Of a stretch of 64,000 bases of DNA, positions 1 through 64,000 are shown in pieces. The stretch is taken from positions 7,303,605-7,367,604 of the forward strand of contig NC_052409.1 of the NCBI RefSeq assembly GCF_009389715.1, read 5' to 3'. Within the stretch, counting starts at the first letter, position 1. Each line of letters opens with the position of its first letter. The position numbers were made by a program, and so were the translations under genes. Source of the DNA: Phoenix dactylifera. Its lineage: Eukaryota > Streptophyta > Magnoliopsida > Arecales > Arecaceae. Below the pieces are notes generated by a model. It did no database searches, was not told the DNA's origin, and saw only the letters and a list, made by a program, of their open reading frames with translations.

Positions 1-3000
1 ACACATGATATGTAAGTACTAAATACACAGGGAATAGAGACAGGATTCGGACATTAATACCTCCACTGTTAGAAATTTCATGATCTTTTTGCAGTCTTCT
101 GAGAAGTTCTGGTCCTAGAGTTGCTATGTCACCTACACAAAGCAATATGAAGATACTGAATTTTCTCTTGAATGGCAAGGCATCAAACAAAACAGCTTTC
201 TGTTAGTGTATTCTACTAAAAACCAATTACCTGCACCTAGTGTTAAGATAATTGTGTCTTGATACGTATTTGATGGTATCTTGCGCACCAACTTATCAAT
301 CACATCCTCCTGATATTGAGAAGCATTCATTGAACACATGAAGAAATCCAAAAAAAACAGTAGCACAGGTAGATTATTGATGCTCAATAGCAGTATTTAA
401 CTCAGATCTAAGAAAACTTTTAAGCAAATTCTGGAGGCAGTATGACTTGCTACTCAAGGAATAAAGTTATAAAGTTATACTTCAGGAATGGCAAAAAACA
501 GACAATCGGCATGGACTTATAGTGGTGATATGTTATCTTGAAATGGAGAAAACTGTATTTGCATACCAGTTGAGGAATATATTCAGTTGATGGACCCCTG
601 ATTAAAGTTACCAGGTGGCTTCCACTAGAATTCCAGTTATTTATTTCTCTGGCAGCATAAGTCTGGAATATAAAGTCAACTGTTAGCGTTTATGCATCAT
701 AACCAAGTCTGTTCACAGAGGTACGGTAAGCTGATTAGACGTAGCACCGACATACCTCAGTTACTATCACATAATCTGCAGCACTGAATGCAGTAGCAAA
801 ATCTTTCATCAATGCAGCTAGACGGCTACAAAACACATTCACCATGACAGTTCAAGCACATTAGCATAGAAGGCCAAATTATCCAAAAGACTGCAACCGC
901 AGCTCTCTAGTGATCCTTTCAGTCAAACGTATAACCTGAATGTGTGTGGTTGAAAAACCACCCATAATGGTTCCAATGGAAATTTCTGTCGTGCAGCTTC
1001 GAGGACAGCATGAACTGCTGTTGGATGATGAGCATAATCATCATATATCTGGCATCCATTTACCTTACCAATCAACTCAAATCGTCGAGATACTCCTTCA
1101 AATTTACTCAAGTGGTTCCCCACAGAATTGATCGTTTCATGGACACAATGTCTGTCATTCACCAATGTTGCCACTGTAGCAAAGACCTACAAATCAGAAT
1201 GTGAGAAGCAAAGTTAAGAAATAATCGCAGCATTTTGAAAGATGAGATTGCCACAACAAAGATAACAAGAGTATATATAGTAGTAATATTCCAGCCTTTA
1301 TTTTAAACTTCTAAAATTTGAAACCAGCAGAACCATGAGTCCATAATGTCTCTCTCGTATTCCATTACTTTACAAGTTTAGCTACAACAGTGAAAAAAAA
1401 ACTAATCCAAGACAAACTTTACTGGTTCAACTGAACAATACATTATTCTAAGCAACTTTATGTTCATGGCTTCATGCATTTATGAAAATAAGATTTCTGC
1501 ATGCTAGGGATACCATCCTCCTTGCTGGACTCTGAATCTGACACGCTAATGCATCAAACACTCCTCAAGATGAATTGAGATCACATTCATGGATACTTGT
1601 GCAGCAACATCAGTTTGATGGATGTGATATTCAGTTTATGAAAGATGGCCATTGTTAGAGCCAAGCCAGTATATCTCCATCTGGCAGTTTAAGCTGGAGG
1701 CATAATTTAAAGTGGCTTGTTGATAGAAGTCTACCTCAATATCTGAACTAATAGCTGGAGTGAGATCCTAAACTAGTCACAAGATTGATCAGGAAGGCTT
1801 CTAATGTCCTCAAGATAGCAGATTTCTCATTGAATGTTCTTGGGCCATACTTGATGAGAAGACAGATTCTCATACTTGGATATAAGCAAATCAAGAATGT
1901 AACAGACTAGCAGACAGAGGCTTGAAACGAGGCATTTCCTTTTCTTTTCGCATCAAACCAAAAGAATGTAATTATTGAAAGAACATCTTCAATATGTTCA
2001 GTGGAGTGAGGTGATGATTCAGTAGAGTTTTCTTTAAACCTTGGAAAAACTCTGGTTTAAGAAAGGGTCTAACAGGCAGCCAGGCTAACCATGAATGCTT
2101 CTCAAGCCTCTATGGCAGTAGCAAAACGCCAAGATGTCTCTTCATGCAATCTGGCTTCTGTTTATTTGGAAAGTGGCATCTTCAAGAAAGTAAACCATTC
2201 TATAACCTCGTCTTTACCCATGAAAATTTCAAAAGAATATAATAAATTCTCACTAGTTTCTGACAAAAAACTAAATGAAATACATTCATATGATGTAAGT
2301 CCTTCATATATATGCATACTTGAATTTATGACCTAACTAGATCGCATGTCTGCCCCAATTCCAACAATTTCTCCATAGATCTTAATACTTATGATTTCTG
2401 ATATTTTGCAGTCAATATCTCATGGTTTCACTTACAAACAGGCAATACTCTCTTTAGATATAAATGTGCAGGGACATGATACCTACAAGTGGATGCTCAA
2501 ATGGTTATGTTTAATTCTTTTCAGATTTTTATGTAAATATTGTTTCTGATTCGATCAAATAATATCAATTTTTTGAAAAAAAAGTTTTGTGCCATAAGAT
2601 GTCAGTTCTGGTTCCACTCATTTTCACTGACACCAACTTGGTTCTGATTTCTAATATCCAAAACATGTTCCAAATTAAGATTTCAAATGTGCTCTATGAC
2701 TAGAAAATTTTGAACCTATTCTATAACAAATATAAGTTAAACTGTTAAAAAACTAGTATACTAACCACTATGATGTTGACGAAAACAAATAAAGAGAAGG
2801 GCAGGAATTTGCTCATTTTAGTTTTCATTTCCTGACAAACAAGCTATTGAAAAAGAAAACTTCTTCCCAACATTATTTTCTTCATAGAATTTGCAGAATT
2901 GTCAAGATTTTGTTGTCAACCTTATAAGTAACAACAGCATATACTAACCGCCAAAGAATTAAGAACATTATGAACTCCTGGCAAAATCAAACTGATGTTG

Positions 3001-6000
3001 GCAATCCGGCATGCCTTGTAATACTGCAAAAATGAAACATTATATAAGGTAGTGAGATCATAAAATACTCCTTAACATGGGTATAAAATTTCATGAATGC
3101 AGTGAATGAGTTTAAATACTGCTTACTGCTACCAAACATGTAGATTATTTTATTTAATGAAATAGCCTCCAAAATTATGACAGGTACTTTTCATAACTTC
3201 CCGATTTCAGCAAGAAATTAAAAATTCGGGAAAAGGATATTTCTTGAGACAAAAATGGAAAACAACAAAAAGATACCAATTTTATTGAAAATATACTAAT
3301 TTCATCAAAAGAAAATACTGCAATGGAATAAAAATAATGATGAATTTAATGTCAAATGCCTTTCCACTACCAAAGTTAGGAGCATGTTGAAGTATGCCAA
3401 CTGACTTGATATGCAGAAGGAGAAAAGGAGCACTTCTAGCAGAGATAAATGACGGAAAGTAAAATGATTTTGTCTGATGGTAGAAAAAACAACGTGACCA
3501 TCAGACAGGCACAAACAATTAGTTATAGACTTCTCATAAACTTGCACATGCTACAGAATTAGTGAATAAAATTTTTGCTAGAAGGCAAAGTGCATAGGTT
3601 GCAGTAAATTATGATCTACACAAAGAAGCCAATGGATTGTGCTAGACATACTTGCACAACAAAATTGAAACAACAATTTCATAATGCAAGAGAAATCGCA
3701 CCCAGGGTCAGCAGAACCGTCCCGAACTGCTCGGTTTAAGGCATCTCAAGACGTACCGGCGGCGGACTGGAATGGTTCCGACGACGAAACTGAGACACCG
3801 TAGCCGGAGGGAGAGAAGGAGAAGGAAAGAGAAGAAAAGAGAGCGAGCGGAGGAGAGAGGGAGAGGGAGAGGGAGGGAGGCCATCGAAGGCCGTTAGAAG
3901 GTCGGCGGAGGCTGACGCTCGGCTAAGAGACGGAGGCCGTGGCCGGGTTCCTGTATCGAACGAAACAGGGGTTCGACCGCTAAAGAAATTCGCGATTTTT
4001 AAGTGAAGTCGAACAAAACAGGAGACCAGGCCACGGCCTCCGCCTCCTGCCCGGGCTCCGACCTCTGCCACCCTCCACCAGCCTCCTCTCTCCCTCCCTC
4101 TCTCCCCCTTCTCTTCCTATCTTTTTCTCTCTCCCACGTTCTGCATTCGCCCTCTCCTGTGTCAATACAGGCCTGGCACGGCACAGCACGGACCCGTACT
4201 GACTCGTGCTGCCAGGCAACCGGTACAGTGCCCGGTATCGGCACAACAAACCGTGATCGCACCTAGGCAATTCAACATGCTATAAAAGAATAGACAATTG
4301 AATGCATTGGTATATGACATGACAAACAAATAAGGGAAAATTTGATAGCAAACATAATATACTAGCAATGACAAATTTAATATACCCCATTGTTTAAAAA
4401 AAAAAAATAACAATTCAGATACTTACATAAGTTAGATGCAAAATAATGCACTAACAACATAGTGCCATCAGGGCATACAGTTGATCACACAAATTGTTAT
4501 AAAATTTGAAATCAAAATACATGAGTATGATATTCAGATTTTTAAGTCTTCTGGAACTCAGATGACATAATCACTACAGTATACTAAATGAGAAGTAGCA
4601 AGTGGAACATGACTGCATAAGCAAGTGATCTGCCTCTCAAGCTTGTCTCTACAGTCAGCCTACTAAAGTTACAGTCTGTTTACAAACTTAAACTTTCTAT
4701 CAAATCCTTTCTATATGCATCAAGCAATCTACAACAACAAATCATCTGAAACATGATATGAACAAGTAAACTACCCCTGAATCGATTATTAATTCATTTA
4801 TAATTCTTTTAAAAAAGAAAATTATGGTAACCATGATGTTTGTCTGAAATGACTAAGAGTTGCTTTCTCTTCCAACATAGTTCACACAGCTGTCTTTGCT
4901 CCCCCATACATCTCTAAAAGTATGATATACACATTTGAGATACCTCTCTTCCGTATCACTTATAAAATGAACTCTTTTGGTGTTTTCTTATACCTATCCA
5001 CAATCACAGACGACAAACAACAATGACAGTTCTTTCCTATTCAATTTGTGCTAGTCCTTGTTGATTTCTCTTCCTCACTCAACAAACTTATTCATGTTTC
5101 AGAAGTGATACAATCCATTTCATGGCAAATCATGTACCTCTGCAAATCTCATTCTATTTTCTTTCATCTAAAATAAATTCTTGAGTTAATTAGAATCTTA
5201 TTAAGTAGATACAAGGTTCGCGTCTCAGTACCGGACCTCGTACCGGTGCCACACTAGCACAGTGTCGGTACGGTATGGTACGTGATTTTTTTGACGTACC
5301 GAGTGTCAGTACGCTTTCCGTACCAAGTACCGGTACCCAACCGATACGGTATGGTACGCCTTGTACCGTGCAGTTCGGGCTGGTACGGCATACCATAAGT
5401 AGATCAATTAAATAAAGAAACCCAAATTCCTCTATAATCTTCTATATTTTTCTGGAATTGCACTTAAAATCACTCCCAAACTTGTAATTTCTGAAAGAAA
5501 AATTATTTCTTAAATTGTTGTAGCATGTTGCATGCATCTGCAACCTACAGGCACTCCAATTATTTTACAAAGTCTCTTACAGATACAAGTATGGGTTTAG
5601 TTATTGATTGTTTACTTAAGAATGTATGCAGTGAGCATATGAACCATATATCTAGCATATATCAAATACTTATCAAATTTCAGAACATCCCATTGGGACA
5701 TAATATAAATGATGTTTTTAGAGATGGGGGATGTCATATTAACAAGAAGGTCAATTAGAACAACCAAGCCAAAATCCTGGAATTGGAATGACTCACCAAG
5801 ACATAATCTTGACCACCTTGTGAATTTGGAGTAATTGAGGATGCATGCCAGTCATTTTTGCTTGAAAGTCCATAAGTTGTTATACTGTAGCCATGATTCA
5901 ATATTGTAGAAGTTGAAATCACATTGCAGGAAACAGTCGCCTGCCTAGACTCGCTCAACAATGCATATGCACCTGCACTGAACTTCACTTTTCAGTCAAT

Positions 6001-7854
6001 TTTAATAAAAATATTAAAAATATATCCATTTGTCTTGAGTAGAGTGGGGGAAAATCTTGACCTCATTGCAGTGGGTTATTACATTAGACGTGGTTCACAA
6101 CTCAATAGGGGTTCCTTAAGAAAAAAGAAAAAAGAGAATACACAAAGAAATAAACAGACAATAGCACATCTTTTGCGGTAGTCTGGTTGAGTTGGAGAGG
6201 ACCGAGTAACTATTTACTAATTCACATTTTCCCTTTCCATATGAATTATACAAACTATCATTTGCTTGGCATATGTAATATACACCCGAACAACTCATAA
6301 TGATCTCATGTGTCTACATACATACTAAAAGATAGATAGATATACATGCAAGCATGCATGTGGGCACACATACATACATAAATACATACATGTGGATACA
6401 TAAACACACATATATATACACTAGTTAAAGTGCATGAAGAACTAATACCTTATAGGAAAAAATAAATTTATAAATTTAAAGAGGGTTGCAAAAATTTTAG
6501 TTTATTAGTTTCAACAATTTGGGTTAGTGTAATTGTGAAAAATTTAGTTTAGATTGGAATGGATTGGATCATTGTTTAGTAGATTTTGGTTGACCCAATC
6601 CATGTGCACATACATACACACACTAGTTAAAGTGCATGTGCTTATGCATGAAGAACTAACACCCTATAGGAAAAAATAATTTTATAAATTCAAAGAGGTT
6701 TGTGAAAGTTTTAGTTTATTAGTTTCAACAATTCGAGTTAGAGTAATTTCAGATAAGGGCTTCTAGATATCAAAATCTGAGTCATGATTGAAACAAAAGT
6801 CAATTGAAATCTTAGTCCAGATAACTTTGGTTTAGATTCGATTGGATCATTTAATTCCTCCACATGATATTCCTGAGGGTTTTTAGCAGATTTTGGTTTT
6901 GAAGCGGTCAACCCAAAGCACTTGCTGCCTTGATTGGATGGCTTGGTTTTTTGGAAAATACTTCAATTTTTTAAAAGAAAGGATCTTAATATTGGAAGTA
7001 AAATATTATAATAGTATTTTGGGAAAAAATATATTTCTATAGTGGTATCTTGGAATTGGAGATATGATTTTTTTTGTTAAAAAAAGAAACTTGACTTTCT
7101 TCCTAGAGGAAGCCCCAAAACATTCTCTTGTTTATGTCCATACATAGTTTAATGGAATTTGGTCTTGATTGTTGGAGTTTCAAGTCTACTGTTTTAATGA
7201 TCAGATCCTATAACCTATCTTCCCTTCAAAACACTCTAAGCCCATCCCTTTGGCTTGCATTACTGAAGTTTTATACTGGATCATTCCAAAACTTTCTGTT
7301 GGCATGCTAAAACTGTCAGAAAAGTTGTCGTATATCAATATACACACATGCCATAAAATTATATAATATTTAATCATAGTTGCTAGCTAGGATATTACAT
7401 TTATTATCAAAGGAATGCAAGAACTTGTATTCAGCTCTCTTGAAAAAGCGAACTCAAAGAATAAATGAATTAGACATGTTATAAGCATTTAAATTTTAAC
7501 ATGTTAAGATATATGTATATATGAAAAGAAAAAAGAAAAGAAAATGTGTAAGGGAAAAACTTTTGTTGGGTAAAATGAGTTTGGCAATAGGTTCACTGGC
7601 CAATTTCTCAAAAAAATGAGTTTGGGAATATTTGTGCAAGCTTGGTCAAGTAACAGCAAAGTGGTGCCTAATTTAAGGTTATAATTAAGCAAACTGATGA
7701 TACACATATCACCATCACCGTGCAATGCATGAAGGCATTTGAGATATATTTTTATTATTATAAGAATATTTTAAGATAGGGGTATTTTGAGAGAGCGGTA
7801 TTTTTAAGAATGGCAAAGTTTTCACACAGAACAATGGTACATGTATAGTTTTTA

Positions 7855-7909
<55 letters not shown>

Positions 7910-10900
7910 GTGTGTATTACATACATATATATACACATAATATATGTACTATATATGTATCATATATATATGTATGTCTGTATGTGTATCTATTCAAATG
8001 TGCCTAAGAAATATCTAATATGTGTTAGCATGAGCGTATAATATCAATTAGTTGGATCACTAGTAATACAAATTGCAAGTTATAATAATTGATACTTTCT
8101 TATAAAGCTTCAGATTATACTCTAGCATTCTCAAGCACAAGTCTAATTTAGGTTACGGTCCTTGGATTGTAAAACTGCATTTAATTTGCCAGCAGCATTC
8201 GTGCATATGAATCTTATACAAAATCATCAGAAAGGACACATATACATGAACCTACGAAAATAAAAAACCATGATAGAAGATGAGGAACAATACCCCATGA
8301 TCATGGGAATGTATAAATCATCAATGCATCCCCAAGGTCTTGGAAGTGCATAACCATGTTTTTTAAGCGGGTGCACTAGGGAGATTGCACGATCCTCCAA
8401 CTACAGAAGCAATAAAGTGTATGTATCCTATCATACCGTGTGCAGCATTGACAAAAACCAGAACAGACTTACAAAACATCATCATACAACAGAAAAGATA
8501 TTGTAAGAGTTTCATATTTAGTAAATAGAATTATTGGATTGCTTTCTACTTATAGTTATATACTTATCCAAATAATTCAAGCAATTGGAGATCAAATTGA
8601 ACCCATGGTATAGGGCACTAAAATATCACAAAAAGTAAGACAAAAACTATAAACAAGTCTAAAGTACATATTCTTGTATTAACGAATGTTAAATTGAAAA
8701 AGGCAAATACTTTGAAAAGAAGTATTTATAAGTTTCTCATTATTGGCTTCGGATAACAATGATAAGAACTGTAATTTATAAGGTAGTAATGCACCTACCT
8801 GTCACCACATAGTATGAGGTGGCCACCAGTCTTAATTTGACGAACAAACCTTCTGAATATATTCTGAACAGCCTCCTAGTGAATGGGAAATACTATGTAA
8901 GTATGTGATTCCCAAAGAATAAAATGTAAGTACGTGATTCACAAAGAATTTCAACTTGTTAACTGAAGATGTTATTATAATTCTGAGAAACAAGAAGTTC
9001 AAAGAAACCTCATCCTCAAAGATATCAACATGGTCCCATTCCACATTTGTTACAACAGCAATATAAGGTGATAATCCAAGAAAACAACTATCATATTCAT
9101 CAGCCTGCACAGCAGGATAAAATTATTAATGGAGCTCTACTATATAAACATGTTAAAAATGATAGTCTTAGAGAGGAATATGCCATCCTGCAAATCTAGG
9201 GACTGACGTACCTCCAAGACAAAGTTTGGACCACTTCCTGAAATAATATTTCCTCCTGAAAACTATAGAAAGTAAATTCTAGTTGGAATGAAGGCCCCAT
9301 CAAAACAACATATTTATATGCATAGTATGTAATTTAGACATAAATATGAGCCATGTATTTTAAATACATATAATACAAAAATAACCCCCAAAACACATGA
9401 TTTATGTTCTAACTTCTACCTATGAGAAAATGTAGATCATGTTCCATGGTATGGATTCTCAATTTAAAATGTCCATCCTGGGTTTTGCACCAAGAATTTG
9501 AAGCTTCAGTTCCACTCAGAGTTTCAAATTCACTGAAGCCACCATCCTAGCAAGAGCATACTAGTTTAAGTGGACTATTAAACATGTTTAAAATGCCAAG
9601 ACACCAAGAATAAAATGTTTTTGATATTTCTATATATGTTCCAAAAAAGAATATTTATATATGTATGTCCCGGAATGCAAGATACAATGTCTAAATTTGA
9701 TCTATGGTCCATAAGCATCCAAATTAGTTGATATTTTATGTGTGTGTGTGTGTGTTTTAAGATGTCTAGTTTAAGAGCAATGGTCTGCGTATGTGCATAC
9801 ACATGTAAGGCCCCTATGAAACTGTCCACTGTGCGCTTGGTGCAACATGAAGAGATTTCTAAATGGCATGATTTTCTGTTTATAGAAATTTTAAATGTAG
9901 TGTATCATGATTAACTGTACGAATCTTCAATTATCTTCAATTTAAAATATCCATCATTGAATTTGCACCATCAGGGTTGGATTCTAGCCTCCTACTACCT
10001 AGAGGATGCTAGCTCATCTCTCTCTATAAATAAATAAATAAGGATTCTCAATCTCAATAATAAACAAGTAATAGTAAATATCATTGCTAAGGATCTTAAG
10101 TATTCTTGATTATGGTGTGCTGCAACCATGATTTTTCATGTACCAAAGGGGAGAGTGATTACTCAAAGACTTTGATCCCATTCAGCAACTGATAGATTGT
10201 ACCAAGTTTTGGGTATCAGGATTTTACCCAGAAAAAAACATGCATATGAAACATCATGATTGGTGCACAAATAGAATATATAAATGCATGATGCCAATTG
10301 CTGAAGTTATTTATCTGCTAGTAGCACAGACTTCTGCAATTGGTGCATAATTAATGTGTAGATTTCAAACCAACTATTTATTTTATCAATATATGCATAT
10401 GCCTCACAAGCATGATATTGCATAATATTTCATGATATATCCTTCATCTGTAAGAAGAACATTTAAATTCAGTTAGTATTCCCAATAAAGGTATGTTTCA
10501 CTGAAAGTACTGGCTGGAGAGCATACTTGAGGCACATTTGCTCCAACTACTGCAATAAGATCGTCCCCCATGGCACCCAGAACATATGAAAGCATTGCTG
10601 CTGTTGTACTCTTTCCTATAATAGTAAGATAAGAATGATTATGATAGCAGCTGATTAGGCTGTAATAAGGCATAATAAGATTGAAGATTCTTGGATTCAA
10701 TTCCATGTATTGTAGAAAAAAATAAATGCTCAAAAAGCAAAATCGGAAGATATAATACTGCTGCACATGAAAACTCTTTAATAGCTGTGTTATTATCTGT
10801 TTCAGGAGTTTTTTGGTTTAAAGAAAGTAGAATGTAAGGTGCATTTTATATCTCATATGTCTTATTTTATAAAATGCTGTCAGTATAGTCAATTATTAAA

Positions 10901-13900
10901 TTAATTTTAGCACTCTTAGTATTTCATGGTTAATGATATAATCAATAATTACTGACTAACGTAAAGGTCATAAGAAGTCAGAAATAAGAAAAAGAAAATA
11001 TAAAATAAATCTCAAGATGTGAGTGAATGCAGATCTTGAGTACTAATTTGGAGATTGTTAAATGTCTTGTATTTATCTTGGATAGTGATCTCATAATATT
11101 TCTGTTCAACAGTGATCTCGGAATATTTCAGTCAGATAGTTATGAAAGAACTAATGCGTGCCACATGTTTGTGATGACTTGGCTTAAACTTCAGTCAATA
11201 TGCAAAAATAAGCAAATATTCAATACTCATTAAATATGCTACTGGACAGACATGAAAAAATAACATGCAAAAGAATATACGCAATATACACTGTATATTT
11301 ATATGTAGAAGACGCATGTAATGTATGTAACAATATTAAGAAAGCCTGGTTTTTTCTTTTGACCATATGAAGGATACCAGATTTTGAGTGGTTGTTAAGG
11401 TTTTTTATGTCCCTATTGATTGCCAGTGGGTTCCATATGTTTCCAAAATGAGGTCATTGACTTACGTAGTGATGGTCGGTCGCCAAGTCTCTTTATCAGC
11501 ATTGAAACATTTGTTGCACAAAGTGGTTATTCATCAAGAACCCTTGGACATACAAGGTTCCTATTACCATCTGGCCAGAACTGTAAATCAATATTCTAAA
11601 GATCGTTTGAGTTGACCAAAGAACCTATGAAGATTGGTTCACTCAAATATTTGCAGGAAACCTTGGTTTCAAGAAGGCTGCACTACTCATCTCATGCGCG
11701 TTTTAGATCCAAAACACACAGTTCTTTTGATTCTAAAAGGATGAAACATCTGCTTAAAAAAGAAAAGGGAAGAAATTAAAAAAAAAGGAAAATTTTCATA
11801 AATATAATAATGATTTCATATTTACTTGGGATACTTTGGTTTATTCTGGTGGATACCATCCTAGAACTGGAGCCTTTTTTACTGATGAATCAATCTGTAT
11901 TGAGAGGTTCAAACAATTTCAGGGAAGGGTTTAAATGCTAGTGCCAACCCCTATATCTAATTTGGTCATGGAATGGAATGGTACCAAGTGCTACAGTCCC
12001 GACTCTTCTTGGTACCATAATGGGATGCTTTTTTCAATTTTTTTACTTTATTTTAATGAATTTTAATGGATAATAATATGTTTTAATATCCTTAAACAAG
12101 TTTCTCTCCCTCTATCTCATGCTTTGTTTCAGCCTGAGGCATGCTACTGAAAGAGCCCAGGAGAAAGGAGATAGTGCCCCCTGCTGCTGCTGCTGCTCTC
12201 TCTTTTTTTTCCAAAAGAAAAAAGCAATCCGTCGGATCATGCCTCGTATCAGCCAAACCAGCCTTAGTACCAGCCTGTCCCAACCAGTTTGGAGCGAGAC
12301 GAGCAGGACATCCCGGCGCACGAAAGAACTGGTGTCCAGTACCTGACACACATATTCTTCTCTCTGTGGAACAGTGCAGTACTGGCAGAAGGGGTTGATG
12401 CTACCAGTACCTGAAATTGAATTCTTGATTTCAGGCCATCATTTTCACACTAAAGATCCTGACAAGGTTAGATACTTTCCCATAACAGCAGACTCCCATT
12501 CTGGTTCTAAATTATGTCAATTATATGCTTGGCCTATTAGAGATCAACATGATTTAACCAAGAATGTGGATAATCTGGCATATTGCAGTTTGGAAGTACA
12601 ACCTGATTAAGGATCAAAATTTGGAGGTCCAGGATGACTGGCAGATATATTAGTTTACTATACTAACACACATCGAGATGTTTCATATACTAGGTATGTC
12701 AAACATATTATCCAAGCAAATATGTAGAGATATTGTTTGTCAATATAAGTGATGCCGCATTGATAAATTGAAAGGATTTCTAGATCAGCAACTTCATGCA
12801 AAAGATCTTGACAAGGTAAAATAAGGCATCCCGATGCACGAGGCTCCAAGCCTTGTAGGGTTTGAGGAGGGTCAGATGTACGCAATCTTATCCATGCGTG
12901 CGGACAGATTATTTCTGTATTTTGAACCCATGACACCTAGGTCATAATAGAGAACATACAATTGCGCCAATGCCCACCCTCAAGATCTTGACAAGCTCAA
13001 TAATTTTATTAGGTTGAAGATAAACCAGGTCTAGTGTTGAGATCAATGGCCAAAACATGTTACTAGTCTACTATTTATAGACTGGGAAGTTTGAAATGAA
13101 GCCAGATCCAAGATCATCCTGCACCGATCAAGTTGCAAGATAGAAAGTCAACGGTCAGAGACCATAATAGAATTGACTTCATTGAAAAGGTGGAGACTAT
13201 GAAAGCACTCACCCCATATAATGAATCGAAAGATCAGAATGGCAATAGAAATTTTGTAAAAGAAATAGCTTCCTTACTTCCATTCCAAGCTTGGGTGTTT
13301 CAATATCCCAACTCCAGGCTGAGGAATGCTGATGATTTTTCAGTCAAATTATCATGGATAACATGATTTAATTGTTCATAGGCATATTTTTATTCCCTAA
13401 CCCAAGAAAAGGGGTAATTTTCACTACTTCATTCAAATAGTGGTTGCTATTCTTCTTAGTAAATTTATGAGGATTTTATGTGCTTTTATCCTGTCATTCT
13501 TTCTTGCAGTTCTTCAAGTAATATTCTTATAAAGGCGCACCAGATAGTATTAGCATAACATTAAAAAAATACAAAATAAAGAAAATAATTCGTTTGGCAA
13601 AGAAAGGATACCATGGGTTCCACTAATAGCAATAACCTTGTGCTTCTCTGTGATTTTCCTCAGCCAATCATCTCTCTTGTATCTGAGCAATATAAAGGTA
13701 ATTAGTTGAACCAATGATGGAACAGAGCATTTGAGCAACTAATATTTCAATTTTTTCACATACTTGTAACTTGAATTAAGCAATGTGACAAAAGTAATCA
13801 TTAATAAAATAAGAAGGAGATCCTTTTTTGACATATTCAAAAGACCAGTCTTTATTACATGCGGTTCTTGTGAACATCTGACTATGTGGAAGTAGTTGGT

Positions 13901-16900
13901 CCAGAAAAAGAAAAATGAAACAAAAAAGGGGGGGGGGGGGTGCGGACATGTTCTATATTATCTGTCATATGGAAAAAATAAAGTTCTACGGTTCTACCTA
14001 ATGCAGTAAGACATTTACTAGAAGCACGATACACTTCAAGCTCCATATATTGCAGATAGGAGAGGATATTATGGACATGTCAAGGTCTCTCCTAATGTTC
14101 AATAGAGATGCCTCACATGGCTATACAATAATATGAATTCTTTCCGATATGATGAATGACCTCCATCCAATCAATTTATCAACAAAGCGGTAGATGAGAG
14201 AACAGAGGCTAAAGGCCACCCTATCAATGTTATGCTCCTGAATATGGAGTAGGCATGCAGGATGGATCAACTAATCTTGTATAATCAATTAATTCAACAG
14301 GTTCAATGACCTACAATTGGACATCTCAGACAATGTGGTGATTATTGATGTATTCTTCACAACTACCAAGTTTGGATCTCTTGGGATCACATCATCACAA
14401 GATATTCACAATAGTACACATCTACGGATAATTCTAGAGTCTCATGTACATACTTCACTTCATTATCTAGTGATCTACCATAACCTTTTTCAAGAAATGA
14501 TATCTTTAAAAGTTTGAATGTCATAATGTTTGTTTCACAAAGTAACATGCAAAAATAATTTCTTTTTTTTTGTAGCATGTCGTAGCATGAATACTTCATA
14601 TCTTTGGCCAATGTGACACATTTCTTATCAGGGAACATGCAAGATCTGATGGAATATCACAATATGATTGCTGTGTCAGCTAGCTCGCTTGTACCATTTT
14701 GACAAAATGAGCTATGTTTATTCCTTAAAACTGAAAAGAATACACCAATTAATCTATCCTAAAGGAGTGTGTGGACCTGCGCATGCACATGCAAGAGGAG
14801 AGAGCATTTCCGGCCTTACTGTTGATTATAGCCATTTCAACTCTATGTTCTTTAACAATAATGGGTATTGGGGTACTGGGACGAGTTTGCAAATGCTAGC
14901 TTTCAGGAATTATTGATCTGCATCACTATCATCCCTGATATGTTGAGAATTTTTATATTGGAAGATTCTGTGTACTTGCCAAAGGCCTAAATGCATCTTA
15001 TACATAATAGACATTTTACCAGCTAGAACAATGAATCAAACATCACCAAAGTGACTATCAAATTCTTAAGGGAAATTGAGAATTCATAATATAACACTGA
15101 GCAAGAAGGGTATGGGCTAGTTAGCCAACTGTTGATAGGACATGTATTACAGAAATGATCATAGCAACGTTTTGAATCTTGAACTACTATTTGTAGCATG
15201 TCATCAAATTCAGACGATAGATGCCCTACACGCACTTGCCAGACATAAAAGGAATGGATAGCATCCAAATATATAATGACATGGGAAAAGGGAAGTAATA
15301 ACAAAAATAAAGAAACTTGTCTCCACGAACACATAGGGAATACCATGCATAAAAGATGTAGGAGTACATCATGCTAATAGAACTAGACATCCTTTTTTAA
15401 CACAGGAAAGGAAAGAAAAGAATGAAAAAACAACTAGAGCACAGCATGCTTGGTAATTTATTTAGATCATGCACAAGACCTCAAGTTTTCAAATGTGCAT
15501 TATCTTCATTTGACTTCCAAGACATTATACCATCTTGATGATCTTAAATTTGATTAATCAAGATTGTTGTGAAATTCATAACATTTTCTCATTTATGATG
15601 AAGAGGAAAGAGGAAAGATCTAGCACAGCATCTAATACTTATGCACAAAACAGAGGCATGGTTTGCACTAATTACATAGGGGACACCAAGCAACTGCAAT
15701 TTTATGAGGTCCAATACCAATCATGTCAGATGTAATGAAAAAAAGGTGCTCATTCTTCGCTTCATTGCTGTGATTGGTGCACACAAACTAAGCAATAGAC
15801 TGACATTAAAAATTTATTTTCAATTTATAAAACATAATAATTTTGTTGGAAATTTCGTACATGATGAGTTATATCAATGACCAATATGTTAATTTACATT
15901 TGTATTTGTTAAATAAAATGCCAAGTGTGGTTTTCTCCATACATAAAAAGGCTTGTAGCATAAAAAGAGACAGAGCAGAAAGTACCAACATTGGAATTCC
16001 CATTAACTTTGCATGTACAATCTCCTTATTATCTGCAGGAATAGCACTAGAAACAACAACCACATTAGGTAGACCAGATCCAGCACTCCTTTCCATATTC
16101 GATGCTGAGTGCCCTATAAATAACCTTGCCCCAGCTTTATGCAATCCATCCATAAATCTACCCCACATGATATCCGAGCCACTAACTTCAAAGCCCTGAG
16201 TTTTGATATAGAAAATCAATAAGGTTCTCCATATTTTAGAGGAAAAATGAAACTTTTCCCAAGAAAACTAAAGACAAAGAATTTATACCAATAACATGCT
16301 TATTACATGCACGCTGAACAAAAATTACAGCCTAAAATTTATGATAGCAGTAGGCCAGTAGCATGTGTTAAAAAAAGAAGAAGAAGGGAAACCGAGGTTC
16401 CTGCCATTGCGGTTCTGAGAAGGATCAGATGTACGGAGTCTTAATCGAGAGGTTGTTCCAAACTCATGACACCCAGGTCACGATGAAGCGGACTTCCCAT
16501 TGTGCTAAGGCACACCCTCCAGGCCAGTAGCATGTATGAAAATACTGTGAGGACTCATGCAGGCGTGTGTTTAGTTCCATATTGGTTATTCGCTGAGTAG
16601 ATCTTGAGCACTTATACAGGATCAAGGAACTCAAATAATACCTTTCAGCTAGCCAGTTTAGGTGAGATTGGGTTGTTACAAAATGGTACCAGAGGAGATC
16701 CGACCCATATAGGGGACACTGCAGCATGACCCATGCAGGCGTGTGTTTAGTCCCACACTGGTTATTTGAGTCTCGGAAGACATGAGAATATAACAAAATG
16801 ACAGCAATGGGAACAAGAACAAGAAATGATAACGACGTAGAGGTGGTTGTTTAAAATTGATCCAAATCCAAATTAAAAGAGCTTACCTGTTTGAGAGCCA

Positions 16901-17210
16901 GCAAAGCAAGTGCCGATAAACCGGAGCCTCCGATACCAACGAAATGAATCCACCCCTTGTTCTTCTTCTTCCCCTCCTCTTCGCCATTTAATACCATCAA
17001 ATCCTCGCCATTTGTATCCGCGCCTTTGGCCGCCAGGGGAGCGCATTGGCCTCGCGAAGCCGAGCCGCGGGCGCGCAGAGGAACTCCTCTCCCTCGCCTC
17101 CGACATGAAAAGCCCGTACAAAGGATCGGAGCGGCAGGCCCCAGTTTCGCCCGAGTTGGAACGGCCGGCGAACGGCCGTTGGCGGCGGCGAGAAGAGCGC
17201 GGGATTCCAT
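1..17210 (-). CDS. MURC: MurC-like UDP-N-acetylmuramate--L-alanine ligase, plastid-type (3' end beyond window)
   Basis: MurC ligases add L-alanine to UDP-MurNAc using ATP, the first peptide step of peptidoglycan synthesis. Exons inferred from homology and splice sites, in coding order: 16887-17210, 15990-16195, 13612-13682, 10527-10615, 9212-9262, 9009-9104, 8799-8875, 8294-8400, 5797-5884, 2949-3023, 936-1186, 756-825, 567-662, 231-309, 61-132; the last may read past position 1 or splice to an exon outside. About 584 codons are visible. Exon 1 carries an Arg/Ala-rich leader of about 85 residues like a plastid transit peptide, then the UDP-binding HFVGIGGSGLSALA. The P-loop GTHGKSTT lies near residues 198-205. 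Later come NVEWDHVDIFED, PGVHNVLNSLA, RRFE, DDYAHHPTA and FQPHT. DDYAHHPTA and PGVHNVLN favour MurC over MurD/E/F. The exon 7/8 junction is out of phase by one base (see findings). Homology is certain; activity is inferred. Confidence -1.
3695..4263 (-). mobile_element. 553-bp GTACCG-family element with foldback arms in a MurC intron
   Basis: The 8-bp direct repeat ATCGCACC at 3695-3702 and 4256-4263 flanks a GC-rich insert (3703-4255) in an AT-rich intron. Inside, a GA-rich arm (about 3803-3880) and a CT-rich arm (about 4077-4158) face each other. A perfect 13-bp inverted repeat, GGAGGCCGTGGCC, sits at 3932-3944 with its complement at 4029-4041. On the minus strand its end (GCAGTTCGGG followed by a GG(T)-rich tail) and its start (GGTTTG, then GATACCGG) resemble the smaller element at 5208-5396. 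Small size, 8-bp duplication and no coding capacity suggest a non-autonomous hAT-like or unclassified element; strand is set by that resemblance. Confidence -1.
5200..5404 (+). mobile_element. 189-bp GTACCG-rich element with 8-bp target duplication
   Basis: AAGTAGAT is present at 5200-5207 and 5397-5404 on either side of 5208-5396. The insert is full of GTACCG/CGGTAC words (for example GTACCGGTGCC and GTACCGAGTGTCAGTACG). It shares long stretches with 59005-59132 and its termini with 3703-4255, so it belongs to a dispersed family. It has no ORF and no poly-A tail. An 8-bp duplication fits hAT-type MITEs, but no convincing terminal inverted repeats are visible. Confidence -1.
6420..6750. repeat. 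Diverged direct duplication of about 125 bp
   Basis: Segments 6420-6542 and 6622-6750 are imperfect copies in the same orientation. Both start ACTAGTTAAAGTGCATG and continue through TATAGGAAAAAATAA and TTTTAGTTTATTAGTTTCAA. Each is preceded by a CA/TA-rich simple repeat, which may have driven the duplication. It lies in the long MurC intron between the exons at 8294-8400 and 5797-5884. No coding content. Confidence -1.
7858..7906. repeat. (AT)n microsatellite
   Basis: A pure alternating AT tract of about 48 bases, followed by a short TG run and more TA-rich sequence, in a MurC intron. Likely polymorphic in length. Confidence -1.
11978..12410. repeat. Probable diverged GTACC-family element in a MurC intron
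   Basis: A perfect 11-bp inverted repeat, ATGGTACCAAG at 11978-11988 and its complement at 12008-12018, can form a hairpin with a 19-base loop. Farther right, 12106-12350 is GC-rich relative to the intron, with a CT-rich stretch, a (CTG)n run near 12182 and GTACC words such as TTAGTACCAGCCTG. Composition resembles 3703-4255. No target duplication was found, so the boundaries are approximate and family membership is tentative. Confidence -1.
12802..12995 (-). mobile_element. tRNA-derived SINE, Au-like, with 14-bp target duplication
   Basis: AAGATCTTGACAAG is repeated exactly at 12802-12815 and 12982-12995, bounding a 166-bp SINE. Read on the minus strand it begins GAGGGTGGGCATTGGCGCAA (box A-like), has ATGGGTTCAAAAT (box B-like), then GTACATCTGACCCTCC and GGAGCCTCGTGCATCGGGAT, and ends T-rich. 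From memory, this order and a T-rich rather than A-rich 3' end match the plant Au SINE family. It sits in a MurC intron, in the same orientation as the gene. Confidence -1.
16352..16535 (-). mobile_element. tRNA-derived SINE, Au-like, with 15-bp target duplication
   Basis: AGGCCAGTAGCATGT is repeated exactly at 16352-16366 and 16521-16535. The 154-bp insert on the minus strand reads GAGGGTGTGCCTTAGCACAA, then GTGACCTGGGTGTCATGAG, GTACATCTGATCCTTCTCAG and a CTT/T-rich tail. It is a second, more diverged member of the family at 12816-12981. It lies in the first MurC intron. Confidence -1.
16556..16766. repeat. Possible LTR-retrotransposon remnant with 35-bp direct repeats
   Basis: Segments 16556-16590 and 16732-16766 are near-identical (both start CATGCAGGCGTGTGTTTAGT and end TGGTTATT). 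Between them is GGGTTGTTACAAAATGGTACCAGAGG, written here as a description of the 16663-16692 area; the TGGTACCAGAG word at 16684 resembles the initiator-tRNA primer-binding site that follows many plant LTRs. No protein-coding remnant is present, so this is a weak call. Confidence -1.
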
Positions 17211-17365
17211 CGGTGCCGGCGCCTTGACGGGATCTGGAGATCAGAGACGCCGCTCGGTGAGCATCACTCGCTCGGCTCCGCTTCTCGCTCGCCGTCTTCA
17301 GGCGCCGGAAAAAGAGGCTGCCGCTGGGAGAAGTAGAAGAGAGCGCGGTGCGGCGACACGTTCCG

Positions 17366-17392
17366 CACGTGCCGGAGAACGAAAACCACGTG
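17366..17392. promoter_or_regulatory. Two G-box motifs upstream of MurC
   Basis: CACGTG occurs at 17366-17371 and again at 17387-17392, 21 bp apart (two helical turns), about 156 and 177 bp upstream of the MurC ATG. The second has the extended form GTCACGTGG on the minus strand. G-boxes bind bHLH (PIF) and bZIP (HY5, ABF) factors and are common in promoters of light-regulated plastid genes. That they act here is inference; no clear TATA box was found nearby. Confidence -1.
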
Positions 17393-19218
17393 ACGGGGGA
17401 TGTCTCGTGGGGGTCCAGCTGGTTAAAAAGGGAAATATGGACGAACTTCTGTCCGACGGGATTTAGAGAGCGACACCTCAGCGGCAAAAACGCAAAGTCA
17501 TAAGCAGCATGCGTCATCTAAATCGGATACGTGTCCATCATATGAACTGTTTGCAATTTAGATTGTCCGGTCCACCTTGGAATAAATTAAAGGCTCACCC
17601 CGGAAGCTTGGATATCGGAAGTTTCCTTGCAGGGAGCTAAGCCGTGCGTTCCGTAATGTCCAAGCAGCATCCGATTTGCGGTTCTAAAATCGGAATACAC
17701 AGTACTACCGAACTTGAGTTCGGATGGCATGATCGTTACTTAAAAAGAAAAAAAACAGTTGTTTGCATGTTAACTATTTGCACCAACACCTCCAAATTTC
17801 TTGAAATTAGACCCTTGATTTTATTATTTTGACCTAGACTTCTATATTTGTTTTTTCTATTACATTTTGATCTTTTTAAATATAAATTATTACACTCTCA
17901 CCTAGAAAAAAAACAACATTGTGCAATTCTTTGAATAGATTTTTGATTAAACCTGCAACTGCTCATACTAATTTGCAATGCCACACCCATCATGCCACAA
18001 CATGCAAGGCCTGCCTAAATTACTCAATTTATAAATAGATATAATGAATGATATGGTATTTAGAAAATTTTAGTTAAATAAAAACTTTTCCTCCAAAATT
18101 ATAAAATAATTTTTTGATACAGATCACTTATTGAGGGACAACTAGCTAAACCATACTCTTTCAGCTCTCAACCCATAACCTCATCCGAGCTACTCGGTGC
18201 CTGTAAAAATGCAAGTGAAAATAAAATGAGATAACACTAAAATAAGTAATCTTTACCTTTAATTAGATCGAGCATTTAAAGTACAAGAAACGTTATTTTG
18301 CATACAACATGATTCTTAACTAGAGTAAGTTTGCCAATTATTAAATTACTCAAGCATTTTTGTAATTTGAAACTTGAAATTTGGAAGATTTACTCAACAT
18401 TCCCGATGGAGAATTGAGTGGCTCAGGTTCAATATGGTGTGTCAATATTTAGCTAGAGTTGAAATCTGATGAAGTTGAAGCGACACATTGTACCAACTTG
18501 ATCAAATCCCGTTGCACACTCAATAATTGGGTCTAACTCTTGGAACCCCGCTATGCAGGTGATGGTAGAAGACTCAGGTTTAATTGTTACACAGAAACCA
18601 TATAACGTTGACTGCTACAAATATCAAAAAAAAAAAAAAAAGATAGCCGAGGCGTCATTCGCACACAGGTAGCAGCGAAATGGTCGGAAAACTGAGGATT
18701 TACTGTGGAATTGAAAGAATTGTCCTTTGATTTATTTAAATGGTGCTCTAAGTCAAGGTTTTTTTTTTTTTTTTGGTTCAGCATTTCAGTTCGCCCCACA
18801 GCATTTTGGAGTTCAAAAAAACAAAAAAGAGTTTGATAGGAACATTATGCAGAGAATATTAATTTGTGATCAATTTAGCTGCTCGCTTCTGTGAGTATGG
18901 AGACTATAAGTAATAAATTTATCTCAATCTCAGTCCTCTTTCAATCAGTATTTCTATGACCTATAAATCCAAACGTGTTAACACTAAAGCGAAACATTTT
19001 GCTCGAAACAGAACAAAAGAAAAGGAAAAAAGCTTTCAAGCGACTTCGCAAAAGCAGCATCAAATAATAACCAGAGTAACCACTTATACAAAGATTTCAA
19101 ATATAAATCAAAATTATTAATGCACGAAAAGGATCAGAAACGTGGATTTTAAAATATTCATGAAAATTGCCATGGCGGCTTTTATTATTGGTGAAATGGA
19201 GGTTGCATAATTCGCATA
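17393..19218. other. Intergenic region between MDAR 3' end and MurC promoter
   Basis: About 1.8 kb separates the MDAR stop codon from the MurC G-boxes; both genes read on the minus strand. The part next to MurC is GC-rich up to about 17520, then the sequence becomes AT-rich with homopolymer runs (A-run near 18628, T-run near 18762). No gene, transposon boundary or RNA gene was recognised. The MDAR 3' untranslated region should occupy the right edge. Confidence -1.
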
Positions 19219-30144
<10,926 letters not shown>

Positions 30145-30297
30145 TCGCCGGAGAACTGCCTCTAGGAGAAGGGAACGAAGATTAGGACTACGATTTAGAG
30201 AATCAGAGATCGGTAGAGAGATCTAGAGAGGAGAGTGGAGTGGACCTGAAGACATTCGAGAAATAGCGGTGGATCGCTCTATTTCTTCGATCTCGTT

Positions 30298-30306
30298 CTA
30301 TATAAT
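30298..30306 (-). promoter_or_regulatory. Probable TATA box of MDAR
   Basis: AATTATATA on the minus strand about 155 bp upstream of the MDAR ATG, in otherwise GC-richer sequence. This would give a leader of roughly 120 bases. Position and composition only. Confidence -1.
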
Positions 30307-30560
30307 TCTTTAATTCTTCGGCTGGTTGATATATTTTTAATTATCTTTTAGTTTACTTTTGATTCGAATTCAGAGGATTTGGTGGTCGCTGGCTTTTGCA
30401 GGAGCCAAAGGTCAGAAGATGGCGCAGATGGGGCTGGCGGGGGGAAGGGAGAGACAGGATGACGACGCCAGCAGGCGAGCAATCGAATTAAAAATGTTGG
30501 GTTAACAAAATGGTTGCAAGTGGGTTAGGTCTGGTCCGGGTCTGCCTCATGTTGCACCGA

Positions 30561-30568
30561 CTGAAGTT

Positions 30569-30604
<36 letters not shown>

Positions 30605-31016
30605 GGGCGCCATCACACGAGTATAACCAACAAAATCAAAAAAAAAAAAGTTGGCGGAAAAAAGAAAAAACAAATGCTTGGTTCCTCCCAAAAAGATTCT
30701 CCAGAATAATGAGCCGCAAAAAAAACGATCCAGTTAGCAGCATTGTTCGCCTTCCGATAGATATACATGGTTCTAAAGGAGCTACATCCTCTTGATAGCC
30801 TGTATATATCGCAAAGCAGTAATTGTCCGTCAACATCGTTGTGCTGATCTCGAATCTACTCGATCATCGTAGTCAAATCTTTTTCAAGATGAATGCAGTC
30901 CGCATCCAAAATAAACCTCGCATAGTTAATACTTTTTGATGCAGTTCTTAGCTCTGCTCCAGTAACAGTAATGTTGTAGCCGGCTCTCCAACCGCTACCC
31001 CAGCAACGCTGAAGTT
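30561..31016 (-). mobile_element. 5'-truncated LINE (RNase H end) with 8-bp target duplication
   Basis: CTGAAGTT is present at 30561-30568 and 31009-31016. Directly after the left copy is a T-run of about 31 bases, the poly-A tail of a minus-strand LINE. The minus strand encodes parts of a RVT_3-type RNase H domain (TGAELRTASKSINYARFILDAD, in ORF 30856-31053) and, in another frame, IYRKANNAANW near 30750. Both match the larger LINE at 37564 and the copy at 53361, so all three are one family. It lies between the divergent MDAR and HSP90 genes and is not functional. Confidence -1.
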
Positions 31017-32880
31017 CGGGTCTAAACTTTTTAACTCGATTTGGCACGTTCAAATTTCACCGCCAAGCACAAAACAATAAATGAGACGCGTCCGGTATAT
31101 CATGTTTGGATTGACTCTTCACTCTTATTGCTCATGCTAAGTCTAGATTTTGGTGTCGTTTAACATCGTTTTGCTTATAGATCCACCACGAACAAGGCCA
31201 TGCATTATCTTCCGACTACATGACCTCAATGGCTTCAATGAAAGAGAAGATTATGCTAACAAAATATTGAACGAATATTTAGATTAGACTGCAAAATCTT
31301 TTCGCAAAAAAAAAAAAGTTTTGACCAATCTATTTCAAGGCTTAGATGATAAAATTCAGTGTTGATTGCTAAATATCTTGCGGCTAGATAACCTCAACGG
31401 CTTCAATGAAGTGAAAATGATGCTAAAGAATTCAAAGGAATGCTTGGATTGAACCTTTTAAAAGTTGTCGTGTCATAAAACTCATGCAATTGCCCATATT
31501 CATTCATTAGATTTTTATGTCTTCTCGACAATACGTCATTGTTTTATTTTAGTTGTATATGCTCCGCTCATAAGTCCTGAATTTGTAATAGTCCTCGTCT
31601 TCAAAGTTCGCATCTTTAGTTTCTAAATTAAATTTATTTTTTACTCGATTAATGCCAAAGGTAGCATCCTCCTCTTTCTGATTCATGTTGCTCCGGAACT
31701 CCAGAGTCTAGCAATCCCAGATGACTCTCCTTCTTGACCTAAAATAACATCAACAAATGATCTCACATACTGGTGATCGCCGAGTTCATGGCCATCTCCG
31801 GCAAGAGGACAAATCTAGTAGCATATAGATTGATTTTGACCAAATCTAAACAGCTTCTATCCAATTGTAACCCTTCTTTTTGAGCATTGTGAACTTGATG
31901 TCCCAATCATAAGGCAGATACAAAAGTCAGATCTATATTCTAATGAATAACTCTTTGTGGCCATCACTTACATTTTTTAATTTTTAATTAATTACTCTAG
32001 CTTATTAGATAGACAAAGCCAATACCTTATGGAAATAAGTATGGTACAGGTAATAATCTTGATCTTGACCTTGATGAAGCACAAGCCAGGGATAGTAGGG
32101 CTTGTTCAACTTATGACAGCCTAAGCCATTAGGTTCTTCTTGTCTTTTGGTAATCGTAACGCATAATGTATCCATTATATGCACACTAAGAAAAGATATT
32201 ATGTATCTATATGATAGAAACATATTTTATTCTTAGTGTTTATTAAAAAATTAGATATGTTCTAGAGCTTTCGATTTTTCTGGCATTTTATTAACGAAAT
32301 ATTAAATTAAAAATATAGAAAGCACCTCATGTATATCTCTACCAAGGAAAGTTGATAGAATGTTATAGCATTCAACATGATTATATTAATTATATCTTGG
32401 GTGGAAAGCTCCGTAGATATTCCCCATCCTTGTTGGATAAGTAACTTTGTGATGAAGTTTCTCATAATAATCTTGCAGGAGACTTCTCATTTGCATAGAG
32501 AGGCTACTTCAGCGATCATTTATTAATTAGTCTAAATGTTCATCAACCTTGTATGAGTTTATATGATTAATTTGTAATTAGCCTCCAGTATTTTTCCTCG
32601 TAAAAATGAAAGTATATAGAGTAAGATACGTCGTCTTGATATCAGGCTTCATACCAAATATATATACACTCTCCATACTATATATCGGAATCTAGCTCGG
32701 TACGTTATGGTGTACCATGATATTGAAATTTTTTTTTTACTAAATAATATTAAGAATTGTTGTAAAAATATATAATAGGGGAAGATAAAAGCTGGTTGAA
32801 GAAGGCCAGCCTCACAATTTCAGCCCAAGCCAATTTCAGCCCAATACCATCCTAGCCCAACCAACCTTACAAAAAAAACC
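31017..32880. other. Intergenic spacer upstream of HSP90, no gene seen
   Basis: AT-rich sequence without long ORFs or recognised domains. A weak internal similarity exists between 31196-31262 and 31380-31445 (TAACCTCAACGGCTTCAATGAA-like words). Near 32690 a short CTCGGTACGTTATGGTGTACC patch recalls the GTACCG repeat family. Nothing else could be supported. Confidence -1.
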
Positions 32881-32901
32881 GAAAAAAAAAAACAGAAAGA
32901 A

Positions 32902-32975
32902 GAAGCTTCTCGAATCCAGAAATGAGAACCAGTTTAAAATTTCAAGGAAAAGAAAAGTTGGAGAAGCCTCTAGAA
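32902..32975 (+). promoter_or_regulatory. Heat-shock elements of HSP90
   Basis: A perfect three-unit heat-shock element, GAAGCTTCTCGAA, occupies 32902-32914 (GAAnnTTCnnGAA), about 123 bp upstream of the TATA box. A second, imperfect one, GAAGCCTCTAGAA, is at 32963-32975 with one unit changed from TTC to CTC. Such elements bind trimeric HSF transcription factors. The sequence match is direct; induction by heat is the expected consequence. Confidence -1.
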
Positions 32976-33036
32976 TCGGTTGAGCGCGCAAATGGTAACG
33001 GGGGAAAGAAGAACCTAGAACCCCAACCACCAGTTC

Positions 33037-33043
33037 TATAAAT
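33037..33043 (+). promoter_or_regulatory. TATA box of HSP90
   Basis: TATAAAT, 119 bp before the HSP90 ATG and just downstream of the heat-shock elements. Transcription should start about 30 bp downstream, near 33070, giving a leader of roughly 90 bases. Confidence -1.
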
Positions 33044-33074
33044 TCTCCTATCGCTCGCCCTTCTCCTCGCGTAG

Positions 33075-36386
<3,312 letters not shown>

Positions 36387-37557
36387 GAATTTGAGGTTTT
36401 CATACCACAGATGTTTGATAATGTGTCTTTAGGTGAAGAATCTGAATCAGGTTAAATTAGGTGTTATCTGAGTCGTCCCCTCTCTGTTTTCTTTCCCTTC
36501 TCTTCTTTGTTGTTTCTTAGAATGTGCGCTGCTGATGTAAGTTTTGGTTGCGTTGTGCATTTGGACCGATGAGGTAATGATCATATTTTTCTGTAATATG
36601 CTTCTGGATTCCTCTTACCTTCTCATGCTCGAAGCTTTTCAATTTTACTATTTTTGTTGTTTCTGCGAGTAGCTGCAATGTGTTGGAATGCTGTAGAACA
36701 GGTTTCTCTGAACAATTAATCTGCAGGCTTAAGTGGATCAAAGAGAAGAAAAACAAAAGATGGAAAACGTACTGTGGAGGGTTGTGCATCTGGCAAGTAA
36801 TAGTTGTAATTTCTCGCAATGATGCATTTGGGGTTCCTCCTCCTTCTTCCACCCAGTGGTCGAAGAATTCTGCATCCGTGCCTGATATTATTTGACACTC
36901 TTTTCATAGCATTAAATTTAAATCACTTGGATGACAGCTCTGGATAATTCATTTAGAGATTTGAAGTTATCAAGTTGCAGGAGTTGTTTCTCGAGCAAAG
37001 TAGTTACTCAGTCCATGCATAGCGTGTGGATCGACCCATTCATTGGCATTCTCTATAGTTAAAACATCATGCCGTACTCTTAAACCGTTTGTATGTATGT
37101 AGGACCTCAAGGCAGCAGAAAGTGAATATTATAATGTTGGGCAAAGCTGATACTTTATGTCAGGGTAATTATAATCAAACCACAATCTCATTCATAATTG
37201 TCATAATTTTGAGTCAAACTTGCAATAAAACTAATGCTGTAAGCTTGTGCATCTACTTTTAAGTTATTTGTTTGGTTCTCTTTTGTTGGTTTAACAGGTG
37301 AATCTTAATTACAATTCTCAATATCAGATCTGAAGATAACTGCTATCATCAGATGTTTGACAGCCGTGGTCTTAAAGGTGAGTCCATCATCCGGTGGGTA
37401 AGATTTGGTGAATTGGTTGAACCCTTCAGTTGTAGCATCAGAATTTGGTTGACATCCAGTGTTGCTGTGATTTTTCCTGTGTACCGAAATTTATGGATAA
37501 GTTTTAGATCGAGAATTCAGTCGTCTGTGATTTTTCTGGGGAATGAATTGGTGCACG
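36387..37557. other. HSP90 3' flank, no gene seen
   Basis: The first 250 bases should be the HSP90 3' untranslated region (T-rich, TGTAATATG near 36593). The remaining sequence up to the LINE target duplication is AT-rich with no recognised domain or RNA gene. Confidence -1.
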
Positions 37558-37770
37558 GAGCTGTTTTTTTTTTTTTTTTTTTTGGTCAAATCGGCATTTT
37601 ATTTCATATAACTCTAGCGTGAATACAATCCTCCGGGTCAAGTGAAAATAAACAGTACAACGAGTATGAAATGTATGCTAAACTTGTCCAAATGACCTCT
37701 CTGGAATGCCGGACAATATAAGTGGCGACCAGTTTGCTGCACTGTTCGCCTCCCGATACACATGAGCTAT

Positions 37771-40700
37771 TTAACAAGAGGTCAGCTCCCGCACCAACCT
37801 ATGGGTGTCCTGTATCAATAGGTGACTATCCCCATACCTGTCTGCTCTCCGGATCCAGTCAATCACTGTGGAGGAATTACACTCGAGAAATAGGCTGTCA
37901 GCCTCCAACACCCGTCTCGCATACAAAATATCCTTCGAGGATGCCCGTAGCTCCGCTCCCACTGTGGTCAGACCTGGTGTGCTCCCCCATCCGGCTGCAA
38001 TAAATCTACCACTATCGTCCCTGATCACATCACCTACACCTTCAGAGGCACCATCTCCCGCCATGCCTTTATCAAAATTTACCTTAAGATAACCAGAAGG
38101 TGGGGGTACCCAAGAGAAATAAATAAACCTGGATGCTGAGACAGCGGTACAGGTACCCCAGATATCCTTGGCCCTCCCAAGTAAGATCAATGTGGCCAAC
38201 ATAGTAACCTTCGTTGTACGCCGCAGGGCTCTGTCCATCACAACCCGTGGGGACGACCTCCTGCCCTCAAACAGATGGTTGTTCCTGTCCAGCCATATAT
38301 GATAGGCCAAGTAAGCAACCACGATCCCCGTTTCTACAATGCTAGGCCTTTAGAGGGAATCGCTCAGATACCGAAGCAACTCCTCCACCAACTCCCACAG
38401 CAAAGAGAGTGGCATAGGTGAATATCTCCAGATCCACATAGCTGTAGGGAACTGAAGAAGTACATGATTGATGATCTCCTCAGCGTTCGGACATACCTCA
38501 CATAGCAAAGTCATCCGCATCTCCCGCCTGGCAAACACACTCCTAGTCGGTAGGCAGCCCCAAGCCACCTTCCAAAGGAAAAATGCTACTCGGGGATGCA
38601 CTTTCATCCTCCAGATCCATCCACCCTCAATCTACTTGTCTGGCTCCCTGCTGGTCCAAGCATAAAGATCTCTGGCACGTACCCTCAACCGGCCTGATGG
38701 CATCCAAACCAATCTATCTAGCTCCACCCGTGAAGAAATCGGTAAGGCCAAAATCCTCTCTACCAATTGCTCCCCAAAAGCCTCCCGGATCATACCCTCA
38801 TTCCATCTTTCCTTACCGAAAACTAGCAAGTCGCATATCCTGTGTCCCACCAACCTGCTCGAGTCCACCATCGTCGGTAATCTACTGATCGATAACTCAA
38901 TCACCCAGCTATCCTCAAGAACATCAATAGAAGTCCCGTCCCCAATAGCCCATTAGATCGCCGAGAGCACCAATGGAGCTCTAACACAAATTTCCCTCCA
39001 AATAGGGGAGTGATGACGTCCTGCCCGGACATCAGCCGACAAGGTGCCATACTTGGCCCTCATCAAGGAGGACCATATACTATTGGGCTCCAACAAGAAA
39101 CTGGCTGCGAGCCGCATCGCCGATGCCTCCCGTCTCACCACTAGTGATGGCACTCCCAATCCACCATACCTGACCGGCTGACAAACCACCTCCCATACCA
39201 CCAGATGGATACTGCCTCTGTCACCATGCCTCCCTCAGATAAAATTTCTGATGAGCTGCTCAACTGACCTCAACGATGCCACGGGAAGAATGAAGTTGGA
39301 CAGAAGATATATCGGAATGGAATTAAGCACTGACCGCGCCAGGGTGACCCTGCCCATTATGGATAGTGTATGCATCTGCCACTCTTCAATCCTATATCTA
39401 ATACTAAGTTCAAGAGAAGAGCAATCCCTTATACGCAGATGTTGTCCCAGGATCGGAACTCTTAAGTATCCCAGAGGACTCTCCTGCTTGCCTACACCCA
39501 TAATCTCCATGATCTCGGCCTTCTCATGAGGCTTGGTCTTCGGGCTGAAGAAGATTGTAGACTCGGCTAAGTTGACCTATTAGCTAGAGCAGCACAGTAG
39601 ACTTGAAAGATCCTCCTAATCACATGGGCGGCCTGCCTAGTCACCCGAGATAGCAACAAGCAATCATCAGCAAATGGGAGATCGACATAGCCCCCTACAC
39701 TAGCCTATAAACCTCCAGAGTCTGAGAGCCCACGGCATGCCTAGATAACGCATCTGCACAAATAATAAAGAGCAAGGGGGACAAAGGACACCCCTAGCGA
39801 AGCCCAACAGATGAGTCAAAGAAATGAGAGGGCGCACCGTTTACCAAAATGGAAAAGGAAGGACCCCCAACACATCCCATGACCCATTTGATCCAAATCT
39901 CGTGGAAGCCGAAGCTATGAAGAGAAAGTCGAATAAAATCCCAACACATCCTGTCGTATGCCCTCTCCATATCAAGCTTGACCCCCATAAGGTATCTCCT
40001 CATCGGGGTCCTATTGAGATCAAACATAAACTCCTGGGCAATTAGAACATTGTCTAATATACTCCTCCCCCTATAACTGCTCTGGACTAATAATCCTGGA
40101 TAAAATGTCCCTTAGTTTAGTTGCCAAAATCTTCGCCGTAGCCTTGTACAATGTGGTGCACAGGCTGATCGGCCGAAAGTTGCCCAACTCGGTAGCATCC
40201 TAACGCTTGGGGATCAAGGTAACAAAAGTACTCTGCCACTCCGAAGACATCACAGTTATGCTGAAAACTGTTGGATGGCCTCAATCACATTTGCCCAATT
40301 ATTATCCAATACCTGCAAAAGAATACTTGTGGAAAGCCATCCGGCCTGGGTGCCTTGTCCCCTGCCAAGGACCACACCGCCTCCTGGATCTCCCTCCCCG
40401 ACACGGGCCTAATCAATGCTGAGGTCTCCTCATCTAAAACTCCCTCTGATGGCATGGGTAGATCAACAGGTATCCTACTCTCCGTCCGCTCGATCCATCT
40501 AGCCCTGAAGAACTGCTCCAACACCCTGCATCTTGTATTCGGATCCTTCGAGATATGTCCATCCTCTTTGCTGATAGCTCTGATCCTACTCCGCTGCCTC
40601 CTGATGAATGTCGACTGGTGAAAAAATTTAGTGTTCCTATCCTCCTCAAGAATCCACTGTACTCTTGACTTCTGCCTCCAAAAGATCTCCTGTTGATGAA

Positions 40701-41319
40701 GGAAAGAGTCATGCATGGCTAGGAGTGATCTAAGCATTGACAATTCATCTGTCGATAATCCTCCCCTCGAAGTCTCCTGTGAAGCTTGGCCCCGTGAAGC
40801 CCAAATCAATCAATTCGTTGCTGTTATGAACTCCTGAAATTTCCTCACCTTCCTTTTGTAGGAGAAAGCCTTCCCCCCCCATCTTTTCCTGTGGGCCATC
40901 TATATAGTTAAAATCACCTGGCACTGGTTGTCGCTAGTCAACCAACTTGCATGCCTCCTCCCACAATATCCTCCGCTTCCTGAACTCTGTGCTGGCATAA
41001 CTGCTACTAATAGCCATGGCCTTCCGCTGTCCTCCGAAATCACCATTATCACCTCTTGGTTGCATACATTAAATATGTCCATCTTACAACATTCCAATTT
41101 TCAAGTAACAATAATGACTTCAGATAGCCCTTGGGATTCCATAGCATAGAACCCCCATGATCTCGGCAAAGCCCTCCTGGCTCTTATAATACTCCTCCTG
41201 GCTAACTGGGTCTCAAACAACATGCAAATATTCGGGTTATATTGCTGCACCAACCTATGAAAAGCCGAGGCAAAGGTAGGTTTTCCCGCCCTCCGGCAAT
41301 TCCAAAGGATAATCTTCAT
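37771..41319 (-). pseudogene. LINE ORF2: endonuclease, reverse transcriptase, RNase H (decayed)
   Basis: ORF2 starts MKIILWNCRRAGKPTF at 41319 (endonuclease N-terminus; the family usually has WNCRG). The ATG overlaps the TGA that closes ORF1 (ATGA). Further along come fingers-region reverse-transcriptase sequence (40285-40809), LDMERAYDRMCWDF (39794-40027), the catalytic FADD at 39663-39674, LINE-type text with RYRIEEWQ (39235-39510), the zf-RVT region with HPRVAFFLWKVAWGCLPT (38350-38607), and RNase H with LKVNFDKGMAGD and TVGAELRASSKD (37771-38322). Several frameshifts and stops separate these blocks. Two truncated copies of the same family occur at 30569-31008 and 53361-53837. Confidence -1.
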
Positions 41320-41417
41320 AGATAACCCGACTTACTGGCCCAACCCTCTCCCTCAGAGCCGACCCCACTGTGCTCAGCCAGGCCACTTTCACTATACTAC
41401 AGGAAAAAGGGAAAAAG

Positions 41418-41642
41418 CCGACGCTTAAATGCCGACGCTAGGAAAAAGCGTCGGTAAGTTTTGCTCCCCACCAAATTTTGCCGACGCTTTTTATGAGTGT
41501 GGCAATTTGAAATAGTGGACGATGCTTAAAAGCGTTGTTGTAGACCCCCAACTAAACGGCGCTTAAAAGCATCGTTTTTTCGACTAATACGACGCACTTA
41601 AGCGTCGTTGAAGGAAAAGCCTAAAACGACGCTTACAAGTGT
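41418..41642. repeat. CACTA left subterminal repeat block
   Basis: Several copies of CGACGCTT and GCGTCGG/GCGTCGT in both orientations, often as near-palindromes such as GACGCACTTAAGCGTC near 41592. In En/Spm these regions bind the TNPA-like protein and bring the ends together; the same role here is inference. Confidence -1.
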
Positions 41643-41689
41643 CGGCGAAGGCGAAGTCCCCCTCCAAACCCAGTGACCGAACTCGAGCT

Positions 41690-41905
41690 CGCATATTTGC
41701 CCTAGCTACTCCCCGAGCCTCATCTTCATCCTCTCCGACCGACCCTGAGCTCGCATATTTGCCCTAGCTACTCTCCGAGCCTCGTCTTCCTCCTCTCCGG
41801 CGCTGCCCTGGCCCTCGTCTTCCTCCTCTCCGGCGTTGCCTTACCCCCCATCTTCCTCCTCTCCGGCGCGGACCCCGAACTCGCATATTTGCCCTAGCTA
41901 CTCTT
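41690..41905. repeat. Repeated CT-rich units inside the CACTA
   Basis: TCGCATATTTGCCCTAGCTA recurs at about 41691, 41751 and 41880, each followed by an ACTC-CGAGCC-like stretch and runs of TCCTCCTCTCCGGCG. This gives a GC-rich, pyrimidine-biased block up to about 42250 with fortuitous ORFs. No domain was recognised. Confidence -1.
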
Positions 41906-42938
41906 CGAGCCCCCTCATTCTCCTCTCTGGCGCTGCCCTGGCCCTCGTTTTCCTCCTATCCGGCGCTACCTTAGCCCCCATCTTCCTCCTCTCCGGCGCG
42001 GACCGTCCGACTCCTACATCCTCTCCTCCTCCCTCCTTCCGGCGTCGACCGACCGACCCCAACCCCCTCTGCCTGAGGTATTTTTCTCCTCCTCCCTTCT
42101 CTCCCTCCTTCTCGCTTGTTCTCCTCCTTCTCCTCCTCTTCTTCGTGTGTTCGTTTCCTCGATCGAACTTCATGATAGCCCTCCTCTCCGGAGACCGGCA
42201 TCGACTGACCGGCCCGAAGCAACGATCGATCGAGGTCCGTCTCTGTCCGAGGTAATGCAGTATCTTTCCTTTATTCTTCTGTGCTTAGTCATATACTCTA
42301 GGTTTTAAAGTATCTTTCCTTTATTCTTCTGTGCAGATATATCAATTGTTTGACATCTTTATTTTGTTTTGAGACATTCTTATTTTCCTTTCTTTTTTTT
42401 GGAGAGGATTTGTCTTCCATTCGGAATATCTAGCATAGATTTCAAATTTTTAACAAAATTTCCCAGGTGTTGAACATGCCATTATGCCCTTAATATGATC
42501 TATTTCCTTGATTACCTGTACTTTTAGCTATCTTTGTAAATACTGAATAGATGAGTTTTGCTATTAAGTGAGGTCTGACCCTTGCTTCCTAACAAGCTTA
42601 GACCCCCTTACACCTTTATCTAATCAGTTAAATGAGATCTATTTCCTTTTCCTAATAAGTTTTACCTTAAAAGTTACATCCAAGGAATAACTGAAGGGAT
42701 CAAGAAGTCTCACCCAGCCCCAATTTACTGAGCAAGAAATTGGATGATCATAAATGTATATGCTTCAGGAAGCCAAGATCATCTAGCTATTGCAGGGAGC
42801 CACCACCTAGATCTTTTAATTTCCACTGAAGGGTGTATGCCCATTTGAGCCATGTAAGGCACTACCATGGATTGAATGACAATATAGATCTGCATTTGGT
42901 TGAAGTTTTATTTATAAAGCTCATCCATAGTTTTCCCA

Positions 42939-42940
<2 letters not shown>

Positions 42941-43034
<94 letters not shown>
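42941..43034. repeat. Compound (CA)n(GA)n microsatellite
   Basis: About 56 bases of pure CA repeats followed by about 37 bases of GA repeats, inside the CACTA element. Likely polymorphic. Confidence -1.
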
Positions 43035-43036
<2 letters not shown>

Positions 43037-44700
43037 GTAGCTCCAAGAATTGCAGCTCTTATGGTAATGGATGGGGTTCTTAATGCTCCAAGAATTGTAG
43101 ATATTCTCGGTTTGAAACTTAAGTTCCTGACTATGCTGCCAAAAATGTGCTGGTCAAAGCAATCTAATTTTGACTATGCTGCCAAAAATTCCTGAGTCCA
43201 AATTATTTCTTGCTTAGCGAGAAGGTGTCAAACGAAGTGTTCGTCTTTTTACCAAAAAAAAAAAAACGAAGTGTTCTATTTGTTATGTCAACAAGAAGGC
43301 ATCCAATTGAATCTCAAGACGATATCGAAATCCTATGCATCGTATTTGCACAAATAGAAAGCTACTGCTGTTTGTAAGAGGAGAATTAGTTTCTTTATTT
43401 ATATCTAAGATGATGTACAAGGCCTTGTGTGAAAATAGTTTCAGATCAATTGATGCCGTCTCCTGGTAAGAATGACAAGTTTTGTCACTTGCTGCCTTGG
43501 TTCCACTGAAGACAATTTTGGTGCTATCAAAGAAATTCTCTTTATATAACCAAAGCAGATAAATTTCACATGAGGAAACCAACTGATAGCATCTTTTGGC
43601 AATATATTCTTGTGGACATTGCATATTTACTTTTTTTTTTTCCAGAGGGGAATTGCATATGTTGCTGATAGAGCACACTAGCATCATTTTCAGAAGGTGA
43701 TCCATTTTCTGGTGCTGCCTTTTGGGAATTGATTTTCAGAACTCCTATAGGTGCGCTGCTGCTTGTACTGCTTTGATGTCGAGGCCTGTTTCATTCAGGT
43801 TTAGAGTACATTGTAGCACTATCCCATCTTGTATTATTTGACAGGAAATCCAACAAAAAGAATCGTTTACCTTTTGAGTTTCTGGTCTGTCGATTTTAGT
43901 GTTTCTGTGATGACTGATGAAGTAATTGCCTTTGGCTACTATTTTCACAGAGGCAATGCACGGTTGCTTTTTCTCATACAGGATCCTACCCGGACCACGC
44001 TAAGCCAATACTTGCACCCTATTCTCCCCTCTGTAAAACTGGCAGATGCATCAAATAACCAGTTGATTCTCAATGACCACCCAGTGGCAAGTCTATCTTT
44101 GTTGGTATGGATATCCTGCAAAAGTTTGTCAGCCAAGCCGCTATTAGCTTCCAGTTAGTTATTTACTACTGTAAACGCTTCCAGAGGAGCTTGATAATTT
44201 CTTTTATATGCATTTATCTTCTAAGGAATTCAGTCACCAGGTCATCCCTCTAGTGAGATTTGATCACCAAGTAAAAAACTTAATACAGTTGGCTTTCAAC
44301 CTAATATATCAATGTTCTATGAGATGTTGATCAGTCTGAAATTTGAAAAATTCTGGTAAAAAATGAAAAGCAATGCTGATACAAGGAGTTGCATCCAGTC
44401 GGCAAGGCAAAGACAGCAAAACCAAACCCTTTGTTTTCAATCATCTTCTAGAGTTAAAATCTTCAAGCCAGGGTGCCAAAATTTCTCTTTAGAGAAACTC
44501 CTTCAATTTCTTCTTCTTTTTTCATTAGGTAATAGAAGTTGGCTTGACCGCTCTGAGCTGCTAAAGCCTCTTCTAAAATGCATTTTTAGTTAATTGTAAG
44601 CATTTGCATGATGTTTTCCATATGCTTGCTAATGATGTTTTTAGTATAAATTTATCATTTAAAGAATAATGATTCTTTTTTGTGCATACCAGGTAACAAT

Positions 44701-46540
44701 ATGCCCCGAGAGAGACGATTTAGAGATGTGGAGTTCCAACATTCTCAGGTAGGATCTACTTCTAATCAGTCCCTGCAGTCCCAGCAGCCATGTGAGCACT
44801 AGCAGCACGAGTCAGGATCTCAGCGCAACCCTCCTGCTGATTGTCCAGAGGATGAGCTCTGGATCCAGGGTAATTCAATTTAAAGTTCATATTTTATGTT
44901 CATATTTGTCTTCAACTTTTTAAGGCATATTTTATTTAATGTTAATAGATGGACAAGAGACGGTGAGGACGAGACGGGGACCCACTCAAGCAAAAGATGT
45001 GTGGAAGCTTCCTGAGGATGAGAAGATCATCATCCGATGCAACGAATTGGGGCAGCTCATCAATAGAGCTAGAAGTCTTCTATCAAGCTTTTTAGGATCG
45101 GTTGCATGCAAGGGTCACCTGTGTCCGCTCAACTATACGAAGTGGAATGACATGCTTCCTTCGTATAAGGTTGAGGTTCTTAGACTTATACAGGTAATGA
45201 ATTGAATTTGTTCTTTTTATTTGACACCTCCTGTATGTTAATTTGCTTACTACCATAATTTTAATTTTGAGGTTTAATATTATTATATCATTCTGTATCT
45301 TGTTGTAGGGTAAGTTTGTACTCCCTCCAGAGAGCCATGATTGGGTGCTAAAGTCCCTCAACAGCAAATGAAAAGAATATAAAGCAAAATTGAAGACGGA
45401 CTTCAAGTGCGAGGGTATGACAGAGGAGGAGGTTGCTCGTGTGACTCCTCCTGATGTATACCCTCAGCAGTGGAGGGAGCTTGTTCACTACTGGTTTTCT
45501 GAAAAAGGACAGATCACGTATATTATTTTAATATCTTATATTATCTTTATTATTAATATAGATTGCAAATATATACATTGAATATATTTTATTGTGTGCT
45601 TTTATTTTGGCAGACATATTCTAATATTGGTAGAGCTGTACGAGCATCTCAAGCAGTTCCTCACACTTCAGGCTCGAAGAGTTATGCGAAACGTAGAAAT
45701 GAATTCGTAAGTTTTTTTGAAACTATTTGAAACTCTACTAACATATAGCACGTATCATGATATATAATTTGCCAATATACTTTCCGTATGTGTAGATAGT
45801 AGAGCATGGAAGAGAGCCTGGTGTAGAGTTTTATAAGATGACCCACACTCACCGAGATGACAGCTTTGTCCGAGACAAGTCGAGAGATATAGTTGTACGT
45901 ATACATTTTTTATTTGTTCACAATTTTTTTATTAATTTTACTTCTTTTAAAATATTAATGTGACTGTTTTTTTCTTTTTGAGAGAGATATAGGAAAGAGC
46001 TACATCTCTTATTTTAGAGCGCGTCGGGGAGTCATCGTCATCCGACGTGGCCAGTCGCGTCGAGGCTCAGGTCTATGCCAAATTGATGGGCCCAGAATGT
46101 TATGGTCGCGTGAGGGGTTATGGTGTCGGAGTTACCCCCACTCAGCTGTCTGTAGTGACCGATATACCCAAGATGCCAGACAAGGTACTAGCACTGTAGA
46201 GGTTTGTAGTTTGAAAACAGAGATGGCACAGATAAAGCAGTCATATGAGACAAGGATAGAGGAGATGAGGCAGAGTCATATGACCGATATGTCGGAGTTG
46301 AAGCAGAGCCAAGAGTTGAAGATACAATCTTTGCAGGATCAGCTTGACCATAGTTCATCTTTTCTGCAGAGATTTGCTCCTCCGGTACATAACTAAATTT
46401 ATATGAATATTTTACGTAATTATAATGTATTCTTGTATGAGCGTGATGACTTTCGTATTCTTAGTTTCTAAAGTATTTTTTTCTTGTAGGTTGCTGATAC
46501 TTCATCTACTCGTAGAGATGATGATGCCGTCGACTCTTGA
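44701..46540 (+). pseudogene. CACTA-encoded Transposase_24 family protein (decayed)
   Basis: A spliced gene in the orientation of the transposon. It begins MPRERRFRDVEFQHSQ at 44701; the domain core includes VWKLPEDEKIIIRCNELGQ, then after introns PPESHDWVLKSL, PPDVYPQQWRELVHYWF, YSNIGRAVRASQAVPHTSGS, HGREPGVEFYKMTHTHRDD and ESSSSDVASRVEAQVYAKLM. A coiled-coil-like segment (46200-46380) and a short acidic tail ending at the TGA at 46538 follow. This order is that of the plant Ptta/En/Spm Transposase_24 family. It is broken by TAG at 44800-44802, TGA at 45369-45371 and a probable frameshift near 46185. Confidence -1.
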
Positions 46541-46766
46541 TACATCGTAGATTGTTTACTTAGGAATTTGAGATGTATGTTTTTAGGGTGTTTTTGAAGT
46601 ACAATGTAATCAAATATGATAATATGAATATTTTGAATGAAAAGTTCTTGTTTGTGACGTGCATTTTGTTATCTATGTGATTTAGTGTATTTGTTTTGTT
46701 AGAATTTAATGTATACAGGGTATTAAAAATTGCTTTTACGAATTTTTTTTTTTTAAAAAAAATCTA

Positions 46767-47133
46767 TTGCCGACGCTTTTAAGCATCGGCAAAACCAACA
46801 GGCACGGAACCTGGCACGCGTTTACCGACGCTTTATAGCGTCGGGCATGGAGGATATTGCGACGCACTTAAGCATCGGCCTATTCGAACACAAAACCCTC
46901 GGTTTTATGCGTCGGTCCAGATCGGCCGACGCGTTTAAGCGTCGGGTAACGTGCAAGATAACGACGCTTAAAAGCGTCGGTATAGATCGAGTTTTGGCCG
47001 ACGCTTATGGAGGCGTCGGCGAAAACTATGCCCACCCCCACCTACCCGACGTGTTAGCCACGCTTTAGGGGGCGTTGGAAGGAAATATACCGACGCTTAA
47101 TAGCGTCGGTAAAGCCTAAAAAAAAGCGCCGGA
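46767..47133. repeat. CACTA right subterminal repeat block
   Basis: A denser array than on the left, with palindromic units such as CCGACGCTTTATAGCGTCGG near 46825, CGACGCTTAAAAGCGTCGG near 46962 and CCGACGCTTAATAGCGTCGG near 47090. They can form hairpins on either strand. The spacing is irregular, roughly 40-70 bp. Confidence -1.
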
Positions 47134-47155
47134 ATATATTCTTTCTTTTGTAGTG

Positions 47156-47302
47156 CTAATTGTCTCCCCAGGTTCCGTCTTCTTTACTGCTGCCATAACC
47201 TGAAAAAGAAGTTGACTGTGGCTTGGACCACTGTTTTTCCGTGCCAAATGGCACAAAATATCCACAGTGCAGCCATTCTTTGTCTGATGTCAAAAATTGT
47301 GT
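47156..47302 (-). pseudogene. LINE ORF1 C-terminal remnant beyond the CACTA insertion
   Basis: Removing the CACTA and one CTA copy lets the minus strand read through without a stop from about 47290 (LCHLARKNSGPSHSQLLFQ) across the junction (PGETISSESGLAEHSG) to SKSGYL and a TGA overlapping the ORF2 ATG. This continuity identifies the sequence as LINE. An in-frame stop (TGA near 47292) ends it on the upstream side. No known ORF1 zinc-knuckle is left. Confidence -1.
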
Positions 47303-47308
47303 GAGCTG

Positions 47309-48080
47309 ATCTTTTTTGCTGTCATTAACCAGAAAAGAAAAAAAAAATCGTTTAACACGTTCCTCATCGGTTAAACTGTACCATCTTTAGCATTAAATCA
47401 TATTTGTCTTTATCATGGATTTATTCTGGACAGCATTCTACGTGGTCATGAGATCGATGGTGAAATCCTGCATGCGACAGAGGAAGCTGTAGTTAGTAAA
47501 TTGGAGTTTAAGAAAACTGTTCGAAATCTTTGAAGGCTGAACAATTATGGTAGTTAAAAGATAGATTGCATTCTACCACTGATTTGTTTTTTTCATTGAG
47601 AAAACTTTCTTAGGGTGTTATCTCTTCACCGCATCACACTTTCACTCTTTTGTCATTTAATTTCAACAATAAGTTCGTAATCGCATCGACCTAAATTTTA
47701 AAGTTTTACAAGAACCAAGGAGGCGAGGATGATTCCTTGAAGCTTAGTGATAAAACTAAATATTTCATTTGAGAATTGAATAACATGTAAGTGCTAGTTG
47801 CTAGATGAAGGAATGAGAATTCGAGGCTTTTTCATTTCTAAAGAAATAAATAGTAGTGCTTGCCGTAGCATGGATTTACTGCACTACTTTTCCTAGAATA
47901 TAATAGGTCTAAACAACTTGATGGTTTTGGTAATGCTAGCAAAACTATGATGACCTCAATTAGAACAGCTTTTAATTTCCTACAGAAAAAGCTTAAAACT
48001 TGAAGAGGATAAAATTCTACCTCATTCTAGAGGAGAATATAGGGAGAAAAAAGTTGAGCCAAATATTAGTTATCATGCTC
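47309..48080. other. Non-coding sequence between LINE and RNase H fragment
   Basis: AT-rich sequence with no ORF or recognised repeat; nothing could be supported here. Confidence -1.
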
Positions 48081-48084
48081 TGGC

Positions 48085-48325
48085 TACCTTATTATAGATC
48101 CCATGGGTTCTCTCATTTGTGCTGGATATAACTCCCTTCAGTCCCAGTTGATTAATGAGGTTGAATTCAACTTTGCTTGGGAAGGAATTTGGGTGGCCAC
48201 TCAAGAACTTAATTGCAGTCACCTTTGGATTGAAGGTGATTCAAAAAATGCTATCGGATATGGATTTCTGAAGGCAAACCAAGCCTCAAAAAATGCGCGA
48301 ATTGGTTGTCTAAGCTGGGCTTAAA
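48085..48325 (+). mobile_element. Isolated RNase H-like fragment of a retroelement
   Basis: An ORF from 48103 reads EVEFNFAWEGIWVATQELNC followed by HLWIEGDSKNAI, which fits the E-A-x-A-L helix and the WIEGDS catalytic region of RVT_3-type RNase H domains at LINE ends. It is short, lacks its start and end, and has no reverse transcriptase around it. It differs from the three copies of the other LINE family. Moderate to low confidence. Confidence -1.
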
Positions 48326-50649
48326 ACCAACATTTGGTAGATGGTCTCATAACTTCCCTTGGTCTCTTCTGGATCTTGCAAGAGTTGATAGTAATGCATG
48401 TTCATGGAGTTCTCAATGCAACTCTAAGCATTTGCCTTGGCCAAAATGAAGAGGATGCTTCTTTACATAGAGTCAGGAGCTTAAAATATTAGGCTTATAC
48501 CAACGTAATAATATGGTAGGGTTTGAGGCTAATTGATTACCTACAATATCCAAGATTGCTTGTGAATTTAACTTAGCATGATTATATCGTTACGGAGCTA
48601 AACCATGTTTAGATAGTTTTCCATTATGGACATTCTAGTTTAGTTCACCAATGAGTCTAATGCAAGCAGCATCAGGCTTATTCTGATCCATGGTTGGTCC
48701 TTCCTGTATCTTTGTACCTACGGGAATAGCACTACATTGCTTTGACAAGAATAGCAAGCTATCGTTTTGCTTAGTCAGTGTCGTGTTCAGGAATAAGGCT
48801 GGAAATTGGCCTCACTCATGCCAAACATGTTTAAGAAAATGGAATAAGGGAGAAATAGCTGTTTTGGTCAAACCTGATTATTCCTGGAATAGTATTTTCA
48901 GGGGAGAAGATGGATTAACAACTATTCCTGAAACAAGGCCTTTATTTAGTCCTGCCTCCTCCTCCCTCCTCTTTACGAGGACACAAAGAACCATCAACCC
49001 TAGATCTAATTCCCTCAAGAATAAGAAATTCCAGCAAACAAAAACAGGAATAGTACTTCAAGAGGGACAAGTGTCTCTGGCCCACGTTTTCTTATTCTTG
49101 AATCAAATTTCAAAGAATTCTATTTGGATCCTTATGGAGACTTCTAAAAAGTTCGCATTGAACATTATCCTTTTTCCTCCATTTGCTCCAACAGTGTCCA
49201 GGATTCTAAGATAGATAATTCCCGTAAGATGAACAGTATCTTAGATAGTGAGGTTTTCCACACCTTCTGGTATGCAGTACTCTTATGCAGAAGAATGATG
49301 ATCCTTTTGCTTTCTTCATGCATCCACTATATTAACGTGTTACAGTGATGTTCAGAGAAGTAAAAATCCAGTGAATATCTATCATTTCCAGAGGTAAAAA
49401 TCCAGTGTAAATATGATAAGAATCTAATAACATTTGAGTGATGGCGGAGAGATGTGCTCTTTGCTACGTCACTAAAATAAGCATGCCCGTTAGCATCAAA
49501 AATATGACCCACAACTTGGAAAAAAGAAAAAAAAATCAGAGCTCAATGGACACTGTGAACTGGAGGTTGCTTCTTGTGAATTACAGCATCAAATTCCATT
49601 ATTTTGGGGTTCAATGCACATCAATAAGTTGAAGATTATCAAACCACTTCAGAACTTTTGCCATCATGGTCCTTGTTTTGGATTCTAGTTTCGGCAATTC
49701 ATGAAGATTCTCAAATTTTACTGTTTTTAGTGATTTTCTTGGGGCTTCAATGTATAGGGGGCCCAAATGCATTTAACTGGAGATAGAGGAATTAGTTTTA
49801 GTAGAACTGGATGAAGAGTTTTGATCCTTCCACTTTTCCCCTCTGTCCTTGTTCCTTGTGCTTCTCTCTCCCTCCCAATTACCATGCAAGTTAAAGCCTG
49901 CAGCAGCAGTCCAAAAGGCATTCTCCTTTAACTATGCAATTGGTACTCCTTTGAGTGGTTGGAATATTTTTTCTTCAGTAGATGAGCATTATTGCACTAT
50001 TGCCTCCACTTAGGCTGCAAGGCACTCTGCAGTAATTTCTTTGGCACTAGATCTTGGTTTCTTGGTCTTGCAGTTTGTCTTTCGTCAACAGATGTGGTTG
50101 GTTCCACTTCTTAGAAAGAGGACAAGGAGAAGATCAGAGAGATATATTTTTTATAGAAGGGCTGCAATCTATTATGACCTCAATCCAAATAGCTGCATGG
50201 TAGGGTCGTTATCTTTGTTGAAAAGCTAATAATGCTAATAGTACAAAGAGAAATCTAACACTTTCCAAAGTGATTAGGTACTCTGAGCATCTCTGCTTTT
50301 ATTGTGTTTCCAAGGTCCAAGCATTGCTACGTAAGAAAATAAGGTTATAAAAGTGAGTGGAGCCTTTACCATTTGATAGCAGCATGACAACAAACCAAAA
50401 AAGACCCACAAAACAACTTATCACTCAATGTTTCTTTGTTGACTCTTTCCTGTTATCTTCAATTGTATTTAAGAGCATTGCACTCATGCATGCCCAATCC
50501 CTTTATGAAACTTCACAACCCCTCACTCGAAAAAAAAAAAACAGGCAACACCAAACCAATAAATTAATATTCTCCATCCGTTCGAAGACCCTTATTATAT
50601 AGAGATGGGGAGAGAGTGAGAGAGAGGGATGTCCACCTCATTTGATCCC
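48326..50649. other. Non-coding region downstream of MYB103
   Basis: About 2.3 kb with no recognised domain. An open frame of 174 codons at 48690-49214 has no family resemblance and ordinary composition, so it is not called. The right end should contain the MYB103 3' untranslated region (minus strand). Confidence -1.
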
Positions 50650-52019
50650 TTACAAAGATGATGAAGGGAATGAAGTAACTATACTGTCCATATTGGTTGG
50701 AGCTGTTAGGAGGCTTTCTCCACCAAGCGATCCTTGCATTTGGTCCCAAATAAGAAGGCTGGAGTACTGCTGTGAATCCACCCATTCATTCAGCTCTTGC
50801 TTCTCAAAGCACTCCCTACTTGGGTCCCCATCATCTCCCACACAACATGGCTGTGCCTCCATGGGCACCGTGTTTCCCATGACATCGACCAAGGGTGGCA
50901 GATAGGTTGAGTCCATGCTGCACGAGAAGTTGAGGAGAGGGGGCAGTACTTGATCTTGATGCTGACTAGGGTTCCACAAGCTGGAATTTAGGGTTGTGGC
51001 ATCTAGCTCATCTTTCGCACTGCTTCCCGGCCGGCTATCACCGGTGCTGCTGGTGTCGAACATGAAAATAGGACAATGAGTGTGGAATATGTTCTCAGGA
51101 GCTGGCTTTGTTGATAAATTTTGGTTGATGATGGCATCCAGTTGATCAACTGCAGTGTTGAACCTTGGCTGGACTAGCTCTGTATTTTGTGGACTGATCG
51201 ATGGAAGCGTGGTAGGTTTTTGTATCTTCTTTTTGATCCATGAATTCCAATAGTTCTTGATCTCATTGTCGGTTCGGCCGGGCAAGTGGCTTGCTATGTG
51301 AGCCCATCTACACAAGCCACCATGCAAGCTATTTAAATTGTAAGGTCTAGAATTGCAAATTTTAGCTAGGACTTTATGCATACAACCATATTGGACTATT
51401 TTTTTCAAAAAAAGAAAACGTAAGCCTTAAAATTAAGGCCATTTTTCAAAACACTTGATGTAGATCTTTTTTTAAAAAAAGGGCAATTGAAAACAAGCTT
51501 GCACCAATTTCATGCAAGCCAAATGGATGTGACACCTCATTAGAGCATACTTAATTCGAGATAGAAGATGGTTTCCATGCAAAGCATATAAACGTGCGAT
51601 CATCACATCCTTGTGTGCCAAGACACGAACAAAAGGAATAAAGTAGTGTTTCTCAAACCTATTTCCAACAATGTTATGAAGGCTGATAATTAACTTCTCC
51701 TCCTCTGGTGTAAACCTCCCTCGTCTAATGTCGGGTCTCAAGTAATTGATCCATCTCAAGCGGCAACTCTTCCCACATCTTTGGAGCCCTGTGGGACAAA
51801 GCACAAAGGAATGAGAACCTTATAGAAACGACCTACGTAGTTTCCCATTCATGTCTGCTAGAGATAGAGAGAGAGAGAGAGAGGACCAGCTTTCTCTGGG
51901 ACTTCACTCCAGCAGCCATAGCCATGGGTGGTGATGTATCTGATGAGCTTCTCATCTTCCTCAGGAGACCAGAGGCCTCTCTTGACCTTCTGTTGGTTGC
52001 AGCAGGAGTGGTGACCCAT
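50650..52019 (-). CDS. MYB103: R2R3-MYB transcription factor, MYB103 orthologue
   Basis: Arabidopsis MYB103 acts in the secondary-wall network and promotes syringyl lignin formation. Three exons, 51887-52019 (133 bp), 51659-51788 (130 bp) and 50650-51307, match the canonical R2R3-MYB exon sizes and join in frame to 306 aa. The protein starts [20 protein letters not shown], has the R2 core with [20 protein letters not shown] and the R3 core with [20 protein letters not shown], and ends in a divergent tail with [18 protein letters not shown] and a final [24 protein letters not shown], the WIKKKI segment and the tail motif are those of MYB103 rather than MYB26 or MYB46/83. It acts as a nuclear DNA-binding protein. 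The start is set by the conserved MGHHSCC. The introns are 98 and 351 bp. Confidence -1.
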
Positions 52020-52222
52020 GTCTTCAACTTCTTCCTCTTGTTTTCTAGTTCCTCTCTCTGTTTGTCTTCTTCTAGCTTCAGGCGCCGTCGGTTGGTTGGA
52101 GAGCTCTCCCTACTTATGTCAAGGAGAAGAGTTAGCTCCTTCTCCTCCTCCTCCTCCTCCTCCTCCTCCTCTCTCTTCCATCTCCCTTTTAAGCTAGCAG
52201 CCGGTACCTTCGACAATTGCAC
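52020..52222 (-). promoter_or_regulatory. MYB103 leader region with GGA repeat and upstream ORF
   Basis: Upstream of the MYB103 start the minus strand holds a GGA/GAG triplet run (plus-strand TCC repeat at 52142-52175). It also has an ATG at 52222 opening a 129-codon frame that overlaps the MYB start out of frame. If transcription begins above 52222 this would be an overlapping upstream ORF able to lower translation. The transcription start is unknown; no TATA box was seen. Confidence -1.
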
Positions 52223-53349
52223 CGGATGGGTCCTACCTTCTTGGTCTCCTTACGTTCTATCTAACCCTACAGCGACTGGGCATCGGACACCCCCTTCGCT
52301 CTCTCTCTCTCGTGCTAGGTAGACTGGTCCTAGTGTACCACTTTTAGGTACAAAGAGCCAATACTTCAGCGATCGCCAGGAGTCAATCATGAGAAGACGA
52401 GGTATTGTAATGTCTAAAACTAACAGTAAACGATCTGCCGACAGCAAGCAACGTATCCATCATTTAGCCGTCAACTTGTTTTAGCAGCTGCTACGTAACA
52501 GAGACAATGGCTCCTACTTCATAATTTCGTTATTAAGCTCAATAAGATCTTCAAATAATAAAAAAAAAGCTCCATAAGATTGTCTGTAAATTCATACAAG
52601 AATTAGTTTTGATTAGTGAATAATCATATAAGAAAAAGGTCGAATGTTTCATAAGAGTTGTTATAATGTTTAATTTTGTTTCCGAATAGACCTAATCCTT
52701 GCATGAGATCGAAAAACATTCAAAAGGGTTCATGAGAACTTACAACTGATATTTCCATCATTTTTTTTTTTTGAGGACATCAATTTATTTTTCTTTTTTT
52801 CTTCTTTTGTACAAGAGATACCAGTATTATTGGAACCTTGATGAGTAGCCTCTCCATCATTGTTTCACAAAGACAACTAATACGGAACCATAGCACCATC
52901 CTATGAACATTGGCGCCGCACTATCCTAGATTCTAAAGGATCATATGGTGAGCGATCCAGTTCAACTTTGGAGTAACAAAGGAAAGATTGACCTGGGACA
53001 TGGTCACATATGTAAGCTTGTTAGCTAATTTGGTGGTCCTCCATTGTCAAGACAGACAGACCTCATGGTATGTAAGAGATGTCTGTACTCCTAACTACTA
53101 TTTTGATATGACTTATTTGACATGGCCTTATAATCTGGGGCTCACAATAATATAAGCCACTTTATGGTGTATATCGCAGATTATGTTGTATGTCTAAACA
53201 GAGATAATTGAGTTCATCTTCAACCATCATAACTTCATTTTAGTGTTCCATGATTCTACTAATTACCCCAAAAAATTCTTTTATGAGCATTGTTGGGCCT
53301 ACATTCACATATAGGATTGCATCGACTAAATTTTTTGTGCTTGAAAAGG
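52223..53349. other. Region upstream of MYB103, no gene seen
   Basis: AT-rich with homopolymer runs (T-run near 52765). It should include the MYB103 promoter nearest 52223. No recognised element or gene. Confidence -1.
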
Positions 53350-53848
53350 TGAAGGTGGCTGCAGGTGTAGGCTTTGTCATACGGGGCCCGCACTCCAGGG
53401 CAGTGGCTGCAGGTGGCTGCCAGTTGTTTGATGCATCGGTTCCCAGAGCAAAGCTGCGTGCAGCCTGGGCGGGTCTTCGACATGCGCAGGTAGTGCTATG
53501 GGCCAGCTCGATTATTTTGGAGGGTGACTCGGCCACTGTCATCGGGTGGATCCAGAGGGGATTGGGAGGTGAGGGCACAGACCACCCCTTGATTCGCGAC
53601 ATTGTGATGATGATGAGAGATGGGGGGGCCATCCAGGCCAAGCATGTATTCAGGAAGACCAATGGGGCAACCAATTGGGTAGCTGCCTACGCGGCCCACC
53701 ACTCGGGTATGCCCTCTGGTCAGGGGAGAGGGAGTTGCCATTGGTACTCCGTGAGTTATTGTATTTTGATCTTATTGGGTGTATTCGTACCCGCACTGTA
53801 TGAAGCATCCGTATTCAGCAAAAAAAAAGAAAAAAGTTGAAGGTGGCT
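53350..53848 (+). mobile_element. 5'-truncated LINE (RNase H end) with 11-bp target duplication
   Basis: TGAAGGTGGCT is repeated exactly at 53350-53360 and 53838-53848. The insert encodes the LINE RNase H C-terminal region in one open frame (GVGFVIRGPHSRAVAAGG, AKLRAAWAGLRHAQ, LEGDSATVIGWI, HVFRKTNGATNWVAAYAAHH) and ends in an A-rich tail at 53820-53835. The open frame over this length suggests a younger insertion than the copies at 30569 and 37564. It lacks the reverse transcriptase and cannot move by itself. Confidence -1.
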
Positions 53849-56800
53849 TTTTAGAGATGTGAAGGGTAATACTGGCACCTCATATTTTGTGCACACTCTT
53901 CTAATTAGTCTTCTCTCTTCCACTTCAGAGAACATATTTCTACCTCTCTGGGTATTTTATCACACTTGTGTATACTGCAGGATGAGTCATTTAGGCTTTG
54001 ATTACTGGACCACACAAAAAATGGAGTCCAACATTTTGGACCATCCCTAACTTTAGCATTGTTTGGCATTGATAGCCTATTATTATTATAATAGGAAAAG
54101 CTAACTTGGGAGTTGTATGGTCAAATCAACTGGAAATAAGAACAGCCCACAAGAAAACACTTCTTTTCACATTATGCAATGCATGCACTTCATACAATAC
54201 ACATGCAAAGGCAAACCTTGTGTCCATTGCTTTTAAAAGAAAACCCATCTGGTTCAGGATGGGAGGCACACCTAAATCTCCTTTGGTCATGGTTGAACTT
54301 GAAAACTGGAATAAAAAGGCTAGGGAAAACTCAGAATATAAGGATTGATAATTTGCCAAAGTTTCAGAAACTGTTTAAACAAGAAGTAAATATTTTAAAT
54401 ATAGATGTAACAAACATATCTGTGTGTATCCAGTGGATGAGCAAACATTGAGAAATTAAAAACTATGGGAAGTGAATGCTTTCCAGATGTTTTTCATTCA
54501 ACTTTGTTGACACGTTGATAAAATGATATGGAATCACGCATTGCCATTTTCTTAAGAAACTAACAAAAAAATAATTGACGCAATGTCTTCGATATTGTGT
54601 CACATTCAAATCTTAAGTTATATGGACCATCGTTGATACTTGCTGGTCCCAAATTGGTAAGAAAGAACCTCTGTCACAATACGTTGGCATACTTTTTTTC
54701 TGTGTGCGAGTAGTAACAAAATTATTGCACCCGTCCCATTATTTTACCTAGCTAGATGTTGAAACGTATGTAGCTATCAACCAAATCGGCTAGCATGTGG
54801 CATTTGAGTTAAGTTTTGCACGCTGGGTCTAATCATTAAGTCGGAATGCTCTGCCGTGTGTATTTTGCACGGTCGAGAGTGGTCCAACCCTAGAAAGCCA
54901 CCACATCATCCATATCAAAGATAGATAGTTATCGTTTATTTTGCGTGCATACTATTTTTGACATCAAATACAACTGTTTGGATTTCTGAGATGAGCGACG
55001 ACCAGCTATCTCCAAGATGGATGACGCAGTGGCTATTCTAAACTCTAATTATTTTGAGCCTAACATGTATGTACTCAACCCGATCATGCCTCACTTTGAC
55101 TCGATCTAGAGGCTCCACATACGTAGATCATCCACCCGAGCCAACTTATACCATTAATTACCATGGTCATACGTAGTTTCATGCACCTTCCCGACCACGT
55201 CTGAATCTGTTCCCATCCTTGTTTTGCTGACACTCTTTGGAGGTGGTCCATGATTACTTTATTCATGCCCAATCCAAACTCAAAAGCTTCTCTAATGTGG
55301 GCAGCCATGGACCCTTACAATCTCCGCAGTTGATGATTGCTCATCCATGCATGAGACATTAACGGCCTCTTGATCGATGCTCTCCTCCAGAAATTTCCTT
55401 TCTTGAAAGTTCTGACCGAAGAAAGCGGGATAAGATCTACCATAAAGATGGAGAGGAAGGAGAAATTCCTCCAGTAATTGTTTATAAATTTTTGGATAAG
55501 AAACTTCCATTCCAACCATAAAGTCGCCATGGCCTCGCTGCATGCAGCTTCTATTGGTTCCTCTCTCTTATAAAGATTTTTGTAAAGGAAAATGATGCAT
55601 ATCATATTAATGGCTTCATCGTCCATTTAGTGATTCTAGCAAGAGATGTGGAGAAAACAAGATTATAAAAGGGAATGCAAGGTATTTAGTCAATGTCATT
55701 AAAAAGTTGATGGACAATGAGTATTGCTTAGGTCTGTTAAAATATTGTTGGTAAGGTTTTATACAGTATGGTGTAGATAGAGATGTATGAAGGGAGAAAT
55801 AGAGAATTTAAAAGGTGTGTGGGGAGTGCAGATTGATTGACACAAATTACTCACCACATTTGACATGAGAGTCTTCTTGCTTGGATGGATCGCAAGCAAA
55901 ATAGGAAAGGAATTAGAGGGTGGGGTAGGGGGGAGGGGCAAGGGGCAAGGGGAAATGATTAGCATATAGCTTTGGGGAGGAGCAACAGAGAATTAGGTCC
56001 TACTAGAGTTTCTTAAAGTGTAGAGAGAAAATGGAATCTCTTCAAGCAATGGTTGGTTAAGCTAACTTAGTCTAATATGGATGAGATGTCTCCACCATGT
56101 CTCCATTCATCCAATGTACCCCTCATTCTTCATCAGTTTCCTTAACGTTCTTCTTTGGGGGGCTTCCCCAACCTCCCCAACCTCATTCTTCACGTAGAAT
56201 AAGATTAAATCCTCCCAAAGGAATCCTTTGTGCAATTAGAACTCATCACTGTGTGTGCGTGCCTGTGTGTGCTTCTCTCTCTTGACCCCCTTCTATCTCT
56301 GACTTAAAAGAAAATTTTGATAATATATAAGAGATAAAAAGCTAGCATTATCACTGTTATGCTTAAGTAGCACTTGCTGTTCCAAGAAAATTAGAAGGGT
56401 TAATTGTGTCTGTGGGGGAGTCCATCATTAGGTAATCAATAGTTGGCAAGGGCCACACTAGCTGGCTTCATAGGAGATGAGAGAGGTGATGAAAAAATTA
56501 AATGGACCACCAAGTTTGGTCGGGGATTGATGAATTTGTAGTTGCCTTCTTCATGATTCATCATTCGAGACTGGTGTTTTCTCAAGGCATTAGACAAATA
56601 TGTTTCATGCGACATCGTTCGCGATGAATCACTGGATATTTGCACCGATGGCGATCATGAGTGTGTTTTTCAAGTTGATCATGGGATCGTACGGTTTGTC
56701 GCATGGTCTTGGATTGTTGATGGGCATGGCATGTGTCATAATGCACTTCATCACTGGTAGATGGTAGATGGGAACAAAACTAGTTATTAGGATCTCAGCA

Positions 56801-58970
56801 ATTCAATGAAATTTTAAGTTTTCCAGAATCCTTCTTGTATGACTAGTTTTAAATAAACCAAGTTGATAAATTTTCTCCCCTATATTTAATCCTGCTGCAC
56901 TTGTGAGTACCTATTGCACTCATTGGCTCCTAACATGGTTCTTCTATCCTTATCCTTTCCCTCATATCTCAGGTCTGTTAAAGGCATACAATGCCGACAA
57001 ATATACATATATAGTTCAAGGTTTAGAACTAGGGTTAGGTCAAGTCTGCATTGGCATGAGCGATTCCATCTCAAACCATTTGCATTTAAACATGGTTAAC
57101 CTCTTTTGACAATTGTATCTGCAGTGATGTGAACCATGTATAACATAGGGTTGCACCTTGAGTTGTGCAATCTAGCTACCTAGGTCTTGTGCACAAGGCA
57201 TTGCGATTCATTAGGGCAACTAAATGACATTCTATGTTCTAATTGACGTGTGTGGTCCTTGCTTCATTTGCGTTTTTAGTACTGAAATGTAAATTATTCA
57301 CTATAAGCAAACACATATGCTATGTATTATTAGATCTAACATATTTTTATAAATAGTTGGCAAGGGCTCCAACTTCTTTGATGCCTCCTTTTTTTTTTCC
57401 TCCTTCCCCGAAACATCGTGCCCAATCCTAAGTGATCAGACCCATGTATATGACGCGAACCCCACCACCGGCACTGGCAATCTCTAGCAATCTCCACCGA
57501 CGATGACGAGTGCATCAACATTGGCACCAGAGATTGTAACACCCCTCCCTCTCGATCTCAGCCATTGTGTTGCTAGTGGCTATGGTGATGGTGGCAGTTA
57601 TCTTGTGATGTTGCTGGTGGTGATCATGGTTATATTGGTGGTGATGACTATGGTGGTTTTGACAGTGGTGGTGGTGGTAGACATGATGAGTACTACCTCA
57701 CCTTCTATCTTACTTCCTCACTTTTCATCAGGTTTGGATCAAAAAAAACCCTTGTCCCCTGACCCATTACTTGACCTATTTGGTTAGAAAATGCAAAACC
57801 ATGCCTGATCCATTTATGTTATACAAACGAGCATCAACTCATTTAAATTTTTGTTCATCAATTATACATATAACTAAAATTAAAGCAAACATGGTATCTT
57901 AAGATCACAAACAACAAAAATCTAATTTAATTTCAAATATGTTATCATAATCATAATAGACTTAAATTTAGGATATATAACCATCATAAATTAATTAAGG
58001 ATAAAACTAGCTAAACTACAATCTCATATCCTCAAATCTCGTTGTCCACCCAGTCATTGTATAACCCTTTTATTTTAAGAAAAGAGCGAACGAAACTATA
58101 AGAAAAAAATTAGAGACTTTTCTACTACATTGATCACCTGAACCTACTTGCTATTAAAAAAGCCCCATCCAATCCCGTTTGTTTCAGGTCGATTCATACA
58201 GGTTGGCAGGTCTGGTTCGGATTTTGCCACCCCTAATATTCGAACAGGACCACAGCTTTAAGGTATCAATTATATTAGTTGTTACAATATCATACTATCA
58301 GATGACTTTTTCTTAAGAGCAAGATATTCCATTGTTAAATCTAAGTGATTTAAATAGTCTTGAAATGTTTGAGATCATCCATAAGTAGCATAAGTTATGA
58401 GTTGATGATTAAATCTATTTGAACTATTTTATTATCCTAATAGTTTTGGTGGGTATAGTGCTTTGCTTATCAATTACACTACGAATAAGAGTTAGCTAAA
58501 TCCAAATGCTTTAATAATTTAGGTTTTTAAGATAATGACTAACTATGAAAAGAAAATAAAAGGGCAGTGGTTTAAAGTAGTCCGTGAAATGCTGATCATG
58601 TTATTACACCAACGGATCATGATTAATGGTGTAGATCGTCCTTAGTGCCATCTCCAAAGACTTCATCAACTGCACAAGTTGGCACCTTCCTATACCAAAT
58701 TTATATAACAAAATCTACTTGGATTGCTTGTAACTTATTAAAAATTAGGATAGGTAACTTATTTATATAATGCTTAAAACCATCACTATGTTTTTTTTAC
58801 TCCAAATATCTCTACCCCGGCCTGAGCAAATTATAACTGATGTGCGTTCTTCTTTAGCGTTTCTTGAGTAGTTCTTGTGAAGGGACATTACTTCATGCAA
58901 CTGAAAATCAATTGCTAAAAAATCTTATGCATGTAGGCTGAATTTTGAATTGAACTTATTTCATGCTGCC
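53849..58970. other. 5-kb stretch with no recognised gene
   Basis: ORFs here are short and unlike any family I know. Minus-strand ORFs at 55084-55626 overlap in different frames and cannot be joined convincingly. 57503-57787 is a GTG/GTT repeat tract read as Val-rich peptide. Around 57740-58250 there are phrases like those in degraded plant retroelements (ACTTGACCTATTTGG, GGCAGGTCTGGTTCGG) but no domain. Confidence -1.
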
Positions 58971-58971
58971 A

Positions 58972-59165
58972 GTGATAAAGTGCAATCAATTTCTTTAGTT
59001 TAAATTAAGATTCATCATACCGATACCGGACCCCGTATCGATGCCATACTAATATAGTGTCGGTACTCCTAGTGTACCGAGTGTCAGTACGGTATTGGCA
59101 CCGATATACGGTACAGTATATCATGGGTATGTGTGATAAAGTGCAATCAATTTCTTTAGTTTAAA
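58972..59165 (+). mobile_element. GTACCG-family element between 33-bp direct repeats
   Basis: An exact 33-bp direct repeat, starting GTGATAAAGTGCAATCAA and ending TAGTTTAAA, lies at 58972-59004 and 59133-59165. Between them are 128 bp sharing ATACCGGACC, AGTGTCGGTAC and GTACCGAGTGTCAGTACGG with the element at 5208-5396. The duplication is far longer than the 8 bp flanking the other two copies, so this copy may have arrived by another route, for example filler repair of a staggered break. No ORF. Confidence -1.
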
Positions 59166-60241
59166 CTACAATGTTCACTTCTAATGAATGAGGATGTGAG
59201 TTTCAAGTTCAAGCATATACACGCCAAACAGTCTAATCATCTTTTGGAATTCAAGGTTTGCTGCAATCATCAATCTTTCAACAACACTCATTAGAACAAA
59301 CACAATGGACTGTCCACTGAAAGTTTAGCTGTTTATTGCTAGAAGATGTTGACCTAATGGGTTGCTTAAATTACTTTAAATGCTCAACCAAAATCCCTTT
59401 GTCTATATCAATTCTAGTTGTAATTTTGGTAGATTCCATGAGACCATGCCACATTGGTGCAAGTACGATAAAGTCTCAAGATAGATATTGCCGACCTCTA
59501 AGCATCACTTCCCTCATCTAACATCTAGTACAAAGAACACCTAACTTCTAGATAATCTACATTAATCAAAGATAACTTCTAGGAAGTGTTGGAAAATTCA
59601 GCAGAGAAACGTAATTTGCAGAACAAAATACAAAAATCAAACAATACATGAAAGTTTAAACTAAACTAATGGGAGTATTTAAAAGTGTTGCAAATGCCAT
59701 TGTTGTAATAACTATTACTTTAAACCATGCTTATAAGTTAAAACATGATCATGATAATAGGATCATGGCATTTTGATTATGATATGAAACATGCTTATGG
59801 CATTTTCTAGATGGCTGAAACCTATCAAATGTTTAAATATAACTAACAACGTAAGAGAAACAGAAAAATATCAATCCCTAAAAGGAAACTTTCTCATAAA
59901 TTTCCTCATGCATAATGAGAAAGTGGTGATACACCTCAAACATAGATTTTTGAGGTCTTAGCAGAGAGAATACTATAAAATACGTCTGTCTTACTGTGAA
60001 TATTTTTGAACTGATTACAGGTGTTCATCAACGGAAGAAGGCCGACCATGGAGGAGGGACCGAGGCGGCCGAGCTCCGATCCTTCTCCCCCAATAGCCTC
60101 TTCTCCACAGTGCCCCATGGCGGCCAAATGCCCACCTCTTGTCAATTTAAACTGATAAGGCAAGCACATAAGAGAAACATGCCCTATGTCAGTTTAAAAT
60201 GATCCAGATAGTCTCCCGCTTGTATGAACGGCTCTCTCTCT
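59166..60241. other. Non-coding stretch downstream of the IspF fragment
   Basis: No domain or RNA gene was recognised. A GC-richer patch at 60030-60130 gives a short open frame on each strand without family resemblance. Confidence -1.
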
Positions 60242-60273
60242 CTCTCTGCGCGAGCGCGCGTGCGCGCAGAGAG
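60242..60273. repeat. GC-rich palindrome with Z-DNA-prone core
   Basis: An 11-bp perfect inverted repeat, CTCTCTGCGCG at 60242-60252 and CGCGCAGAGAG at 60263-60273, encloses an alternating purine-pyrimidine loop rich in GC steps. A CT-run precedes it. It can form a cruciform or Z-DNA; any function is unknown. Confidence -1.
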
Positions 60274-60953
60274 ACAAATATGCAGAAATTTTGAAGCACC
60301 TTAAAGAAAAGAAATTGTAAATTTTTAACATAGTTGACAAGTAAAAGAACTATGCAGAAAAAGGGAAAAAATCCAAAATGGATCACAGTTCATAAACCTC
60401 TTTTGTTAGCTCTTCCTCTAGAGTTAGTCATATGCATCAAACAAAATGTTCAGTGTTATGCTAGTTCGACTCAAAGAATCATGTGACTGAAAACTTCCCG
60501 TTTGATCCTAGAAGTTACATCTCCTCATCGACAATGTTCCTTATCCTCATGAGGTTTTGCTTGCGGAATGTAAATAAATAAATAAAAAAAGAAAAGGTTG
60601 CAGCTATTTTGTAGCCTCATTGACTGTACCAGTTTTCTAGAATTAAAGTTCAGGCCATAGAAAGCTAAAGATAATGCAGCCTCATGAAAACCCAGCCAGA
60701 GTTTTTTTTTCAGGAAAAAAAACAAGAAGTTTATTATGCAGCAAATTTAGCTTAGGACAAAGAGAACGAATTTAATTCAGGAATTCTTATTAATTCAGTG
60801 ATAATACAGAGTTTAAATACAACTATATATATTGAATGGCTACATATTGAAGTAGCAAGCTTGAGTTGCATCTTCTATGACGCTTGCTGTATGGACAATT
60901 ATACAGTATCCAACAATTAACATACAACAGCAACAAATGAATTAAAGATCAAC

Positions 60954-61121
60954 CTTCTCATGAGCTTTTGCTTTAAGATTTACAGTAGGTGGATCTGCTC
61001 CAAGATGATCGCAGAGTTTTCCTCTAATGGCCTCCGTGTGTGGACTCAATTTTGGCCCTTGTAGGATCAATGTGGCATCTAAGTTTCCAAGTTCATAGCC
61101 TGCCTCATGCATTAGTCTGAC
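60954..61121 (-). pseudogene. ISPF: Fragment of 2-C-methyl-D-erythritol 2,4-cyclodiphosphate synthase (IspF)
   Basis: IspF forms the cyclic diphosphate of the plastid MEP isoprenoid pathway. Here one block of 56 codons follows a good acceptor (TCCATTCCAG) and reads VRLMHEAGYELGNLDATLIL, then KLSPHTEAIRGKL, LGADPPTVNLKAKAHEK. Similarity continues for VD and then stops (DL, stop codon at 60943-60945), so the last 18 or so residues with the GENRSIAAHT motif are missing. The usual THEK is AHEK, a change at a threonine that in bacterial IspF lies near the nucleotide phosphates. No other IspF exon was found from 56000 to 64000. Intron context argues against a processed copy. It could be an exon of a real gene whose 5' part lies beyond 64000, but the missing C-terminus favours a broken copy. 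Confidence -1.
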
Positions 61122-64000
61122 CTGGAATGGATTACATTGATTAGTTAGAATTATTTGAAGTAATGCCTTCTCTGAACTGATTGGATGGAATAGATAGACC
61201 TAAAATAGAAACAAAGCTAGCTATTGGAATAGCAACAAAATATTCATTCAAACAAAAAAACAAATTAGTTTACCTAAAGGAAAGAAAGAAAATCAGAAAT
61301 CTTACCAGACGAATAGCTGCCCCCTCCTAGGAACTAGCAGGAGTGTTTTTCATTTCTTTTTTTTTTTGAGATAAAGACAGCATCCTACATCAAAAGTTGT
61401 CATCTTGCCCCTTTTTCTAAACCCTTTCCAAGTATAGGAGAATCTTGAGTATTGCTACTTGATTGCATGGGTTTAAATTAAACAATAAGGTGTGCTTTCT
61501 ACCATCCAAATAACCATATAGGTTTCATGGCAAGCTCCTCCCTTGGCTAAGAATTTGGGACCAACTACTAGATGGTTGATGTTAGGGTGAAAACTGGTTG
61601 TAAATTCTGCACAAATCTATTAAGCCTTCTAATCTTGAAGTCGTGCTCTATAACAACCCCATATTTGATAAGTCAAGGCTTGGGTGATGATGATGGTGGT
61701 GGTAGGTACCAACTGAATAATATATTTTTTTAGTACCAACTGAATAATATTAAGAGTGCTATAAATTATCCAGACGCTATCTGAAACATCATTAACTGTA
61801 CATGTCTTGTCCAAATAATCTAGCATATAAAATGTTTAACAATTGGTGGTACATCCCTTATATTTCTGTTGCTTCTGTACTGTTCTTAGTATCCAAATTA
61901 ATAAGGAACACTGTTTTGGGGTATCATACAGCACAAATGAATTAGATATGTTTCCCCTCTCGAATGCTATGGCGATGCCTAGTTACCAATCTTTCACTGC
62001 AATCATAAGCAATCAAATGCCAGTTGTTAAACTTGACTGACAACTTACATACAGCTAGTCAATATATTTTCATGCCTCTCGAGACTTTGCTAAGAAAGCA
62101 GTTGCAGAAAAATTAGGGTGACAATTGTGTCAAATGTAAGTTACTAATAGAGGTCTATATTAAAATTATAAACAGAAAATTTAACTACATGTAATGATTT
62201 TTAATCACTGATCCTATGTTCTCAGGAAGGATTGGTGAACCTCCCATCCCGTGGTAGGGTTCGTGTAAACTGCACTATATCTGAGGAGACTTCATAGAGC
62301 AAATGTGGAGGCTTCTTATGGGATTGAAACAAAGAAATAGATGGATGAATGGTGCAAATGATTTTGGATGGGCATGGCTGTTTCTCTCGGTATGTCAATT
62401 TGGTACTCCTAAACAAAGGAAGTATCAATGGAAATAACAGTTAAGGACTCCCTGACCCAGTTTATACAGTACTGAAGTTATCAAAAACAGCATGCAAGTT
62501 AAAGGGAATTTGGATGCCATGCATGATGTGCAAGATAGCATGGAAATTGTTGTGCCCTACATTTTTATAACTACTCAATGGTAGCAGTCCTTGGTGTTTC
62601 TTTTAGTTGGCATAGGAGCCTTATACCAGTCTTCCTAGTTCCTACAATGTGAATAGACGTATCTTAGATTATCTGGGATTTGGGTTCTTCGACCGCCCAT
62701 TCTTTTCGCACTATTGACTTCAATGACTATCATGCCATTTTTTTTACTACGGCCAACTGCACCAACATGCTATTTTTATACAGCATACTGGGCACCCAGA
62801 CAACTCCTTCATGCTCTAGATAATATGGTAATGCCCTTGTTTTCAAAATAAATCTTGTAATTCTTGTTCTATAGAAGTGTTATGGATGAATGATTTGTAT
62901 AACTAGAATGAAAAAAGATCTTTAAAGCAATAAGAAGGGTCTCAATGCCTCAATAACTTACATTGCAAGTTATTCATACAAAGTTTGCAAAAAGAGACCA
63001 GTAATCAGCTCGATTACCAGGTCCTTTCAGATAAACCCAAAAAAGGTTAACAAGTTTCAACTAGGACATACTATTTTATTCTTGTTGCAACTGTGTTCTC
63101 ACTATCCAAAGGAAAGATCCTTAAAACATGGTACTTCCGAATGATAGAGTTGTTAGTTAGTTCCCAATATGATTTCTTTTTTTGGTTGATGTAAAAGATG
63201 GTCAGGACATCACAAATTAAGTAAACAATATGGAGTAATTCCAGAAATAAATTTGAGAGAACAAAAGTTGAAGAACTAGGACAAATACAGAGTATATAAT
63301 TGAGATAAAATAAAACATGAAAAGATTTTCATTACTTTGTGCCTATTCATGTGAAAACAAAGGAAAAAGAAAAAGAAAACGAAGAGATGGAGCCCATGAT
63401 GTCCATGCCTCATATTTATCAAACTAGGGTGGATAATGTGACACAATCATAAAACCTTATTATGTGTTGAGGTTGACTGGTAAAGAAAAGAACGCCCAGA
63501 AAACCTAAGCATGGTTCAGGGAAAAAATGGTGAGATATATATGTGATAGAACTAGAAGGCCAATGTAAAATTACCAAATCCTGCGAAATCCACTTACATC
63601 ACTAATAGGCCCTATTTGATAAATACAAAATCAGAAGGAAAACAGAAAAAAAGGAATTATAAAATAAAAATCCATAAAAATAAATTTTATCTTGAAGTCA
63701 ACAGAAAGTAATTTAGGGACTTGCTCCTGTCATTTCTGAAGCCAACCAAAACATTGCCATGCAGGCATTTATTGAGCATTATTATGGTTTTATTTTTAAA
63801 TTATTGATTAAAGACATCTATGAGTACTTTTGTCTTACAACTAAAGTTCTGTGAGTTGTAAAACAGTAGATTTGAAAAATTAGACAAAAAAACTTATCAA
63901 ATACGACATGAAAACAGAGACCTCATCATTGGTCTTATTTTCATTATTACTTCTCATTTCCTTCATCAGAATTTATTCTACCATCAAACCCTCAATGTCT
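61122..64000. other. Right-end region without recognised gene
   Basis: AT-rich sequence with homopolymer runs. It could be the intron upstream of the IspF exon-like block or plain intergenic DNA. A thorough look for the upstream IspF exons (DIGQIFPD-type text) found none, and no transposon end was recognised. Confidence -1.

Follow-up and report, generated by a model that had tools for sequence, protein, structure and literature searches.

Does a flowering plant that carries an intact-looking gene for MurC still use the enzyme, and if so, what does it build with the product? The question arises at one end of a 64,000-nucleotide stretch of the date palm (Phoenix dactylifera) genome, referred to here as the window, where an initial annotation made from the sequence alone recognised a MurC gene. 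That annotation took the gene to be odd for an angiosperm and peculiar to its lineage, and proposed that it serves either plastid peptidoglycan chemistry or a new use of the ligase.

The published record, cited here from the available portions of the papers, provides a setting for this question. Vascular plants that have the peptidoglycan pathway minus the penicillin-binding protein (PBP) were described by van Baren 2016 (PMC4815162), and four papers from 2016 to 2025 (PMC4815162, PMC10784329, PMC9954125, PMC12681378) describe angiosperms that have nine of the ten genes for peptidoglycan. MacLeod 2023 (PMC10784329) credits Thuja, Asparagus and Citrus with full toolkits, PBP orthologues counted in; the 2025 Picea abies (spruce) paper (PMC12681378) instead describes the Asparagus and Citrus proteins as transglycosylase-only, and restates the case of nine-gene angiosperms with such a protein. 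The same two papers report that the MurC gene has been lost in many angiosperms. Tran 2023 (PMC9954125) describes labelled chloroplast envelopes and, in material from higher plants, L-Lys rather than DAP; Dowson 2022 (PMC9434261) has moss as its subject; and angiosperm MurC sequences were already used in a paper on Frankia murC (PMC7231273). The initial annotation stated that Arabidopsis keeps MurE, MraY, MurG and Ddl, in agreement with the available text of the four papers on nine-gene sets. Our search of the literature on date palm together with peptidoglycan or chloroplast, with supplementary tables outside its scope, found no report on date palm Mur genes among the papers listed.

Results

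The MurC gene lies on the minus strand of the window, where its 14 coding exons run from 17210, the position of the ATG, to 61. Exon 1 (16887..17210) encodes a leader of about 86 amino acids and the start of the core (HFVGIGGSG), and is followed by exon 2 (15990..16195) and by exon 3 (13612..13682), which ends within the P-loop (GTHG), leaving exon 4 (10527..10615) to finish it (KSTT). The joined open frame continues through exon 5 (9212..9262) to exon 6 (9009..9104), with ADEYD and TNVEWDH, and then through exons 7 (8799..8875) and 8 (5797..5977) to exon 9 (2949..3023), with PGVHNVLN, and exon 10 (936..1186), with RRFELIG and DDYAHHPTA. Exons 11 (756..825), 12 (567..662) and 13 (231..309) lead to exon 14 (61..132), the last in the window, whose donor pairs with an acceptor outside it. 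Exon 15 consists of 23 coding bases including the TGA, 108 bases past the window edge (C18:7303497-7303475; L004 8498-8476). Position 1, which had been given as the end of the gene, is thus the window edge, and the gene continues past it; the 15 exons first proposed are confirmed as 14 inside the window and one outside.

All 14 introns are GT-AG, and 13 of them lie wholly between exons in the window. The joined exons give a frame that is open through 586 amino acids with no internal stop, and the protein is identical at every letter to a Phoenix dactylifera database protein (P0001) named UDP-N-acetylmuramate--L-alanine ligase-like isoform X1. Another join of exons 2 and 3 gave the wrong frame and was rejected; the donor that cuts between CCAAT and GTTGGT yields the open frame and matches the database protein. 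The motifs GTHGKSTT, PGVHNVLN and DDYAHHPTA, on which the gene had been recognised, are all present, although a degenerate P-loop pattern found no match in the window sequence because an intron splits GTHGKSTT between exons 3 and 4. A genome search with the MurC protein returned 13 matches, every one at this locus; by the evidence of this search the gene is therefore single copy.

The three Mur ligase domains (PF01225, PF08245 and PF02875) occur in order and above cut-off in the protein. The NCBIfam murC model TIGR01082 gives 397 bits, where 335.1 are required, and is the sole family of 21 above its own cut-off, the runners-up being a MurC/Ddl fusion (216 bits), mpl (181), murD (82) and murE (67-71). 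The best PDB sequence matches are bacterial MurC. We take the catalytic residues of E. coli MurC to be K130, E174, H199, N293, N296, R327 and D351; in this numbering all seven are kept in date palm. A homologue set drawn from 7997 scored candidates comprised at least 7128 homologues, of which the best 120 were listed, and 102 of these 120, date palm included, keep all seven residues. The other 18 miss at least one, 14 of them by gaps in the models only and four (P0047, P0063, P0107 and P0111) by a different letter.

The predicted fold agrees with this assignment. In an AlphaFold2 model built from 20 sequences (mean pLDDT 74.7, with residues 1-82 below 50), Foldseek ranks 1-20 are all MurC crystal structures. 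The E. coli and H. influenzae chains of 2f00, 1p31 and 1p3d give TM-scores of 0.87-0.92 by target length (0.92 for 1p3d_B), and the top-ranked structure, 9ir5, just 0.64. Constraint was judged from protein identity between date palm and oil palm, which are identical at 436 of 480 positions in the core, as against 64 of 85 in the leader. The MurC gene of date palm is real, intact and constrained, and the early reading that a monocot carries a MurC which is both spliced and conserved is supported.

The leader has 10 K/R and a single D/E among its first 50 residues. Its likeness to a plastid transit peptide, suggested by the initial annotation, thus holds in composition, the one property by which it was judged, and on this basis the protein is predicted to be plastid-targeted. 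Leaders vary among other MurC models: that of Tasmannia has none, that of Phalaenopsis has 33 amino acids, and those of Vanilla, Nymphaea and Salvia have 5-6 D/E within the first 50.

MurC occurs in many flowering plants. Among the best 120 of at least 7128 homologues are sequences from a water lily, from magnoliids, from 14 monocots named to species and from numerous eudicots; conifers rank 88th and 108th, a moss and a liverwort 118th and 119th. No grass, crucifer, legume, cucurbit or daisy name was seen among the named rows of these 120, five of which (P0005, P0083, P0089, P0106 and P0112) are unnamed or labelled by contig alone. In a tree of 38 sequences date palm groups with oil palm (support 99) within ten monocots (97). 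Rooted on E. coli, the tree has a deep order unlike the species tree, with bryophytes and conifers beside the monocots. These angiosperm sequences, together with the published nine-gene sets, do not support the view that the gene is odd for an angiosperm or peculiar to its lineage: it is known in kind, already in databases, and what one would expect of any flowering plant in which the set is kept.

To look for companion genes, we compared Mur-pathway proteins of E. coli K-12 with the window and with 16 loci of the date palm genome. A gene model was completed for MurC alone, the companions being followed as homologous exons; other places of the EPSP-synthase family, three weaker MurB places, one place on C8 and L014 were left out of the comparison. 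MurA matches on C4 over E. coli residues 3-415, in four pieces of 38-57% identity. Homologous exons of MurB lie on C8 and C9, of MurD on C1, of MurE on C2, C5 and C18, and of MraY on C4, and those of MurF on two near-identical contigs, C125 and C457, perhaps two haplotypes. NCBIfam scans concur for the MurE, MurF, MurD and MurB pieces. The genome thus holds MurA to MurF and MraY, in the form of homologous exons.

The remaining steps are represented more weakly. Ddl is seen as PF07478 at two loci (E 3e-6 and 4e-6) and as weak matches to E. coli DdlB on C11 and C4 (25-26% identity, E 0.004-0.005), and MurG as short pieces only, with PF04101 at five places and 37-amino-acid pieces of E. coli MurG at L039 and L040. 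The transglycosylase domain PF00912 matches three exons on C15 and three on C8, six in all at two loci, and both loci keep EDRRFFYH.G and RKFVE, which we take to be transglycosylase motifs. An exon-by-exon search of the genome with bacterial controls, which an exon-split gene could escape, gave no match to the transpeptidase domain PF00905 and none to MurJ (PF03023). The bifunctional PBP and MurJ of a moss-type cross-linked wall were accordingly not found by this search, which makes it doubtful that date palm builds a cross-linked wall of the classic kind. Of the companions named in the initial annotation, MurA, MurB, MurD, MurF and MraY are seen as exons, with weaker matches for MurG and Ddl; most of the pathway is in the same genome as MurC, and the absence of all companion genes, envisaged as a refutation, was not observed.

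The three MurE loci differ in character. A long acidic N-terminal MurE type has been linked to the plastid RNA polymerase as PAP11, according to the available text of PMC12681378 and PMC9434261. The C2 protein of date palm has an N-terminal extension of this kind, and over 550 columns it shows 94% identity to a protein from Cocos; relative to E. coli MurE both are eroded, with GTDGK for GTNGK, DDAR for DYAH and GCCGESE for GCGGDRD. The short C18 protein (P0121, 674 amino acids) keeps GTNGKTT, DYAHTPD, GCGGERDMGKRP, DNPR and GKGHE, and the C5 protein is diverged, with GNPK and SSVG. A further stretch of C18, at 2.518 Mb, resembles the C18 MurE gene with its reading frame broken and may be a copy of it.

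In a first MurE tree of 50 sequences rooted on E. coli, the C5 and C18 types each fell outside the other plants; in a tree of 29 sequences without E. coli, C18 and C5 group together (97/97), apart from C2. C5 is a long branch and its placement is unsure. A palm-only origin of the duplication, modelled by forcing the C18 type together with C2 and Cocos, was rejected by the AU test (p-AU 0.00198), in which the clade was picked after the first tree and which shares the long-branch pull of the model. Given this rejection, the MurE duplication seems to be older than the palms. Either N118 or DYAH is missing in 37 of 174 MurE rows, counting those merely gapped and those with Y to H/F; these include orchid, Canna, Spirodela and Momordica, so that palms are not alone in having an eroded long MurE. 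Both features are retained in the rows of Dioscorea, Asparagus and Nelumbo.

Discussion

We consider it likely that the date palm gene specifies a working, nuclear-encoded and plastid-targeted UDP-N-acetylmuramate--L-alanine ligase, whose expression, import into the plastid and enzymatic activity are predicted from its sequence. Inherited through the land plants, the enzyme would bind ATP in the plastid stroma, activate the carboxyl group of UDP-MurNAc and join L-alanine to it, forming UDP-MurNAc-L-Ala as step three on the way to peptidoglycan precursors. The peptide would then be lengthened by MurD, a ligase-type MurE and MurF and carried by MraY and MurG to a lipid II-like product, which transglycosylase-only proteins could polymerise without PBP cross-links. 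The end product, probably a glycan lacking such cross-links, is less sure than the ligase. With respect to the two options first proposed, plastid peptidoglycan chemistry or a new use of the ligase, most of the pathway is present, and the idea that it is special to this lineage is not supported.

The main alternative disputes only the end product: the ligase works, and its soluble or lipid-linked muropeptide serves as a signal, a carrier or a division factor and not as part of a wall. The lack of transpeptidase and MurJ matches would suit such a new use, as would two statements in the available text of PMC12681378, namely that no angiosperm is known with a complete set in which a bifunctional class A PBP is present, and that exaptation is proposed for the four-gene set. 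Against it stand the two transglycosylase loci, because the motifs they keep would be useless without lipid II, and the ring-like labelling of angiosperm chloroplasts by azido-D-Ala described in the accessible part of PMC9954125; on balance we regard a product unconnected with a wall as rather unlikely, though a serious contender. It is much less probable that the gene is a decaying relic, its frame open for now and its function gone. The loss of MurC from many angiosperms (PMC12681378, PMC10784329, in the portions available) would speak for such a relic, but the 586-amino-acid frame is intact with GT-AG introns, the core is identical to that of oil palm at 436 of 480 positions compared with 64 of 85 in the leader, and the seven catalytic residues persist in 102 of the 120 listed homologues. 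Bacterial contamination or a recent bacterial transfer, which the bacterial family of the protein might suggest, is refuted by the 14 GT-AG introns, by the gene's position within a plant contig of 9.8 Mb and by the grouping with oil palm inside ten monocots in the MurC tree, and we give it practically no credence.

The preferred reading, a working plastid ligase, can be set beside three known systems. Date palm MurC has the domain order, catalytic residues and fold of bacterial MurC (TIGR01082; E. coli 2f00, H. influenzae 1p3d), but its gene is nuclear, with 15 exons and an N-terminal leader, its ligase activity is predicted, and its P-loop reads GTHGKSTT where that of E. coli reads GTHGKTTT. 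With the angiosperm set minus PBP (Asparagus, Citrus, Nicotiana benthamiana and others) date palm shares homologues of MurA to MurF and MraY, transglycosylase loci and the lack of any transpeptidase match. Its Ddl and MurG matches are weaker. It differs in having the ligase-type MurE as a short gene of its own. The plastid pathway of the moss Physcomitrium patens likewise has MurC together with the other ligases, and a MurE-like gene in addition to MurE (PMC12681378 and PMC9434261, available text). Moss also has PBP and MurJ (PMC12681378); the exon-by-exon search of date palm gave no transpeptidase or MurJ match.

MurE in angiosperms also serves the plastid RNA polymerase (PMC12681378, in the text available). 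Unlike this doubly used protein, MurC belongs to muropeptide chemistry proper, and an intact, constrained MurC in a palm favours the view, already in print, that the capacity to make precursors of peptidoglycan persists in some flowering plants. If the transpeptidase and MurJ are indeed missing, the question becomes what such plants build.

The MurE copies suggest a further, more tentative proposal, to which we give somewhat less than an even chance: the jobs of MurE may be divided in palms, with the long PAP11-type protein filling a structural role in the polymerase and the older, short paralogue acting as the ligase alongside MurC. A short MurE with intact motifs beside a long one with eroded motifs would agree with continued use of a ligase pathway. 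If true, palms would offer a natural separation of the MurE functions and strong evidence that ligase chemistry is still selected in a flowering plant, and the split would let the ligase pathway be studied apart from plastid transcription. Among the papers listed in our literature search on PAP11/MurE duplication, palms, monocots and orchids, there was no report of a palm MurE or of a MurE split. We also note that in orchids MurC is kept, among the listed homologues, and the long MurE is eroded.

MurE homologues and other pathway genes

The date palm genome has three MurE homologues. One is a long, PAP11-type protein with an acidic N-terminal part (L045/L007, C2:24.11 Mb), in which ligase motifs kept in E. 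coli MurE are eroded; a short form with the compared motifs intact lies at C18:2.365 Mb (L005), and the third, at C5:11.64 Mb (L006), has diverged. About 153 kb from the short C18 gene is a further locus (L012, C18:2517062-2520529), which looks like a copy of that gene with a broken frame.

Ligase motifs have also been lost from the long MurE of orchids (P0244, P0246 and P0264) and of Canna (P0243), whereas MurC is kept by orchids and Musa, among the matches listed. Musa and Canna belong to one order.

Transglycosylase loci carrying the motifs EDRRFFYH.G and RKFVE are present on C15 (L053) and C8 (L054); an exon-by-exon profile search of the date palm genome gave no transpeptidase match.

Other features

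Elsewhere in the window are an HSP90 open frame of 513 aa (34845-36383, plus strand; 804 bits), a Myb-like DNA-binding domain (50653-51408, minus strand) and an RNase H-like (RVT_3) piece (53250-53837, plus strand), the last probably part of a retroelement. Downstream of MurC, in the C18 locus that holds its exon 15 (L004), a long open frame near 2717-4471 on the plus strand resembles, by eye, a copia-type polyprotein.

One MurC family member, P0109 of Prunus dulcis, bears the source name septum site-determining protein MIND, perhaps a naming error.
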